In this document: positions 1 to 64,000 of the stretch, piece after piece
Layout: each line of letters starts with the position of its first letter
Numbering within the stretch: position 1 is the first letter of the stretch
Position numbers and translations under genes: made by a program
The notes under the pieces: model-generated
What the model saw: only the letters and a program-made list of their open reading frames with translations
The model's database searches: none
Told to the model about the DNA's origin: nothing
NCBI GenBank assembly: GCA_018000995.1
Contig: JAGNIU010000003.1
Location: forward strand, 62,001-126,000
Length of the DNA stretch: 64,000 bases
Reading direction: 5' to 3'
DNA from: Bacteroidia bacterium
GTDB taxonomy: Bacteria > Bacteroidota > Bacteroidia > B-17B0 > Aurantibacillaceae

Positions 1-542
1 GATTTGGTTAAACTATCAAACACTAATTTTATATCCGAAAAAACTTTACTGTCTTTATAATATAAAAAATTAACATGCTGTTTATAAACTTTTATAGTAA
101 CCGGAGCATAACTTTCTTTCATTATATTTAACTGCTCCCTTAGGTACGTGGTATCCTTTTCATGTAATGAATCCAAATTTCTATTTCCTGTAATTTCGCC
201 TGATTCATCAGTTAATATTACAGGAACAGTTGTGTTATCTTGAATTACTTTTAAAGCGAAATCGTTAATCATGTCGCCGGCCGTTAATTGACGAGTTGCT
301 TCAGCGTAAAGCTCAACTTTTTTACGTTCCTCGAGTTTCATTTTAGTGAACAACTCGTTGGTGAATTTAATAAGCTTCGCTTTTTTCTGAACTGCCTTTG
401 CCCAAAGTTTTACTTTTGCTCTTTCTTCTTCAGCAATGCGTTTTACTAAACTTTGTGTGTACCACAACGAGGTGATTATAATTAGAATGGCGACTACGGA
501 TAGCACCCATTTCCAGCGTTGTTTTTTGGTGTAAATGTTCAT
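1..542 (-). CDS. Sensor histidine kinase, N-terminal part (runs off the window)
   Basis: The reading frame opens at an ATG at 542-540 and stays open to base 1, giving about 180 residues. It begins MNIYTKKQRWKWVLSVV, followed by one hydrophobic segment (roughly residues 12-28) and a long charged helix rich in Lys and Glu (VKRIAEEERAKVKLWAKAV). An extracytoplasmic or sensor-like region follows, with the phrase PVILTDESGEITGNRNLD. This opening is typical of Bacteroidota membrane sensor histidine kinases, in which a HAMP-less coiled coil and the HisKA/HATPase domains lie further downstream. Those catalytic domains would be outside the window, so the kinase call rests on resemblance of the N-terminus only. 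A protein with the same sensor half but another output domain cannot be excluded. Confidence 0.6.
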   Translation of the reverse strand, partial: MNIYTKKQRWKWVLSVVAILIIITSLWYTQSLVKRIAEEERAKVKLWAKAVQKKAKLIKFTNELFTKMKLEERKKVELYAEATRQLTAGDMINDFALKVIQDNTTVPVILTDESGEITGNRNLDSLHEKDTTYLREQLNIMKESYAPVTIKVYKQHVNFLYYKDSKVFSDIKLVFDSLTK

Positions 543-620
543 AGTTCGGCAAGCTCACTACTTGTTATATAAATGTACAGGCTTATTAATTAACGTACAA
601 ATCTAATATTTAGTATAAAC

Positions 621-647
621 AAAAAACCCTCCGTAGGGAGGGTTTTT
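621..647 (-). terminator. Intrinsic terminator of fabI
   Basis: A GC-rich stem CCCTCC (627-632) pairs with GGAGGG (637-642) around a four-base loop. It is flanked by an A-run at 621-626 and a T-run at 643-647. On the minus strand the A-run becomes the U-tract, and the hairpin starts a few bases after the fabI stop codon (653-651). The symmetric A/T runs could let it work in both directions, but no plus-strand gene ends here. Confidence 0.75.
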
Positions 648-650
648 AAA

Positions 651-1460
651 TTATTTCATTGCTTCCAATTGCTCCTGACTAACACCCGTAGTACTATAAC
701 CACCGTCGTGGAATAAATTCTGCATGGTTACCATTTTGGTTAAATCTGAGAATAAGCTCACGCAGAAATTAGCGCAATCATCAGCACTTGCATTTCCTAA
801 TGGAGATTGTAATTGAGCGAAATCATAAAACTCGCTAAAGCCTTTAATACCACCACCCGCACTTGTTTTAGTTGGTGATTGTGATACAGTATTAATACGA
901 ACTTTTTTATGTTTACCATAGTGGTAACCGAAAGTACGGGAGATGCTTTCTAACATTGCTTTAATATCAGCCATATCAGTATAAAAAGGATAAGTACGTT
1001 GTGCGCCAATATAAGTTAATGCAACAACGGAGGCATGTTCGTTAAGCGCATCCATTTTGTAAGCAGTCGCTAACATTTTATGTAATGATAAAGCAGAAAC
1101 ATCAATCCCTTTATTATAAAAATCGTAATTCAATTCAGTATAAGGAATGTTTTTGCGGATGTTCACACTCATACCGATAGAGTGGAGGATAAAATCAATT
1201 TTCCCGCCTAAAGCATCCATACTTTCAGTATATAATTTGGTGATATCCTCAACGCTAGTAGCATCAGCAGGAATGATTTTCGCCCCTGTTTCGTCAGCTA
1301 ATTTTTTAATTTCACCTAAACGCATGGCTATTGGTGCGTTGGTTAAAGTAAAGGTTGCACCTTCCTGGTGACAACGTTGTGCTACTTTCCAGGCAATAGA
1401 ATTTTCATCTAATGCACCTGTAATAATTCCGCGTTTTCCTTTTAATAAATTGTAAGCCAT
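651..1460 (-). CDS. fabI: Enoyl-[acyl-carrier-protein] reductase (NADH), FabI type
   Basis: This 269-residue short-chain dehydrogenase catalyses the last reduction of each fatty-acid elongation cycle, turning trans-2-enoyl-ACP into acyl-ACP with NADH. The N-terminal nucleotide-binding loop reads GIITGALDENSIAW, the FabI version of the Rossmann glycine motif. The catalytic signature aligns exactly with E. coli FabI spacing: Tyr150, Tyr160, Met163 and Lys167 (YIGAQRTYPFYTDMADIK). The C-terminal half contains the usual NTVSQSPTKTSAG segment preceding the substrate-binding loop. Length matches the family (about 260-270). A TATATTTG -7 element lies 19 bases upstream and a strong terminator follows, so it is probably transcribed on its own although recN lies just upstream on the same strand. 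Confidence 0.93.
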   Translation of the reverse strand: MAYNLLKGKRGIITGALDENSIAWKVAQRCHQEGATFTLTNAPIAMRLGEIKKLADETGAKIIPADATSVEDITKLYTESMDALGGKIDFILHSIGMSVNIRKNIPYTELNYDFYNKGIDVSALSLHKMLATAYKMDALNEHASVVALTYIGAQRTYPFYTDMADIKAMLESISRTFGYHYGKHKKVRINTVSQSPTKTSAGGGIKGFSEFYDFAQLQSPLGNASADDCANFCVSLFSDLTKMVTMQNLFHDGGYSTTGVSQEQLEAMK

Positions 1461-1479
1461 AGTTAGTTTTTTAGTGATA

Positions 1480-1487
1480 CAAATATA
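1480..1487 (-). promoter_or_regulatory. Putative -7 promoter element of fabI (TATATTTG)
   Basis: The minus strand reads TATATTTG, an exact match to the Bacteroidota primary-sigma consensus TAnnTTTG, with about 19 bases between it and the fabI ATG. No clear -33 TTTG lies about 20 bases upstream. It sits in the 39-base gap after recN, which argues for an independent fabI promoter. Confidence 0.5.
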
Positions 1488-1499
1488 AGGTTTATTAAT

Positions 1500-3158
1500 T
1501 TAATTTTGGTTGAGTAAATCCTTAGCGTTTTTAATAGCTGAAGCGCTTGGATTTCCTGTACTTAACATCTTTGCAATTTCCACAACACGCTCATCTTTAT
1601 TTAATTCTTTAATATGAGAAATGGTTTTCGCACTCTCGTCGTTCTTGTAAACAAATAAATGAAATTTTCCTTTGCTTGCAATTTGTGGTAAATGGGTTAT
1701 GCTTATCACTTGCATTTTTTCACTCATGCGTAATAAAATGTGTCCGATTTTATCAGCGACATCTCCGCTAACGCCTGTATCAATCTCATCAAAAATAATA
1801 GTCGGCAATGCTTTTTTACTTGCCATGATAGATTTTATACTGAGCATTAAACGCGATAATTCCCCACCTGAAGCAACTTTATGCAATTGTTTAAAATCGC
1901 CGCCCTTATTAGCTGAGAATAAAAACTGAATGCTGTCAAAACCACTATTGCCAAATTCAGGAAGTGTTTCTAATTCAATTTTGAAATTGGCATTGGGCAT
2001 TGATAAATCATTGAGAATACTTTTAATTTCTTTCTCGAATGTTGGAATCCCAGCCTTGCGTTTCTTGCTTAAATCGGTTGCTAATTGAACAACGTCTTTT
2101 TGTATAGAAGCAATTTCTTTTTTTACTTTTTCAATTTCGTTTTCTAAAGAACCAAATTGTTGAAGTTTTTCCTCAATATTTTGTTTGATAGAAATTAATT
2201 CTTCCTCACTTTTTGCATTATGTTTTTTAAAGAGGCGGTTTAATTTATCGAGTTTGGAATTTATCTCCTCTAATTTATTCTGATCAAACACCACATTACT
2301 TTCTGTATCTTCTAAATCGCTCGCTAATTCTTTTAACTCGATATATAGTGAATTCGCTCTTTCCCCCAATGATTTGTAAGTCTCTCCAAACTTCACTAAC
2401 GACTGCAATTGTTGTTTTACAGTTGCTAATCCAGATAGTAAATTAACTTCACCATCTGAAATAGTATTGGCTGATTTTAATAAATTCGATTTTATGAATT
2501 CAGCATTTTCAAGAGAAGCGCTTTCTTCTTCCAAAGTTTTTGCATCACCGGGATTAATGGTAATTTCTTCTAGCTCATTAAATAAAAACTGATAATAGTC
2601 TAAATCTTTTTTTGCTTGTAATTCCTGTTCTTCTAATTCAGCTAAAATTTTCTTCTTCTGATTATAAGTTTGAAATTGTTTTTTGTATTGGGAAACCAGT
2701 GTTTGAGTAGAAGCCACGGAGTCAATCACATCAAACTGAAACGAACTTTGATTTAACATTAAGGTTTCGTGTTGCGAATGAATATCTACTAATTTCTCAC
2801 CCAACTGTTTTAAGATCGTCAAAACAACAGGCGAATCATTTATAAAGGCTCTCGATTTCCCTTCAGGATTTATTTCTCTTCTTAAAATAGTTGTGGTTTC
2901 AAAATCTATTTCATTCGCTTTAAAAAACTCTTCCAAATTGTAATTTCCCAGAAAAAATTCAGCCTCTACAATACATTTTTTGGTTTTATCCTGTAAAACA
3001 CCTACGTCGGCACGTGATCCTAAAACCAGTGATAAAGCCTCTAAAAAAATAGATTTTCCGGCCCCGGTTTCGCCTGTTACAACACATAAATTAACAGGAA
3101 AATTAACCTTAACCCCTTCTATAAGGGCAAAATTACTGATATGAAGGCGCTTTAGCAT
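1500..3158 (-). CDS. recN: DNA repair protein RecN (SMC-like ATPase)
   Basis: RecN is a cohesin-like ATPase of double-strand-break repair that acts with RecA at broken ends. The 552-residue protein has the expected order. It starts MLKRLHISNFALIEGVKVNF with a Walker A GETGAGKS at residues 29-36, then a long coiled-coil middle with many Glu/Lys heptads. Near the C-terminus come the ABC signature ASGGELSRLML and the Walker B/D-loop PTIIFDEIDTGVSG. A RecN-typical ITHLPQIAS switch segment follows. Length is normal for the family. The start lies 176 bases from the sigma factor start on the other strand, so the two genes are divergent and their promoters must lie in that gap. fabI follows after 39 bases. 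Confidence 0.95.
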   Translation of the reverse strand: MLKRLHISNFALIEGVKVNFPVNLCVVTGETGAGKSIFLEALSLVLGSRADVGVLQDKTKKCIVEAEFFLGNYNLEEFFKANEIDFETTTILRREINPEGKSRAFINDSPVVLTILKQLGEKLVDIHSQHETLMLNQSSFQFDVIDSVASTQTLVSQYKKQFQTYNQKKKILAELEEQELQAKKDLDYYQFLFNELEEITINPGDAKTLEEESASLENAEFIKSNLLKSANTISDGEVNLLSGLATVKQQLQSLVKFGETYKSLGERANSLYIELKELASDLEDTESNVVFDQNKLEEINSKLDKLNRLFKKHNAKSEEELISIKQNIEEKLQQFGSLENEIEKVKKEIASIQKDVVQLATDLSKKRKAGIPTFEKEIKSILNDLSMPNANFKIELETLPEFGNSGFDSIQFLFSANKGGDFKQLHKVASGGELSRLMLSIKSIMASKKALPTIIFDEIDTGVSGDVADKIGHILLRMSEKMQVISITHLPQIASKGKFHLFVYKNDESAKTISHIKELNKDERVVEIAKMLSTGNPSASAIKNAKDLLNQN

Positions 3159-3334
3159 AAAGGGCTAATTTCAGAAAAATTAGGGGTTAAAAGAAGCCTT
3201 AATTTTCAACATCTTTCACTCATTAAAAGGGTTTATTCACTCAATTGGCAATTATTGTGGAAAAAGTGCCCCTTATAAATGTAACCGTACCGCACTTTTC
3301 ACGTAATAAACATATAACCAATACTGAAACTGCT

Positions 3335-4201
3335 ATGCGCCAACTGAAGATAACCAAACAAATTACAAACCGTGAGACGGCCTCCTTAGATATGTACTTA
3401 CAAGATATTGGCAGGGTTGAATTGATTACGGCCGATGAAGAAGTGGAGTTGGCAAGAAAAATCAGAGCCGGCGATCAACGTGCATTAGATAAATTAGTGA
3501 AATCGAATTTACGTTTTGTGGTTTCGGTTTCTAAGCAATACCAAAACCAAGGTTTAAGTTTGCCTGATTTAATTAATGAAGGAAATTTAGGTTTAATAAA
3601 AGCAGCACAACGTTTTGATGAAACGCGCGGTTTTAAATTTATTTCTTACGCTGTGTGGTGGATTCGCCAAAGTATTTTGCAAGCATTAGCAGAGCAAAGT
3701 CGTATTGTGCGTTTGCCCTTAAATAAAATTGGTGCCATCAATAAAATAAATAAAGCATTCTCGAAATTAGAACAACACCTAGAGCGTGAGCCCAGTTTTG
3801 ATGAAGTAGCAGATGCTTTAGATATGTTGCCGGGTGATATTATGGACACCATGAAAAACAACAGTCGACATATGAGTATGGATGCTCCTTTAGGAACCGG
3901 TGAAGATGGTGGTAACATGTACGATTTAATGGAAAACCCTTCTGTGATTAGTCCGGATAAAGAATTAATAAGTGATAGTTTACGTCAGGAAATAGAACGC
4001 TCCCTTTCAACTTTAACGGGTCGAGAAGCAGATGTTGTTCGTTTGTATTTCGGATTAAGTGGAGGCCACGCTCATTCGTTAGAAGAGATTGGCGAAAAGT
4101 TTGATTTAACCCGAGAGCGTGTGCGTCAAATAAAAGAAAAAGCGGTGCGCCGTTTAAAACATGGTTCCCGAAGTAAATTATTGAAATCTTATTTGGGTTA
4201 G
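3335..4201 (+). CDS. rpoD: Primary RNA polymerase sigma factor (RpoD/SigA, short Bacteroidota form)
   Basis: This is the housekeeping sigma factor, directing core RNA polymerase to TAnnTTTG/TTTG promoters. I start it at the ATG at 3335 because [26 protein letters not shown] is the standard start in this phylum. The frame extends upstream to a TTG at 3245, but those 30 residues look like untranslated leader. The 288-residue product lacks the large region 1.1 and non-conserved region of proteobacterial RpoD. Region 2 carries [29 protein letters not shown] and [15 protein letters not shown]. Region 3 carries RIVRLPLNK. Region 4 holds the helix-turn-helix [27 protein letters not shown]. It is divergent from recN. 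Confidence 0.95.
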
Positions 4202-4262
4202 TTGCAACCTTATTTGTTTTTCCCAATCTAAACCCTTAATTTTAAGTAAATAAACTTGAAAC

Positions 4263-5975
4263 ATGAAGGGATTACTCTCATTATTATTTTTATCAATAAA
4301 TTTCAGCTTATTATCGCAAATGTATTTACCAGTTTGGCATAAACAATGGACAAACAGTACAGCAATAAATAACAGCTACGAAATAGATAATAAAGGTAAT
4401 CATGTTTTTTTGGCTGATTTACAAGGGGTATACGATTTTGATCCAAGTCCCTCTACATATTCTTTTAGTACATCTGGAAGTATTAAAAATGGCGTAATCT
4501 ATAAATTGGATAGTATTGGCAACTTTATTTGGGCTTTAAAATTCACAAGTACTAATGATTGTTATGTTAGGGATTTGAACGTTGATGATAATGATAATTA
4601 TTATTTTATATTAACTTATAAGGGCACGGTTGATGTTGATCCAGGTCTTGGAATTGTTAATATAACCAAAGTAAGCAACACAGCAGGTACAGAAGATGCT
4701 ATAGTTAAGATAAGCAAAAATGGAAATTACGCTTGGCATATTCGTTTATCAAATAATTCCTATTGTATGTACATAAAAAAATTAGGTATTGATAACAGTA
4801 ATAAATTATTAATTAATGCATTTACGGATGGAACAATCGATCTTGATTTAAGCGCTTCAACTTACACAGTCCCAGTTGGGAATTTTTTAGCAAGATATGA
4901 CACATTAGCAAATTTTTATCTTGGAAAATCATTAGGCATTTCACCTACATCTCCTCAACTAGGCAACTTTAATTTTGATGGTGATAATAATATAGTTTTT
5001 TTAGGAGGATATACAAATTCTTCGGTTGACTACGACCTGGGTCCGGCTACATCGACTTTGAGTGTACTTGGAACGAATAGTAATTATTTTGTCTTGAAAA
5101 CTGATTCAGCTTTTAATTATCAATGGGTAAACGCTTTTCATTCCTCAAGTTCAGTTAGCGATACTAAAGTCTTGATCGATTCCTTAAAAAATACTTTTAT
5201 CTGTGGTGCAACATCAAGTTATACGTTTTATCCGCAATACAATAATACTACATCAGTTTATTCAACGGGAACCAATTCCTTTAAGGTCTTTTGTATCAAA
5301 TATAATAGTAGTGGTTTGTATGATAAAGATTTATTTTTAGTAAAACCAAGACCCTTTCAGTTTGATTTAGATAGGTTTGGAAATTTTTATTTTACCGGGT
5401 GGTTGGATGCTTCGACAGTAGACTTCGATATTGGTCCATCAGTATTTAATTTAACAGGGAAAATTCAGTCTGATGCTTTGATGGTTACTTACGACAACAA
5501 CTTCAATTTAAGATCTGGATATGTTTACACAAACATAGGTAGTTTGGATTATTTTCAAAGTGGTTATTTTATTAAAGGCAGAGGTAACTATATTTATCTC
5601 GTAACAAATCAATTAATGAATGTTGATTATGCCCCCAGTGCGTCATCCTATCTAGTTAATACAGGAACAGCTTCAGGATATGTATTAATAAAGTTTAACA
5701 ATGGCATTTCTACAAATCTTGAATCAAACTTTACTAACAAGAAATTTGAGTGTTACCCAAATCCAAACAACGGTTCTTTTGTTTTTAAAATTGATGATGA
5801 AATTAAAGATGGTGAATTGGTAATAATAAATTCACTTGGACAAGAAGTTCATAAACAAAGAATATACAAAGGCAATAATAATATTAACCAAGAAGAATTT
5901 TCAACCGGACTATATCATTACACTTTGCTGCAAAACAAAAATAAAATTGGAACAGGAAAATTTGTTATTCAGTAG
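4263..5975 (+). CDS. Secreted SBBP-type beta-propeller protein with T9SS type A sorting domain
   Basis: The 570-residue protein has a signal peptide (MKGLLSLLFLSINFSLLSQ) and then repeated blades of about 70-80 residues marked by an acidic turn motif: DFDPSPS, DVDPGLG, DLDLSAS, DYDLGPA, DFDIGPS and DYAPSAS, each followed by a short beta strand. Such SBBP-like repeats build extracellular beta-propellers, and the D-x-D-x-x-P turns look suited to metal binding, which is my inference. The last 75 residues are a T9SS type A sorting domain: FECYPNPNNGSFVFKI, then LVIINSLGQEV, then FSTGLYHYTLLQ and a terminal GKFVIQ. The product should cross the outer membrane by the T9SS and be released or anchored at the surface. 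The binding partner is unknown. Confidence 0.8.
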   Translation: MKGLLSLLFLSINFSLLSQMYLPVWHKQWTNSTAINNSYEIDNKGNHVFLADLQGVYDFDPSPSTYSFSTSGSIKNGVIYKLDSIGNFIWALKFTSTNDCYVRDLNVDDNDNYYFILTYKGTVDVDPGLGIVNITKVSNTAGTEDAIVKISKNGNYAWHIRLSNNSYCMYIKKLGIDNSNKLLINAFTDGTIDLDLSASTYTVPVGNFLARYDTLANFYLGKSLGISPTSPQLGNFNFDGDNNIVFLGGYTNSSVDYDLGPATSTLSVLGTNSNYFVLKTDSAFNYQWVNAFHSSSSVSDTKVLIDSLKNTFICGATSSYTFYPQYNNTTSVYSTGTNSFKVFCIKYNSSGLYDKDLFLVKPRPFQFDLDRFGNFYFTGWLDASTVDFDIGPSVFNLTGKIQSDALMVTYDNNFNLRSGYVYTNIGSLDYFQSGYFIKGRGNYIYLVTNQLMNVDYAPSASSYLVNTGTASGYVLIKFNNGISTNLESNFTNKKFECYPNPNNGSFVFKIDDEIKDGELVIINSLGQEVHKQRIYKGNNNINQEEFSTGLYHYTLLQNKNKIGTGKFVIQ

Positions 5976-6005
5976 CGAGACTCTTAGTGCCATTTACTTT
6001 TAGTT

Positions 6006-7532
6006 TTGAGAAAAAATGCTACATTAGCCTTCGTGTTAACGAGGGCTTTTTTATTTATATTCATTCTGTTTTCTCTAGCTCTTAAAAGCCAGGATGCCTA
6101 CATTGATTCGCTTAAGCTTCTTCTTAAAAAAGCTAAAAACGACACCATACGATGTCAATATTTAAGTTTGTTGGCCGAATATGGTTCGGATGAAGAATGG
6201 CATTTATATAATGATACGCTATACACTTTATCCGAAAAGCGTTTAAAAACAAGCAAAGCATCAAGTCACCTTCAGGCCACTTATCTTTATTATAATGCGT
6301 TAGCGTTGAATAATAAGGGTTATTTCGAAGATCATAAAGGAAATCAAAGAGAAGCTTTAGATTATTACAAAAGGTCAATAAAAATCCGTGAAGATATTAA
6401 TGATAAAAAGGGATTAGCAGCTTCACTCAATAATATTGGTTACATCTATAAAATGCAAGGAAATATTCCGCTTGCCATTGATTGTTACAATAAGAGTATA
6501 AGGCTACAAGAACAAAATAGAAATGCAAAGAACGAGATAGTAGATAAGAAAGGTCTGGCCTATTCTTATAGTAACCTCGGCGTAATATATAAGGATAATG
6601 GTGATCCGGAAAGAGCACTTGTTTTGTACAATAAAAGTTTAAAATTAAGGGAGGAAATAAATGATAAGTTAGGCATGGGCCACTCGCTAAATAACATTGG
6701 TTTCATTTTTCAGCAATCAGGTAAGCTCGATAAAGCCCTGGAATATTTTGAGAAAGCTTTAAAACTGAGAGAAGAAACGGGATATAAAAATGATATTGCT
6801 AATTCATTACACAATGTAGCTTTTACCTACGAAAAAAAAGGTGAACATGAAAAAGCACTTCAATATTACACGCGTTGCATTACGTTACAAGAAACAGTAA
6901 ATGATAAATACGGACTTAGCTATTCGTATAATAATTTAGCAGCAATTTATTTACAAAACGGAAAGATTAGCGAGGCGCTTAACTATTCTTTAAAAGGTGT
7001 TAAGCTGGCTAAAGAACTTGGTAATCCCGGAAGTATTAGTCATGGTGCTAAGATTTTAAGTCGGATTTACAAGGCGAAAGGAAATTCGCGCGAAGCTTTA
7101 GAGATTTATAAATTATATGTAACCATGCACGATAGTGTGAACAATGAGAACAACCGTAAAGCAAGTGTTAAGTCACAGTTAAAGTATGAGTATGAGAAAA
7201 AAGCAGCAGCCGATTCAGTTCGTGTAGCCGAGGAAAGAAAAGTGGTGGATGCTCAATTGAAACAAGAAAAAACACAACGATATACCTTATCAGGCGGTTT
7301 GATATTAGTAGTTTTATTTGCATTGTTTATGGTGAACCGCTTCAGAGTAACTAACAAACAGAAAAAAATAATTGAGCAACAAAAACGAATTGTTGAGCAA
7401 CAAAAAGAAAGTGTAGAAGAAAAGCAAAAAGAAGTTTTGGATTCTATTCATTACGCTAAACGGATTCAATTGTCATTACTTCCGCAGGAAAAATACATAG
7501 AGAAAATTTTGAAAAATAGATTTGTAAAGTGA
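6006..7532 (+). CDS. TPR protein with membrane anchor and YAKRIQ tail, lacking an output domain (copy A)
   Basis: The frame starts at a TTG (6006); no in-frame ATG is better placed, and the next residues form a signal or anchor peptide ending LALKSQ. Six to seven TPR units follow (roughly residues 80-390), with repeated phrases such as SLNNIGYIYKMQGN and YNKSLKLREEINDKLG. A membrane segment (LILVVLFALFMVNRFRV, about residues 425-442) leads into a coiled coil rich in QQK and EEKQKE. The end, DSIHYAKRIQLSLLPQEKY, matches the linker that precedes SpoIIE/PP2C phosphatase domains in Bacteroidota proteins, but translation stops about 13 residues later. No phosphatase or kinase domain is present. 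It overlaps copy B by four bases (GTGA). Confidence 0.8.
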   Translation: MRKNATLAFVLTRAFLFIFILFSLALKSQDAYIDSLKLLLKKAKNDTIRCQYLSLLAEYGSDEEWHLYNDTLYTLSEKRLKTSKASSHLQATYLYYNALALNNKGYFEDHKGNQREALDYYKRSIKIREDINDKKGLAASLNNIGYIYKMQGNIPLAIDCYNKSIRLQEQNRNAKNEIVDKKGLAYSYSNLGVIYKDNGDPERALVLYNKSLKLREEINDKLGMGHSLNNIGFIFQQSGKLDKALEYFEKALKLREETGYKNDIANSLHNVAFTYEKKGEHEKALQYYTRCITLQETVNDKYGLSYSYNNLAAIYLQNGKISEALNYSLKGVKLAKELGNPGSISHGAKILSRIYKAKGNSREALEIYKLYVTMHDSVNNENNRKASVKSQLKYEYEKKAAADSVRVAEERKVVDAQLKQEKTQRYTLSGGLILVVLFALFMVNRFRVTNKQKKIIEQQKRIVEQQKESVEEKQKEVLDSIHYAKRIQLSLLPQEKYIEKILKNRFVK

Positions 7533-8884
7533 AGATTCGGTATCACATAAAAAAATCTAATATTGGCATACTATTCATGTTGTGTTTTTTTATGTCTGTA
7601 CTTTTAAAAGCACAAAGCAAAAAAATTGATTCTCTGTATAAAGTTTTTAATTCAGAGAAACAAGACACTGCAAAACTTCATGCGCTTAATTTAATTGCGG
7701 CTGAATGGGGCAAAGAAAATTTAGATTCTGCTATTCTTGTAGGGAAGAAAATGACAGAGGTGGCAGAGCGGATAGGAATAAAAAGAAAGATTGCTGAATC
7801 GTATTACGCTTACGGTATGGGTTATTTTTTGAAAGGCGACTATCCTACGGGCTTAAAACATTTTTTAAAAGCCCTTCATATAGCTGAAAAAAACAGCTCT
7901 GAAAGATTCAATGGACAAATACTTATTTCGGTGGGGAATTCGTTTATGATGCAGGGAGAATATGAAAAGTCGATAGAATATTACGAAAAAGCTTTTTTAG
8001 TATTTGAAAAAAATAATTTGAAAAGTGAAATGGCACGGGTTTATTCAAATATTGGTTTGGTTTATGCTTATCAGGCTAAACCGGACAAAGCCATTCCGTA
8101 TTTCAAAAAATCTCTTGAGTATAGAGAAGACTCGCCTAATGAAGCTGAAAAGGCAATGACCTATGATTTTATGGGCTTCGCTTACATTCATGGAAAGAAG
8201 TATGACGAGGCATTAAAATATTTAACTGCTTCGCTTGAAATTAACAGGAGGGTTGGAAGTCCCATTCGTGTACTTGATAATTTAAGAAACATGGGTGAAT
8301 GCCATATTAAATTAAAAAACTATGATTTGGCAGAAAAGGAATTATTGGAGTCGTTGAAAATCGCAAAAGATTTCGGTCATATTAATGGTGTTGAAGGAAA
8401 CAGTGTTTTGTTATATGAACTTTATGAGAACAAAAAGGATTTTACTAATGCTTTGATGTATTACGAAAGTTATATCAATTTACGCGATAGTATTTATAAT
8501 TTAGAAAACACCAAAAGCAGCTTACAACAGGAAATACAATTTGAGTATGACAAAAAAGTAGCAGCGGATTCTGTTCGAGTTGTTGAAGAAAAGAAAGTTT
8601 TTGTCGCAAAGTTGAAACAAGAAAAAACACAACGTTATGCTTTGTACGGCGGACTTAGTCTAGTAGGTTTGTTCGCTTTATTTATGGTGAATCGTTTTCG
8701 TGTAATTAACGCTCAGAAAAAAGTAATTGATTCGCAAAAGAAAATAGTGGAGGAGCAAAAAAATATTTTAGAAGAAAAACAAAAAGAAATTATGGACTCT
8801 ATTCATTATGCCAAACGAATTCAACTCTCACATTTACCAAGTGAAAAATATCTGGTGAATACCTTAAAACGATTGAGGAGTTAG
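7529..8884 (+). CDS. TPR protein with membrane anchor and YAKRIQ tail, lacking an output domain (copy B)
   Basis: The gene starts at GTG 7529, overlapping the stop of copy A, so the two are translationally coupled. The 451-residue product has an N-terminal hydrophobic segment (IGILFMLCFFMSVLLKAQ), about five TPR units (residues 85-320), a membrane helix (GLSLVGLFALFMVNRFRV) and a coiled coil ending EEKQKEIMDSIHYAKRIQ with only about 20 residues after it. The stretch from the pre-membrane helix to the end is much more similar to copy A than the TPR parts are. For example, KLKQEKTQRYALYGG here matches QLKQEKTQRYTLSGG in copy A. Like copy A it has no recognisable enzymatic domain. It converges on dtd with only two bases between the stop codons. 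Confidence 0.8.
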   Translation: MKIRYHIKKSNIGILFMLCFFMSVLLKAQSKKIDSLYKVFNSEKQDTAKLHALNLIAAEWGKENLDSAILVGKKMTEVAERIGIKRKIAESYYAYGMGYFLKGDYPTGLKHFLKALHIAEKNSSERFNGQILISVGNSFMMQGEYEKSIEYYEKAFLVFEKNNLKSEMARVYSNIGLVYAYQAKPDKAIPYFKKSLEYREDSPNEAEKAMTYDFMGFAYIHGKKYDEALKYLTASLEINRRVGSPIRVLDNLRNMGECHIKLKNYDLAEKELLESLKIAKDFGHINGVEGNSVLLYELYENKKDFTNALMYYESYINLRDSIYNLENTKSSLQQEIQFEYDKKVAADSVRVVEEKKVFVAKLKQEKTQRYALYGGLSLVGLFALFMVNRFRVINAQKKVIDSQKKIVEEQKNILEEKQKEIMDSIHYAKRIQLSHLPSEKYLVNTLKRLRS

Positions 8885-8886
8885 AT

Positions 8887-9339
8887 TTATTCTTTACTCT
8901 TACTATCAATAAAAATAGTTACCGGGCCATCATTAATTAATTCCACTTTCATATCCGCACCAAAAATTCCGGTTTTACATTCCTTACCTAATTCAAGATT
9001 TATTTTTTTAATAAAATTCTCGTAAAGTGGGATGGCTTTTTCAGGTCGTGCTGCTTTTATGAAAGAAGGTCGGTTTCCTTTTTGTGTAGAGGCGTGTAAT
9101 GTAAACTGACTAACAACTAAAAATTCACCATTAATTTCTTTCACGCTTAAATTCATTTTTCCCTCTGAATCTGAAAAAATGCGCATATTGGTTAGCTTTT
9201 GAACCAACCAATCTGAGTCTTTCTCATCATCAGCATCTTCTATACCAACTAAAACCATTAAGCCGCTGTTTATCGATGAAAAAACAGCATTTTCTATTGT
9301 TACAGAAGCACTTTTAACACGTTGAATAATGAGTCGCAT
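8887..9339 (-). CDS. dtd: D-aminoacyl-tRNA deacylase
   Basis: Dtd hydrolyses D-aminoacyl-tRNA (and Gly-tRNA(Ala)), recycling tRNA and protecting translation from D-amino acids in the cytoplasm. The 150-residue length is standard. The two family motifs are visible: SQFTL at residues 77-81 and NDGPVT at 136-141, where the Gly-cis-Pro dipeptide (138-139) gives chiral rejection. The N-terminus MRLIIQRVKSASVTI is also typical. The TonB-independent neighbourhood offers no further clue. It is convergent with copy B of the TPR pair and divergent from the lipoprotein gene at 9387. Confidence 0.95.
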   Translation of the reverse strand: MRLIIQRVKSASVTIENAVFSSINSGLMVLVGIEDADDEKDSDWLVQKLTNMRIFSDSEGKMNLSVKEINGEFLVVSQFTLHASTQKGNRPSFIKAARPEKAIPLYENFIKKINLELGKECKTGIFGADMKVELINDGPVTIFIDSKSKE

Positions 9340-9356
9340 AAGTGGAATTTATTGCT

Positions 9357-9364
9357 TAAATTTA
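9357..9364. promoter_or_regulatory. Possible shared -7 element between dtd and the lipoprotein gene
   Basis: The palindromic octamer TAAATTTA lies 17 bases from the dtd start and 22 bases from the lipoprotein start. It matches TAnnTTTA on both strands, one base off the TAnnTTTG consensus, so it could serve both divergent genes. No convincing -33 element was seen on either side. Confidence 0.25.
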
Positions 9365-9386
9365 CGATTATTAAAAAAAGAAAAAA

Positions 9387-10376
9387 ATGAAGAAACTAAT
9401 TTTATTTTCTGCTTTAGCTTTAGCTTTTATTGCTTGTAGAAAAGACACTAAAACTGAAGAACCAGAACCAACTCCAACTCCAACAGTAACTTGTCCGGCT
9501 ACAAGTTGTGTAAACCCTGATACTGTTTTTGTGGCAAGTGGCAGCGGACCATATTTAATTTTTCAATTTAAATTTGATTCAACACAAACGCGTTTAAATA
9601 GTTTTGGTATGCCGGCAACTGTGCCTTCAACCAATGCAGCTTGTTCGCCAAAGTTTAACAAGATGAGCGCACACTATATTGAAATGGCACAAACAGATTT
9701 AACTGCTGTAGGCGCTGGAAAAGTGTTGTACAGAGCTAATGAAACAGATTGTGATGGCGGCGAAAAGGCTATTACTTTTTGTCAGTCGGTTGTTGTTCGC
9801 GAAAACAAAACTTTTTTTGCTATTCCTTTAAGTCAGGTTGGAGCAGGAACTTATAAATGGTTACGTGTTTCCTTAGCGTATCAAAATTATGATATTCCTT
9901 TTTTAACTACATCAACAGGTAGCATTACACAATGGGGTACTGTAGCGTCGTTCATTGGTTTTAATAATTATATCACTCAATATAAAATTAAAAATGTAAT
10001 GGCTACACCATCTTCAAGTGTTGGTGGTTCAGGAAATCACAAGCAAGGTTATTGGGGATTTGAAACAATGGTTAGTAGTGTAACTTATACAGCAGATGGA
10101 CAACCGCCGGCTGGTGCAACTACAGTTGTAAATCCAAATCCAAGTTCACCAATTCCGGCAGGAAGTTGTTTGGTGACGGGTGAGTTTTTTAATGGGGTTA
10201 CAAATTCCCCATTAGTAATTACTGGAAGCGAAACAAGCGATATTGTGATTACAGTTTCTTTATCTACCAATAAAAGCTTCGAGTGGAAAGAAGTTACATT
10301 TGATGGTTATTACCAACCTGATGCAGGGGAGTTTCCTGTAGATATGGGAATACGCGGAATGGTACCGAAGTATTAA
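9387..10376 (+). CDS. Putative lipoprotein of unknown function
   Basis: The 329-residue protein starts with a lipoprotein signal peptide, MKKLILFSALALAFIACRK, with the acylated Cys at residue 17 in an FIAC lipobox. A low-complexity linker (EEPEPTPTPTVT) follows. The rest contains paired cysteines (CPATSC, TDCDGGEKAITFC) and looks like a beta-rich extracytoplasmic domain with no family I can name. Tandem phrases such as FFAIPLSQVGAGTYKWLRVSLAY suggest a carbohydrate-binding-like or lipoprotein sandwich fold, which is speculation. It is a single-gene unit with its own terminator. Confidence 0.7.
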   Translation: MKKLILFSALALAFIACRKDTKTEEPEPTPTPTVTCPATSCVNPDTVFVASGSGPYLIFQFKFDSTQTRLNSFGMPATVPSTNAACSPKFNKMSAHYIEMAQTDLTAVGAGKVLYRANETDCDGGEKAITFCQSVVVRENKTFFAIPLSQVGAGTYKWLRVSLAYQNYDIPFLTTSTGSITQWGTVASFIGFNNYITQYKIKNVMATPSSSVGGSGNHKQGYWGFETMVSSVTYTADGQPPAGATTVVNPNPSSPIPAGSCLVTGEFFNGVTNSPLVITGSETSDIVITVSLSTNKSFEWKEVTFDGYYQPDAGEFPVDMGIRGMVPKY

Positions 10377-10395
10377 TTCTAAGGAAATATATTTG

Positions 10396-10426
10396 AAAGT
10401 CCGAGCAATTTGTTCGGACTTTTTTA
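10396..10426 (+). terminator. Intrinsic terminator of the lipoprotein gene
   Basis: A 12-bp stem AAAGTCCGAGCA (10396-10407) pairs with TGTTCGGACTTT (10411-10422) around a three-base loop, with one G-T wobble, and is followed by a T-run. It lies 19 bases after the stop codon. Confidence 0.85.
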
Positions 10427-10467
10427 TTTTGCTACAATTCGTAGCAAGCAATCCTTCAATTGCGGCG

Positions 10468-10475
10468 TAGCTTTG
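10468..10475 (+). promoter_or_regulatory. -7 element TAGCTTTG placed for a leaderless radical SAM transcript
   Basis: TAGCTTTG is an exact TAnnTTTG match and ends only four bases before the ATG at 10480. If transcription starts the usual 4-7 bases downstream, the mRNA would begin at or next to the start codon. No good -33 TTTG is visible at about 20 bases upstream. Confidence 0.45.
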
Positions 10476-10479
10476 TTTT

Positions 10480-11550
10480 ATGTCAGAAACAAAGGATTCA
10501 TATTTTAAGGGGAGAGGCTCACAAATCAACACGCATAACAAATTTGCGCGGTATCAGTATGTGCAGGAATTTATGGAAGTGTTGGATGAAGAACTGTTAG
10601 AGAATCATAAAACAGAAATCATTTACACGCATCCAAAAACTATTATTAATAAAGTAGAGAGTCCTGATATTCCCGGCATGTATTCTATGAATCCGTATCA
10701 AGGTTGTGAACACGGTTGTATTTATTGTTACGCCCGCAATACACATGAGTATTGGGGATATAGTGCGGGATTGGATTTTGAACAGAAGATAATTGTAAAA
10801 CAAAATGCAGCGGAGTTGTTGGAAAAACATTTCAGTAATAAAAACTGGAAACCTTCCGCAATTATGCTTTCAGGTAATACAGATTGCTATCAGCCACTCG
10901 AAAGAGAATTAGAAATCACACGCCGGATTTTACAAACTTGTTTAAAGTACAAACATCCGGTTAGTATCATCACAAAAAATACTTTAGTACTTCGCGACTT
11001 AGATATATTAATTGAATTAGCAAAGGATAATTTAGTTCATGTAATGATTTCTATAACCGGAACTGATGAAGGCATAAGGATGAAGTTAGAACCAAGAACT
11101 GCTACTTACAAAAATAGATTTAAGGTTTTAGAAGCCCTGTCAAAAAATAATATTCCATGCGGTGTAATGATTGCGCCAATAATTCCCGGTTTAAATAATC
11201 ACGAAATTCCAAATGTAATGGAACTCGCAGCAAAAGCCGGTGCAACAAGAGCAGGTTTTACAATGGTGAGATTGAATGGTGCTATTGGTCCTATATTTAA
11301 AGATTGGTTAGTGAAAAATTTTCCTGATCGTGCCGATAAAGTTTGGAATCAAATTTCTGATGCACATGGCGGAACTGTTAATGATAGTAGAGCAGGCGTA
11401 AGAATGCGCGGAGAAGGTCCGATGGCAGAAAGTATCCGTCAATTATTTTCTTTGTCGCGTTTACGATTTATGAAAGAGGAATGCAGATTTGAATTTAATA
11501 TCGATTCTTTCAATTACAAAGCAGGCGATACACAATTGAGTTTATTCTAA
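10480..11550 (+). CDS. PA0069-family radical SAM protein (spore photoproduct lyase-like)
   Basis: The 356-residue protein carries a radical SAM cluster motif GCEHGCIYCYAR with Cys76, Cys80 and Cys83 (CxxxCxxC), which should bind a 4Fe-4S cluster and S-adenosylmethionine. The start SYFKGRGSQINTHNKFARYQY and the phrase DIPGMYSMNPYQGCEHGC identify the PA0069/Rv2578c family, related to spore photoproduct lyase. The substrate of this family is not established. The later GNTDCYQPLERELEITR and ITKNTLVLRDLDIL segments are typical of the barrel. Its stop codon overlaps the stop of the ABC ATPase gene on the other strand (11547-11550). Confidence 0.88.
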   Translation: MSETKDSYFKGRGSQINTHNKFARYQYVQEFMEVLDEELLENHKTEIIYTHPKTIINKVESPDIPGMYSMNPYQGCEHGCIYCYARNTHEYWGYSAGLDFEQKIIVKQNAAELLEKHFSNKNWKPSAIMLSGNTDCYQPLERELEITRRILQTCLKYKHPVSIITKNTLVLRDLDILIELAKDNLVHVMISITGTDEGIRMKLEPRTATYKNRFKVLEALSKNNIPCGVMIAPIIPGLNNHEIPNVMELAAKAGATRAGFTMVRLNGAIGPIFKDWLVKNFPDRADKVWNQISDAHGGTVNDSRAGVRMRGEGPMAESIRQLFSLSRLRFMKEECRFEFNIDSFNYKAGDTQLSLF

Positions 11551-12245
11551 ACCCATTGCTTATTTAAATTCACTATTTTTCCATCCAACATTTCAATAGT
11601 ACGATCGGAGGCTTTTGCAAAATCGTTATCGTGTGTTACTGCAATAATAGTTTGATTATGTTCTTGAGTTAATTGTTTGAAAATTTCAAAAACAATTTGT
11701 GTGTTTTTACTATCCAAATTTCCGGTTGGTTCATCACCCATAATTATTTTAGGATCATTAATCAAAGCTCTTGCAATAGCTACACGTTGTTGTTGTCCGC
11801 CCGAAAGTTTGGAAGCGGGTTTAAGCGCTTCATCCTTTATACCAAGCATCTCTAATTTTTGATATGCACGATGTTCAATTTCTTTTACTGAATATTTTCC
11901 AAGCTTTAAAGCAGGAATCATCACGTTTTTTAAGCAGCTGAATTCAGGTAGCAAATAGTGAAATTGAAACACGAAGCCAATTTTTTCATTTCTTATTTGT
12001 GCTAAGCGATCGGATTTTGTTCCCGTCAATGTTTCTCCGTCAATAATTAATTCGCCTTCGTAATCGGTGTCCATTGTTGAGAGAATATAGAGTAGAGTAG
12101 ATTTACCGCAACCTGATTTTCCTACTAACGATAAAAACTCTCCATGCTTCACATCAAATGAGATTTCATCAAGCACTTTAAACTTTACGGGGTCGTAAAA
12201 ATATTTTCCAATTTTATTGGTTTGTAAAACTATTGTGTCTTTCAT
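11547..12245 (-). CDS. ABC transporter ATP-binding protein (MacB/LolD type)
   Basis: The 232-residue ATPase powers the exporter encoded just upstream. Motifs are complete: Walker A GKSGCGKST at 42-50, signature LSGGQ at 147-151 in KLSGGQQQRVAIARAL, and Walker B IIMGDE at 167-172 followed by PTGNLDSKN. An H-loop His (VTHDND) is also present. The LolD/MacB subfamily is indicated by PTGNLD and by the partner permease. Its ATG shares one base with the stop codon of the permease (TAATG), so it is the last gene of the HK-RR-TolC-adaptor-permease-ATPase operon. Confidence 0.92.
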   Translation of the reverse strand: MKDTIVLQTNKIGKYFYDPVKFKVLDEISFDVKHGEFLSLVGKSGCGKSTLLYILSTMDTDYEGELIIDGETLTGTKSDRLAQIRNEKIGFVFQFHYLLPEFSCLKNVMIPALKLGKYSVKEIEHRAYQKLEMLGIKDEALKPASKLSGGQQQRVAIARALINDPKIIMGDEPTGNLDSKNTQIVFEIFKQLTQEHNQTIIAVTHDNDFAKASDRTIEMLDGKIVNLNKQWV

Positions 12246-13480
12246 TATTTCCTAAATATTTCTACGGGATCAATTTTAGCGGCATTGCTTGCAGGTATAA
12301 GTCCTGCTGCTACTGTAACAATAATTCCTACAAAGGCACCGAGACCCATAATGCTTGGTTCAAAGCCAATCGGAAAATAGCCAATATCACCACCAATATA
12401 AACTTTACTCATCATGTTAACTAAAAACGATGCCAGCAATAACCCTATTAATGTGCCGAACGCACCCATTAAAAAAGCTTCAGTAACAAATATCTTCACA
12501 ACATCTTTACGCGAAAATCCGGTTGCTTTTAAAATAGCTATATCGTTTAATTTTTGCATGATGGTCATGTTTAGAATATTGTAAATGCCAAACGCAGCAA
12601 CTAATAATATCGCTCCTGAAATAGCTCTCATCATAATAGCGCGTGTTTTACTTCCTGCTACAAATGTTTCATTAGCCTCTTTCCAATCTTCAAGCTTATA
12701 ACCCGTAAGAGTTTCAAACGGTAGTTTATAATTAGCAACTTTATTTGGATCTTTTACATTTACGTAAATATCTGTCACATAATTAGGGCCCTCTCGAAGT
12801 AATTGCTGTGCGGCTGCTAAATTCATATAAGATTTGCTTTTATCAACTACTGAATTACTGGTGTTAAAAATGCCAACCACTTTCATTACTTTACTTGCAC
12901 CCCTTGATGATACTACGGTTAGATTGTCGTTTAATTGCAAATTCAATTTATCAGCAATGCCGGCGCCAATCAAAATTCCATTAGTCACGCTTTCCAAACT
13001 TCCTGCCTTACCTTCAACCATTGTCGACTCAATATCAAACATAGCATCAGCTTCGTGTATATTTGCTCCGGATGCTACACCATTCAATAAGGATTTTCCA
13101 CTGGTGTAAAATAAATTAACAGTTACCCATTGGGCGGCAGCTACTACATCGGGCTGACGTTTAATTTCGTTGACCAAGAATTGAGGATTAATAAGATTTT
13201 TGGTTTTGTTAAGAATTTTTGGATTTACTACAACAGTTAATGAAGATGAATCTTTTGCTTGCTGCAATGATTTGCTTATTTCATCATCTTTATAAATTCG
13301 CATGTGCGGCATAGATTTAAAAACTGTGTTATCAAAAAAGTGATTAAATCCCAATACTAAAGAATTCAGAAACACAAAGGCTGTTATGCCAATAGTAACA
13401 CCAAGAGAGGCAACAAGTGTTTGCTTCTTACGTGTTAAAATATGCGTTAACGCTATTTCGGTATTTACACCTGGCTTCAT
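12245..13480 (-). CDS. FtsX-like/MacB-type ABC transporter permease
   Basis: The 411-residue protein has the four-helix MacB topology. There is one membrane helix near residues 20-45 (LVASLGVTIGITAFVFLNSL), a long periplasmic domain, and three C-terminal helices (AISGAILLVAAFGIYNIL, AFLMGAFGTLIGLLLASFLV, IMGLGAFVGIIVTVAAGLIP). The end SNAAKIDPVEIFRK is the conserved terminus of the FtsX/MacB family. With an adaptor, a TolC protein and a cognate ATPase it should form a tripartite mechanotransmission exporter spanning both membranes. It overlaps the adaptor by four bases and the ATPase by one. The exported molecule is not indicated. Confidence 0.9.
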   Translation of the reverse strand: MKPGVNTEIALTHILTRKKQTLVASLGVTIGITAFVFLNSLVLGFNHFFDNTVFKSMPHMRIYKDDEISKSLQQAKDSSSLTVVVNPKILNKTKNLINPQFLVNEIKRQPDVVAAAQWVTVNLFYTSGKSLLNGVASGANIHEADAMFDIESTMVEGKAGSLESVTNGILIGAGIADKLNLQLNDNLTVVSSRGASKVMKVVGIFNTSNSVVDKSKSYMNLAAAQQLLREGPNYVTDIYVNVKDPNKVANYKLPFETLTGYKLEDWKEANETFVAGSKTRAIMMRAISGAILLVAAFGIYNILNMTIMQKLNDIAILKATGFSRKDVVKIFVTEAFLMGAFGTLIGLLLASFLVNMMSKVYIGGDIGYFPIGFEPSIMGLGAFVGIIVTVAAGLIPASNAAKIDPVEIFRK

Positions 13481-14568
13481 TTTACAATATCACTTATTAT
13501 CGTTTCATTCTCATCTAAGCCGCTTAAAATTTCTACCCAATCACTTGAAATAAATCCGGGTTTAATAGTTGTATTTCCTTTGTCTTTAATTCTTACAATA
13601 TTTCCGTAACCCAGATAATGTTTAGGAATTACTAGTGCATTTTTTTTGTTGGCGATAGTTATATTGGCTTGAAGTTGAGTACCCGAAATATTGAAACTAA
13701 TTTCCTCTTTAAATCTGGCTTTGCAAATAAAGGATTGCGTAGCTTCATCAAAGGATGGAATTATTTCGCTTAGTTCAGCTTTGTATGTTTTTTCTTTATC
13801 TACGTTAAGTTGAACAATAACCTCTTGTCCTAATTTAATTTTCGAAATATTGTTTTCATCTACACTCAGGCGCGCATATAAATCACCAGCATTCCCAATA
13901 ATGGCAATTATATCACCACGGCGAACATATTCACCTTTTTCTTTTACTTTCTTGTAAATTTTTCCCGACAAAATCGCTTTTACTATATTATTATCATTGT
14001 TAACACCACTTACATCGCGTTGTGATTTTTGAAGAATGAGTTGTTGCTCGGTTTGTTGTTTTAAGAGTTTAAAATTTTGTCCGGCATTTATGTAATTGGT
14101 TTTAGAATTTTCAAAAGCCAATTTCACATTTTCAAACTCTAATTTAGAAACACTATTACTTTGAATTAATTTTTGGTAGCGTGTCAATTGTAATGAATCT
14201 TGTTCAAACTTCTCTTGCAACAATTTTAAATTGGCTTGTGCTTGTTTTAGTGTCGGACCTTCGTTGCTGGCATTTTGTGCAGCTATTGCTGTAAGAATTT
14301 CTGTGCTTGAAGCGTTAATCGAATTCGTTTTATTATCAATAACTGCTAAAACTTGTCCTTCTTTTACTTCATCACCATTATTAAATTTTAAATCAATAAT
14401 GTAGCCTTCGCTTTGCGCAATAAGATTGTATTTGTTTTCGGGCTCTAAGGTTCCGGAGGCAAAAACAGTTTCCGTAACATCTTTACGGATGGGTTTTGTT
14501 TCGTTGGTTTTTTTTCCGCAAGAGAATAATGCGAAAGAAAAAATGAGAATTAGGATTATATTTTTCAT
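13477..14568 (-). CDS. Efflux periplasmic adaptor subunit (HlyD/MacA type lipoprotein)
   Basis: The 363-residue protein begins MKNIILILIFSFALFSCGKK, a lipoprotein signal with the acylated Cys at residue 17. It then has the membrane-fusion layout. A half biotinyl-lipoyl strand (NLIAQSEGYIIDLKFNNGDEVKEGQVLAVID) comes first, followed by a coiled-coil hairpin of about 100 residues. The second lipoyl half (AILSGKIYKKVKEKGEYVRRGDIIAIIG) and a beta-barrel domain follow. It links the inner-membrane permease with the TolC channel. It overlaps both neighbours by four bases, showing tight translational coupling within the operon. Confidence 0.9.
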   Translation of the reverse strand: MKNIILILIFSFALFSCGKKTNETKPIRKDVTETVFASGTLEPENKYNLIAQSEGYIIDLKFNNGDEVKEGQVLAVIDNKTNSINASSTEILTAIAAQNASNEGPTLKQAQANLKLLQEKFEQDSLQLTRYQKLIQSNSVSKLEFENVKLAFENSKTNYINAGQNFKLLKQQTEQQLILQKSQRDVSGVNNDNNIVKAILSGKIYKKVKEKGEYVRRGDIIAIIGNAGDLYARLSVDENNISKIKLGQEVIVQLNVDKEKTYKAELSEIIPSFDEATQSFICKARFKEEISFNISGTQLQANITIANKKNALVIPKHYLGYGNIVRIKDKGNTTIKPGFISSDWVEILSGLDENETIISDIVK

Positions 14569-15878
14569 TTTAAAGAGTTGTTTATTGAGATTTTTGATTT
14601 TACAAATTGAGCGGATGAAAATGCTGAAACTACGTTAAGCTGACTATTCACCATATCGTTAAAAGCAATCAGTAAATTATCGGTAGATAAAATACCTTCT
14701 TTAAATTGATTTATACTTTTTGAAAAATTACTATTCTTCAAATCGAAAATTTGTTTAGCGGTTTGGTAACCTGAAAGAGCTTTATCATAATCTAATTCCA
14801 AACTACGGTTATTTAATTCAGTTTGTAATTCGGTGTGTGTATTGTTTAGGCCTGCAATTCTGTAATTAATTTTACTGGTATAACTTTGCGACATTTTTGT
14901 GACATCAGGAGGAAACGGAACTGTAATTCTTAATCCGATAAACTGCGATTGTATCCAAGTACTTTTGCTATCGAAAAACCCATCGTTGCTATTGTGTTGC
15001 CAGCCTTGATAATAAAATAGTGAAAGTACGGGCATCATCGACATACGGTTAGCACGCAATTCACTTTTAGCAAATTGGTGTTGCAAAGTATTGTAGCGAC
15101 TATTTAATGAACCATTTGATTTTAAAGTGGCGTCAACAAATTCGGCAGAAGATAAATTTTGAAGCGTAATTTGTGTTCCGGCAGATATATCACATAGAAT
15201 TTTAAGTGTATTGAGCTGTTGTTGATACATTACTTTTAACTGCACAAGTTTGTCTTGAATATTGAGTTGATTGACCTGTGCATTATTTACATCCTGCTCG
15301 CGAACAATACCTAAACTAAATTTATTCTTTACTATTTGTTGAATAGAATCAGAGGCCGATAAACTTTTTTCAGTCAATATAATTTGTTCCTGCAAGGCAA
15401 TACTGTTGTAATAAGCAGCTGCAATATTCTCGAATAATGTTTTTTTGTTAATGGAATTCGTCACTTCAGTTATTTCTTTACTAACAGAAGAACTTTTTAC
15501 TTTCGCCCAATTATAAGGATTAATAATATCTATTTGCGGATTGAAATTAAAATTACTTACGTATTCCTGACCGAGTGTTACTTGTCTGAATGTCCCCGCA
15601 GGTCCGCCAAATGCTTCGGCAGGAAGAAAGTTAACCGGTAGTTGTAAATTGTCGGTTGCTGAAAACGAAATGGGACTCTTAAAATTAACTGTATTGGCAA
15701 GAGCCGCCACTTTTGTCCATTTTGCTAATAAGCTTTGTTGTTGCCCTGTTTTAATAGTTGTGCTATTACGTTCGGCGTAGGACAATAAACTATCTAAGCC
15801 GGTAAAATTGAGTTGCGCTTGGGTTGATGTTCCAAAAAGGAAAACTAAAACGGCGGTATGAATATATTTCTTTATCAC
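14565..15878 (-). CDS. TolC-family outer membrane efflux protein
   Basis: The 437-residue protein has a signal peptide ending GTSTQAQ and two alpha-helical TolC repeats, recognisable by long amphipathic helices and segments such as LFENIAAAYYNSIALQEQI and KNKFSLGIVREQDVNNAQVNQLNIQDKL. It would form the trimeric outer-membrane duct of the MacAB-like exporter encoded downstream. The start follows 70 bases after the LytTR regulator stop, the largest gap in the operon, so a separate promoter there is possible. A weak -7 resemblance (CACCTTTG) lies just upstream of the start. Confidence 0.88.
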   Translation of the reverse strand: MIKKYIHTAVLVFLFGTSTQAQLNFTGLDSLLSYAERNSTTIKTGQQQSLLAKWTKVAALANTVNFKSPISFSATDNLQLPVNFLPAEAFGGPAGTFRQVTLGQEYVSNFNFNPQIDIINPYNWAKVKSSSVSKEITEVTNSINKKTLFENIAAAYYNSIALQEQIILTEKSLSASDSIQQIVKNKFSLGIVREQDVNNAQVNQLNIQDKLVQLKVMYQQQLNTLKILCDISAGTQITLQNLSSAEFVDATLKSNGSLNSRYNTLQHQFAKSELRANRMSMMPVLSLFYYQGWQHNSNDGFFDSKSTWIQSQFIGLRITVPFPPDVTKMSQSYTSKINYRIAGLNNTHTELQTELNNRSLELDYDKALSGYQTAKQIFDLKNSNFSKSINQFKEGILSTDNLLIAFNDMVNSQLNVVSAFSSAQFVKSKISINNSLK

Positions 15879-15948
15879 GGTACAAAGGTGTGATAAAGAA
15901 GGAAGCCTATAAAATTAAGTAGGTGAATGAATTAAATGTGTAGGTGAA

Positions 15949-16644
15949 TTAACGGGAAGTGTAAGCTTTAAAAAAGTCTTCTTCAAATTTCACACCAATT
16001 GGAATTTCAATATTTTGCAAATTAATGATTTTACCTCTTACAGATTCAATTAAGCTAAGGGGAACAATATACGAACGGTGTGGCCGAACAAACTCTTGGG
16101 GATTTAACTTGCTCATGATGTTTTTCAAATTCATTTTGGTTAGAACAGTTTTTTTGTCCTTTAAATGAATTTTTAAATAATCATCCAATGTTTCAATGTA
16201 TAAAATATCCGAGAAAGCGATTTTCACTAAACTATATTCTGAACGAACATACAAGTGTTGTTGTTCTTTATGATCGGATTGATGTAAATAATTAAAATAG
16301 TCGAGCGATTTATTGGCTGCTTGTAAAAAACGATTGTACTCAATTGGCTTCAAAAGATAATCAACAGCATTTAAATCAAAACCCTCAACAGCATATTCGC
16401 TATAAGCAGTTGTAAAAATTACCATTTTGTCGGCAGCATGTAATCTGTAAAATTCAGTGCCTAACATATCCGGCATTTGAATATCCAGAAACACTAGATC
16501 AACAGGAAATTTTCGAATGAACTTAGCCGCTTCACTTGTATCGGTAAATGTTTTTTGTAATTGGAGAAAAGGAGTTTTTGCACAAAGTGCTTCTATGATA
16601 GAGAGCGCTAAAGGTTCATCATCTATGGCAATACAATTAATCAT
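15949..16644 (-). CDS. LytTR-family response regulator
   Basis: The 231-residue regulator has a receiver domain (residues 1-120) and a LytTR DNA-binding domain (about 130-228). The acidic pocket is IAIDDEP near residues 5-11, the phospho-acceptor is Asp54 in VFLDIQMPD, and the conserved Lys is in LLKPIEYNRF. LytTR features are ILYIETLDDYLKIHL and the FVRPHRSYIVPLSLIESV segment. It overlaps the start region of its partner kinase by eight bases. Position directly upstream of the exporter genes suggests it controls them; that link is inferred. Confidence 0.92.
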   Translation of the reverse strand: MINCIAIDDEPLALSIIEALCAKTPFLQLQKTFTDTSEAAKFIRKFPVDLVFLDIQMPDMLGTEFYRLHAADKMVIFTTAYSEYAVEGFDLNAVDYLLKPIEYNRFLQAANKSLDYFNYLHQSDHKEQQHLYVRSEYSLVKIAFSDILYIETLDDYLKIHLKDKKTVLTKMNLKNIMSKLNPQEFVRPHRSYIVPLSLIESVRGKIINLQNIEIPIGVKFEEDFFKAYTSR

Positions 16645-17638
16645 TTAAAGTTAATGTTAAATGTACTGAAAAATCTTTTTCTGAATCTTTAATCTCGAGA
16701 TTATGTTTTCCGGGATAAATTAAACTTAGACGTTTTTTTGTATTTTCTATTCCTAAACCTAGTTTGTTTTTTGTATCTGTTCTGATTTTCGTGTTTTTAA
16801 CTGAAACATTTAGATTATTATTTTCAATATTAATTGCGATGTCGATTACAGAGTTTTCCTGTGTACTTACACCATATTTAAAAGCATTTTCAACAAAAGG
16901 AATAAAAATTTGAGGTGCAATTTGTTTTCCGGCTGTTGGTCCTGTAACAGTGTAATTTAATTTCACTTTGTCGGTCAGGCGTAATTTTTCTAATTCTACT
17001 AAAGCATTAATGTAATTAAGTTCCTTATCCAGGCCAACAAAATCTTGAGCAGCATCAGTAATTGAGTACCGCATAATGGCCGAGAGTTTGGTTATAGATT
17101 CAGGAGCGCTATCGGATTTTTGTACGGCCAATGCATAAACGCTATTTAAGGTATTGAATAAAAAGTGTGGATTGATTTGCGCTTTTAAATAAGAGAGCTC
17201 TGCTTTTAATTTTTCTTCTTCAATTTGTTTGAGTCGATTGTAATTAGCAATACCTAAGGAAAGCAAAACAATCATTATGAATCTAATCTTAATGCTGAAA
17301 AGAAAAAGAAAATATCCGTATTTAATTGGCGCCTGATAAAACGGACTAAAGGCTTCATCCATCTGCATAATTAAGAACATTGAAAAAAGTGAAGCGACTA
17401 TAATCCCAAAGTATATTTTGTTCTTTTTAGGAAAATAGAATTTAGGAATGAGGTAATAGTAATTAAAGTAATAAAAACCCATTAAAAGGGTATGTAAAAG
17501 AATAATGCCCGTGAGCGTTGGGTTCAAAACACCATTAGCGATGGAGGGTTGAATAGTAGAATAAATAAATGCAGGAAAAATAATAAATACGAGCCAGGCA
17601 ATTATTTGAATAACTAATAGAAAGCGTTTACTCTTCAT
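16637..17638 (-). CDS. LytS-like sensor histidine kinase (His_kinase family)
   Basis: The 333-residue kinase has about four hydrophobic helices in residues 8-130, a short linker, and the His_kinase domain in which His158 (LKAQINPHFLFNTLNSVYAL) is the predicted phosphorylation site. The ATPase part contains FIPFVENAFKYGV (N box) and LGLGIENTKKRLSLIYP (G box). It lacks a large periplasmic sensor, so the signal is probably sensed in or near the membrane. In Bacteroidota such kinases commonly sit beside export systems. It is the first gene of the six-gene operon ending at 11547. A perfect AGGAGGTT lies 16 bases upstream of the ATG. Confidence 0.9.
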   Translation of the reverse strand: MKSKRFLLVIQIIAWLVFIIFPAFIYSTIQPSIANGVLNPTLTGIILLHTLLMGFYYFNYYYLIPKFYFPKKNKIYFGIIVASLFSMFLIMQMDEAFSPFYQAPIKYGYFLFLFSIKIRFIMIVLLSLGIANYNRLKQIEEEKLKAELSYLKAQINPHFLFNTLNSVYALAVQKSDSAPESITKLSAIMRYSITDAAQDFVGLDKELNYINALVELEKLRLTDKVKLNYTVTGPTAGKQIAPQIFIPFVENAFKYGVSTQENSVIDIAINIENNNLNVSVKNTKIRTDTKNKLGLGIENTKKRLSLIYPGKHNLEIKDSEKDFSVHLTLTLND

Positions 17639-17654
17639 ACCATAAAGTTAAAGC

Positions 17655-17706
17655 AACCTCCTATAAGCACTAAATTTTGTCGGAGAATAAGCGAATTCAG
17701 GAGGTT
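17655..17706. repeat. Inverted repeat upstream of the histidine kinase
   Basis: AACCTCCT (17655-17662) and AGGAGGTT (17699-17706) form an 8-bp perfect inverted repeat separated by 36 bases. The right arm overlaps the thiolase stop codon and the left arm, read on the minus strand, is a full Shine-Dalgarno-like AGGAGGTT ahead of the kinase. This may be chance or a leader structure that masks the ribosome site. Confidence 0.3.
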
Positions 17707-18910
17707 AACACTTTTCAATAACAGCAGCGTAACCTTGTCCAACCCCAATACACATCGTTACTAAAGCATATTTTTTATTTTGGAGTTGTAATTCGATAGC
17801 AGCAGAATTTAAAATACGCGCACCGCTCATACCTAATGGATGGCCGAGTGCAATAGCCCCACCATTTGGATTAATACGCGAATCGTTATCATCTAATTTC
17901 CATTGACGAGTACAACCTAAACTTTGTGCAGCGAAGGCTTCGTTCAATTCTATAATATCAATATCATTCCAGGTTAAGCCTGCATTTTTAATGGCTTTGT
18001 TACTTGCTTCAACCGGACCTAATCCCATAATGCGAGGTTCAACACCAACAACTGCGCTTGATACAATTCTTGCTAATGGTTTTAAATTATATTGTTTGAT
18101 AGCATTTTCCCCTGCTAATAATAAAGCAGCAGCACCATCATTTAATCCGGATGCATTTCCTGCGGTAACAGTTCCGTCTTTTTTAAAGGATGCTTTTAAT
18201 TTTTGCAGGCTTTCTAAATTGGTATTTGGTTTTGCAAATTCATCTTTATTAAAAATTAAAGCATCACCTTTCTTTTGTGGAATTTCAACAGCAACAATTT
18301 CTTTTTCAAATCTTCCGGCCGCCATTGCTTTAGAAGCTTTTTGCTGACTCCATAAAGCGAATTTATCTTGGTCTTCGCGATTTATTTTATGTAACTCTGC
18401 GACGTTCTCCGCAGTTTCTCCCATTGCATCAACACCAAATAGTTCTTTCATTTTTGGATTAATGAATCTCCAACCAAAACTGCTATCAAATAATTGTTGA
18501 TCTCTTCCAAAAGCAGAACTTGCTTTACTCATTACTAAAGGACCGCGAGTCATATTCTCCACACCGCCGCTAATCATTAAATCAGCTTCTCCTAATTGAA
18601 TGTATCTTGCTGCATCAATACTAGCGCTTAATCCTGATGCGCATAAACGGTTAACAGTTTGTCCGGGTACAGTAATAGGTAATCCTGCCATTAAACCTGC
18701 CATACGCGCCACGTTGCGGTTATCTTCGCCGGCTTGATTAGCACAGCCTAAAATAACATCAACCACTTTTGTAAAATCAACTGAAGGATTTCTTTTAATG
18801 AGTTCTTTTAAAACAACAACTGCTAAATCATCAGTTCTTACAGCCGACAAAGTTCCACCAAAATTTCCGATAGCGGTACGTACGCCGTTAATAATATATG
18901 CTTGGTTCAT
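17705..18910 (-). CDS. Acetyl-CoA C-acyltransferase (thiolase, FadA/PcaF-like)
   Basis: I start at the ATG at 18910 (MNQAYIINGVRTAIGNFGG), giving 401 residues. A GTG seven codons upstream only extends the frame. The nucleophile is Cys90 in VNRLCASGLSA, and the other active-site segments are GGAIALGHPLGMSGAR and CIGVGQGYA near the C-terminus. The enzyme condenses or cleaves beta-ketoacyl-CoA. The phrase GEDNRNVARMAGLMAGLPI resembles 3-oxoadipyl-CoA thiolases as well as fatty-acid beta-oxidation thiolases, and the context (no aromatic-degradation genes) does not decide between them. It stands alone, between the histidine kinase operon and a terminator of the upstream gene. Confidence 0.9.
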   Translation of the reverse strand: MNQAYIINGVRTAIGNFGGTLSAVRTDDLAVVVLKELIKRNPSVDFTKVVDVILGCANQAGEDNRNVARMAGLMAGLPITVPGQTVNRLCASGLSASIDAARYIQLGEADLMISGGVENMTRGPLVMSKASSAFGRDQQLFDSSFGWRFINPKMKELFGVDAMGETAENVAELHKINREDQDKFALWSQQKASKAMAAGRFEKEIVAVEIPQKKGDALIFNKDEFAKPNTNLESLQKLKASFKKDGTVTAGNASGLNDGAAALLLAGENAIKQYNLKPLARIVSSAVVGVEPRIMGLGPVEASNKAIKNAGLTWNDIDIIELNEAFAAQSLGCTRQWKLDDNDSRINPNGGAIALGHPLGMSGARILNSAAIELQLQNKKYALVTMCIGVGQGYAAVIEKC

Positions 18911-18941
18911 AATAGTAATTATTAGAGGCACTAAATTAAAT

Positions 18942-18968
18942 AAAAAACCCCGATTTCTCGGGGCTTTT
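18942..18968 (-). terminator. Intrinsic terminator after the His-rich secreted protein gene
   Basis: CCCCGA (18948-18953) pairs with TCGGGG (18958-18963) around TTTC, with an A-run at 18942-18947 that becomes the U-tract on the minus strand. It lies directly after the stop codon of the gene ending at 18971 and isolates the thiolase gene from it. Confidence 0.8.
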
Positions 18969-18970
18969 CT

Positions 18971-19408
18971 TTATTCAGGTTTATATTCTGTTTTATGAGT
19001 GTCGTTACCTTTATATACATCATCTGTATCGTCGTCATCTTCTTTTAATTCGTAATGTTTTTCGTTTTCAAGATTAATGTTTACGATAACCGGAGGAGGC
19101 GTAGGTTGAGAAAACCAAATACTGCCATTCCAGAATACATAATGGTTGCGCCAGTTATCCCAATACATATTATATTTCGGAAAGTACACCCAGCGACGGT
19201 GAATGTAATGTTTCGGTCCCCACATTGGGCGATACACAACAACTTTAGCGGGCCTGAAAACGCTGCGTTTCACTACTCTCTTAGCATGAGGATGGTGTCC
19301 TTTATGGGGATGGCGCTGATGTCCACCTTTTTTTTGCGAAAATAAATTGCTGCTTCCAAGTAAAAACACTGTTATTACTAACGGAATTATTTTTTTCAGG
19401 TATTTCAT
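18971..19408 (-). CDS. Small secreted His/Trp-rich protein of unknown function
   Basis: The 145-residue protein has a signal peptide (MKYLKKIIPLVITVFLLGSSNLFSQ), a His/Lys-rich segment (HQRHPHKGHHPHAKR, residues 30-44), and an aromatic core (YFPKYNMYWDNWRNHYVFWNG). It ends in an acidic tail with ELKEDDDDTDDVY. Similar small proteins with the NMYWDNWRN core occur in other Bacteroidota to my recollection, without an assigned function. The His cluster and the Asp cluster both suggest metal binding outside the cytoplasm, but this is inference. It is followed by its own terminator. Confidence 0.65.
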   Translation of the reverse strand: MKYLKKIIPLVITVFLLGSSNLFSQKKGGHQRHPHKGHHPHAKRVVKRSVFRPAKVVVYRPMWGPKHYIHRRWVYFPKYNMYWDNWRNHYVFWNGSIWFSQPTPPPVIVNINLENEKHYELKEDDDDTDDVYKGNDTHKTEYKPE

Positions 19409-19481
19409 AATATTGGTTATTTCTTATTTGACTTTAATAAAGAACAAAGGTTTAATCCTTTAACAAATTTTTAAATAATTA

Positions 19482-19503
19482 GCGATCCCGATAGTTATCG
19501 AGG
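19482..19503. repeat. Imperfect palindrome downstream of the thioesterase gene
   Basis: CGATA (19489-19493) pairs with TATCG (19496-19500) around GT, extended by partly paired CCC/AGG flanks. It sits seven bases past the PaaI stop. It lacks a T-run on either strand, so it may be a degenerate dispersed palindrome and not a terminator. Confidence 0.3.
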
Positions 19504-19509
19504 CCGTGA

Positions 19510-19920
19510 CTACCAATCTTTTGAGGTACGGTAAACAGTGCCTTTAAAAAGGGCCACAATACTGTTATCGGATGATTTATAAACTTTTATAGTATAAACC
19601 CCGATTTTATTAGAACAATTTTCTTCTTTGGCTTCGGCAATAATTTCATCGCCTTCATGTAAAGATACTAAATGCGAAATGGAAGTCTCAACCGAAACGG
19701 ATTTTCTACCATGAGAATTAGAGGCAAAAGCTAAAGCGCTATCGGCTAAAGAATAAGTGATGCCGCCGTGTGCAATACCAAAACCGTTGAGCATTTCTTT
19801 TGTTACCTTCATTTTTAATTTTGAGATGCCACTGCCAGTTTCTAAAACTTCAATACCTAACCACTGACTAAAATAATCTTTAGCCATCATCATATCCACA
19901 ACATCTTTAGCTGATTTCAT
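19510..19920 (-). CDS. PaaI-family hotdog thioesterase
   Basis: The 136-residue hotdog-fold protein carries the PaaI signature GIAHGGITYSLADSALAFASNSHG, with His51-Gly-Gly and the catalytic acidic Asp60. It probably hydrolyses acyl-CoA thioesters, possibly phenylacetyl-CoA derivatives, in the cytoplasm. No phenylacetate pathway genes are in the window, so the natural substrate is unclear. Six bases separate it from the adenosyltransferase gene upstream on the same strand, so they form an operon. Confidence 0.85.
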   Translation of the reverse strand: MKSAKDVVDMMMAKDYFSQWLGIEVLETGSGISKLKMKVTKEMLNGFGIAHGGITYSLADSALAFASNSHGRKSVSVETSISHLVSLHEGDEIIAEAKEENCSNKIGVYTIKVYKSSDNSIVALFKGTVYRTSKDW

Positions 19921-19926
19921 TTGATT

Positions 19927-20481
19927 TTACATTCGTGGTTTCCAGGGAATCTCGTTGGCTTTTAAATCCTGACTTAATTTTCTGGAGAGAACAAAAAGAT
20001 AATCTGATAAACGATTTAAATATTTATAAATCAATTCATCTACCTTTTCATTTTCTGATAATTTTAAAACAGCTCTTTCAGCACGACGACAAACACAACG
20101 TGCAATATGACAATGAGAAACAGTTGGATGTCCACCCGGCAAAACAAAACTTTTCATTTCAGGTAAAGTTTCATTCATTTTATCAATGGCTTTTTCTAAA
20201 ACAACAACATCGCTTTCGTTAAGTTGTGGTAATGCCATTTTATTTTTTTCTGGATCGGCGGCTAATAAAGAACCAATAGTAAATAGTCGGTCTTGAATTT
20301 CAATTAGTAAATCAAATAATTCTTTTTCACTTATTAAATCGCGAACTAAACCAATAAACGAGTTTAATTCATCAACCGTACCATAAGCTTCAATACGAAT
20401 ATGATGTTTAGGAAGACGTGTTCCTCCAATTAAAGAGGTTTGTCCTTTATCACCTGTTTTGGTATAGATTTTTGTCGACAT
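19927..20481 (-). CDS. Cob(I)yrinic acid a,c-diamide adenosyltransferase (PduO/MMAB type)
   Basis: The 184-residue enzyme transfers the adenosyl group of ATP to cobalamin, making coenzyme B12. The ATP-binding N-terminus STKIYTKTGDKGQTSLIGGTRLPK and the EAYGTVDELNSFIG segment are diagnostic, as is VLPGGHPTVSHCHIARCVCRRAER in the C-terminal half, where the Arg residues contact ATP and the corrin. In Bacteroidota its usual client is methylmalonyl-CoA mutase. It is the first gene of a two-gene unit with the PaaI thioesterase, starting 39 bases from the end of the TonB receptor gene. Confidence 0.93.
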   Translation of the reverse strand: MSTKIYTKTGDKGQTSLIGGTRLPKHHIRIEAYGTVDELNSFIGLVRDLISEKELFDLLIEIQDRLFTIGSLLAADPEKNKMALPQLNESDVVVLEKAIDKMNETLPEMKSFVLPGGHPTVSHCHIARCVCRRAERAVLKLSENEKVDELIYKYLNRLSDYLFVLSRKLSQDLKANEIPWKPRM

Positions 20482-20520
20482 AATTACAGGTAAAAATAAA
20501 CCTTTTAATTATTAAATCAA

Positions 20521-22887
20521 CTAAAAACTTAAACTAAGGTTAAGATTTGGAAGAATAGGTAATTGGTCGATACGTGCAAACGTGAAACGGTTTACGTAAA
20601 AAATGTTTTTACGATTGTACACATTTGTTGCACCACCACTAATTTCAAGAAGCACTTTCGGACTTAAATTGTAACGGTATTTAAAGCCAATATCTAAACG
20701 ATGAAAATCAGGTAAACGTACAGAGTTTAAATCGCCCGGTAAATAACCAACATTGCCATTAGCTGTTGTGTAATTGTAGTTTAAATTATTTTGGAAATTA
20801 AGTTGCGGATAATAACCTTGTGTTGGTGTAGTTGGGAATGGAGAACCATAATTCCAACGCACGTTAATTTCCCAATTCCGTTTTTTACCGAAAGTATATG
20901 AGCCTACTAAATTTACATTATGACGGCGATCAAAATTTGGAGGGTAATTTAAAATAACGCCTGTACTTGGGTTTCCTGACCAGCGGTCGTTAATACTAAG
21001 TGAATAAACAGCCCATAAATAAAAACGTTTGTATTCAAATTTTAATACCGCATCAAAACCACGGGCGCGACCTTCTTCAATAACAAAATCTTTTTTAATT
21101 GCGTCTGGTTTGCTGGCGTTATCCGGTGTATCATCAAATAGTTTATCGCGGTTCACGTTTACTACTTGTTTAAAGTTTTTCTGATACACTTCTAAGTTTA
21201 ATTCAAAATATTTTAAGATGTCAAACTCAAAGCCCGCTACATAATGTTGTGCTTTTTGAACTGAAGAATTGGAGGTAAGTGTTTTTCCATTTTTATCAAG
21301 GTATTTAGAAGGCATTTGGTCGTTTTCAGGTGCATTCACAAAACCATAAAATAAATTTACTACATCGCGGTCAGAACTAGCACTCATTAAGGTTTGACTA
21401 TATAACCCTGCTGCACTTTTAAAACGGATTTTAGGAGTGAAATTAGCTTTTAAACTAATGCGTGGTTCAGGAGAAAATACACCTAATGTTGCATAATACA
21501 TAATACGGAAACTCGGTTCTAAAACAAATCGTTTTTTCTTATGTACAATTTTATATTTTAAAAAACCGGAGATGTCGGATGTAGAGCGTTCGAGTTTTAC
21601 TTTTGTGAAAAATGGATTTTGTAATTCGTAATTGGTATTAGTGATAATGCCTTCGAAACCAAATTTAAGTTCGTTGCGGCCAATAAATTTTATAAAATTA
21701 AAACCTGCATTAAAATTACCAACACCACTTAATTTGGTATCAGTTTCAATAAGTGGATTTTGATATTTTATTTTGTAATTAGAGTAAGCGAAAACCCCTT
21801 CAATTAATAAATTAGAACCACTAGGCACTAGAACAAAATTAGAGCCGCCACCTGAAGCCGACCAATTATAAGTAGCAATATCAGGATAAGCCACCTGATC
21901 AGTAAAATTAAATCCAAAGAAACTTATTTTACTTCCACTGGTTGAATTGATAGATGCTTTTGCGTAGATATCAGTAAAATAAAACGGAAGTCCGTCTTTA
22001 TTAGCATAAGAATAAATAGATTTTGAAGTTTGAGGTAAGTAGGAATGTTTTGCAGCAATAATGAATGAAGAACTTCCCTTTCCATCTTCTTTTAATTTTA
22101 CAAGCGGACCTTCTAACATTACTTTAGCAGCGAAAGTAGAGGCTGCTACTTTTCCACTCATACGTTTTTTGTTTCCGTCGCGGGTGGTAACATCCATAAC
22201 AGAAGAAGTTCTTCCACCATATTCAGCACCAAAACCGGCAGAATAAACATCAGCGTTTTTCATAATATCATTATCAAAAACAGAAAATAAACCGATAGAG
22301 TGGAAGGGGTTAAAAATAACCATTCCATCCAGCAATACTTTATTTTGAACAGGCAAACCACCGCGAATATAAAGTTGTCCGCCTTGATCGCCGGTAAATG
22401 TAACGCCGGGAAGTACTTGGAGGTATTGTGCTAAATCGGGCTCCCCAATACTTGGTAATTTTGCGATAATTGTTGGGTCCACTTTTTGTAGGGATACAGT
22501 TGTATTTTCAACTTTTTCGCTTTGTTGGGTTGTAATTTCTACTTCTTGTAAACTGATACCACCTTTTATACTGAAATATTTTTTGCTTAGAATTTCGCCC
22601 GCTTTAATAGTGATTTTTTCGCTGATTGTGTCAAAATCCATATTGGTAATCATTAAAGTATAATCACCCGGCGGAATTTTAGTTAAAGAGAAAAAGCCAT
22701 TTAAATCACTGGTACCACCAATAGTGGTTCCTTTTAAAAAAACATTGCTAAAAAGTACCGGTTCGCCATTTTCTTTATTGTAAACGAAGCCTCTAACAGA
22801 ACCAGAATTTTGTGCAAAAAAGGCAAGAGAAGCCACTGCAAAAACAATAGAAAAAAGGAATTTACGGCAATTGAAGATCAATAGCAT
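20521..22887 (-). CDS. TonB-dependent receptor with CarboxypepD regulatory-like N-terminal domain
   Basis: The 788-residue protein has a signal peptide (about residues 1-26), then a carboxypeptidase-regulatory-like beta domain (GSVRGFVYNKENGEPVLFSNVFLKGTTIGGTSDLNGFF, roughly 29-115). Next comes a plug domain (LAQYLQVLPGVTFTGDQGGQLYIRGG and LLDGMVIFNPFH), then a 22-strand-type barrel ending in the aromatic-terminated LNLSLSF. It should take up a ligand across the outer membrane with TonB energy. No SusD partner follows, so it is not a classical glycan-utilisation pair. The adjacent cobalamin adenosyltransferase raises corrinoid as a possible ligand, but no B12 riboswitch was seen upstream. Confidence 0.9.
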   Translation of the reverse strand: MLLIFNCRKFLFSIVFAVASLAFFAQNSGSVRGFVYNKENGEPVLFSNVFLKGTTIGGTSDLNGFFSLTKIPPGDYTLMITNMDFDTISEKITIKAGEILSKKYFSIKGGISLQEVEITTQQSEKVENTTVSLQKVDPTIIAKLPSIGEPDLAQYLQVLPGVTFTGDQGGQLYIRGGLPVQNKVLLDGMVIFNPFHSIGLFSVFDNDIMKNADVYSAGFGAEYGGRTSSVMDVTTRDGNKKRMSGKVAASTFAAKVMLEGPLVKLKEDGKGSSSFIIAAKHSYLPQTSKSIYSYANKDGLPFYFTDIYAKASINSTSGSKISFFGFNFTDQVAYPDIATYNWSASGGGSNFVLVPSGSNLLIEGVFAYSNYKIKYQNPLIETDTKLSGVGNFNAGFNFIKFIGRNELKFGFEGIITNTNYELQNPFFTKVKLERSTSDISGFLKYKIVHKKKRFVLEPSFRIMYYATLGVFSPEPRISLKANFTPKIRFKSAAGLYSQTLMSASSDRDVVNLFYGFVNAPENDQMPSKYLDKNGKTLTSNSSVQKAQHYVAGFEFDILKYFELNLEVYQKNFKQVVNVNRDKLFDDTPDNASKPDAIKKDFVIEEGRARGFDAVLKFEYKRFYLWAVYSLSINDRWSGNPSTGVILNYPPNFDRRHNVNLVGSYTFGKKRNWEINVRWNYGSPFPTTPTQGYYPQLNFQNNLNYNYTTANGNVGYLPGDLNSVRLPDFHRLDIGFKYRYNLSPKVLLEISGGATNVYNRKNIFYVNRFTFARIDQLPILPNLNLSLSF

Positions 22888-23197
22888 AAGTTTTTTATAT
22901 AAGGATGTAAATTTACCATTATTCTATAAATAGCGCATCTAAATTATTTAGGTAATGGGTGTTTTATATATCTGGCTGATTCAGGCACTTTATTGGTATT
23001 TTAAGACTTGTAAGTGGCTATTTTTGAGTATAAAGGAAGATTTTAACATGTTTATTTAGATTTAACTATTCATTTACTCGTTTAAACTAACCATTTACGA
23101 AGTATTACTGTAATCTAAGAAAACGCGCAAAAATCTATTTGCTCCTAAGCTAGGGATTTCATATATTTACCATTCTTAAATTGCTAATTACAAGACC
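22888..23197. other. Divergent intergenic region
   Basis: This 310-base AT-rich gap separates the TonB receptor from the PKD surface protein. On the right it holds the promoter described at 23138-23169. On the left a palindromic TAAATTTA (22908-22915) lies 20 bases from the receptor start and is a weak -7 candidate. No RNA gene, riboswitch-like conserved element or open frame was recognised. Confidence 0.6.
23138..23169 (+). promoter_or_regulatory. Putative promoter of the 1200-residue surface protein gene
   Basis: TTTG at 23138-23141 and TATATTTA at 23162-23169 are spaced by 20 bases, the expected -33/-7 arrangement of the Bacteroidota primary sigma factor (TTTG/TAnnTTTG) with a final A in place of G. 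The ATG lies 28 bases downstream. Confidence 0.55.
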
Positions 23198-26100
23198 ATG
23201 AAAACATTTACAAAAAAATTAATTTTTGCCGCTACTTTTTTAGTTGCAACTATAAGTGTTAAATCACAAGTTGTTTATTCGGAAGATTTCGGCCCCGCTT
23301 GTACAACAACTTTTCCAGGAAGCTGGACTACAGGAAGTACAACTTCTGACTGGCTTATTGATGATAATAGTACCAGTTGTGGTGGTGGTGTTCCTGAATG
23401 TAATGTTGGCGGTAGTTCGGGTGGAAGTATGTTAGCAGGTGCTGATGGTTCATCTGGTACAGAAAACGCCGTTACAGCATTTTTCTCTACGACCGGAGTT
23501 ACCAATATTACTTTGGATTGGAATGGATATCGTTCAACAGGCGCACCAACTTTAGTATTAGAGTATAGTTTTGATGATAACACTTATACAAATATTGCTT
23601 TTACAGATGTTACTACAGATGATGCTTGGCATGCTGTATCTCAAATTACTTTGCCTGTAGCATGCGAAAACGTTTCTGTTTTGTATTTAAGATTTTCATA
23701 TGCAGGAACAGGTGGTGGTGCATTTATTGCTATTGATGATATTATTGTTCAGGGAGCTTCTGCCCCCATTTTTTATTGGAATGGAACAGGAGGATTGCAT
23801 TTAACAACCTCATGGGGTAAAAATTTAAACGGTACCGGAACACAGCCACCCGATTTTACAACTACCGGTCAAGTGTTTAATTTATATAATAATACTGCAA
23901 CCCTTTTCACTCCTGTTTTAACAGCAGATTGGGCAGTTAGCGGTGGAAGTGTATCTTTAAATATTGGTGATGGTGCTACAAGAAATACCAACTTCACTAT
24001 TCCTTCTACTTTCTCATTATCATTATCGGGTGCTACAATGACTATCCCAAATGCTTCTACCTTAACTTTGCAAAATACTGTTATGCCAACTGCCGGATTA
24101 GTAGTATTAAGTGCAGGGTCTACAATCGACTATGCGCAAACTAGTGTAGTTACTATGTACAATAAGGCTTATAGTAACTTAACAATTTCCGGCGGAGCAA
24201 ATAAGACTCAGGCAGGTAGTACATCCGTAAGCGGGGTATTGAATTTAAGTTCTAGCACGTCAAATTTGAACCTTATTAATGGCACATTATTAACCTTTTC
24301 AGTAATTGGAACAGTTACAGGGCCTGGTTCAATCGTTACAGGAACAAATCCTTGTAGATTTTTTATTGGTGGCACTGGTGCGTTGGGAACTCTAAGATTT
24401 AGCGGAACTAACGCAGTAAACTTATTAACCATTAATCGTACAAGTAGTGGTGTTATTACCTTAGGTTCAAACTTAACTGTTGGAGCAGGAACATTAACAC
24501 CAGCAACTGTATGGACGAATGGTAACATTGCATTAAATGGTAATCATTTTACAATGCGTGGGGCAATTACTTTTCCTGCCTCTGCATCAAACGGAGCTTT
24601 CACTGCTACCAGAGCGTCATCAGTTACTATAGCAGGTACTGGTGCTATCACAAATACATTTTTACTTGATCAAACAAGTGCTGCAACCAGAGGTATCGGT
24701 GATATTACTTTAAACCGTTCGGGTGCTACTTTATCTTTTGCTAACCAAACAGATGTTTGGGGCTCAATAACACCATTGGATGGAGCTATTGCCGGTGCTA
24801 ATCTTACAATAAAAGGTGATGCACTTAATAAAGGAAGAATTGGCATTACTCCTGCAACAGGAACTGTTACAGGTTTCCCTACAATTGAAGTTTTTAAGAA
24901 CGCGGGGGTAACCGGTTGGGTTAACTTATGTTCAGGTGGTGTTGTAAATAAAACTTTTGCTGATTGGAATACTAGCTTCGCTATTACTTGTTCAACATGT
25001 CCTGATGGATGGGTTGTTAATACTTCAACATTTACATCTGTTTATTCTTATGATGAAACCACTTTTGTTGGTAATTCAGCTGACGCATCTCATTACATCG
25101 ATATAGATGTTTTTGGTGGTATTTCTGCTAATATTGATCCAATTCAGGGGTATTGGGTTTTCTTAGGAAATGGTTTTCCAAATACTACAGCTATTACAAT
25201 ACCATTACAAGGAAACGTTTATCAACAGTCTGATCCGGGTTCGCTTAAATTGAATTTGGCTTCAGGTATTCCTGCTACAGAAGATGGTTGGAATTTAATT
25301 GCTAATCCATACGCGTCTCCAATTTTAGTTCAGGAAATGTTAAACGATATTGGTGCAAGCAATGTTGATAATACATTCTTGGTTTATGATCCTGATACTG
25401 ATGCTAATATTCCTTATACTGCTAGCGGAACAAATAGTGTTATTCCTACCGGACAAGCATTTATGGTTAGAACATTTTTTGATGGGATAGCATTTACTCC
25501 AACAGAAAACTATAAAACTTTAACTGCAAGTAGTGTTGGAATTCAAAAAACTTCTGCAGGTCCAGCTTATTACTTCAACGACTTTTTGTTAGACCTTACA
25601 AGCTCTAGTGTTGGAAAAACATTCTTTACCCAAGCTTATTTTACTTTTGAAAATGGAAATACTAAAAATTTCGATAACGGAAAAGATGCTATTTCAATTG
25701 CAAGTTCTGTTGATCCTGGAACACCAAGAATTATTAGTGTATTAAAAGACGACAAGTATATGCGTAATGCTTTACCTAGCATTAACGGTACAGTTGTTAT
25801 TCCTGTTTTAGTAAATACAGGATATGCCGGTGTTTATACTATTAAGCCTGAGAATTTCAACAGACTTCCTGCAGGTGCTTGCGTTACTTTATATGACATT
25901 GCTAAATCTACAAGTCATGATTTAAAATCAGGACCATATACAACAACTATTAGTGCTTGGGCAACAACACCACAATATGAATTAAGAATAACTGTTAATC
26001 CAACTACTTTAAACAGCAGTTCTTCTAATGCACTTTGTACAAAAAATCCAAACGGAAAAATTATAGCTTCGGGTACTACAGGTGGTCCTTGGAATTATGT

Positions 26101-26800
26101 TTGGAAAGATGCTTCTAGCAATGTTATTAAAACTACAAACAGTTCAATGGTAGCGGATACATTAAAAAACATTGGCGCAGGAACTTATTTTGTTGATGTG
26201 AATACTGTTTCTACATGTGATAATGCAAACGCATCTTTCAATATTGTAGTTACTTCACCTTTACCGGTTGCAGGTTTTGCTCCAAATGCTGATAGTTTAG
26301 ATATTAATGGTTCAACTCCATTTGTATTTACAAACTCATCGGTTAACGCAAGTAATTATACGTGGAGTTTTGGTGATGGTAATACATCAACTTTAACCAG
26401 TCCAACACATACATATAATACAACAGGTGATTATAATGTGTCGTTATCAGCTGTAAATCCTACTTGTGGCGATTCTTCTAGCTTCAATTATTTTGTTAAA
26501 GTATATGGTACTGTTTCTAGTCCAACTTTACAAAGTGTTGCAAGTATTGCAGCTTCTGATAATAATATTAAGATTGGAAAAGATGCAAATGGCATTTACG
26601 TACAATTTAATTACGACAAAAACACAAGAGGTACAGTTACTGTAACTAATGTTTTAGGTCAGGTATTAGTTGCTCCTAAAGCAATTGAAGGAACAACAGA
26701 ACGTTTCTATATTGATGTAAACGTAAAAGATCAGTTGTTGTTTGTAACGGTTACTACCGGAGAGAAGCGAATTACTGAACGATTGTTATCTACACAATAG
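23198..26800 (+). CDS. Large secreted PKD-domain protein with degenerate T9SS type A-like C-terminus
   Basis: The 1200-residue protein has a signal peptide (MKTFTKKLIFAATFLVATISVKSQ). It then has an N-terminal jelly-roll-like region (VYSEDFGP to IAIDDIIVQG, about residues 27-185) resembling MAM/adhesion modules. A long Gly/Thr/Asn-rich beta-helix-like stretch follows, with strands of about 20 residues. A single PKD domain lies near residue 1045-1100 (NYTWSFGDGNTSTLTSPTHTYNTTGDYNVSLSAV). The last 80 residues (GTVTVTNVLGQVLVAPK to KRITERLLSTQ) resemble a T9SS type A sorting domain but lack the YPNP opening. It is probably exported by the T9SS to the surface. The role, adhesion or matrix, is inferred. 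Confidence 0.78.
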   Translation: MKTFTKKLIFAATFLVATISVKSQVVYSEDFGPACTTTFPGSWTTGSTTSDWLIDDNSTSCGGGVPECNVGGSSGGSMLAGADGSSGTENAVTAFFSTTGVTNITLDWNGYRSTGAPTLVLEYSFDDNTYTNIAFTDVTTDDAWHAVSQITLPVACENVSVLYLRFSYAGTGGGAFIAIDDIIVQGASAPIFYWNGTGGLHLTTSWGKNLNGTGTQPPDFTTTGQVFNLYNNTATLFTPVLTADWAVSGGSVSLNIGDGATRNTNFTIPSTFSLSLSGATMTIPNASTLTLQNTVMPTAGLVVLSAGSTIDYAQTSVVTMYNKAYSNLTISGGANKTQAGSTSVSGVLNLSSSTSNLNLINGTLLTFSVIGTVTGPGSIVTGTNPCRFFIGGTGALGTLRFSGTNAVNLLTINRTSSGVITLGSNLTVGAGTLTPATVWTNGNIALNGNHFTMRGAITFPASASNGAFTATRASSVTIAGTGAITNTFLLDQTSAATRGIGDITLNRSGATLSFANQTDVWGSITPLDGAIAGANLTIKGDALNKGRIGITPATGTVTGFPTIEVFKNAGVTGWVNLCSGGVVNKTFADWNTSFAITCSTCPDGWVVNTSTFTSVYSYDETTFVGNSADASHYIDIDVFGGISANIDPIQGYWVFLGNGFPNTTAITIPLQGNVYQQSDPGSLKLNLASGIPATEDGWNLIANPYASPILVQEMLNDIGASNVDNTFLVYDPDTDANIPYTASGTNSVIPTGQAFMVRTFFDGIAFTPTENYKTLTASSVGIQKTSAGPAYYFNDFLLDLTSSSVGKTFFTQAYFTFENGNTKNFDNGKDAISIASSVDPGTPRIISVLKDDKYMRNALPSINGTVVIPVLVNTGYAGVYTIKPENFNRLPAGACVTLYDIAKSTSHDLKSGPYTTTISAWATTPQYELRITVNPTTLNSSSSNALCTKNPNGKIIASGTTGGPWNYVWKDASSNVIKTTNSSMVADTLKNIGAGTYFVDVNTVSTCDNANASFNIVVTSPLPVAGFAPNADSLDINGSTPFVFTNSSVNASNYTWSFGDGNTSTLTSPTHTYNTTGDYNVSLSAVNPTCGDSSSFNYFVKVYGTVSSPTLQSVASIAASDNNIKIGKDANGIYVQFNYDKNTRGTVTVTNVLGQVLVAPKAIEGTTERFYIDVNVKDQLLFVTVTTGEKRITERLLSTQ

Positions 26801-26814
26801 TAAATTAAACTCAT

Positions 26815-26850
26815 AAAAAAACCCCGAAGCCAACAGCTCCGGGGTTTTTT
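26815..26850. terminator. Bidirectional terminator between the PKD protein and ssb
   Basis: ACCCCG (26821-26826) pairs with CGGGGT (26840-26845), extended after one mismatch by AGC/GCT, with an A-run before and a T-run after. It serves the plus-strand gene ending at 26800 and the minus-strand ssb ending at 26869. Confidence 0.88.
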
Positions 26851-26868
26851 GTTTTAAGGATGTTCTTA

Positions 26869-27207
26869 TTATTGTTTCTTATCTATTAGTAATAATTCGT
26901 TAGCTACAATTTCGGTGAAGTATTTCTTAGCACCGGCTTTGTCGGTATAATTACGGGTGGTTAATTTCCCATCAATAACTACCTGCGAGCCTTTTTCCAA
27001 AAACTTCTCAGCTATACCTGCAAGCTTGCCCCAGATAACGATGTTATGCCATTGTGTTTCGCTTACTTTTTCACCTTTTTTATTGGTGTAGTATTCAGAA
27101 GTTGCTACGGTAAAACGCGCCATCTTGTTTCCGTTATCTAACTCTTTAATTTCGGGAGTTGCACCTAAATTGCCTATTAACTGAACGCGGTTTTTAATTG
27201 TCATCAT
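26869..27207 (-). CDS. ssb: Single-stranded DNA-binding protein, tandem copy 1 (no acidic tip)
   Basis: The 112-residue protein is a single OB fold with the SSB core: NRVQLIGNLGATPEIKELDNGNKMARFTVATSEYY, the QWHNIVIWGKLAGIAEKFLEKGSQV segment and the DGKLTTRNYTDKAG hairpin. It ends at ELLLIDKKQ, so the flexible tail and the terminal acidic DDDIPF tip that recruits replication and repair partners are missing. Two ATG codons (27207 and 27204) are adjacent and I cannot choose between them. It lies 60 bases downstream of a close paralogue, so the two are likely co-transcribed. Confidence 0.88.
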   Translation of the reverse strand: MMTIKNRVQLIGNLGATPEIKELDNGNKMARFTVATSEYYTNKKGEKVSETQWHNIVIWGKLAGIAEKFLEKGSQVVIDGKLTTRNYTDKAGAKKYFTEIVANELLLIDKKQ

Positions 27208-27267
27208 GATTTCTTGTTTTTATAATTGTTTATTAATTTATTTTATTTTTTACTGTTTCTTATCTAA

Positions 27268-27603
27268 TTATTTCTTGTTATTTAATAAAAGTTCTGCTGC
27301 TACCACTTCTGTGATGTATTTTTTAGAACCATCGTTAGCGGTGTAGCTTCTTGAGCTTAATTTTCCATCCACAACCACTTCGTTACCTTTTTTAAGTAAT
27401 TGCTCGGCTATACCTGCCAGCTTACCCCAGGCCACAATGTTGTGCCAGTGTGTGGCGCTTATTTTTTCTCCTTTTTTGTTTAAGTACTCTTCCGAAGTTG
27501 CTACCGAAAAGCGCGCTACTTTGTTTCCGTTTTCTAAATTTTTTACTTCGGGTGTTGCTCCTAAATTGCCGATTAATTGTACGCGGTTTTTAACTGTATT
27601 CAT
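27268..27603 (-). CDS. ssb: Single-stranded DNA-binding protein, tandem copy 2 (no acidic tip)
   Basis: I start at ATG 27603 (MNTVKNRVQLIGNLGATPEV), which aligns with copy 1; eleven upstream in-frame codons are likely leader. The 111-residue OB-fold protein shares most of its core with copy 1 (NKVARFSVATSEEYLNKKGEKI, HWHNIVAWGKLAGIAEQLLKKG). It also stops right after the fold (AAELLLNNKK), lacking the acidic tip. Short Bacteroidota SSBs of this kind usually accompany a longer housekeeping SSB encoded elsewhere, so these may be specialised copies for competence, plasmid or phage-related DNA handling. That last point is inference. Confidence 0.88.
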   Translation of the reverse strand: MNTVKNRVQLIGNLGATPEVKNLENGNKVARFSVATSEEYLNKKGEKISATHWHNIVAWGKLAGIAEQLLKKGNEVVVDGKLSSRSYTANDGSKKYITEVVAAELLLNNKK

Positions 27604-27880
27604 AATTTTTGTTTTTTTAGTGCCTGCTTCTTGCAAGCGGTTTTACATTATTTATTTTTCCTGTCTACTAAAACTTCGTTGCAACGGTTGTTTGGTTTCG
27701 ACGAGGACAAAGGTATGGTGGGTAAAAAACGGGAGTCGTATAATAAATAGTTGTAGACGGATAAATTCGTTTGTAACCGTTTGTTGTCGGCGTAAAATTG
27801 TGGCGTAAAATATTGAAAAACAATTAATTAAGTGAGATTTTTAGAACTGAAATTTGGAACGTGAAAATTTTAGCCGGGAG
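27604..27880. other. Intergenic region with a putative ssb promoter
   Basis: This 277-base gap lies upstream of the tandem ssb pair and after the TPR operon. On the minus strand TACCTTTG (27708-27715) is an exact TAnnTTTG element, implying a leader of about 100 bases for ssb. The leader includes a small self-complementary stretch, GCTTGCAAGAAGC, near 27623-27636. No coding frame is supported. Confidence 0.4.
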
Positions 27881-29401
27881 CTATTTTTTTAAGCGATCAA
27901 TACTTTTCGCGATATATTTTTGGGTGGGTAAAAGGGCTTGTTGTATGCGTTTGGCGTAACGGATCGAGTCAATAATTTCTTTTTGGTGCTCCTCAACTAT
28001 TTCCTTTTGTTCTTCTATAATGGATTTTTGTTTTTCAACTTCGTTTTTTTGAGCAGTAATAATTTCGTTAGCTTTTTGCTTTTGTTTATAAGCTTTTACG
28101 GCTACAATTGCTACCACCATCATTAATAAAAAACCAACAATACCTCCATAAGTATAAGTTCGTTGTTTGCTAATTTCTTCCTCGTGTTTAAGGTTTTTAA
28201 TTTTTTGTTCTTCTTGAGTTTTTAAGCTGTCAGCTATAGCTTTCTTTTCATAGTCGTATTTAAATTGACTTTTTAGTACGGCTTTTTTGTTTTGCTCACT
28301 TTCTAAACTATCCTTCATTAGTAAATAAGTCTCATGGTATTCCATTGCTTTTTTATAATTGCCGCTAAGTTTATTTAAACGATAGGCCAGAAGCGAGGCA
28401 TTGCTCATAATTTTAGGTGAATTGGTTTGAGCAGCATATTTTTCTTCAAGCGAAGAATAGTGCATGGCTTCCTTTAGCTGTTTTTTTTCGTAAAATATTT
28501 GTGCTTTATTATGGTATGAAGTAGCTAAGCCTTCCGGAGAACCTATAATAGTCGAGTATTTTGTACTCGAATCAAGTGCCGATTGCGCTACATCGTAATT
28601 TTTTAAGAGTGTATTTACCATTCCAATATTATTGTATATAGACGCTAATCCATAATAATTTTGTGTTGGCCTGGTTAGTTCGATGCATTTGTTAAAGTAA
28701 TAAAGTGATGAATCGTATTGTCCAATATCATCAAAAACAGAACCAAGGTTATTATAGGTTCCTGCCAGTTCTAATTCAAACCCTTCTTTGCCGGACATGC
28801 TCATCGATTTCCTATAAAACTCAATAGCCTTTTCAAAATCCTTTTGATAATAAAATGTATTCGCTAAAGCATTATAAGCATTTAAAACGCCCTCACTAAA
28901 TTTTATAGTTTCAGCTATTCGCAAACTTCTATACAAATACTCAACAGCTAACGAGTAATTTCCTTCTTCAGCAAGAAGCAAGCCCATATTAGAAAGTGTA
29001 ACCGAAAGCCCCGGTTTATCATTTAAAATTTCTTTTATTTTTAAGCTCTTATTGTAGTTAGCAAAAGCCGACTTACTATTGTTACGTAACTGACCACAAT
29101 ATCCAAGGTTACTATAATAATCTCCAATATATTTAGCAGCCATTATTTTATAGGCGTTGTTTTTAGTATTGAAAAGTTGAAAGGCATATTGTCCCATTTT
29201 CTCATTGTACAATTCCCATTCGTTTTGTTCTTCAATGTTATCTACTAATTGAGAGAGTACTATGAGGTGGCTTGTATCTTTTGTATTGGGTAAAAGTTTT
29301 TTAAGCGAATCAATTTGTGGGTTTTGAGAAATTAAACCAAATGTTGCAAACAGCAACGCGAATAAAAAGTAACAGCCTTTGTTTTTTAATTGCTTGCTCA
29401 T
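27881..29401 (-). CDS. TPR protein with membrane anchor and YAKRIQ tail, lacking an output domain (copy C)
   Basis: The 506-residue protein has a signal or anchor peptide (YFLFALLFATFGLISQ), at least seven TPR units (residues 60-370; for example GTYNNLGSVFDDIGQYDSSLYYF), a membrane helix (IVGFLLMMVVAIVAVKAYKQ), and a coiled coil of repeated QKNEVEKQKSIIEEQK heptads. It ends HQKEIIDSIRYAKRIQQALL plus about 18 residues. This is the linker that leads into SpoIIE/PP2C domains in other proteins, but no catalytic domain follows. It is the last gene of an operon of three, overlapping the preceding gene by four bases (ATGA). Confidence 0.8.
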   Translation of the reverse strand: MSKQLKNKGCYFLFALLFATFGLISQNPQIDSLKKLLPNTKDTSHLIVLSQLVDNIEEQNEWELYNEKMGQYAFQLFNTKNNAYKIMAAKYIGDYYSNLGYCGQLRNNSKSAFANYNKSLKIKEILNDKPGLSVTLSNMGLLLAEEGNYSLAVEYLYRSLRIAETIKFSEGVLNAYNALANTFYYQKDFEKAIEFYRKSMSMSGKEGFELELAGTYNNLGSVFDDIGQYDSSLYYFNKCIELTRPTQNYYGLASIYNNIGMVNTLLKNYDVAQSALDSSTKYSTIIGSPEGLATSYHNKAQIFYEKKQLKEAMHYSSLEEKYAAQTNSPKIMSNASLLAYRLNKLSGNYKKAMEYHETYLLMKDSLESEQNKKAVLKSQFKYDYEKKAIADSLKTQEEQKIKNLKHEEEISKQRTYTYGGIVGFLLMMVVAIVAVKAYKQKQKANEIITAQKNEVEKQKSIIEEQKEIVEEHQKEIIDSIRYAKRIQQALLPTQKYIAKSIDRLKK

Positions 29402-30099
29402 TTATCGTCTTTTTTGTTTTGTAATCTTTCAAGGTTTTTTTCAATATAGCGATTGGGAGGTAATAGCAATTGCTGAATTCTTTTGGCATATCTGATACTA
29501 GCTGTTATCTCTTTATTTTTTTCTTCTAAAATAGCACGACTCTCACTTAACTCACTCTTAAAAATAAAAACAACACCCAAGGTGGCTAACAACACAGTGA
29601 AAAGATTAATAAGATAAATAATCATCGACAAAGGAAATGGAATTACGCACGACGGTGTATAAGTCATATTTCCGTAAATGGAAGCCAGCAAACAAAGAAC
29701 AGAGAAGCCTACAAAAATAAGTCCGGTACGTAATGAAGGAAATAGAAAAATAGGCGGAACTGCAATTACCAAAAATCCCAAATAGAATCCGGCATCTCTA
29801 CCTGCTAAAACCGAAATGCCTCCAAAAAACACAGACGACATGATAGAAATAAAAACTCGTCCCGTAATTACGCCAAACCATTTATTTAAAAGTATTGGAA
29901 TTGAAAAAACAATAAGCCCTGTTAAAAAAACCAGCGACAAAGTATAATTGCCTGTAATGCCAAATAATAAAACGTACGGTAGGCACACCGGCACGCCTAA
30001 CAAACTAACACCATTAAGCAAACGAGTTTGCTCAGCAATTGCGGGTGGCGTTTCGGGTTTTAATCCGAAGTTTATTAAGGCTATAAGCTTTCGTTTCAT
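29398..30099 (-). CDS. Six-helix membrane protein with the YAKRIQ tail (copy D)
   Basis: The 233-residue protein replaces the TPR array of its neighbours by about six membrane helices (residues 25-190), a layout seen as the input module of some histidine kinases and cyclases. A short coiled coil follows (SELSESRAILEEKNKEI). The tail ASIRYAKRIQQLLLPPNRY then runs for 20 more residues, ending NKKDDK. It has no catalytic domain. Four-base ATGA overlaps on both sides place it between copies E and C, implying coupled production of two TPR proteins and one membrane protein that share a tail. Function unknown. Confidence 0.72.
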   Translation of the reverse strand: MKRKLIALINFGLKPETPPAIAEQTRLLNGVSLLGVPVCLPYVLLFGITGNYTLSLVFLTGLIVFSIPILLNKWFGVITGRVFISIMSSVFFGGISVLAGRDAGFYLGFLVIAVPPIFLFPSLRTGLIFVGFSVLCLLASIYGNMTYTPSCVIPFPLSMIIYLINLFTVLLATLGVVFIFKSELSESRAILEEKNKEITASIRYAKRIQQLLLPPNRYIEKNLERLQNKKDDK

Positions 30100-31562
30100 T
30101 TATTTTTTTTTAAATGCTTTAAGTTTTTCTCAATATATTTTTCGCTCGGCATCAAAGTTTGTTGTATACGTTTGGCGTATTTAATACTATCGGTAATTTC
30201 TTTTTGTTTTTCTTCTAACATCGCTTTTTGTTGCTCGGTTTCTAATTTTTGCTGACGGATAATAAAGTTAGCGGCTTTTTTTGCTTTGTACTGACGGAAA
30301 ATAAAAATGGAGAATAGTGAAACAATAATTAAGATAACTAAACCAGCCCATATTATTACGCGTTGTTTTTTTACTTCAGCCTCGTGTTTTAATTGTGTTT
30401 TTTCGTTTTCGAGTTGTGTAATTTTTTTATCCTGTTCAATTTGGTGTTTGTATTCGAGGGAAGATAATTTTTTACCAACTTCAATTCCCGAAAGCGTATC
30501 CATTAATTCGGCATACTTAAAAAAATAGCCATAGGCATTTTCAAATTCTTTTTGGGCCGCGTAGGTTTTAGAAATGAGTCTGAAACATAATGAAAGTTGT
30601 GGAAACCGCCCGGCTTTTTCATTTACTTCAATAGCCATCTTCTCATATTCTAGTGATTTATCAAAAGCTTTTAAAGAATAATACGCTTCACCCATAGAGA
30701 TGTAAAGGTCAGACAAGAGTTCCACGTCTTCTGATTTGGCTGTAAGTTTATAAGCACGGTTAAAATAATCTAATGCAGCATCCGGAAAGCCTTTTTGCAG
30801 GTACGTTTCTCCAATACCATGATAACTGTAACCTTGCCCAACAAAATTCTCCTGTTCTGTTTGAATTACTAAAGCTTTAGAGTAGTAATATACGGAGGAA
30901 TCGAATTTACCGGCAAGTCGGTAAGATTTTCCAAGATTAACACAACTAAAAGAAGTTCGCATTTTATCTTTTAGTTCAACATTCATTGGGAGCGATTTGA
31001 GATAGTAAGAGATGGCTTTAATATGATCTTGTTGCGACGAATATAAATTACCTAATGAGTTATAGGCACTGGATATGAATTTTTTACTGTTAAGTAATTC
31101 TGCAATTTGTAAAGCCTCAAAAAAACATTGCCCTGCAATTTTAAAATTTCCTTCGTCGGCATAGCTGCTGCCTAGCGAATTTTTTATTCTGAATAAATTA
31201 ATAGTATCCTTTGCTTGTTGTGCCAGTTCTAACGCAGGAATAATATATTCAATTGATTTTTGAATTTTTCCGGTATTGCGGAATACGTTACTTCCGATTA
31301 GGCGTGCTTTTATATTGCCTTCAACATACTTCAACCGTTCGGCCATGCGTATAGTGGAATCAATTAACAGTGCAACTTCCCCGGTCGATTTTTCGGTACG
31401 CAAATAAATTTCGTAGCTTAAAACATTTAGCAAACTAACTTTTGCCGTATCGTTTTTAGCAGTTTTAAGAACTTGCTTAAGTGAATCAATCTTTCGGGTT
31501 TGCGCCTGCGTTATCGCAACAGAGAAAAGAAAAAAAGGAATTAAAAAAACAAGTGCCCTCAT
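30096..31562 (-). CDS. TPR protein with membrane anchor and YAKRIQ tail, lacking an output domain (copy E)
   Basis: I start at ATG 31562 (MRALVFLIPFFLFSVAITQAQ), a good signal peptide; a GTG/alternative start nine codons upstream only lengthens it. About seven TPR units follow (for example FISSAYNSLGNLYSSQQDHI and GYSYHGIGETYLQKGFPD). Then come a basic/acidic helix, a membrane segment (VIIWAGLVILIIVSLFSIFIF) and a coiled coil ending EEKQKEITDSIKYAKRIQQ with 21 more residues. No PP2C or kinase domain is attached. It is the first gene of the E-D-C operon and lies 102 bases from the divergent XRE-S24 regulator. Confidence 0.8.
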   Translation of the reverse strand: MRALVFLIPFFLFSVAITQAQTRKIDSLKQVLKTAKNDTAKVSLLNVLSYEIYLRTEKSTGEVALLIDSTIRMAERLKYVEGNIKARLIGSNVFRNTGKIQKSIEYIIPALELAQQAKDTINLFRIKNSLGSSYADEGNFKIAGQCFFEALQIAELLNSKKFISSAYNSLGNLYSSQQDHIKAISYYLKSLPMNVELKDKMRTSFSCVNLGKSYRLAGKFDSSVYYYSKALVIQTEQENFVGQGYSYHGIGETYLQKGFPDAALDYFNRAYKLTAKSEDVELLSDLYISMGEAYYSLKAFDKSLEYEKMAIEVNEKAGRFPQLSLCFRLISKTYAAQKEFENAYGYFFKYAELMDTLSGIEVGKKLSSLEYKHQIEQDKKITQLENEKTQLKHEAEVKKQRVIIWAGLVILIIVSLFSIFIFRQYKAKKAANFIIRQQKLETEQQKAMLEEKQKEITDSIKYAKRIQQTLMPSEKYIEKNLKHLKKNK

Positions 31563-31577
31563 AATAGTTTTAGTACT

Positions 31578-31585
31578 TAAATATA
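31578..31585 (-). promoter_or_regulatory. Putative -7 element of the E-D-C operon (TATATTTA)
   Basis: On the minus strand TATATTTA, one base from TAnnTTTG, lies 15 bases upstream of the copy E start. A -33 TTTG is not evident. It sits in the region shared with the divergent repressor gene. Confidence 0.3.
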
Positions 31586-31613
31586 GCATTTTTAAAGTGC
31601 TTAAAAAGGGGTA

Positions 31614-31663
31614 TTTGGAGATAACTATAATTTGTAGTATCTTTATGCTATAAATTGTAGTAT
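31614..31663 (+). promoter_or_regulatory. Promoter and candidate operator of the XRE-S24 regulator
   Basis: TTTG (31614-31617) and TATCTTTA (31638-31645), 20 bases apart, form a plausible -33/-7 pair. Two near-identical 13-mers, TAATTTGTAGTAT (31628-31640) and TAAATTGTAGTAT (31651-31663), differ at one base. They lie 23 bases apart, about two helical turns, one touching the -7 element and one around the expected start site. This is the geometry of a repressor operator pair, most simply for autoregulation. Confidence 0.5.
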
Positions 31664-31664
31664 T

Positions 31665-32444
31665 ATGATTAATAAGATATCTAACAACATTAAGTTTTTG
31701 CGGCAGTTAAAAGGCTTATCGCAGGAGCAAATGGCCGACGAATTAGACGTAACCCGTGCCCGCATTGGGGGTTACGAAGAAGGTCGTAACGAACCGCCTA
31801 TCGATTTATTAATCAAATTATCGGAGTATTTTCACATTGCTATTGATGCCCTTATTAAGGGGGATTTAAAAAAGACCAACCCCGATGCTTTAATGAAGAT
31901 TGGTAAGAACCGTATTTTATTTCCGGTTATTATCGATAACGAAGGGGATGATATGATAGAATTAATTCCTGTTAAAGCATCAGCCGGGTATTTACGCGGT
32001 TATTCTGATCCTGATTATATTGAAAGATTACCACGAATGAAACTTCCGTTTTTACCAGTGGGTAAACATCGTGCGTTTCCTATTAAGGGAGATAGTATGC
32101 CGCCAATTAAAGAAGGTTCATTTATCATTGGAAAATATTTAGAGAAGTTGGATGACATGAAAGATGGTACTTCTTATATAGTGGTAACCAAAGACGATGG
32201 TTTAAGTTACAAACGTTTACATAACTTAAATAAAAAAGAAGGCACCGTTGAATTGCATAGCGATAATAAAACCTACCAGCCCTATAAAGTACGCCTCGAA
32301 GATATTTTAGAATTGTGGGAATACACCTGTTGCATTAACACCGGCGATTACCGCGATGAAGAATTAAACCTCGATAGCATTATGAATATGCTGAAAGGTT
32401 TGAAAATAGAAATTGAGCATATCAAAAGGCAGAAAGTAAATTAG
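31665..32444 (+). CDS. XRE-family regulator with S24/LexA-like autopeptidase domain
   Basis: The 259-residue protein has an N-terminal helix-turn-helix (LRQLKGLSQEQMADELDVTRARIGGYEEGRNEP, residues 12-44) and a C-terminal S24 domain. The LexA-type cleavage site is likely Ala107-Gly108 (KASAGYLRGY). The catalytic dyad is Ser144 (IKGDSMPP) and Lys183 (LSYKRL). It may therefore inactivate itself on a DNA-damage or stress signal, as LexA and CI do; many Bacteroidota paralogues keep these residues and their triggers are unknown. It is divergent from the E-D-C TPR operon and followed six bases later by the AHSA1 gene, likely an operon. Confidence 0.88.
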   Translation: MINKISNNIKFLRQLKGLSQEQMADELDVTRARIGGYEEGRNEPPIDLLIKLSEYFHIAIDALIKGDLKKTNPDALMKIGKNRILFPVIIDNEGDDMIELIPVKASAGYLRGYSDPDYIERLPRMKLPFLPVGKHRAFPIKGDSMPPIKEGSFIIGKYLEKLDDMKDGTSYIVVTKDDGLSYKRLHNLNKKEGTVELHSDNKTYQPYKVRLEDILELWEYTCCINTGDYRDEELNLDSIMNMLKGLKIEIEHIKRQKVN

Positions 32445-32450
32445 ACTCGT

Positions 32451-32855
32451 ATGATAACAATACAAGCTACCGTAAATTCACCAATAGAAAAAGTTTGGAA
32501 AGTTTGGACCAGTCCTGAACACATTACAAAATGGAATAGTGTCTCTGATGATTGGCATACACCAAAAGCGGAAAACGATTTACGCGTTGGTGGAAAATTC
32601 TTATCGCGTATGGAAGCGAAAGATGGAAGTATGGGTTTTGATTTTATCGGGACTTACGATGCGGTTGAAACAGGTAAACTTATTTCTTACGTTATGGAAG
32701 ATGGTCGTAAATGCAAAACCACATTTACAGCAAACGGTAATGAAACTGAAATAACAACAGTGTTTGATGCGGAAACAGAAAATTCGGAAGAGCTACAACG
32801 CTCAGGTTGGCAAGCTATTTTAAATAGTTTTAAAATGTATTGCGAAGGGAAGTAG
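32451..32855 (+). CDS. SRPBCC/AHSA1-domain protein
   Basis: The 134-residue protein is a single START/AHSA1-like domain, as shown by the opening ITIQATVNSPIEKVWKVWTSPEHITKWN and the later GGKFLSRMEAKDGS and GWQAILNSFKMYCEG segments. Such proteins form a hydrophobic helix-grip cavity for small ligands. In Bacteroidota they are mostly of unknown role and sometimes act in stress responses. It follows the XRE-S24 gene by six bases and is probably co-expressed with it. Confidence 0.85.
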   Translation: MITIQATVNSPIEKVWKVWTSPEHITKWNSVSDDWHTPKAENDLRVGGKFLSRMEAKDGSMGFDFIGTYDAVETGKLISYVMEDGRKCKTTFTANGNETEITTVFDAETENSEELQRSGWQAILNSFKMYCEGK

Positions 32856-32915
32856 GATTTAGAATACTTCAGAGACGGGACCTAATGGCAAAAAAATGCC
32901 AACACAAAGACGCAC

Positions 32916-32943
32916 GGTCATGCTGAACTTGTTTCAGCATCTT
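32916..32943 (+). repeat. Left hairpin unit (R1) of the GIY-YIG element
   Basis: This 28-nt unit opens GGTCATGCTGAACTTG and ends TTTCAGCATCTT. ATGCTGAA pairs with TTCAGCAT around a five-base loop. Its end is 10 bases from the GIY-YIG start codon. The same unit, with one base changed in the loop, recurs at 33946-33973. Confidence 0.85.
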
Positions 32944-32953
32944 TTGAAGAATC

Positions 32954-33277
32954 ATGAAATTACAAAAAAGATTATTTGTCTACATAATGTCAAATTATAG
33001 TAGAACAACTTTTTACATTGGCGTTACAAATAGTATAGAACGACGAGTGGCGGAACACAAACAATTGAAAGGTTCAGAATTCACAACCAAATACAAGCTT
33101 ACTTATTTAGTTTATTACGAGGAAATATTTGGTGCCTTAAACGCAATTTTAAGAGAGAAACAACTGAAAAATTGGCATCGCGAATGGAAGCTTAACCTCA
33201 TAAAGGAGATTAATCCTGAAATTGAAGACCTTGCTAAAGATTGGGTGTTAGAAGATCCCGAAACAAGTTCGGGATGA
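32954..33277 (+). CDS. Single-domain GIY-YIG endonuclease ending inside a hairpin repeat
   Basis: The 107-residue protein is a minimal GIY-YIG nuclease of the YhbQ/COG2827 group. The first motif is VYI (residues 9-11) and the second is YIGVT (21-25). Also present are Arg30/Arg31, His35 (RRVAEH), Glu68 in ILREKQLKNWHREWK as the likely metal ligand, and LIKEINPEIEDLAKDW after it. There is no DNA-binding domain fused to it. The final residues DPETSSG and the TGA stop are encoded by the right hairpin repeat, while the left repeat ends ten bases before the ATG. Coding and repeats thus form one compact 364-bp unit. It lies between the AHSA1 gene and the convergent DUF502 gene. Confidence 0.88.
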   Translation: MKLQKRLFVYIMSNYSRTTFYIGVTNSIERRVAEHKQLKGSEFTTKYKLTYLVYYEEIFGALNAILREKQLKNWHREWKLNLIKEINPEIEDLAKDWVLEDPETSSG

Positions 33278-33279
33278 CC
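33252..33279 (-). repeat. Right hairpin unit (R2), overlapping the end of the GIY-YIG gene
   Basis: Read on the minus strand, this 28-nt unit opens GGTCATCCCGAACTTG and ends TTTCGGGATCTT, the same frame as R1 but with a CCC/GGG stem in place of GCT/AGC. Its plus strand codes for the terminal DPETSSG residues and supplies the TGA at 33275-33277. It is identical to the unit at 33974-34001. Confidence 0.85.
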
Positions 33280-33297
33280 GAATGCATAGAATAAATT

Positions 33298-33867
33298 TCA
33301 ATCAACATCAGTAACTCCACCACTCACAATAAACTTCATCGTTTCGGCGGCATCGGCATCAATTGGTTTTATTTGCGACTGTGGAACAATCACTAATCGA
33401 CCTGAGAGCGAGTAGGAGTAAGGTAAATACACTGCTACTTTATCTTTAATTTTTAAATCCTTTAAATCTTCGTGGGTAACAAACCCCATTTCTTCAATGT
33501 TTGCTTGCGGATTCGTTAACACTAAAACAGGTTTATTAAATTTTTTCTTATTCCCCATAAAAGCATTTGTAAAATCTTTTAGGGGTGAATAAATATGACG
33601 AATGAAAGGCGCGTGTTCTAATTTGTTTTCAATAAACGAAAAGAAACTTTTGAAAATAAAAGTAGAAGCTAAAATTCCCATCCCCATAATAAAAGCTAGG
33701 GTAAACACAAATCCTAACACTGTATTTATCGCGGAGTAATTGGTAATTCCTAATCCCGAAAAAATACCGGAGAAAAAATCAAATAACTTAAAAATAATGC
33801 CTACCGTAATAGCAAATGGAATAAATAAAATGAGTCCTTGTAAAAAGTAATTGAGTAAGCTCTTCAT
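33298..33867 (-). CDS. DUF502-family membrane protein
   Basis: The 189-residue protein has two membrane segments (YFLQGLILFIPFAITVGIIFKLF, about 6-30, and TVLGFVFTLAFIMGMGILAST, about 48-70). A soluble domain then has the DUF502 phrases APFIRHIYSPLKDFTNAF and VAVYLPYSYSLSGRLVIVPQSQIKPID. The family occurs in many bacteria and plant organelles (LIKE-COV) without a firm biochemical role. The gene converges on the GIY-YIG element, whose end is 20 bases away, and starts downstream of the terminator of the deoxyhypusine-synthase-like gene. Confidence 0.88.
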   Translation of the reverse strand: MKSLLNYFLQGLILFIPFAITVGIIFKLFDFFSGIFSGLGITNYSAINTVLGFVFTLAFIMGMGILASTFIFKSFFSFIENKLEHAPFIRHIYSPLKDFTNAFMGNKKKFNKPVLVLTNPQANIEEMGFVTHEDLKDLKIKDKVAVYLPYSYSLSGRLVIVPQSQIKPIDADAAETMKFIVSGGVTDVD

Positions 33868-33884
33868 AATACAAAACTACACAA

Positions 33885-33914
33885 CAAAAATCCCCGCTTT
33901 TTTAGGGCGGGGAT
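33885..33914 (-). terminator. Intrinsic terminator of the deoxyhypusine synthase-like gene
   Basis: ATCCCCGC (33890-33897) pairs with GCGGGGAT (33907-33914). On the minus strand the stem is followed by a U-run (A-run at 33886-33890). It ends the transcript that comes from 34988, whose 3' untranslated part contains the hairpin pair at 33946-34001. Confidence 0.75.
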
Positions 33915-33945
33915 ATATTATGAACATTGTATTTTTAACAGAGGT

Positions 33946-34001
33946 GGTCATGCTGAACTTGGTTCAGCATCTTAAGATCCCGAAACAAGTTCGGGATGAC
34001 C
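33946..34001. repeat. Joined inverted hairpin pair (R3/R4) without an interior gene
   Basis: R3 (33946-33973) matches R1 at 27 of 28 positions and R4 (33974-34001) matches R2 exactly, in the same left/right orientation as around the GIY-YIG gene. They meet at CTTAAG with no base between them. R4 abuts the stop codon (34004-34002) of the deoxyhypusine-synthase-like gene. It looks like an empty version of the 32916-33279 element. Confidence 0.85.
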
Positions 34002-34988
34002 TTACCACCCAAGAATCCAAGCAAAAATAAGCGGCGCTACAATAGTCGCATCACTTTCTACTATGAATTTTGGTGTATTAATATCTAATTTACCCCAGGT
34101 AATTTTTTCGTTTGGCACAGCGCCAGAGTATGAACCATAAGAAGTTGTTGAATCTGAAATCTGACAGAAATAACTCCAGAAAGGAATCTCATGCATTCCC
34201 ATATCTTGGTATAGCATCGGCACAACACAAATAGGAAAATCGCCGGCAATACCACCACCAATTTGGAAAAAGCCAACACCTTTTCCACCTGAATTTTTCG
34301 GATACCAATCTGCTAACCAAGCCATGTATTCGATACCGCTTTTCATGGTGCTTGCTTTAATATCTCCTTTGATTACATACGATGCGAAAATATTTCCCAT
34401 TGTGCTGTCTTCCCAACCCGGAACAACGATTGGTAAATTTTTCTCAGCGGCAGCTAACATCCAACTGTCTTTAGGATCAATTTCGTAATACTGTTTTAAT
34501 TCGCCGCTCAATAAAATTTTGTACATGTATTCATGCGGGAAAAATCTGTTGCCTGCAGTATCAGCATCTTTCCAAATTTTATAAATGTGTTTTTGTAAAC
34601 GACGGAACGCTTCTTCCTCCGGAATACAAGTATCAGTTACGCGGTTGAAATGGTTCTCTAATAAATCCCACTCATCTTGAGGAGATAAATCACGGTAATT
34701 TGGAACACGTTTGTAATGACTATGCGCTACAAGGTTCATGATATCTTCTTCTAAGTTTGCGCCTGTGCAAGAGATAATATCAATTTTTCCTTGACGAATC
34801 ATTTCGGCTAATGATTTTCCAAGTTCTGCGGTACTCATTGCACCGGCAAGCGTTACCATCATTTTACCACCTTCGGTTAAATGCGTTTCATAACCTTTAG
34901 CGGCATCAACTAATGCTGCTGCGTTAAAATGTTTATAGTGATGCTCGACAAATTTTGATATCGGGCCTTTGTTTGCTGCTGCGCTCAT
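34002..34988 (-). CDS. Deoxyhypusine synthase-family protein
   Basis: The 328-residue protein belongs to the deoxyhypusine/homospermidine synthase fold: TLAGAMSTAELGKSLAEMIRQGKID, ISCTGANLEEDIMN (NAD-binding) and VVPGWEDSTMGNIFAS. The active-site region SYSGAVPNEKITWGKL has a Lys at about residue 300, corresponding to the enzyme-substrate imine Lys of eukaryotic deoxyhypusine synthase. Bacteria have no eIF5A, so the likely reaction is spermidine-dependent aminobutyl transfer to another acceptor, such as putrescine. The true substrate is unknown. An exact TAGATTTG -7 element lies 21 bases upstream of the start. Confidence 0.88.
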   Translation of the reverse strand: MSAAANKGPISKFVEHHYKHFNAAALVDAAKGYETHLTEGGKMMVTLAGAMSTAELGKSLAEMIRQGKIDIISCTGANLEEDIMNLVAHSHYKRVPNYRDLSPQDEWDLLENHFNRVTDTCIPEEEAFRRLQKHIYKIWKDADTAGNRFFPHEYMYKILLSGELKQYYEIDPKDSWMLAAAEKNLPIVVPGWEDSTMGNIFASYVIKGDIKASTMKSGIEYMAWLADWYPKNSGGKGVGFFQIGGGIAGDFPICVVPMLYQDMGMHEIPFWSYFCQISDSTTSYGSYSGAVPNEKITWGKLDINTPKFIVESDATIVAPLIFAWILGW

Positions 34989-35009
34989 AATTCTTAATTT
35001 TTAGAGCTA

Positions 35010-35017
35010 CAAATCTA
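35010..35017 (-). promoter_or_regulatory. -7 element TAGATTTG of the deoxyhypusine synthase-like gene
   Basis: The minus strand reads TAGATTTG, an exact TAnnTTTG match, with 21 bases to the ATG. The -33 position shows no TTTG. Confidence 0.5.
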
Positions 35018-35088
35018 ATAAAATAGAGGGGAAATAAGGGCTTTTTCGTTAACAAATAATTAAGAAAATAGAGGTGATTGGAGGGATT

Positions 35089-36525
35089 TTACCTCCAGCC
35101 CCCACCTAAAGCACGGTAAATATTAACCCTCGCATTCATTTGCTGCATCTTGGTTTCAATCAATTCGAATTTCGATTCAAGAGCATCACGTTGTGTTAAC
35201 AATACTTCCATATAATCTGCTCTTGCATTCTTGAATAATCCGGTTGAAATTTCAATAGACTGTGTTAAAGCCTCCACTTGTTTTTGTTTCAAGTCGTAAC
35301 TTTTTGCAAGGTTATTGATATTCGATAATTGGTTTACCACTTCAACATGCGCGCCTAAAATTTTCTGCTCATAATTATAAACAGCCTGTATTTGTTTAGC
35401 GTTGGCAGAATAATAATTTGCTTTGATCGCATTACGGTTTATTATTGGCGCAATTAAAGTTCCTGCAATAGAATAAATAAGTGATTGCGGAGAGGTAACT
35501 AAATATTGTGGATTAAATGCGTTATAACCCGCACCGGCTTTTATTATCAAGGATGGATAAAATTCGGCTTTAGCAACTTTCACTTCCAATTTAGCAGCCG
35601 TCAATTCTAATTCTGCTTGTTTAATATCCGGACGGTTCGATAAAAGCTGAGAAGGAATTCCTGAATTGATAGAGTCGAGCGCAAAATCAAGAAAAGAGGA
35701 TGAGCTTCTTAATACAGGTTGAGGAAAGCGACCAACTAAATAATTAATCTTGTTCTCTGTCTCCGTAATTTTTTGCATAATGTAAAACTGATTACTTTGG
35801 TTTTTCAGAACTTCCGCCTCAAAACGACGAACAGCTAATTCAGTAACTTTAGCGGCAAGTTTTTCAAGTTTCACAATTTCCAAAGCGTTCTGTTGAATAT
35901 CAATATTCTTTTTTAATATTTCTAATTGATTATCCAGCGCCATCAACTCATAATAAGAATTAGAGATTTCGGCGATTAACTTTGTAATCATGAAATTCTT
36001 TCCTTCTGTTGAAGAAAGATATTTATATACCGCTGCCTTTTTAGCATTCCGTAATTTTCTCCAAACATCTATTTCCCAAGAAATGTCGGCGCTCACTAAA
36101 AAATTTCCAAGAGGTTCAGCAAACTTTTTTCCGGGAAGTATTTCATGCGCTTCGTCACTAGCACCCTGACTAGTATACTTGCCAACTTTTTCAGTTCCTG
36201 CAGCAACCCCAACTTCTCCAAATGGTAAATACGCTCCTTTTTTGCCGCGCACTTCAGCTTTAGAAATATTTATTTCTTGCAGAATCATATTCAGCTCTTG
36301 ATTATTTTTAAGAGCTGTGTCGATGAGCGCGATTAAGTTAGGATCTGAAAAAAAATCTTTCAATTTTATTTTTGCGCTGTTGTTTGTAGAATCCTTTGTA
36401 TTAAGGAATGCTGACGGAACAGTTTTATTTTCGGTTTTGCGTCCCATATACGGAACACTGCATGCGGCAAAAACCAGCGATGCAAAAATGATGACCGAAC
36501 GGTAAAATATTTTTTTATTTCTCAT
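35089..36525 (-). CDS. RND efflux outer membrane lipoprotein (NodT/OprM-like)
   Basis: The 478-residue TolC-superfamily protein begins with a lipoprotein signal, SVIIFASLVFAACSVPYMG, with the acylated Cys at residue 22. The paired helical repeats of the efflux duct follow (LIALIDTALKNNQELNMILQEINIS, DISWEIDVWRKLRNAKKA, SQLLSNRPDIKQAELELTAAKLEVKVAKAEFYPSL). These phrases mark the NodT branch used with RND pumps. It overlaps the pump gene by 11 bases and is the last gene of the adaptor-pump-duct operon. Confidence 0.92.
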   Translation of the reverse strand: MRNKKIFYRSVIIFASLVFAACSVPYMGRKTENKTVPSAFLNTKDSTNNSAKIKLKDFFSDPNLIALIDTALKNNQELNMILQEINISKAEVRGKKGAYLPFGEVGVAAGTEKVGKYTSQGASDEAHEILPGKKFAEPLGNFLVSADISWEIDVWRKLRNAKKAAVYKYLSSTEGKNFMITKLIAEISNSYYELMALDNQLEILKKNIDIQQNALEIVKLEKLAAKVTELAVRRFEAEVLKNQSNQFYIMQKITETENKINYLVGRFPQPVLRSSSSFLDFALDSINSGIPSQLLSNRPDIKQAELELTAAKLEVKVAKAEFYPSLIIKAGAGYNAFNPQYLVTSPQSLIYSIAGTLIAPIINRNAIKANYYSANAKQIQAVYNYEQKILGAHVEVVNQLSNINNLAKSYDLKQKQVEALTQSIEISTGLFKNARADYMEVLLTQRDALESKFELIETKMQQMNARVNIYRALGGGWR

Positions 36526-39500
36526 TGTCTTCTTCTTTTATTTGTGGAAAATCATCCATTTTGTGAACAAGGTCTTCTGTTAAAGAACTTTCATCTTCAT
36601 TCTTGATTAGTTTACGTCCCGCAGCAATAGAACCGAAAATAAAGTACAAGCCCGGGATAATGATAACCCCGAATAGGGTTCCGAATAGCATACCACCTAA
36701 AGCAGACCCGCCAATTGTTCTATTACCTATAGCGCCTGCACCATGCGCAAGAACTAATGGAATTAATCCTGCAATAAATGCAAACGATGTCATTAAGATA
36801 GGACGGAAACGAACTCTTGCTCCTTCAATTGCTGCCTCAAGAATTGTTGCACCTTCACGATGTTTCTGCACCGCGAATTCTACAATCAGCACGGCGTTCT
36901 TCCCGAGTAGCCCAACGAGCATAACCATTCCCACCTGAGCGTATATATCATTCGCCAACCCCATCATTTTAATTATTAGAAATGAACCGAAAACTCCGGC
37001 AGGTAATGAGAAGATAACCGCGAAAGGAATAATGAAACTTTCGTATTGTCCTGCTAACACAAAATAAACGAAGATCAATACAATAAGGAATATCCAAATA
37101 GATTCATTTCCGCGACGTGTTTCGTCATAGGATAAAGCTGCCCAGTCAATATCAAAACCGTTTGGTAAAGTTTTTGCAACTTCTTTTACAGCATCAATAG
37201 CTTCACCACTACTAAATCCTGTAGCGGGTCCGCCCCTTATTCCTGCAGTGTTATACATGTTGTAACGGTTGATTTCATTTGCACCTTGCTTCTTTTTAAT
37301 TTTCATGAAAGCAGAGAACGGCACCATTTCATCGCGGTTATTCTTCACATATAAGTTCATGATATCCGTTGGCAACTTTCTGTATTCAGGAGAAGCCTGA
37401 ACGAAAACTTTAAAGAAGCGTTGATATTTAATGAAACCTAATTCATAAGTGCTTCCTACAAAAATGGATAAGGTATTCATTGCGTTACCTATTGTAACAC
37501 CTTTCTGCATCGCTGCCTGATTATCGAATTCAATTTCGTATTGAGGATAGTTAGCACTAAAGAAAGTGAACAAACCTGTTAATTCTTTTCTTGCTTTTAA
37601 TTTACCAATGAATTCGTTGGTTACTTTTTCCAATTGCAAGAGATCACCTGAATTAGTTTTATCTAACAATTGTAAAGCAAAACCACCCGCCGCACCAAAA
37701 CCGGGAACAGCAGGAGGGTCAAAGAATTCGATAGTTGCACCCGGAATAGATTTTGCTTTCACTTCTAATTCTTCGATAATCTCAACAACAGTATGTTTTC
37801 TTTCTGACCACGGTTTTAAATTAATCAAACACGTTCCTGCATTAGAACCGCGACCTTCAGTTAAAACTTCATATCCTGCGATTGAAGAAACGGATTTAAC
37901 GCCTTCAACCTCATTAATCACTTTCACTAATTTTTCTGAAAGGTCATTTGTTCTTTCTAATGTTGAACCCGGAGGAGTTTGAATAATCGCATACAGCATT
38001 CCCTGATCTTCACTCGGAATAAAGCCGGAAGGTAAATTATTACTTATCAAAACAATTCCTCCAATAAAGAATGCCGTTAAGCCCCAGGTTAATAATTTCC
38101 TGTGCGCCATTTTTCTAAGTAAGTTCACATATCTCGCTGTGACTTTATCGAACCAACGGTTAAACCCATCAATTATTTTTGTGAAAAAATTCTGCTTCTT
38201 CGGTTTACCATGATTATTCTTTAATATCATTGCACATAATACAGGCGTAACAGTTAAAGCAACAACACCTGATAGAATAATGGAAGCCGCCATGGTGATA
38301 GAGAATTGTCTATAGAATGTTCCAACCGGACCAGACATGAATGATACAGGAATAAAAACCGACACCATTACTAATGTGATGGCAATGATTGCACCGCTAA
38401 TCTCACCAATAACTTTACGTACCGCATTGTAAGGAGATAAATTTTCCAGCTCCATTTTTGCGTGTACGGCCTCGACGACGACAATAGCATTGTCAACCAC
38501 AATACCAATTGCTAATACTAATGAGAATAAAGTAACCATGTTGATACTTAATCCGAAAAGTTGCATAAAGAAGAAGGCGCCGATTAAAGAAACAGGAACA
38601 GCTAAAGTTGGAATCAAAGTAGAACGCCAATCACCTAAGAAAATAAATACAACAAGCGCCACTAAAATAAAAGCATCGCGTAAAGTATGAAGTACGTTTT
38701 CAATAGAAGCATCCAAAAAAGTAGATACATCATAACTGATTTCATATTCCATTCCCGGAGGAAAAGTTTTTTTCAGTTCTTCCAGTTTTAATTTCACATT
38801 CTTGATTACTTCGGTGGCATTACTTCCGTAGGTCTGCTTCAGAACTAAGGCGGCAGATGGATTTCCATTCATGCTTGAATAAATATCGTAATACTCACTT
38901 CCCAAAGCAACGGTAGCAACATCTTTCAAACGTAAATTCTCACCTTCTTTATTTGAACGGATAATTACATTTTCGTACTGAGTTGGATCATTGAAGCGGT
39001 CGCTATAAGTTAAAACATATTCCAATGCTTCTGCTTGTTTGCTATCCCCCCTTCCAATCCTTCCTGCTTTACCAATAATACTTTGATCATTTAAAGCTTC
39101 CATCACTTCATCCGGAGAAACATTATACGCACGCATGCGATCAGGATTCAACCAAATGCGCATAGCGTATTGGCGACTTCCCAAAATCCTTACTTGTCCG
39201 ATACCATTTATACGTTGTAATTCCGGAACCATGTTAACACCTGCATAATTGAACAGGTATTTCATGTCCGCATTCTTGTCTTTACTATACAAGTTCACGT
39301 ACATTAACATGCTTGGAATTACGGGTGTAATTACAACACCTTCGCGTTGTACCAGAGTTGGTAAACGATTCGTTACTTGTTGAACACGATTGGAAACTTG
39401 TACTAATGCTTGATTGATATCAGTTCCCGGCTCAAATACAACTTGAATATTTGCTTCACCGGCACTCGTTGCATCAGAAGTCATATAACGCATGCCCCAT

Positions 39501-39715
39501 GCACCGTTAATAGATTGTTCCAATGGAATGATAACGGATTCGGCTAATGATTTAGCACTTGCACCGGGATAGGATGCACTCACCATCACCACCGGAGGAG
39601 CTACCTCTGGAAATTGTGATGTAGGCAATGTTTTAATGGCTAGTCCGCCGACAAATAAAATTACCAGCGATATAACAATAGCCAGTACGGGTCTTTGAAT
39701 GAATTTATTGAACAT
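36515..39715 (-). CDS. RND efflux pump, HAE1/AcrB type inner membrane subunit
   Basis: The 1066-residue pump matches the family length. It starts MFNKFIQRPVLAIVISLVILFVGGLA, carries the proton-relay acidic residue pair in helix 4 (VLAIGIVVDNAIVVVEAV) and the relay Lys in helix 10 (MVMLVGLLGKNAVLIVEFAV). The two periplasmic porter domains occur in the expected places, with PGASAKSLAESVIIPLEQSI and GIGQVRILGSRQYAMRIWL. It is a proton-driven exporter of hydrophobic or amphiphilic compounds (drugs, bile-like detergents) working with the adaptor and duct on either side. The natural substrate is not apparent. Confidence 0.95.
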   Translation of the reverse strand: MFNKFIQRPVLAIVISLVILFVGGLAIKTLPTSQFPEVAPPVVMVSASYPGASAKSLAESVIIPLEQSINGAWGMRYMTSDATSAGEANIQVVFEPGTDINQALVQVSNRVQQVTNRLPTLVQREGVVITPVIPSMLMYVNLYSKDKNADMKYLFNYAGVNMVPELQRINGIGQVRILGSRQYAMRIWLNPDRMRAYNVSPDEVMEALNDQSIIGKAGRIGRGDSKQAEALEYVLTYSDRFNDPTQYENVIIRSNKEGENLRLKDVATVALGSEYYDIYSSMNGNPSAALVLKQTYGSNATEVIKNVKLKLEELKKTFPPGMEYEISYDVSTFLDASIENVLHTLRDAFILVALVVFIFLGDWRSTLIPTLAVPVSLIGAFFFMQLFGLSINMVTLFSLVLAIGIVVDNAIVVVEAVHAKMELENLSPYNAVRKVIGEISGAIIAITLVMVSVFIPVSFMSGPVGTFYRQFSITMAASIILSGVVALTVTPVLCAMILKNNHGKPKKQNFFTKIIDGFNRWFDKVTARYVNLLRKMAHRKLLTWGLTAFFIGGIVLISNNLPSGFIPSEDQGMLYAIIQTPPGSTLERTNDLSEKLVKVINEVEGVKSVSSIAGYEVLTEGRGSNAGTCLINLKPWSERKHTVVEIIEELEVKAKSIPGATIEFFDPPAVPGFGAAGGFALQLLDKTNSGDLLQLEKVTNEFIGKLKARKELTGLFTFFSANYPQYEIEFDNQAAMQKGVTIGNAMNTLSIFVGSTYELGFIKYQRFFKVFVQASPEYRKLPTDIMNLYVKNNRDEMVPFSAFMKIKKKQGANEINRYNMYNTAGIRGGPATGFSSGEAIDAVKEVAKTLPNGFDIDWAALSYDETRRGNESIWIFLIVLIFVYFVLAGQYESFIIPFAVIFSLPAGVFGSFLIIKMMGLANDIYAQVGMVMLVGLLGKNAVLIVEFAVQKHREGATILEAAIEGARVRFRPILMTSFAFIAGLIPLVLAHGAGAIGNRTIGGSALGGMLFGTLFGVIIIPGLYFIFGSIAAGRKLIKNEDESSLTEDLVHKMDDFPQIKEEDNEK

Positions 39716-39738
39716 GTTCTTCTTTTTAAAAAATTAAA

Positions 39739-40821
39739 TTACTCAACGTATACTCTTAATTTTGGAAGTACGGTTTTTGGATCTTCGTAAGTAAAGGTGA
39801 TCTTATCACCATCTTTTACTTTACGGATGCCTTCAAGAAGAATTTTCTCATTTTCTTTTAAACCTTCTTTTATAATATAGATATCGGGCATCTCAGATGC
39901 AATTACTATTTCGCGGGAATGAACTACATCCGATTTATCAACTACAAAAACATATTTCTTTTCCAGTATCTCATAGGTTGCTTTTTGAGGAATAATAATT
40001 GCGTTTTTTACTGGAATGCCCATTTGTATATTTCCTGTTTCACCATGACGTAATAATTTATCCTGATTCGGGAATGTAGCCCTGAAGGCGATGTTTCCTG
40101 TTTCATTATTGAAGTCTGCTTCAATGGCACTTACCGTTCCTGGATATTTGAAGAGTTGGTTGTTTGCCATTAAGAGATTTACTTTTAATAAATTCTCTTC
40201 GGTAGTATGTGATTTATAATTAAGATATTCCAATTCAGGTACATTAAAGTACACCCACATTTCACTATTGTCAGATAAGGTAGTTAAGAGATCGCCTTCA
40301 TCAATTAAACTTCCTAATCTCACTTGAAAATGATCCATAATCCCATCAAATGGAGCTCTTATATCAGTAAATTGAAGGTGAATTTGTGCCATAGATAATT
40401 CCGCTTTGGCTTTATCCAGTTTCGCTTTCATTAAAGCTAATTCGTTTGGCGATACCACATTCTTTTCAGAAAGTTGTTTTGTATTCTGGTATTCGATTTC
40501 GGCAAAATCCGCCTCGGCCTGTGCTTTCTGAAGTTCTGCATTATAAATCAACGGCATGATTTTAAACATCATGTCGCCTTTTTTCACGAACTGTCCTTCA
40601 TCAACATAAATTTTTTCCAGATAGCCTTTTTCCAGAGCCCTCATTTCTATATGTTGGATCGCATGAATCTGACAAACATAATCACGCGTAATCATGGTGT
40701 CTTTTTTCAATGAACTGGTCACTAAAAATTTAATTTCTTCTTCTTTTTGTTCGTGACCTCTTTTGCAGCTAGTGTTGCATAGCAAAACGCTTAGGCTGAT
40801 AAAAATGAGATTATTTCTCAT
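39739..40821 (-). CDS. RND efflux periplasmic adaptor subunit (AcrA type lipoprotein)
   Basis: The 360-residue adaptor has a lipoprotein signal (FISLSVLLCNTSCKRG, acylated Cys at residue 19), a split lipoyl domain (EMRALEKGYLEKIYVDEGQFVKKGDMMFKIMP and DIRAPFDGIMDHFQVRLGSLIDEGDLLTTL), and a helical hairpin of about 60 residues between the halves. A beta-barrel and membrane-proximal domain (FRATFPNQDKLLRHGETGNIQMGIPV, EGLKENEKILLEGIRKVKDGDKITF) follow. It precedes the pump gene by 23 bases. The short helical hairpin is typical of AcrA-like adaptors. Confidence 0.93.
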   Translation of the reverse strand: MRNNLIFISLSVLLCNTSCKRGHEQKEEEIKFLVTSSLKKDTMITRDYVCQIHAIQHIEMRALEKGYLEKIYVDEGQFVKKGDMMFKIMPLIYNAELQKAQAEADFAEIEYQNTKQLSEKNVVSPNELALMKAKLDKAKAELSMAQIHLQFTDIRAPFDGIMDHFQVRLGSLIDEGDLLTTLSDNSEMWVYFNVPELEYLNYKSHTTEENLLKVNLLMANNQLFKYPGTVSAIEADFNNETGNIAFRATFPNQDKLLRHGETGNIQMGIPVKNAIIIPQKATYEILEKKYVFVVDKSDVVHSREIVIASEMPDIYIIKEGLKENEKILLEGIRKVKDGDKITFTYEDPKTVLPKLRVYVE

Positions 40822-40965
40822 AGTGATTTTTTTTAAATGATACGTTTGTGAAAGTTAAGGCAGAGGAATTCCTATGCTCATTGAATTAGCGAAATGCTAA
40901 TAATCTAAGAAGAGAAGAAATAAAAAATGTACTTTAAGTTAAATTCTCTCCGTAGGAAAGTGTTT

Positions 40966-41349
40966 TCAGATTCTTAGAACAGAAATGGAAAGATACCTTT
41001 TAGAAAATAGTTCGCATTTGATTTGAGCGAAAGAACTATTAGATGAAGGTGAGAAGAATGTATGTTGAATAAAAGAGTGAACAATGAATAATAGGATGGG
41101 AGATTTTACTTTTGTCTCATCTTCTTCATTGTCTGAATCTTCTTCAAAAACGTCTACTAATGTATATTTATTTGCACTTGCAGTAGCATCAACTTCAGTA
41201 TGTTTTGTTTTTTCAGAAAAAATATGTTTTGAGGAAAGGTCTTGTGATAAAGAAAGGTCAGAGATAAAATTGAAATTTATTAATGCAATTCTGAGAACAA
41301 ATGCCAGGCAAATGAAGAGGGCAATTTTTATTTTCAGATGTTTAAACAT
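40966..41349 (-). CDS. Small membrane-anchored protein of unknown function
   Basis: I start at ATG 41349 because an exact TACCTTTG promoter element (41371-41364) lies just upstream, which excludes an earlier in-frame start at 41376. The 127-residue product has one hydrophobic segment (IKIALFICLAFVLRIALINF), an acidic middle (DVFEEDSDNEEDETK), a second hydrophobic stretch (ILLFIVHSFIQHTFF) and a basic tail (LFSKRYLSISVLRI). Small proteins of this shape occur next to efflux or metal-resistance genes in other Bacteroidota to my recollection. It precedes the RND operon by 144 bases on the same strand, and I cannot give a function. Confidence 0.55.
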   Translation of the reverse strand: MFKHLKIKIALFICLAFVLRIALINFNFISDLSLSQDLSSKHIFSEKTKHTEVDATASANKYTLVDVFEEDSDNEEDETKVKSPILLFIVHSFIQHTFFSPSSNSSFAQIKCELFSKRYLSISVLRI

Positions 41350-41363
41350 TAGATCCCTTTTCA

Positions 41364-41371
41364 CAAAGGTA
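41364..41371 (-). promoter_or_regulatory. -7 element TACCTTTG of the small gene before the RND operon
   Basis: The minus strand reads TACCTTTG, an exact TAnnTTTG match, 14 bases before the chosen ATG at 41349. Confidence 0.5.
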
Positions 41372-41430
41372 AACATATTTTGACCGCTTAGCCTAAAATT
41401 TTAGGAAAATTAACTTGCTATGTCTGAAGA

Positions 41431-43323
41431 TTAGTCGAAAAATAGCCAAGTCAACCCAAATCTAAAAGCCCTGTCAGGTTGAATGTAACCTGGAACGAAA
41501 CTGTAATTGCTGCCCAGGGCGCCGTATAAAACGTTTTCTATTTTCACAAAAAATTGTACAGGACGAATGCGGGCATTTAAGAATACATCAACAAAAGGAT
41601 ATTCACCAACGGAAATTCGGTTTTGTAAATAGTATTGATTAGTAGCAGGCATATAAGCGTAGGCTTTAAACTTTTGATAATACTCGCCTTGCACGCCAAT
41701 TTGTAATTGAAGATTTTTCTTAAATAAAATTCCGGTGTAATAAATACTTCCTGTTGCAGCGCCCGGTGCAATCCGAACTAAACTGCTTTTGTTTGTGCTC
41801 TGATAATATAAATTTAATCTTAAACCTAAATGTTTAAAGAACACCTTATTAAAATTCAAATTGTATTGCCAGTTGCTGATTACCACATTACTTTGTTTTG
41901 GTGTTGCAGTTAAACTATCGAAATACAAATAATTCCCAACGTTTTGCCATAATACATTAGCGGATAATCCTGTTGCGTTATTTATTATCCCAAATTTAGT
42001 CTGAAATAGATTGGTTGATTTAAATTTATTATCCCACCTGAAATTGTTAGCGTACCAATAATTGTAAATGAAATCAGGATGTCTTTGCTCAGATAAAACA
42101 CTTAAATAAATGCGTGAAGTTTTTTTAGTTCCTAATCCTTTTTCATTTAACCGGAAACTTAATTCGCTGTTCCATTCTAATTTCATGTCGCCACTGTTGG
42201 GGCCGTCTAATACACTGCTATAGGTTATACGTGACGAGAAAAATTTATTTCTATTGATGCTTGAAGAATCTTTACTGTGAAATAATTTATCGTAAAACAA
42301 AGAACCATACACCAACTGATTTGCAAAAACACTATCCGCAAATTGATGAAGGATATTGTACTCGTGTGCATAACCCGCATAAGCTCCAAGTCCAACCTGA
42401 TTTAATTTAAAAGTGTAATTCACTCTATTGGTAAACTGACGTAAATGTGTACTGTCGCTGGTTTGTACGGTATCTAAATAAATTGTATTATAAAAGCCAT
42501 CATAAGGTAATCCGGCGTCTTGATACCAATAATAATTTCCGGCATAACTTAATTTGTAATCGATGTAATGTGAAACTCGTCCTGAGTCATTTCCTTTATT
42601 CAGTTTTAACCAAGGATTAAAAGTTGCGTACGATTCGCGAACGGTACGTTTGGAGTTGCTTAAATTTACGGCGAGTAAATCTTTACCAATGGTTGGTTCA
42701 AGTGTAAATACGGTGTCATATTTTATACCACCATTTTCCTGATACTTAACTTTATTAAATAAGAAATAGGAGTAAAAACCAAATCGGTTATTTTTGGTAG
42801 TATAATTTTGAGACGTATAAAAATTATTGGTGAAAGTTTGTTGTTTGCTATAAAATCCCAAAGAGCCAAAACGATTAAACTTCATAGTGAAATTCAATCT
42901 GTTTTTGAAAGTGTGGGTAAACAACATTCTAAAACTTTGTTCTTGTTTGCTCCCTGCAATTCCGGTGAGAGCCGCATAAGGTCCTTTAGTTCTGTAATAT
43001 TCTACTTGCTGTTTCGAGATGATATCATTTCCAAAAGGTAAATCGTAAACCTTAAATCCTAAGGGTTTCGATTTATAACTTAACATATACGATGGAGTAG
43101 GTAAACCTAAATTCCCCATGTAATTTCTCCCACTATAATTGTGTAGATTTTTTATTCCTGTATCAGGATAAGCAATTTTGTATGTTTTGAAAAGTACATT
43201 ACCGAATTCTGTTTTGGATAAAAGATATTCAGGGTCGGTGCTATACTTTACCTGAGAAAAGCAAAAGCCGCTGATGAACACCGCGGCTGTAACAAAAAAA
43301 TATTTTGCTTTATTTAACTTCAA
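41431..43323 (-). CDS. Putative porin (Bacteroidota putative_porin family)
   Basis: The 630-residue protein has a signal peptide ending FCFSQ and then a barrel-like sequence with alternating aromatic and hydrophilic strands. It contains phrases such as HNYSGRNYMGNLGLPTPSYMLSY and VKIENVLYGALGSNYSFVPGY and ends in FRFGLTWLFFD with a terminal aromatic residue. It matches a large family of putative outer-membrane porins limited to Bacteroidota. It begins five bases after the patatin gene stop, so the two are co-transcribed. Transport specificity is unknown. Confidence 0.78.
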   Translation of the reverse strand: MKLNKAKYFFVTAAVFISGFCFSQVKYSTDPEYLLSKTEFGNVLFKTYKIAYPDTGIKNLHNYSGRNYMGNLGLPTPSYMLSYKSKPLGFKVYDLPFGNDIISKQQVEYYRTKGPYAALTGIAGSKQEQSFRMLFTHTFKNRLNFTMKFNRFGSLGFYSKQQTFTNNFYTSQNYTTKNNRFGFYSYFLFNKVKYQENGGIKYDTVFTLEPTIGKDLLAVNLSNSKRTVRESYATFNPWLKLNKGNDSGRVSHYIDYKLSYAGNYYWYQDAGLPYDGFYNTIYLDTVQTSDSTHLRQFTNRVNYTFKLNQVGLGAYAGYAHEYNILHQFADSVFANQLVYGSLFYDKLFHSKDSSSINRNKFFSSRITYSSVLDGPNSGDMKLEWNSELSFRLNEKGLGTKKTSRIYLSVLSEQRHPDFIYNYWYANNFRWDNKFKSTNLFQTKFGIINNATGLSANVLWQNVGNYLYFDSLTATPKQSNVVISNWQYNLNFNKVFFKHLGLRLNLYYQSTNKSSLVRIAPGAATGSIYYTGILFKKNLQLQIGVQGEYYQKFKAYAYMPATNQYYLQNRISVGEYPFVDVFLNARIRPVQFFVKIENVLYGALGSNYSFVPGYIQPDRAFRFGLTWLFFD

Positions 43324-43328
43324 GAATT

Positions 43329-44360
43329 TTAAAACTTTCCGAAAAAATGTTCTTCTACATCAAAAGTTGATCTCAAGCCAACTTCTTTAAAATCACTCTC
43401 GAGCCATCTGTCGGCGGTTTCGCGACCTTTAGCTTTTAGCTGTAATAAAAATTCCCATGAGGTATTCATTTTACTGCTATAACTCATTTGGCTCAATGCT
43501 TCGTAACCCGAAATAGTATGTACATAAATTTCGCGGTTTACTTTATCATCACTTTTTAAAACACCGTTGCGTAATAATTCATTACGGTAGTGAATTAATT
43601 TCATTTCGTTAATTAAACTGCTGTTAAATGAAATCTCATTTACTCTGTCAGCAATATCACGAGCTGTTGTTGGTACTGAATTTATATTGATGGAATTAAT
43701 TTTAACTAACACCACATCATGAATGTTTGTATTGGTAATAAGAGGGAAAATAGGAGGATTTCCCATGTAACCACCATCCCAATAATACTCACCACCAATT
43801 TCCACCGCCTGAAATAAAAAGGGCAAACAAGCAGATGCTAAAACTGAATCAACAGTAATTTCTCTATTGGTAAAAATTTTTGCGCGGTTGGTTTTTACGT
43901 TTGTAGCGCAAATAAATAATTTCTTCTTGTTATATAAATGTAACTCTTCAAAATCAACCACATCGTTTAAAATATCACGTAGCGGATTATAATTTAAAGG
44001 ATTAAAATTATAAGGCGACATAAACTGAGAAACAGCGTTAAACCACATATAACCCGGAGAGTTATGCATGTCGCCATTCCCAAAATATTTATCCATTGCA
44101 CTTGGTTTAAAAAATGCACTGCCGCTATTAGCAACCTTGCGCCAAGTTTGTTCCATTAATTCTTTTGCTTTTGCCGGTCCACCAATATGTAAGCCATAAG
44201 CACAAACTACAGCATTAACCGCACCTGCACTGGTACCACACATGGCATCAGCAACAATTTCTTCAACTTCTAATAAGCGATCTAATACACCCCAAGTGAA
44301 AGCACCATGAGCACCTCCACCTTGTAAAGCAATACCTACGTTTTTGATTTTTTTAGCCAT
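43329..44360 (-). CDS. Patatin-like phospholipase
   Basis: The 343-residue enzyme has the patatin Ser-Asp dyad. Ser44 lies in the GTSAG nucleophile elbow (residues 42-46, AMCGTSAGAVNAVVCA), and Asp195 lies in the DGG motif (YYWDGGYMGNPP). The oxyanion-hole glycines are GGGAHGAFTWG near residue 14. It should hydrolyse acyl chains of lipids in the cytoplasm or at the membrane. There is no signal peptide. Adjacent cotranscription with a putative porin suggests envelope lipid turnover, which is inference. Confidence 0.92.
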   Translation of the reverse strand: MAKKIKNVGIALQGGGAHGAFTWGVLDRLLEVEEIVADAMCGTSAGAVNAVVCAYGLHIGGPAKAKELMEQTWRKVANSGSAFFKPSAMDKYFGNGDMHNSPGYMWFNAVSQFMSPYNFNPLNYNPLRDILNDVVDFEELHLYNKKKLFICATNVKTNRAKIFTNREITVDSVLASACLPFLFQAVEIGGEYYWDGGYMGNPPIFPLITNTNIHDVVLVKINSININSVPTTARDIADRVNEISFNSSLINEMKLIHYRNELLRNGVLKSDDKVNREIYVHTISGYEALSQMSYSSKMNTSWEFLLQLKAKGRETADRWLESDFKEVGLRSTFDVEEHFFGKF

Positions 44361-44381
44361 GTGACGGGTTCAGTACGAAAT

Positions 44382-44389
44382 CAAATATA
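44382..44389 (-). promoter_or_regulatory. -7 element TATATTTG of the patatin-porin operon
   Basis: The minus strand reads TATATTTG, an exact TAnnTTTG match, with 21 bases to the patatin ATG (44360). Confidence 0.5.
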
Positions 44390-44410
44390 ACACTATATAA
44401 AGTAATAATA

Positions 44411-44422
44411 GGGACCAGTCCC
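44411..44422 (-). terminator. Weak hairpin after the PorE-like gene
   Basis: GGGAC (44411-44415) pairs with GTCCC (44418-44422) around two bases and is followed on the minus strand by an AT-rich but broken U-tract. It lies about 10 bases after the gene that ends at 44433, so it is a plausible but poor terminator. Confidence 0.3.
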
Positions 44423-44432
44423 GTTCTCTTAA

Positions 44433-46658
44433 CTATTTTTTTGTAATTTCCTTGTATTTGGTAACGATAAACTCTGTTCTGCGATTTAAAGAGTGATCGT
44501 CTTCTGTACAATTAGAAGCTAATTTGCCTTCGCAAGCACAACCGTTTAATAATTTACTTTCACCGTAACCTTTACCTGTAATGCGTGTACGTGGAATGCC
44601 TTTGCTTGCAATATAACTTGCGCTTGCTTTTGCACGGGCCATAGATAGTGATGCGTTAGCTTTAGCTGCACCACGACAATCGGTATGCGCTCCTAATTCA
44701 ACAGTCATGCCGGGATATTCTTTCATTACGGCAACAATTTTATTTAATTCGGCAGCAGCTGTTGGTGTGATTTTAGATTTCCCTAAATCAAAATAAATTG
44801 GTTTCAAATTAATGAGTTTCGCTAAATCAATACCCACCATTACTTTTCCAATATTTAAATCTAGTAATTCGTTTAATTTAATTTCGCCTGGTTTTGTAAC
44901 GGTATGATTAAACTCTACTACTTTTGTTACATAACCTGTTTTCTCTAAAGTGATTTTGAAACTTAGCTTGTCACCCATTTTATTAGCGGTTAAAGGTTTT
45001 CTGTAATCGCCGGTTGCTAAAGTGGTGTACGAATCAAAATCAGTATTGGTAGTTAAATTCTTAACAGTAATTTTCACATCACCTAAAGCTTCTTTCGTTT
45101 TTGCATCTAATACAAAAGCTAATAATGATAATTCAGGATCTCTTTCTAACAAAATGGTTTTTTCAAATTCATCTTTGTCCGACATTTTTGTGGATAGTGA
45201 ATCAGCGATATCGTAATATTTTTCTTTGCTTGCTGTCATGTTATAATACGCGTCTTCTTCAATAAAATAATTGTATTCACCTTTTTCGTTGGTAGTAATA
45301 GAATCATTATTGATTTTTACTTTAGCATAAGGAATTGGAACTGTAGCCGAATCTTTGTGCATGGTTTTAATCAAAACATCTTTACCGCGTTTTACGTCAC
45401 GCAATACAACGAACGAATAAATATCATCGTCTTGTCCGCCACGTTTACGATTAGAAGAAATAAAACCGGCACGCATCATGGTTTCTTCAGCAAAAATAAT
45501 TCCAAAGTCGTCATAAGAGCTATTTAAAGGAGCACCCATATTATAAACCTTACCCATTTTGCCATCGTTTTTAATTTTCACTTCGTAAATATCTAGCCCG
45601 CCTAAACCTTCTCTACCGTTAGAAGAAAAATAAATTAAGTCATTAGTTGCAGCGTAAGGAAACATTTCGTGACCTTTAGTATTTACTTTCTCGCCCATGT
45701 TTACAGGAGTACCCCAAACGCCATCTGAACCCATTTTACTATACCAAATATCTAATCCACCCTGTCCGCCACCCATATCAGAAGTAAAATAGAGTGTTTT
45801 ACCATCCGGAGAAACTGAAGGATGAGCGCAATTATATTGGTTACTGTTAAAAGGCAATTCTTTAACCATTTCAAATCCGTCAACGTTTAAGTTGGCTTCA
45901 AATATTTTTAATTTATAAGTTCCTTCAACACTTTTTCCTTTTTTGCTTACATTATTACGTGTAAAATAAACAGTGTGCTTATCAGGATTAAAACAAATAG
46001 GCCCGTCGTTATACTTCGACTCTAAATCGCGCATAAATTTTTCTGGCTTAAAATAAACGCCATCCGAACCTTTTTCAGTTGTATATAAATTGTAGTAGCT
46101 GTTACCGGTCCAACCATGTTTACGGTTAATCCATTGAACTTTTTTACGTGCAGAAGTAAATACTAATTTCCCATCAACAAAAAATACAGGAGAGAAATCA
46201 TTTTCTGCAGAATTAAAAGAAACGCTATCTACCTTATAAGCATCAGCATTTTTCGAAAAGGCTTTCATATTCTCAATTGATTTTGAAAACACTTTTCCGC
46301 GCTCATCAGATGAGAAATCATCCATGTGTTTTTTTGCTTCATCGTAACGGCCTAAAGCCATTAAAGCCTGACCTAAATAAAATTTCTGAATAGGTTCAGC
46401 TTTGCCTGTACTAACTAATTTTTCAAAACAAAGAACTTGTCCTGTAGCGTTATTAGTTAAACGGTAGCACTCACCTAAATTGGCAAGTACAATAGCGTTG
46501 TTGCTGTCTTTCTTCAAAACCTTTTCATATTTAGGAATAGCTTCCGAATACGATTTAGCATTGTATAATTTATTAGCAGCTAGTACAAGACTCTCCTGTG
46601 CTTTTAAGCCGAAGCCAAAAACAAACAGAACAATTGCTGCGATGATATTCTTTTTCAT
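44433..46658 (-). CDS. PorE-like OmpA-family protein (TPR, PD40 propeller, CRD, OmpA domains)
   Basis: I start at ATG 46658 (MKKNIIAAIVLFVFGFGLKAQ); a TTG three codons upstream only extends the frame. The 741-residue protein has four modules: TPR units (residues about 20-130), a PD40 beta-propeller (KLVFTSARKKVQWINRK, TLYFTSDMGGGQGGLDIWYS, LIYFSSNGREGLGGLDIYEV), one or two carboxypeptidase-regulatory beta domains, and an OmpA peptidoglycan-binding domain (VELGAHTDCRGAAKANASLSMARAKASASYI). This is the PorE architecture of the T9SS. It lies just downstream of porP/sprF and the giant type B cargo, a common gene order for a cargo-specific T9SS outer-membrane module. It probably anchors the porin to peptidoglycan. 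Confidence 0.9.
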   Translation of the reverse strand: MKKNIIAAIVLFVFGFGLKAQESLVLAANKLYNAKSYSEAIPKYEKVLKKDSNNAIVLANLGECYRLTNNATGQVLCFEKLVSTGKAEPIQKFYLGQALMALGRYDEAKKHMDDFSSDERGKVFSKSIENMKAFSKNADAYKVDSVSFNSAENDFSPVFFVDGKLVFTSARKKVQWINRKHGWTGNSYYNLYTTEKGSDGVYFKPEKFMRDLESKYNDGPICFNPDKHTVYFTRNNVSKKGKSVEGTYKLKIFEANLNVDGFEMVKELPFNSNQYNCAHPSVSPDGKTLYFTSDMGGGQGGLDIWYSKMGSDGVWGTPVNMGEKVNTKGHEMFPYAATNDLIYFSSNGREGLGGLDIYEVKIKNDGKMGKVYNMGAPLNSSYDDFGIIFAEETMMRAGFISSNRKRGGQDDDIYSFVVLRDVKRGKDVLIKTMHKDSATVPIPYAKVKINNDSITTNEKGEYNYFIEEDAYYNMTASKEKYYDIADSLSTKMSDKDEFEKTILLERDPELSLLAFVLDAKTKEALGDVKITVKNLTTNTDFDSYTTLATGDYRKPLTANKMGDKLSFKITLEKTGYVTKVVEFNHTVTKPGEIKLNELLDLNIGKVMVGIDLAKLINLKPIYFDLGKSKITPTAAAELNKIVAVMKEYPGMTVELGAHTDCRGAAKANASLSMARAKASASYIASKGIPRTRITGKGYGESKLLNGCACEGKLASNCTEDDHSLNRRTEFIVTKYKEITKK

Positions 46659-46670
46659 AATACTCAAAAA

Positions 46671-47618
46671 TTAAAAATAACGTGGTGTAATAACATTCTT
46701 TCCTTTATACTTAAACACATAACTCAAAGCAATCTCGTGAGAACCCTGAGAGTATTTTTGTATTTGACTTAAAGTATAATCGTAAGAATAACTCACTACA
46801 AACTGCGGACTAACCTGAATACCCAAAATTGCTGATACGGCATCACCACTTCTGTAAGATAAACCTGCCCAAATTTTTTCTTTAATTAAAAAATTTGCGT
46901 TTAAGTCGTATTGCAATGGTGCATTTTGTACGGCTTTAATCATGGCTTGTCCTTTTAATTTTAGACCATCGGTTAAAGTAAATATTCTTCCTAAGGTTAA
47001 GTAGTAATGGAATTTTTGTGGAGACATTTTAGTAACCTTTGTATAATCACCGTTAGCATCAAATAAGATGTGGTCGTCAATCATACGAGGAATTGATAAT
47101 CCGGCATAATTTACTTTATCACTATAATAAATTCCGAAACCAAAATTGGGCGCATAAACACTCGGCGAGTTTTGTGAAATTTGAACATCACCTTCTTCAG
47201 TCGCTTTTAATTGTGAAAATTTATTTACCTGATTGTGTACCCCACCCATTAAACCAAAAGCAAGATTACCATTTTTACCGGCTTTGATTTTGTAAGAATA
47301 ACTCAGATAAGCAAGGTTACGATTTAATGAACCGATTTTTTCGTTTAAGAAACTTAAACCGAATCCCATCTTTTCGTTCACGATGGGTCCGTGCATCGAG
47401 AAGGTAGTTGTAATCGGTCGCCCGGGAAAATTAACCCATTGCTGACGGTGAACACCCGTTACAGCCATAGCTTCTTTACTTCCTGCATACGCCGGATTAA
47501 TAAACATTTCGTTAAACATGTATTGCGTAAACATAGCATCGTATTGTGCTTTTACGTTTTGAGATGCGAAGAACATCACACCTAAACATGTTGCTAAAAT
47601 TATTTGTCTTGCTTTCAT
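46671..47618 (-). CDS. PorP/SprF family type IX secretion membrane protein
   Basis: I start at ATG 47618 (MKARQIILATCLGVMFFASQNVKAQ); upstream in-frame codons overlap the preceding stop. The 315-residue barrel protein has the family opening QYDAMFTQYMFNEMFINPAYAGSKEAMAVTGVHRQQWVNFPGRP and then regular strands such as GFGLSFLNEKIGSLNRNLAYLSYSYKI. PorP/SprF proteins retain or route type B cargo at the cell surface. It is placed between the giant cargo gene and the PorE-like gene, so it very likely handles that cargo. Confidence 0.93.
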   Translation of the reverse strand: MKARQIILATCLGVMFFASQNVKAQYDAMFTQYMFNEMFINPAYAGSKEAMAVTGVHRQQWVNFPGRPITTTFSMHGPIVNEKMGFGLSFLNEKIGSLNRNLAYLSYSYKIKAGKNGNLAFGLMGGVHNQVNKFSQLKATEEGDVQISQNSPSVYAPNFGFGIYYSDKVNYAGLSIPRMIDDHILFDANGDYTKVTKMSPQKFHYYLTLGRIFTLTDGLKLKGQAMIKAVQNAPLQYDLNANFLIKEKIWAGLSYRSGDAVSAILGIQVSPQFVVSYSYDYTLSQIQKYSQGSHEIALSYVFKYKGKNVITPRYF

Positions 47619-47638
47619 AATATCTAATTTCTTAATCA

Positions 47639-50600
47639 TTAATACTGTAATACCACAAATCCGTTAACGGTTTTTAAACTTGTTTCACCTTTAAATTCTA
47701 AAATGTAATAATAAGTTCCTTGTGGTAATTTCTGATTACCTAAAGTGCCGCTGACATTTGGCATACCTCCCCAAGTGTTATCGTAATTATCCATTTTGTA
47801 AACCTTATTACCCCAACGGTTGTAAATCGTTAAAGTATTTTCTGTTTTCTGAATGCCTTTAATTACAAAGAAATCATTTACACCATCACCATTTGGCGTG
47901 AACACCTCAGGTACTAAGAATTTATCAATGATTAATACAGTTGGTACGTTATCAGAAGGTTCATTCCAAACACCGTTTCCGTTTATATCAGGATTGTTTC
48001 CGTTGTTAGAAGAATCTCGCACTGCAACAGTTGAAGTACCAAACGCACTTCCTATTGCAGTGTTTTTGATAATTGTAACAGTGTCAGGAATAACATTAAT
48101 AGAGAACACAACTTTATTTACCGTGTTTGGCGCCATTTTGCTACCTGCTGTTACAATTAAATTAGGATCGCTGTTACCATTAAATGCAGAGTTAGCAGTT
48201 AAAGTACCGCTAAGCATAGATGGTCCGCTCTTCATACTGTAAGATGCAGGATTTTTAATTGTTGTTCCCGCTAAGCTATCTTTCAATACAATGTTTCTTA
48301 ATGTATCATTTCCTAAGTTGTGAATCGAAACAGTATAAGTGATATCGTAGCTACCATCTATTAACACCTTACTTAACTCACCTTCTTTAGTCACACCGAA
48401 GAAAGTATTAGGCGTTAAGTTAAGTGGGGTAGGTGTATTGTTATTAGTTGGATTACCATCGTTATCCGGGTCCGTATTTAAACCAACCTGTGATGAATCA
48501 GCTACTATTGTAGAAGCGCCACCAATTGCAGTACCTAGCACACTGTTATTAAATGTTCCAAATACTCCATTAGGTAAAACATCAACTGTAAATACAATTG
48601 TATCTACTTCGCCAATCGCTAGTGAACTGGTAACTGTGTTTGTTAACACAGGTTGTGATGAACCATCGAATGTAGCATCTAACGTTAAGCTTGTTACCGG
48701 AGTAATAATTACCGGAGCAGAACTTACAGTAAATGTTGTAGGTAATGGGAATGTATTACTTAAGTTCTCGGTTAACATCACATTATTTAATGTAGCAAAG
48801 CCTGTGTTCTTAACAACAACTTTGTATGTAACTCCATAAGTACCATTCGTGTTTGTTGTTACAGCCGTTATTGCTTTAGCTAAACCAAGTGAATTATTAA
48901 CCGCGCAATCAACTGGAATTAATACCAAAGTAGTGTCCTTTATACAACCATTTGCACCAAAGAATCGAATAGTGTAAGGCGTATTAACAAGAGGATTACC
49001 TAATGAAGTAGTAATAGTTCCTGTAGCAGGAATTATTGTTGCCGTAGCATAAGTTGCGCTTCCTGTATAAGTCGGCCCGGTAACAAAATCGTATTTATCA
49101 TTTGGATTAATGAAGTTACTTACAAGAATAGTTCCATTGTTATCAGTAACAGTACCGGTACAAGTTGCAGGAATAATAGTTGCAGTAATGGCTACAAAAG
49201 TATCCGTTGTTGCGGCAACAGTATTTGTTGAAGTACAACCCGAAGCAGGATCAAATGCACTAACGGTGTACACACCTCCAACCGAAGTACTGAAGCTGGT
49301 TGCGGTTGATGTGAAGCTTGAAGGACCGCTCCAAGTATAAGTTACTGCTGCAACTGTTGAGCTTACACTAATATTAACTGTATTACTAATACACGTAATA
49401 GTTCCAGTAGATGTTAAGCTAACTGTTGGTCCGGCTGTATTGGTTATAATTGCCGTTGTTGCTGTTGTGATACAACCATTCGCTAAATCAATAACCGATA
49501 AAGTATAAACACCACCAACTGTTATACCTGTTGGATTTTGAGTTGTGGATGTGTATGAACTTGGTCCCGACCATTGATAAGCTACGTTTGTTGAAGTGGT
49601 ACTACCAAATAAATCAACCGATGTGGTTAAACAAGTTAATGTTCCGCTATTAGTAGCTGTTACGTTTTGCGGACTTTCTAATACATTAATTGTAATAGTA
49701 GCAGTATCTGCGGCACAAACCCCATTTACACCTATTACTGAATAAGTAGTAGTTATGGTTGGAGATACAACTACGGTAGAAGTAGTCATGTTACCTGGAA
49801 GCCATGTATAAGTTAAAGCACCACCTGTAGTTAATGTTGTAGATAAGCCGCTACAAATTGTAGTTGCAGATGCTGCGGCAGTAACTGTTGGATTTACAAA
49901 TACAGTTATTGAAACAGTATTTGTTCCTTGACAGCCCATAGTATTAGTTCCCGTTACTGAATAAGTTGTGGTTACCGTTGGAGTAACCGTAATTGTTCCG
50001 CCTGCCATAGCACCCGGATTCCAAGTATAAGTTGACGCGCCGCTAGCTGTTAAAGTTGAAGAATTTCCAATACATAATGCTGTTGGCGTTGCAGACGAAG
50101 TAATTGTTGGTGTATTGATAATAACGATTACTGTGTTTGAATTAGTACAACCTAATGCATCAGCACCTGTAACAGTATAAACTGTAGTTACACTTGGTGT
50201 AACGCCAACCGTAATTGCTACCAACCCGCCAGGATTCCATGTATAAGTTGTTGCGCCAAATCCGGATAATGTTGCGGTAGCACCAACACACATAATGCTT
50301 GGACTGGCAACTCCTGTAACGGTTGGACTTGGATTTACTGTTAATGAAATAGTATTTGTATTTGTACAAGAACCATTACTTCCTGTAATTGTGTAAACTG
50401 TAGTTGCTGTTGGAGTAACTATAACATTCGTTCCAGTTAAAGATCCCGGCATCCAAGTATAAGTTGTTGCGCCGTTACCGGTTAATGTTGCAGAGTTACC
50501 TGCACAAACTGCAGTTGAAGAACTAACAGCACTTACAGTTGGTATTGGAGAAACATTTAAAGTAATAGTTGTTGCGCCGGCACAACCAAATGCATTAATA

Positions 50601-53600
50601 CCTATTACAGTATAAGTGGTAGTAACCGTTGGGCTAACAACAACACTTGTTCCTGTTGTAGCAGAAGGTAACCAAGTATAGGTTGCAGCACCTGAGGCAG
50701 TAATTGTAGCAGTACTGCCAACGCAAATTGAAGTTGGTGAAGCAATAGTTGTAATAGTAGGTGTATTTACATTTACAAGTACTGTACTTGTTTTTGTACA
50801 ACCAAATGAATTCACACCTGTAACAGTATAAACTGTAATAACAGTAGGAGAAACTACTACCAAGCTACCAGTAATTGCCGGAGGCATCCAGGTATAAGAT
50901 GTAGCACCACTCGCAGTTAATGTTGAAGTACCACCTACACATAAAATAGTAGGGCTTGCAATTGTTGTAATAGTTGGACTAGGATTAACAGTAATACTTA
51001 TCGTTTTAGTGTTAGTACAGCTTCCATTTGCGCCAATAACAGTATAAGTTGTATTTGCAGTTGGGGTCACAACAACCGTTCCACCTGTTAGTGAACCTGG
51101 ATTCCAAGTATAAGTTGTAGCGCCACTGGAAGTTAATGTTGCTGATAATCCTGAGCATAAAACAGTAGCTGATGTATTAGCAGTTATGGTTGGACTTGTA
51201 TTCACCACTAAAGTAACAGTATTTGTTTTTGTACAACCTGTAGCATTTATCCCGGTAACAGAATAGGTTGTAGTAATGGTTGGACTTACGATAACAGCAG
51301 AACCTGTTACAGCAATCGGCATCCATGTATAAGTTAATGCGCCCGTTGCAGTTAACGTTGCAGTTTGTCCTGTACACATTGTAGTTGGATTTGCAATTGC
51401 AGTGATTGTAGGCGATGCTAAAACTAAAAGATTAACAGTTTTGGTTCCTGCACAAATTCCGTTAGAACCCGTTACAGTGTATTGTGTTGAGATTGTAGGT
51501 GTAATCACAACAGATGTTCCTGTTAATGATCCAGGCATCCACGTATAAGTAACAGCACCACCACCTGTTAAGGTAGCTGAACTTCCTGCACAAACTGCAG
51601 TAGGAGAGCTAACGGCCGTTATAGTAGGTGTTGAGTTAACTGTAATGCCAATCGTTGTTGTACTAGTACAATTTCCATTCGCACCTGTTAATGTATAAGT
51701 TGTAGTTATAGTAGGAGAAACAGTTACCAAAGTACCACTTAATGAGCCCGGCATCCAAGTATAAGTTGTAGCACCGTTGGCAATCATTGTTGCAGTGCTA
51801 CCCGCACAAAGTGAAGTTGGAGTTAAAGTAGTTGAAAGTACAGGATATGTATTCACAACAATTGAAACTGTTGCATTAGTTGAACAAATTCCATTAGAAC
51901 CTGTAACAGTATAAATAGTAGTTGAAGTTGGAGAAACAACAACCGGAGAACCAATTAAAGCACCCGGATTCCAAGTATAAGATATAGCACCTGTAGCGCT
52001 TAATGTTGCAGTGTCACCTAAACAAATTACTGTTTTGCTCGTTAATGCTGTAACGCTTGGAGCAGAGAATACAGTTATTGAAACAGTATTAGAATTGCTA
52101 CAACCTGCAGTAGAGCCGGTAACAGTATATGTTGTATTAATAGTTGGACTAACAACAACTGAAGTTCCGGTTAACGAACCCGGCATCCAAGTATAAGTTG
52201 TTGCACCGCTTCCGGTTAAAGTTGCTGAACTTCCCGCACACATTGAAGTAGGATTTGAAACAGCTGTAACAGTTGGAATAGGATTTACTGTTAACGAAAC
52301 AGTTTGTGTATTTGTACAAACACCATTTGCTCCTGTTAAAGTATAAATTGTAGTCGCAGTTGGTGTAACAACGGTACTTGTGGTTGTTATTGAGCCCGGC
52401 ATCCAAGTGTAAGATGTAGCTCCGCTTCCTGTTAAGGTTGCTGAACTTCCAGCGCAAATTGTTGTTGGGTTAGATATTGCAGTAACCGTAGGGGTTGTAG
52501 TAACCGTTAGTGTTACCGCAACTGTACTCGAACAAGTACCATTCGAGCCTGTTAATGTATATTGAGTTGTTACTGTTGGAGTAACCACAACATTCGTTCC
52601 TGTTAATGATCCCGGCATCCATGTATATGATGTAGCACCATTTCCTGTTAAAGTAGCAGAGCTGCCCGAACAAATTGCCGTTGGTGAACTAACTGCTGTA
52701 ACGGTTGGACTAGGATTTACTGTTACTAAAACTGTATTTGAATTTGTACAATTTCCGTTTGCTCCAGTAATAGTATAAGTTGTTGTTACAGTTGGAGAAG
52801 CAGTAACTGTTCCGCCTGATAAAGAACCCGGCATCCAAGTATAAGTTGTAGCTCCAGATGAAGATAATGTAACTGTATTGCCGGCACATATTGTTGCAGC
52901 CGACGTTGAGGCTGTAACAGTAGGAGTTGTTGTAACGCTTAATGAAATAGTAGTATTGCTAACACAACCTAAGGCATTAGCACCACGAACAGTATAGGTT
53001 GATGATACGGTTGGCGTAACAACAATAGGATTTCCTAAAATAGGCCCAGGTAACCAACTATACGTTCCAACCGCACCTGATGCAGTAAGAGTAGAAGATT
53101 GTCCTGAACATAGTGCTGTTGGATTAGCAACAGCAGTTATTGTTGGGTTAGGATTAACTGTAATGGTAATAGTGGAGAATCCTATACAGCCCGAAGCATT
53201 TGTTCCACCTAACGTATAAGTAAGTGTAGCAGTTGGAGAAACAACAACACTAGGAGAAACCATTGCTCCCGGCATCCATGTATAGGTTACAGCACCGTTT
53301 GCTGTTAAAGTTGTGTTTCGTCCCGCACAAATAATTCCGGTTATAGGATTACTCGTTGCACTAACAGTTGGACTTGCGTTAACTGTTAAAGAAACAGTTT
53401 GTGTATTCGTACAAACGCCATTGGCTCCTGTTAAAGTATAAATAGTTGTTGAAGTAGGTGTAACTACAGTTGTTGCTGTTGTAATTGAACCGGGCATCCA
53501 AGTATAAGTTGTAGCGCCGCTTCCGGTTAAAGTTGCACTCCTTCCTGCGCAAATCGCAGTTGGATTTGTTACTGCAGTTACAGTTGGTTGTGGTGTAACA

Positions 53601-56600
53601 GAAACAGTAACTGCAATAGTACTCGAGCAAGTTCCGTTGTTTCCTGTTAAAGTATAAATAGTTGTTGTTGTGGGCGTAACTACAGTTGTTGCGGTTGTTA
53701 TAGAACCCGGCATCCAAGTATAAGTAGTCGCACCACTTCCAGTTAAAGTAGATGAAGAACCTGAACAAATTGCTGTTGGACTTGCAGAAGCAATTAATGT
53801 TGGACCAGGAGTTACCATTAAAGTAACAGTATTCGAATTTGTACATCCTGAGGCTGTAGCTCCGATAACTGTATAAGTTGTGGTTACGGTTGGAGAAACA
53901 ACAACTGTTCCCCCGCTTAATGCACCCGGATTCCATGTGAAGGATGTTGCCCCACTTGAAGATAAGGTTGCAGAACTTCCTGAACAAATACTTGGCGATG
54001 AAACAGAAGCAGTAACAGTTGGATTTGGATTAACTGTTAATGAAACTGTTCTTGTGTTTGAACAAGTGCCGTTAGAGCCTGTAACTGTATAAACTGTAGT
54101 AATTGTAGGTGTAACAGTTATTGTACCTCCTATTACTGCACCAGGATTCCATGTGTAAGATGTAGCTCCTGATGAAGTTAATGTTGCTGAAGCCCCTACG
54201 CAAATTGCAGTAGGATTAGCTACTGCTGTTAAAGTTGGTAGTGGAGTAACAGATAAACTAACCGCAACAGTACTTGAACAAGTTCCGTTATTTCCAGTTA
54301 AAGTATAAGTTGTAGTTACGGTTGGTGTAACCGCAACAGTTGCTCCTGTTAAAGACCCCGGCATCCATGTATAAGTTGTAGCGCCACTTCCTGTTAAAGT
54401 GGAAGAGCTTCCAGCACAAATTGCCGTTGGATTAGCTACGGCGGTAACAGTTGGATTTGAGTTTACAGTTAATGAAACTGTATTAGTAGTTATACAACTT
54501 CCATTTGCTCCGGTAACTGTATAAATAGTTGTTACGGTAGGAGTAACAGTGATTGTTCCGCCTGTTACTACACCCGGATTCCATGTATAAGAGGTAGCGC
54601 CCGATGAAGTTAAAGTTGCAGAAGCTCCCGAACAAATAGCTGTTGGATTTGAAGCAGCAGTAATTGTAGGAGTGGCAGTAACCGTTAGTGTTACAGTTCT
54701 TGTATTAGAACATGTACCGTTATTTCCTGTTAAAGTATAAGTAGTAGTAATTGTTGGAGTTACTGCAATAGTCGCAGTTGTTAATGAACCCGGCATCCAG
54801 GTATAAGTTGTGGCACCACCTCCAGTTAAAGTTGCAGAAGCACCTGAACAAATGGAAGTTGGATTAGCAACCGCAGTTACAGTAGGATTTGGATTCACTG
54901 TGATTGAAACCGTATTTGAATTTGTACAATTTCCGTTAGCTCCGGTAACGGTGTAAATAGTTGTTGTTGTAGGTGTAACAATTACTGTACCTCCTGCTAA
55001 AGCGCCCGGATTCCAAGTATAAGTTGTAGCTCCTGATGAAGATAATGTAACTGTGCTACCTGAACAAACTGTTGCTGATGAAGCAGAAGCTGTTATAGTA
55101 GGACTTGTGGTAACCGTTAGTGTTACGGTACGTGTAGTTGTACAACCCAGAGCCGAAGCGCCGGTTACAGTGTATGTAGTTGTTATAATAGGATTAGTTG
55201 TTACTGTTCCGCCCGATAAAGAACCCGGCATCCAAGTGTAAGATGCGGCACCGGTTGAAGTTAATGTTACTGTAGTTCCTGCGCCCGAACAAATTGAAGT
55301 TGGGTTAGCAACAGCAGTAAGTGTTGGGCTTGGACTAACTGTAACAGAAACATTAGCAGAATTTGTACAAGTTCCGTTAGAACCAATTACTGTATATATT
55401 GTATTTGCTGTTGGTGTTGTAACAACGGTTCCGCCTGTTAATCCACCTGGATTCCAGGTATAAGTTGAAGCGCCGCCTGCTGTTAATGTTAACGATGTTC
55501 CGGCACAAATAGTGGATGAAGATATTGATGCTGTAACTGTGGGAGGTGTGTTAACCGTTAGCGAAACAGTTCTTGTATTACTACATGTTCCGTTAGAACC
55601 TGTAACCGTATAAATAGTTGTGGTGATGGGAGAAACAGTAATCGTTCCGCCTGATAAAGAGCCCGGCATCCAAGTATAAGAAGTAGCACCTGATGAAGTT
55701 AATGTTGCTGAACTTCCCACACAAATAGCTGTTGGATTACTAACTGCTGTTAAAGTAGGTTGTGCATTTACAGTTAAAATTACTGTACGTGTTCCAATAC
55801 AAGATAATGGACTAGTACCACTCACGGTATATGTTGTTGTTATAGTTGGAGTAACTGTAACAGTTGCACCTGATAAAGAACCCGGCATCCATGTATAAGT
55901 TGAAGCGCCGCTTGATGTTAAGGTAACTGTTGCACCACTTCCAAAACAAATTGAAGTTGGATTAGAAACTGCTGTTAAAGTTGGACTTGGATTAACCGTA
56001 ATTGAAATAGTAGTTGTATTTGAGCAAGTGCCATTTGAACCTGTAACGGTGTAAGTTGTATTTGTAATAGGTGTTACAACTACATTTGTTCCTATTAAAG
56101 AACCAGGCATCCAGGTATAAGTTGTGGCGCCACCTGCAGTTAATGTTAATGATGTTCCGGCACAAACTGTTGATGAAGACGCTGAAGCCGTAACAGTAGG
56201 AGGAGTATTAACAGTAGTTTGAACTGTTCTTGTTGATGAACAAGTTCCGTTAGAACCGGTAACAGTATAAATTGTTGTAATGATTGGAGAAACCGTAACT
56301 GTTCCACCTGATAAAGAACCCGGCATCCAAGTATAAGATGTAGCGCCAGATGAGGTTAATGTAGCCGAACCTCCAACACAAATAGCTGTTGGATTACTAA
56401 CAGCAGTTACAGTAGGAGAAGGGAGAACTGTTAACATAACGGTCTTCGTACCGGGGCAAGATAAAGTGTTTGTTCCTGTAACAGTATAAATGGTTGTTGA
56501 AACCGGATTTACTGAAACTGATGCGCCGGATAAAGAGCCGGGCATCCAGGTATAATTTGTAGCGCCCGAAGCTGTTAATGTAGCGCTGCTTCCAACGCAA

Positions 56601-58024
56601 ATTGAAGTAGGAGAGCTTAAAGCTGTTATTGTTGGACTACTTCCAACCGGGACAAGTAAAGTGGCTGTTCCAATACATCCACCTGATGATCCGCTAATAG
56701 TATAAGTAGTGGTAACTGTTGGACTTAAAGCAACAATATTTCCCACAATATTTCCTGGGTTCCATGTATATGATAGGGCTCCTGTGGCTATACAATTGGC
56801 TGAACCTGGGGGGCAAATTGTGCCAGTTAAATTAAATGCATTAACTGTTGGAGGTGTGCCAACCGTTATTGCAACAGTAGACGAACTTGTACAAGTTCCC
56901 ACACTGCCTATTACTGTATAAGTTGTGTTAACGGCTGGTGATACAACAACTGCAGATCCGGTTAAAGAACCCGGCATCCAAGTATAAGTTGTAGCGCCGG
57001 TTGCAGTTAAAGTAACTGAGCCTGGAGGACAAACTGTATTTGAAGAGGCAGAAACATTTATGGTTGGTGTACTAACATTAACATTAACGGTTGATGTTCT
57101 TGACCCATTACAATAGCTTAATGTTGCAGAATAAGTTCCGGATGCTGTTGGACAAGGTGTAGCTGTTAAACCTGTAGCTGTAAATCCACCGGGGCCAGCC
57201 CAGTTTACACTAAAACTTGGAGCTGCTGTTGGAACAAATAACCATGATTCGTTATTGGCCGTCCATGCAGTTAAAGTATTTCTGGTAGGAGGAGCAACAA
57301 CAGTAGTTCCGGTTTGATTTTGAATACCGATTAATCCTCTTCCGCTATTCCAAGCCATACAAGCCGTACTATTAACTATGTTAACAGCTATATTGTTGGA
57401 ACCTTCATAAAGAATAATTTGAAAAGAAGAAACAGGTGTAGAACATGAAAATAAAGTTACACCACTCCAATAAGCTACAAATTGACGACAAGGTGCAACA
57501 CCTGTAGTATATGTTCTTACAACTCCACCAGGAAGAGGATCGTAATCTCGGTAAGCACCACAAATAGTATTTCCCGGATGTTCAATTGTGTTTGGTAAAA
57601 TGGCTGTAGTCACCCATGATTCAAATGAATTTGCTCTGGTTAAATCAAAAGTAATCTCACCATTCGAACCTACAAGAAGTTTTCTATAAGTATTTCCAAA
57701 ATAACAAAAGTTAAAACCTATGTTGATAGAGTCACTCCAAACATCATCAGACGAAGTGGAGAAAACATTATTCCCGCCAAAATAAGGCATGGTAGAATAT
57801 GTAACCGCACCAACAGAATAAGTGGTTGTTGATCTTGGTGGTGCCACCATCGTTGCTGTTAAAGCCGCACATTGTCCTGAACAGACAGTGGTTGAAGCAC
57901 CTGTTCCTGCCTGAGCATTAATACTAGGTATAATACACGATTGTGCCGAGCCTTGCTTCGACAAAGCAACTAGGAGTAGAAAAATAGCAATACTACTCTT
58001 TATAAAATTAGTCATACGTTTCAT
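47639..58024 (-). CDS. Giant surface protein with 34 tandem Ig-like repeats and T9SS type B sorting domain
   Basis: The 3461-residue protein has a signal peptide (FIKSSIAIFLLLVALSKQGSAQ) and an N-terminal domain with nidogen-like phrases (YFGNTYRKLLVGSNGEITFD, FQIILYEGSNNIAVNIVN; residues about 60-270). Next come 34 repeats of about 72 residues (residues about 318-2783) on the pattern PTVTAVANPTxIC, SATLTGSGATTYTWMPGSLT, VVTPTTTTTYTVTGxNGxC. Each carries two Cys, probably a disulfide. Two other Ig-like units and two DUF11-like units (TYKVVVKNTGFATLNNV; YTVSIHNLGNDTLRNIVL) follow. The end is a gliding-motility CHU_C domain (PEVFTPNGDGVNDFFVIKG, YNRWGNKVYK). It should form a long fibrous adhesin exported by the T9SS with the two downstream partners. 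Confidence 0.9.
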   Translation of the reverse strand: MKRMTNFIKSSIAIFLLLVALSKQGSAQSCIIPSINAQAGTGASTTVCSGQCAALTATMVAPPRSTTTYSVGAVTYSTMPYFGGNNVFSTSSDDVWSDSINIGFNFCYFGNTYRKLLVGSNGEITFDLTRANSFESWVTTAILPNTIEHPGNTICGAYRDYDPLPGGVVRTYTTGVAPCRQFVAYWSGVTLFSCSTPVSSFQIILYEGSNNIAVNIVNSTACMAWNSGRGLIGIQNQTGTTVVAPPTRNTLTAWTANNESWLFVPTAAPSFSVNWAGPGGFTATGLTATPCPTASGTYSATLSYCNGSRTSTVNVNVSTPTINVSASSNTVCPPGSVTLTATGATTYTWMPGSLTGSAVVVSPAVNTTYTVIGSVGTCTSSSTVAITVGTPPTVNAFNLTGTICPPGSANCIATGALSYTWNPGNIVGNIVALSPTVTTTYTISGSSGGCIGTATLLVPVGSSPTITALSSPTSICVGSSATLTASGATNYTWMPGSLSGASVSVNPVSTTIYTVTGTNTLSCPGTKTVMLTVLPSPTVTAVSNPTAICVGGSATLTSSGATSYTWMPGSLSGGTVTVSPIITTIYTVTGSNGTCSSTRTVQTTVNTPPTVTASASSSTVCAGTSLTLTAGGATTYTWMPGSLIGTNVVVTPITNTTYTVTGSNGTCSNTTTISITVNPSPTLTAVSNPTSICFGSGATVTLTSSGASTYTWMPGSLSGATVTVTPTITTTYTVSGTSPLSCIGTRTVILTVNAQPTLTAVSNPTAICVGSSATLTSSGATSYTWMPGSLSGGTITVSPITTTIYTVTGSNGTCSNTRTVSLTVNTPPTVTASISSSTICAGTSLTLTAGGASTYTWNPGGLTGGTVVTTPTANTIYTVIGSNGTCTNSANVSVTVSPSPTLTAVANPTSICSGAGTTVTLTSTGAASYTWMPGSLSGGTVTTNPIITTTYTVTGASALGCTTTRTVTLTVTTSPTITASASSATVCSGSTVTLSSSGATTYTWNPGALAGGTVIVTPTTTTIYTVTGANGNCTNSNTVSITVNPNPTVTAVANPTSICSGASATLTGGGATTYTWMPGSLTTATIAVTPTITTTYTLTGNNGTCSNTRTVTLTVTATPTITAASNPTAICSGASATLTSSGATSYTWNPGVVTGGTITVTPTVTTIYTVTGANGSCITTNTVSLTVNSNPTVTAVANPTAICAGSSSTLTGSGATTYTWMPGSLTGATVAVTPTVTTTYTLTGNNGTCSSTVAVSLSVTPLPTLTAVANPTAICVGASATLTSSGATSYTWNPGAVIGGTITVTPTITTVYTVTGSNGTCSNTRTVSLTVNPNPTVTASVSSPSICSGSSATLSSSGATSFTWNPGALSGGTVVVSPTVTTTYTVIGATASGCTNSNTVTLMVTPGPTLIASASPTAICSGSSSTLTGSGATTYTWMPGSITTATTVVTPTTTTIYTLTGNNGTCSSTIAVTVSVTPQPTVTAVTNPTAICAGRSATLTGSGATTYTWMPGSITTATTVVTPTSTTIYTLTGANGVCTNTQTVSLTVNASPTVSATSNPITGIICAGRNTTLTANGAVTYTWMPGAMVSPSVVVSPTATLTYTLGGTNASGCIGFSTITITVNPNPTITAVANPTALCSGQSSTLTASGAVGTYSWLPGPILGNPIVVTPTVSSTYTVRGANALGCVSNTTISLSVTTTPTVTASTSAATICAGNTVTLSSSGATTYTWMPGSLSGGTVTASPTVTTTYTITGANGNCTNSNTVLVTVNPSPTVTAVSSPTAICSGSSATLTGNGATSYTWMPGSLTGTNVVVTPTVTTQYTLTGSNGTCSSTVAVTLTVTTTPTVTAISNPTTICAGSSATLTGSGATSYTWMPGSITTTSTVVTPTATTIYTLTGANGVCTNTQTVSLTVNPIPTVTAVSNPTSMCAGSSATLTGSGATTYTWMPGSLTGTSVVVSPTINTTYTVTGSTAGCSNSNTVSITVFSAPSVTALTSKTVICLGDTATLSATGAISYTWNPGALIGSPVVVSPTSTTIYTVTGSNGICSTNATVSIVVNTYPVLSTTLTPTSLCAGSTATMIANGATTYTWMPGSLSGTLVTVSPTITTTYTLTGANGNCTSTTTIGITVNSTPTITAVSSPTAVCAGSSATLTGGGAVTYTWMPGSLTGTSVVITPTISTQYTVTGSNGICAGTKTVNLLVLASPTITAIANPTTMCTGQTATLTATGALTYTWMPIAVTGSAVIVSPTITTTYSVTGINATGCTKTNTVTLVVNTSPTITANTSATVLCSGLSATLTSSGATTYTWNPGSLTGGTVVVTPTANTTYTVIGANGSCTNTKTISITVNPSPTITTIASPTILCVGGTSTLTASGATSYTWMPPAITGSLVVVSPTVITVYTVTGVNSFGCTKTSTVLVNVNTPTITTIASPTSICVGSTATITASGAATYTWLPSATTGTSVVVSPTVTTTYTVIGINAFGCAGATTITLNVSPIPTVSAVSSSTAVCAGNSATLTGNGATTYTWMPGSLTGTNVIVTPTATTVYTITGSNGSCTNTNTISLTVNPSPTVTGVASPSIMCVGATATLSGFGATTYTWNPGGLVAITVGVTPSVTTVYTVTGADALGCTNSNTVIVIINTPTITSSATPTALCIGNSSTLTASGASTYTWNPGAMAGGTITVTPTVTTTYSVTGTNTMGCQGTNTVSITVFVNPTVTAAASATTICSGLSTTLTTGGALTYTWLPGNMTTSTVVVSPTITTTYSVIGVNGVCAADTATITINVLESPQNVTATNSGTLTCLTTSVDLFGSTTSTNVAYQWSGPSSYTSTTQNPTGITVGGVYTLSVIDLANGCITTATTAIITNTAGPTVSLTSTGTITCISNTVNISVSSTVAAVTYTWSGPSSFTSTATSFSTSVGGVYTVSAFDPASGCTSTNTVAATTDTFVAITATIIPATCTGTVTDNNGTILVSNFINPNDKYDFVTGPTYTGSATYATATIIPATGTITTSLGNPLVNTPYTIRFFGANGCIKDTTLVLIPVDCAVNNSLGLAKAITAVTTNTNGTYGVTYKVVVKNTGFATLNNVMLTENLSNTFPLPTTFTVSSAPVIITPVTSLTLDATFDGSSQPVLTNTVTSSLAIGEVDTIVFTVDVLPNGVFGTFNNSVLGTAIGGASTIVADSSQVGLNTDPDNDGNPTNNNTPTPLNLTPNTFFGVTKEGELSKVLIDGSYDITYTVSIHNLGNDTLRNIVLKDSLAGTTIKNPASYSMKSGPSMLSGTLTANSAFNGNSDPNLIVTAGSKMAPNTVNKVVFSINVIPDTVTIIKNTAIGSAFGTSTVAVRDSSNNGNNPDINGNGVWNEPSDNVPTVLIIDKFLVPEVFTPNGDGVNDFFVIKGIQKTENTLTIYNRWGNKVYKMDNYDNTWGGMPNVSGTLGNQKLPQGTYYYILEFKGETSLKTVNGFVVLQY
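49674..57070 (-). repeat. Array of 34 tandem coding repeats of about 217 bp
   Basis: The segment codes for repeats 1 to 34 of the giant protein. Spacing averages about 217 bp. The sequence is similar at the DNA level, for example the recurring ggcatccaagtataagttgt-like stretches (encoding TTYTWMP) every 200-220 bases. Such similarity favours unequal recombination and copy-number change. A few units carry small inserts (for example units 6, 9 and 18). Confidence 0.85.
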
Positions 58025-58049
58025 TTTAAAATAAGTTTTTTAATAGAAT

Positions 58050-58517
58050 CTATGGGATTCTTGTATTAAGGTCATCAAAAAGATGAGGATTTTTTGTATC
58101 GATTGAATTGACTTTTTGCAATTCACTTTTAGTTAAGTCGGAACTGATTTTGTCGACTTGTTTTGGGGATGAGAATAAAGTTTTTTCTTTATCGGAAAGC
58201 GTAAGGTATTCAAGAGATGCTTTCGTGTTTTTACTTAAAAACTCGGTCGATTTTTGTCTAACTATATAGGCTATATCAGCACTTTTTCCGGGGTTCGAAT
58301 TAAAAAACTTAACTGACGCTATTTGAAACTGTAAGAGCTCTTTAATAGTAGCTTCACTTGCCGCATCGTTGAGGTTTATAGAATATTTCTGAACGCTTCT
58401 TATAGCGATATCATTTTTGTTAATAAAGGTTTTAAGTAAATTAGCTTCTTGCGCTTTTAAACTAAAAAACGAAACCGCTAACAGGCAAATGGCTAAGGTC
58501 TTTTTAAGGTTCTTCAT
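58050..58517 (-). CDS. Small secreted protein of unknown function, first gene of the T9SS module
   Basis: The 155-residue protein has a signal peptide (MKNLKKTLAICLLAVSFFSLKAQ) followed by a mostly helical, Lys/Ser-rich region (EANLLKTFINKNDIAIRSVQKY, KSADIAYIVRQKSTEFLSKN, SSPKQVDKISSDLTKSELQ). No known domain is recognised. It starts the operon whose next gene, 25 bases downstream, encodes the giant repeat protein. It may be a periplasmic or surface accessory of that cargo, a guess from position only. Confidence 0.6.
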   Translation of the reverse strand: MKNLKKTLAICLLAVSFFSLKAQEANLLKTFINKNDIAIRSVQKYSINLNDAASEATIKELLQFQIASVKFFNSNPGKSADIAYIVRQKSTEFLSKNTKASLEYLTLSDKEKTLFSSPKQVDKISSDLTKSELQKVNSIDTKNPHLFDDLNTRIP

Positions 58518-58818
58518 ATCTTAATATTAATTCGGACTGCAAAAATTAACATTTTTTTGTTAATAATAAAATTTTTAACTCATTGATATTCAGTTTTATT
58601 ATTGTATTAGACTTATGTATTTATAATTCAGCCACTTGCCAACTAAATACCCCAAAATTGTAACATTTTAAAGTGACCTTTAAGCTTATTTTCGAGAGTG
58701 TTTGATGTGAAAAATGAACAGTTCAAAATCTTGTTTTTTGGTTAAAGATTCTGAAAACTATTTAACAAAAATCAACTCAAATTAAACCCTCGGGATTATT
58801 GTATTACATTTGCTTTTT
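58518..58818. other. Divergent intergenic region between the T9SS module and mutL
   Basis: The 301-base AT-rich gap holds the likely start regions for two divergent units. An inverted repeat TTAACA/TGTTAA (58546-58563, six T in the loop) lies near the small secreted gene, where the minus strand also has a near-consensus TAATTTTTG. On the right lies the mutL -7 element. No RNA gene was recognised. Confidence 0.5.
58805..58812 (+). promoter_or_regulatory. -7 element TACATTTG placed for a leaderless mutL transcript
   Basis: TACATTTG exactly matches TAnnTTTG and ends six bases before the mutL ATG at 58819, so transcription would begin at about the start codon. The -33 position is not a clear TTTG. 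The frame is open upstream to a TTG inside the element itself, which argues for the ATG start. Confidence 0.45.
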
Positions 58819-60654
58819 ATGAGTAACATTATTTCTCTTTTACCCGAACATGTAGCCAACCAAATTGCGGCAGGCGAAGTGGTTCAAAGACCAGCCTCAG
58901 TGGTAAAAGAATTACTCGAAAATGCCATTGATGCCGGCGCAACTCAAATAAAACTGATAGTAAAAGATGCCGGAAAAACTCAAATTCAGGTTATAGATAA
59001 TGGTTCAGGGATGAGTCCGTTTGATGCACGAATGTGTTTTGAACGCCACGCCACTTCCAAAATAAAATCGGCCGACGATCTTTTTAATTTGCATACAAAA
59101 GGTTTTCGCGGAGAAGCATTGGCAAGTATTGCCGCTGTTGCACAAGTTGAATTAAAAACAAAACAAAGTGCTGATACAGTTGGACAATTAATAGAGATTG
59201 AAGGCGGGAAATTTGTAAATCAAAGTGAATGTCAAAGTCCGGTTGGAACTTCTTTTAGTGTAAAAAATTTATTTTTCAATATTCCGGCGCGACGAAATTT
59301 CTTAAAAGAAGATTCAACGGAACTACGTCATATTATTGATGAATTTGAACGTGTTGCTTTACCACATTATAATATTCATTTTATAATGTACAGTAATAAT
59401 AATGAGATTTTTAATTTGCCGCCATCCGGGTTAATACAAAGGATTATGGGATTGTTCAGTAATTCCATGAATCAAAAATTAGTGCCAATTGAACAAACTA
59501 CTGATGTTGTAAAAATTTCAGGTTATGTTGGAAAACCAGAAACGGCTAAGAAAAAAAGAGGCGAGCAATATTTTTTTGTAAATAACCGTTTTATTAAAAG
59601 TCCTTATTTAAATCATGCCGTTTACGAAGCGTACCGTGAATTAACGGCGCATGATGTGCATCCGGCTTGGTATTTATTTTTAGAAGTAGATGCGAAAAAT
59701 ATTGATATCAATATTCACCCAACAAAGACTGAAATAAAATTCATCGACGATAAAACTATTTACGCTTTATTACATAGTTCAGTAAAACGCGCATTAGGAA
59801 AAGCGAATGTTGGTCCGAGTTTGGATTTTGAATCGGAGATGAGTTTTACTATTGAAGCGAACACAGGCAACCGGATTATTGAACCGCCAAAAGTACACTA
59901 CAATCCGGATTACAATCCGTTTAAAAAACAAAATCCGGGTTATAAAACATCCGATACTGATTTAGAAAAATCAAACAAAAAAAATTGGGAGACTTTATAC
60001 GACGGCTTTAAAAATAATCCTGAAGAACTAATAGATGTTCCTTTAGAAAATCAAATTGAAGGTCAGAATGAAATTCGCAGCGAATCTATCACTTACAAAA
60101 CATTCCAAATTTCAGGAAAGTACATTGTGACTTCGTTTAATAACGATGTTGTTTTAGTTGATCAACAACGTGCACACGAGCGCATTTTGTACGAGCATTT
60201 TTTAGGAAGTAAAGAACAAAAACCAATTTCTACACAAAAAGTTTTGTTTCCTGTTCATTTAGAATTAAGTACAAACGATTTTGTTTTGATTCAAAATTTA
60301 TCAGCAGAATTTAAATTATTGGGTTTCGATATTGAACCTTTTGGAAAAAATAATATTGTCGTAAATGGAACTCCTGCCGAGTTGGGCGATTTTAACGCGC
60401 AACAAATGATAGAAGGTGTTTTGGAAAATTACAAATTAAATTTGCTCGATAAAAAAATGGACATCCACGATAATTTATGTCGTGCCCTTGCCAAAAACAC
60501 TTGTATTAAATACGGTAAAAATTTAGAAGAAGCCGAAATGCAAATGATAATTTCCCACCTTTTAAATTGTACCGATCCTTTGTATAGCCCGAACGGAAAA
60601 CCGGTGATGATGGAAATTAGCAGAGAAGAAACCGAAAAGTTTTTTAAACGTTAA
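58819..60654 (+). CDS. mutL: DNA mismatch repair protein MutL
   Basis: MutL couples mismatch recognition by MutS to strand cleavage and excision. The 611-residue protein has the GHKL ATPase motifs: KELLENAIDAGA (Glu34, Asn35), DNGSGM (60-65), GFRGEALASI (95-104) and a KRGEQYFFVNNRF segment. The C-terminal dimerisation/nuclease region carries DQQRAHERILYE from residue 448 where nicking MutL proteins have DQHAxxExxxxE. It also has YSPNGKPV near 589-596 where they have CPHGRP. These metal-site motifs are therefore altered, a feature I also recall from other Bacteroidota. Start codon chosen at the ATG; the preceding TTG is in the promoter. The two rhomboid genes follow closely. Confidence 0.95.
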   Translation: MSNIISLLPEHVANQIAAGEVVQRPASVVKELLENAIDAGATQIKLIVKDAGKTQIQVIDNGSGMSPFDARMCFERHATSKIKSADDLFNLHTKGFRGEALASIAAVAQVELKTKQSADTVGQLIEIEGGKFVNQSECQSPVGTSFSVKNLFFNIPARRNFLKEDSTELRHIIDEFERVALPHYNIHFIMYSNNNEIFNLPPSGLIQRIMGLFSNSMNQKLVPIEQTTDVVKISGYVGKPETAKKKRGEQYFFVNNRFIKSPYLNHAVYEAYRELTAHDVHPAWYLFLEVDAKNIDINIHPTKTEIKFIDDKTIYALLHSSVKRALGKANVGPSLDFESEMSFTIEANTGNRIIEPPKVHYNPDYNPFKKQNPGYKTSDTDLEKSNKKNWETLYDGFKNNPEELIDVPLENQIEGQNEIRSESITYKTFQISGKYIVTSFNNDVVLVDQQRAHERILYEHFLGSKEQKPISTQKVLFPVHLELSTNDFVLIQNLSAEFKLLGFDIEPFGKNNIVVNGTPAELGDFNAQQMIEGVLENYKLNLLDKKMDIHDNLCRALAKNTCIKYGKNLEEAEMQMIISHLLNCTDPLYSPNGKPVMMEISREETEKFFKR

Positions 60655-60657
60655 ACT

Positions 60658-61386
60658 ATGAGTTACCAGGAATTCCGACCCCGCAGTTTTCAGGCCTTGC
60701 CTCCGGTTATCAAAAATATTTTGATAATTAATATCCTCATGTTTGCTGCTAAAGTTGTGTTTGCACAAAGTTTAAATATTGATTTGGATGCAATTTTAGG
60801 ATTGCATTACATTACAGCGAGTAATTTTAAACCGTATCAATTCATCACTTATTTGTTTATGCACGGTGATATTACACACTTGTTCTTTAATATGTTTGCA
60901 GTTTGGATGTTTGGTTCTGTACTCGAAAATACTTGGGGAGCGAAACGATTTATTTTTTATTATTTGATTACCGGATTAGGAGCAGGATTAATTCAATATA
61001 TAGTTTTTTATTTTCAAGTTCAGGATGTAAATAACCAAATTGCTAATTTGATGCAAACTCCGGGATTCTCGGCTGAAGATAATATATCATTACTTCATCA
61101 AAAAGCAGATTTCCTAAATCAACTTGTGGTTATTGGCGCTTCCGGTTCTTTGTTTGGTTTGTTATTGGCATTTGGAATGATGTTTCCTAATACATTGTTG
61201 TATGTTTATTTTTTAATTCCGGTAAAAGCAAAATGGTTTGTGATTGCTTATGGTGCCATCGAATTAATTTCAGGTCTGCGTTCAAATCCAATGGATAACG
61301 TAGCTCATTTCGCACATTTAGGCGGGATGCTTTTTGGATTTATTGTGATTTTAATCTGGAAAAAAAACCGTAACTTTTACTCTTAG
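60658..61386 (+). CDS. Rhomboid intramembrane serine protease (first copy)
   Basis: The 242-residue protein has six to seven membrane helices with the rhomboid dyad: Ser162 in GASGSLFG and His220 in HFAHLGGMLFG. The HGDITHLFFNMFAVWMFG segment carries the typical H-x-x-x-N loop. It should cleave transmembrane helices of other membrane proteins. The ATG is three bases after the mutL stop, and the next rhomboid gene follows four bases after its own stop, so the three genes appear to form one transcript. The order mutL-rhomboid-rhomboid is known in other Bacteroidota, to my recollection. Confidence 0.92.
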   Translation: MSYQEFRPRSFQALPPVIKNILIINILMFAAKVVFAQSLNIDLDAILGLHYITASNFKPYQFITYLFMHGDITHLFFNMFAVWMFGSVLENTWGAKRFIFYYLITGLGAGLIQYIVFYFQVQDVNNQIANLMQTPGFSAEDNISLLHQKADFLNQLVVIGASGSLFGLLLAFGMMFPNTLLYVYFLIPVKAKWFVIAYGAIELISGLRSNPMDNVAHFAHLGGMLFGFIVILIWKKNRNFYS

Positions 61387-61390
61387 AAGT

Positions 61391-62209
61391 ATGTCGGTTC
61401 TCGATAACATAAAAAGCACTTTTCAGCAGCAAAGTAAGTTAACTGTACTTATTATTTTAAACGTTGCGGTTTATTTAACTTTAAATATTGCCACTAACAT
61501 TGCGCATGTTTATTTAACGCCTTATATGGCTTTACCACTTTCAGGTAACGAATTCATTTACAAATTCTGGACCATTTTCACTTACATGTTTACGCATGAA
61601 GGTTTAGGACATGTATTGTTTAATTTGCTTTTGCTTTATTTTTCAGGACGATTATTTTTTTCAATTTTAGGTGAGAAGCGTATGTTATACGTTTATATAA
61701 TGAGCGGCATTTTTGGCGGCGCTTTACTTTTAATTTTAGGTTTACTTTTTCCACTAACATTTGCTGGCGGTTATTTATTAGGAGCTTCTGCCGCTGTTTT
61801 AGGTATCATTATGGTAATGGCCGTTTACACACCTAATTATCCGGTTTTTGTTTTCTTTTTTGAAATGCCTTTTAAATATTTTGCTCTATTAGTTTTTGTA
61901 ACCAGCACAGTAATTGATTTTGCATCTAACACAGGAGGGAAAATTGCCCATATTGGCGGCGCTCTATTCGGTTTGTTGTACGGATATCTCCTAAAGAACG
62001 GTAACGATCTATTCGATTTTTCTTTTGCTTCCAAATCGAAATCCAAGCTTAAAATAGTGCATAATAGTTCTTCTTCTAAAGGGCAAAGAGCTGATAATGT
62101 GGACGAAAGCTATTTGAATAAACTTCTGGATAAAATCTCCAAAAGCGGATATGATAGTTTAACGACTCGGGAAAAGGATGATTTATTTAAACTTTCACAA
62201 AAAAAATAA
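61391..62209 (+). CDS. Rhomboid-family protease (second copy) with C-terminal DUF6576-like tail
   Basis: The 272-residue protein has about six membrane helices with a Ser133-containing GASAAVLG motif and His187 in IAHIGGALFG, so the catalytic dyad is kept although GASAA replaces the common GxSGx. The HEGLGHVLFNLLLLYFSG segment matches the rhomboid loop region. Residues 205-272 form a charged cytosolic tail (LLDKISKSGYDSLTTREKDDLFKLSQ), the DUF6576-like region often found on Bacteroidota rhomboids. It is co-directional with the first copy and differs from it in sequence, so the two probably have different clients. Confidence 0.88.
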   Translation: MSVLDNIKSTFQQQSKLTVLIILNVAVYLTLNIATNIAHVYLTPYMALPLSGNEFIYKFWTIFTYMFTHEGLGHVLFNLLLLYFSGRLFFSILGEKRMLYVYIMSGIFGGALLLILGLLFPLTFAGGYLLGASAAVLGIIMVMAVYTPNYPVFVFFFEMPFKYFALLVFVTSTVIDFASNTGGKIAHIGGALFGLLYGYLLKNGNDLFDFSFASKSKSKLKIVHNSSSSKGQRADNVDESYLNKLLDKISKSGYDSLTTREKDDLFKLSQKK

Positions 62210-62251
62210 TAGTGTTTTAAAAGTTTTTTCTAACTTGAAACCTTGTATTTT

Positions 62252-63811
62252 ATGCGGTTAAGAGTTGCTTGCATAGTTTTTGTTTTTGTCACCTTTTGTC
62301 TTCAATCTTTTGCCCAACCTAAAGGCAAAAAACCCGAAGTTGAAGATGCGGATGAGCATTTTAAACATGGTAATTATATCATGGCGCTTCCTATATACCG
62401 CGATATTTTTAAAGTAGAAAAGGATAATAAGAAGGTTCAATACCGCTTAGGACTTTGCTATTTAAATACAAACTTTAATCGCACTGAAGCTGTTAAACAT
62501 TTAGAAGCTGTTACTAAAGATCCGAAATGTGAAGAGGAAGCCTGGTTTAATTTAGGTCACGCATACCATTTAGCCGGGAAGATGGATGATGCTATTAGTG
62601 CATTCGAAAAATATAAAACCATTGCTCCTAAAAAAGCTGCTGAGGTTGACAGACAAATTGGAATGTGTAATAACGCCAAGCAGTTTATGAGTATGCCTGT
62701 TAATGTAACATTTGTAAACTTAGGTAAAGATTTAAATTCAGAAGACCCCGATTATTATCCATTTGTAAATGCCGATGAAACATTTATGGCGTTTACATCT
62801 CGTCGTAAAGAAAATATTGGCGGCAAACGTGTTGAAGTTGATGGCTACCATCCAAGTGATATTTACTACAGTAAAGTTGAAAATGGTAAGTGGACTAAAG
62901 CTGTTAATCCCGGTAACGCTATTAATGGTGCTTTAGATGAGCAGGTAGTATGGATAAATCCTGATGCTACCCAAATGATGGTGTACCTTGATCATATTGA
63001 TAAGTTTGGTGATTTATATCTTTCTGTAAAAAGACCTGGTGGAGATTTTATGAAAGGAAAACCGTTACCTGAGCAGGTAAATGCAAAAGTAGAAACTTCA
63101 GGTTGTTTTGGTCCTGATGGTAATGCAATTGTTTTTGCGCGTCGCGAAAGTGTTGACGCGAAAAGTGATATTTATATGTGCCGTAAATTACCAACCGGTG
63201 TTTGGGGACAAGCATTTAAATTACCAGCACAAATTAATACACAATACAACGAAGATTTTCCTTATTTAGCCAACGATGGTGTTACACTATATTTTTCATC
63301 TGAAGGTCATAACAGTATGGGTGGTTACGATTTATTTAAGAGTGTTTTAAATACTGAAGATAATACTTGGAGCAAAGCTGAAAACTTAGGTTACCCGATT
63401 AATGGTTTTGCTGATGATAGAAGTATTAGTTTAACACCTGATATGCGCGCGGGTTATATTAGTGCATTCCGTCCGGGTGGTTACGGCGATTTAGATATTT
63501 ACCGTATCCGTTTTAACGAGAACGAACAAGTGGTGCGTATTATTACAGGAAAAGTTTTTTTAGGCGATACAATTAATAATCCAAAATCAACAATAGCTAC
63601 TATTATTGCTTTAAATAAATCAACTAACGAGGAATACACATTTGTTCCCAATGCCAAAAATGGCAAGTATGTTCTAGCACTAGGCGCCGGCGTTTATAAA
63701 ATAACTGTTCGTGCAGATGGTTTTTCCAGTGTTGAAGAAGAATTAACTTTTTCTGATATTGGAAGAGTTGAAATGGAAAAAAATAAAAATTACGTTTTAA
63801 AGAAACAGTAA
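62252..63811 (+). CDS. TPR-PD40 propeller protein, PorE-like without the OmpA domain
   Basis: I start at ATG 62252 (MRLRVACIVFVFVTFCLQSFAQ); a TTG three codons earlier only lengthens the frame. The 519-residue protein has a signal peptide, TPR units (DADEHFKHGNYIMALPIYRDIFK, EEAWFNLGHAYHLAGKMDDAI), then PD40 blades (PDYYPFVNADETFMAFTSRRK, TLYFSSEGHNSMGGYDLFKS, GYISAFRPGGYGDLDIYRIRF), and a final carboxypeptidase-regulatory-like beta domain. The OmpA peptidoglycan-binding domain found in the paralogue at 44433-46658 is absent. It probably works in the periplasm or at the outer membrane, but its partner is not evident. Confidence 0.83.
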   Translation: MRLRVACIVFVFVTFCLQSFAQPKGKKPEVEDADEHFKHGNYIMALPIYRDIFKVEKDNKKVQYRLGLCYLNTNFNRTEAVKHLEAVTKDPKCEEEAWFNLGHAYHLAGKMDDAISAFEKYKTIAPKKAAEVDRQIGMCNNAKQFMSMPVNVTFVNLGKDLNSEDPDYYPFVNADETFMAFTSRRKENIGGKRVEVDGYHPSDIYYSKVENGKWTKAVNPGNAINGALDEQVVWINPDATQMMVYLDHIDKFGDLYLSVKRPGGDFMKGKPLPEQVNAKVETSGCFGPDGNAIVFARRESVDAKSDIYMCRKLPTGVWGQAFKLPAQINTQYNEDFPYLANDGVTLYFSSEGHNSMGGYDLFKSVLNTEDNTWSKAENLGYPINGFADDRSISLTPDMRAGYISAFRPGGYGDLDIYRIRFNENEQVVRIITGKVFLGDTINNPKSTIATIIALNKSTNEEYTFVPNAKNGKYVLALGAGVYKITVRADGFSSVEEELTFSDIGRVEMEKNKNYVLKKQ

Positions 63812-63820
63812 TTAGTTGAT

Positions 63821-64000
63821 TTGAAGAGAAAGATTAAAATAATTTTCACCTTACTTTTTTTAAATTTTGTTGTTTGCTCAACTGCAAATACAAATCCTCC
63901 GTTTTCCTATCAGATAGCTTTATTGAAATACAATGGTGGTGGTGATTGGTATTCCAATCTCGAAACATCATTGCCAAACCTGATAAAATTTTGTAACGCA
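63821..64000 (+). CDS. DUF4159-domain protein, N-terminal part (runs off the window)
   Basis: The frame starts at TTG 63821 and stays open to the last base, giving 60 residues. A hydrophobic signal-like start (KIIFTLLFLNFVVCS) is followed by FSYQIALLKYNGGGDWYSNL and SLPNLIKFCNA, the characteristic opening of DUF4159 proteins (YNGGGDWY ... LPNLIKF). The family is of unknown function and often lies near MoxR-type AAA and von Willebrand genes; that context is outside the window. The start codon is inferred, since no ATG fits the signal peptide. Confidence 0.75.
   Translation, partial: MKRKIKIIFTLLFLNFVVCSTANTNPPFSYQIALLKYNGGGDWYSNLETSLPNLIKFCNA

Follow-up and report, generated by a model that had tools for sequence, protein, structure and literature searches.

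Stand-alone GIY-YIG nucleases of Neisseria, the Ssn proteins, reportedly cut single-stranded DNA at NTS repeats, and thousands of Ssn homologues are said to exist. Repeats of the CGTC superfamily, which includes the Neisseria dRS3 elements, are defined by an unpaired CGTC, TGTC or CCTC tag, an 8-9 bp stem starting with AT, a loop of 4-5 nt and a short unpaired tail that is mostly, although not always, CCA, and they occur predominantly as inverted dimers (PMC3733652). They are not associated with transposase genes and apparently have no dedicated transposase (Di Nocera et al. 2013, PMC3733652). The locus described here shares with the REPtron and REPIN-RAYT systems (PMC3116915, PMC2817692) a nuclease gene set between REPs in opposite orientation, doublets scattered over the genome, small derivatives that arose by deletion and one enzyme serving many repeats. 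It differs from the REPtron in that its enzyme is of the GIY-YIG type instead of an HUH tyrosine transposase, and in that its repeats belong to the CGTC superfamily (tag GGTC) and not to the GTAG type. By analogy, the unit may work like a REPtron, though it is not one; the likeness to REP/RAYT drawn in the original prediction, which was made from the sequence of this locus, is apt.

The locus lies in a 64-kb stretch of DNA from a Bacteroidota genome, which was analysed as a whole and is called here the window. Its left end is a CGTC-type REP unit, R1, located at 32916-32943 on the plus strand (GGTCATGCTGAACTTGTTTCAGCATCTT) and identified by its sequence, DNA fold and repetition in the genome. 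Ten bases separate the end of R1 from the ATG at 32954 of a 107-aa GIY-YIG nuclease gene (32954-33277, plus strand), which is Ssn-like by homology and was assigned from a PF01541 match, catalytic residues and model fold. The right end is an inverted REP unit, R2, at 33253-33279 on the minus strand (AGATCCCGAAACAAGTTCGGGATGACC), supported by sequence, translation, DNA fold and genome copies; it encodes codons 101-107 (33254-33274), which read DPETSSG, and contains the TGA stop codon at 33275-33277. The original prediction had described a 28-nt R1 at this position and distance from the ATG, and an R2 supplying the last seven residues and the stop, both of which are confirmed by the sequence and its translation; it had placed R2 at 33252-33279, of which the end is correct and the start lies one base too early. 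Together the gene and its two units form a 364-bp segment, which is intergenic, with an AHSA1 gene and a DUF502 gene as neighbours. The search of Rfam returned no family at the unit and only a sub-threshold match within 32000-35000.

Each unit folds as a perfect 8-bp stem that starts with AT and carries a 5-nt loop. R1 is composed of the tag GGTC, the stem ATGCTGAA/TTCAGCAT, the loop CTTGT and the unpaired tail CTT (DNA fold -6.7 kcal/mol, z -4.4), and R2 of the stem ATCCCGAA/TTCGGGAT and an unpaired GGTC tag (-7.7 kcal/mol, z -4.2), both tags pointing outward. The units are mutually inverted, yet their stems differ (ATGCTGAA versus ATCCCGAA). The window contains four perfect units, namely R1, R2 and both arms of a nearby doublet at 33946-34001, against a mean of 0.03 per 64-kb window expected by chance in first-order Markov simulations. 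The R1/R2 structure is thus real and far above chance. The GTC tag, the AT-starting 8-bp stem, the 5-nt loop, the short tail and the inverted dimers are all features of CGTC REPs. The tag itself is GGTC in the window units and CGTC in many relatives, and the tail of R1 is CTT instead of CCA, which is seen in alphaproteobacterial relatives. A further difference is that the repeats here regularly accompany a GIY-YIG gene, in contrast to the lack of a transposase partner described for these repeats (PMC3733652).

The doublet at 33946-34001 is a free REP pair with no gene inside and no strand assigned, supported by sequence, DNA fold and unit scan; it consists of an R1-type and an R2-type unit 6 nt apart, with tags outward, and folds as two adjacent hairpins. 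Pattern searches of this genome (3.6 Mb) gave 36 matches to the Bacteroidota consensus and none to the reversed control, and six exact copies of the R2 core. At least 13 doublets were recovered, a number that is not a full census because the loci were selected by two arm patterns. All 13 are inverted in the same orientation with tags outward, with an arm spacing of 6-13 nt, mostly 7, and each has two different arms, one of which is ATGCTGAA as in R1. The pair that flanks the gene, ATGCTGAA/ATCCCGAA, is also found among the doublet arm pairs. We observed that the doublets (33946-34001 and L013-L038) never combine identical stems, one arm always being ATGCTGAA, and their arms are therefore unable to form one long perfect hairpin together.

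The protein matches PF01541 over residues 8-81 (E=1.7e-12) and retains the GIY-YIG residues Y10, Y21, G23, R31, H35 and E68, of which R31 is nearly invariant and the others invariant across the homologues. Its structure model (mean pLDDT 90.6) has the GIY-YIG fold, and the nearest solved structures are GIY-YIG domains, none of which passes E 0.001. The best of them, 1zg2, points to the fold of small UPF0213/YhbQ-type proteins; unlike this shared fold, sequence similarity to the solved UPF0213 chains is weak (E 0.04-0.08), and the other small GIY-YIG genes located in this genome do not belong to the clade, nor does any of them have units on each side. The GIY-YIG homing endonucleases of group I introns resemble the window protein as small nucleases proposed to aid the spread of their own gene, but the window gene is intergenic, with no intron and no added DNA-binding domain, and it is bounded by its own repeats instead of sitting within a conserved target gene. 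The closest functional comparison is with a Neisseria gonorrhoeae GIY-YIG protein that is 43% identical over 88 aa, belongs to the same tree group and is encoded next to dRS3-type repeats, and which is probably Ssn itself. Both are stand-alone GIY-YIG proteins with a multi-copy, short palindromic target repeat in the genome; the window locus differs in its repeat sequence and in the tight bounding of the gene by one inverted unit per side, with the stop inside one of them. By homology and repeat partnership, the window gene is very probably a member of the Ssn family, with a putative activity.

The original prediction also proposed that DPETSSG-like ends are shared by other proteins of this group. 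Some homologues do end in DPETSSG or DAETSSA translated from the palindrome, but this is not a defining trait: a repeat-derived C-terminus is used by 15 of the 78 homologues, the majority stopping ahead of the unit, and the repeat-encoded tail of the window protein is predicted to be disordered (last-block pLDDT 52). That the repeat provides the stop is probably a side effect: the D-P/A-E-T-S-S-G/A frame always hits the TGA in ATGAC, and this stop is used in 15 of the 78. The repeat-encoded C-terminus was considered as a conserved functional part and rejected on the same grounds of rarity, predicted disorder and a TGA that is inevitable in frame.

To assess the generality of the arrangement, 80 homologues were obtained through protein similarity alone, and the 78 testable loci were scanned for GTC-tagged hairpins with an 8-9 bp stem, a gene being counted as flanked if units were present on both sides within 150 nt. 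Such hairpins flank 52 of the 78 homologue loci versus 3 of 355 other ORFs on the same contigs; in a second sample, made of the best matches from 296 Bacteroidota genomes, the corresponding numbers are 18/28 and 0/36 for control ORFs. It is virtually certain that the hairpins and the gene are associated, and the data support an association that belongs specifically to this GIY-YIG subfamily and reappears in many phyla. The same arrangement, with local repeats of different sequence, is found in Patescibacteria, Treponema (Spirochaetota), Melainabacteria and Ignavibacteriota, as well as in the alphaproteobacterial genera Sinorhizobium, Rhizobium, Novosphingobium, Azospirillum, Sphingobium, Shinella and Neorhizobium, for which the comparison drew on plasmid records. 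Among the beta- and gammaproteobacteria it occurs in Neisseria gonorrhoeae, with dRS3-type repeats, and in Aeromonas. The tree, in which support is weak at many forks, gathers the homologues into a single large group; of its 115 rows, 78 have both flanks, 27 have one and 10 have neither. Six other GIY-YIG genes of this genome could be placed; all lie outside the group, and none of them is flanked on both sides. The absence of flanking units at other GIY-YIG loci, named in the original prediction as a point against it, is therefore seen for the distant GIY-YIG genes of the genome and is not seen within the subfamily.

Gene and repeats also go together at the level of genomes and of repeat types. 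At least two consensus repeats are present in 33 of 34 genomes with a close homologue versus 45 of the 262 others among the 296 genomes, a comparison uncorrected for phylogeny. In a genus-mate of the window genome (G301), both flanks of the gene have switched together to the repeat type GTCATGCTGACCTAAGTCAGCATC, which has seven copies in that genome and none in the one studied here. For the 52 flanked loci the tags of the nearest units point outward in 40 cases and inward in two. The Bacteroidota sample has 9/18 outward and 7/18 inward pairs, and the inward-facing pairs count against the explanation that we favour. About one third of the homologues have at least one side on which no unit was detected (L285, L289 and L292 are clear cases). 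The association is thus not universal, since no clear CGTC pair was found at the Rhizobium tumorigenes-type homologues (L285, L292) or those of Photobacterium (L289) and Spirosoma (L291).

Evidence for movement is seen in another genus, g57 (G163, G054, G100 and G026), which has many copies of the unit, with REP-to-REP blocks of ~412 bp at unrelated loci. Two of these copies (L225 and L209) are 95% identical along a stretch that starts 14 nt ahead of the left REP and stops exactly where the right REP ends, and the match of a third (L226, 78% identity) likewise spans REP to REP. Four derivatives (L278-L281) have lost the middle of the gene and kept both ends, L279 and L280 being reduced to bases 1-107 and 315-413 of the unit. 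G163 carries the gene at one orthologous site where G026 and G054 lack it. The stretch between sufB and sufC holds the gene in Azospirillum lipoferum 4B; A. ramasamyi, A. oryzae and A. sp. B510, where the flanks are 95.5-97.3% identical, lack it there. We consider it likely that the block is mobile within the family. The window unit itself is an old resident and not a recent insertion: it is single-copy as a full unit in this genome, syntenic in four genus members (this genome, G297, G298 and G301) and absent from G302, G299 and G296, in which the left side differs as well. The search for clean empty sites by DUF502 synteny and g57 flank pairs gave presence/absence differences without readable junctions or target duplication. 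The minimal mobile element of the original prediction finds support in related units, which have spread within genomes as blocks running from REP to REP, but the window gene is old and syntenic, and no clean empty site was found.

Several loci met in these comparisons have features of their own. Shinella (L288) and Azospirillum (L155), which belong to different alphaproteobacterial orders, both carry the unit in the sufB-sufC interval, either because it inserted twice at the same site or through common ancestry. In pSymB of Sinorhizobium medicae (L283, from 701 onwards), a decayed GIY-YIG gene retains its upstream repeat and ~30 codons, and a short match of this type is present in at least eight S. 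medicae records. Another repeat, TTGTAGATGT.AG.TAATTC..TGACA, brackets together with its inverse variable contents at the same site of related species (L209, L210, L217, L212 and L269-L271, in the genus of G163). The framed contents are the GIY-YIG unit, other repeats or nearly nothing, and this TTGTAGATGT-type repeat has the look of a further repeat system whose cargo can be exchanged.

With moderate confidence, we interpret the 364-bp segment as a REP-GIY-YIG-REP unit, REPtron-like in its organization, in which an Ssn-type nuclease lies between inverted copies of its own recognition repeat. That the protein recognises the repeats is very likely, and that the nuclease drives the mobility is an evenly balanced proposition. 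We infer that the nuclease cuts the hairpins on single strands and that this cutting, instead of another enzyme or recombination, moves the blocks; the cutting reported for Ssn lends help to the action on hairpins. In single-stranded DNA arising on the lagging strand, in repair or in transformation, each unit would form a hairpin whose GTC tag stays unpaired, and the nuclease would bind it and nick at or near the tag. Nicks at both units could free or expose the block between them, and the REP-to-REP block, internally deleted versions of it and finally bare doublets might be copied or joined at new sites with host help, in parallel with the copying of REPINs with RAYTs. No GIY-YIG enzyme is known to join DNA, and insertion would therefore need host functions. 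There is an even chance that the complete REP-gene-REP units, their internally deleted forms and the bare doublets constitute one series, and with it a class of mobile elements bounded by CGTC REPs and driven by a GIY-YIG nuclease, the missing partner of these repeats across many phyla.

The main rival to the REPtron-like interpretation is that of a resident Ssn-type factor, which cuts the repeats to tune single-strand DNA recombination or uptake without being a mobility enzyme, gene and repeats passing from site to site and from species to species by homologous recombination through the repeats. The Neisseria work is said to tie the enzyme to transformation via NTS repeats, and the synteny of the window unit in four genus members and the failure to find clean insertion junctions at the g57 sites examined point in the same direction. 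We nevertheless regard it as rather unlikely, given that L225 and L226 share with other copies just the block, ending at the REPs, that ~28 bp of identity between repeats is little for recombination of the RecA type, and that the internally deleted derivatives retain both ends.

HUH (Y1) transposase genes were present in 12 of the 12 genomes tested, including three in this genome, and could act in trans, so that the hairpins might be ordinary REPs moved by RAYT/IS200-type enzymes with the GIY-YIG gene as a passenger. Such a passenger is not expected to remain paired with its flanks across phyla, and by a strand-free measure CGTC-type units lie on both sides of 0/19 HUH loci versus 15/26 GIY-YIG loci; together with the 2013 survey, which saw no association between CGTC repeats and transposases (PMC3733652), this makes the passenger scenario quite improbable. 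Hairpins are also common near gene ends, and REPs are mostly intergenic, as would suit transcription terminators or regulatory structures lying beside the gene by chance. The control ORFs, flanked in 3/355 and 0/36 cases versus 52/78 and 18/28 for the homologues, refute terminators as a sufficient explanation; R1 moreover lies upstream of the gene, and the six other testable GIY-YIG genes of the genome have no units on both sides, which leaves chance placement scarcely credible.

The consistent presence of a GIY-YIG neighbour in many phyla offers a concrete and testable answer to the missing transposase of CGTC REPs. If the REPtron-like interpretation is true, systems pairing REPs with a nuclease had no fewer than two origins, one based on HUH and one on GIY-YIG enzymes. 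Pairs of nuclease and target could then be read from genome sequence alone, which would be useful for single-strand-specific tools. Our literature search found nothing on an association of GIY-YIG proteins with REP or palindromic, CGTC or dRS3 repeats. Part of the priority may already belong to the Ssn work; what appears to be additional here is the explicit link to CGTC REPs across phyla, the spread of REP-to-REP blocks together with their internally deleted forms, and the difference from HUH genes.

Two other regions of the window deserve mention. A deoxyhypusine synthase family gene (PF01916, E=2.5e-41) is encoded on the minus strand at 34002-34988 of this Bacteroidota genome. At 49700-57100, one long stretch is made up of ~30 tandemly arranged units, each of ~216 bp and 60-80% similar to one another, and probably encodes a large repetitive surface protein.
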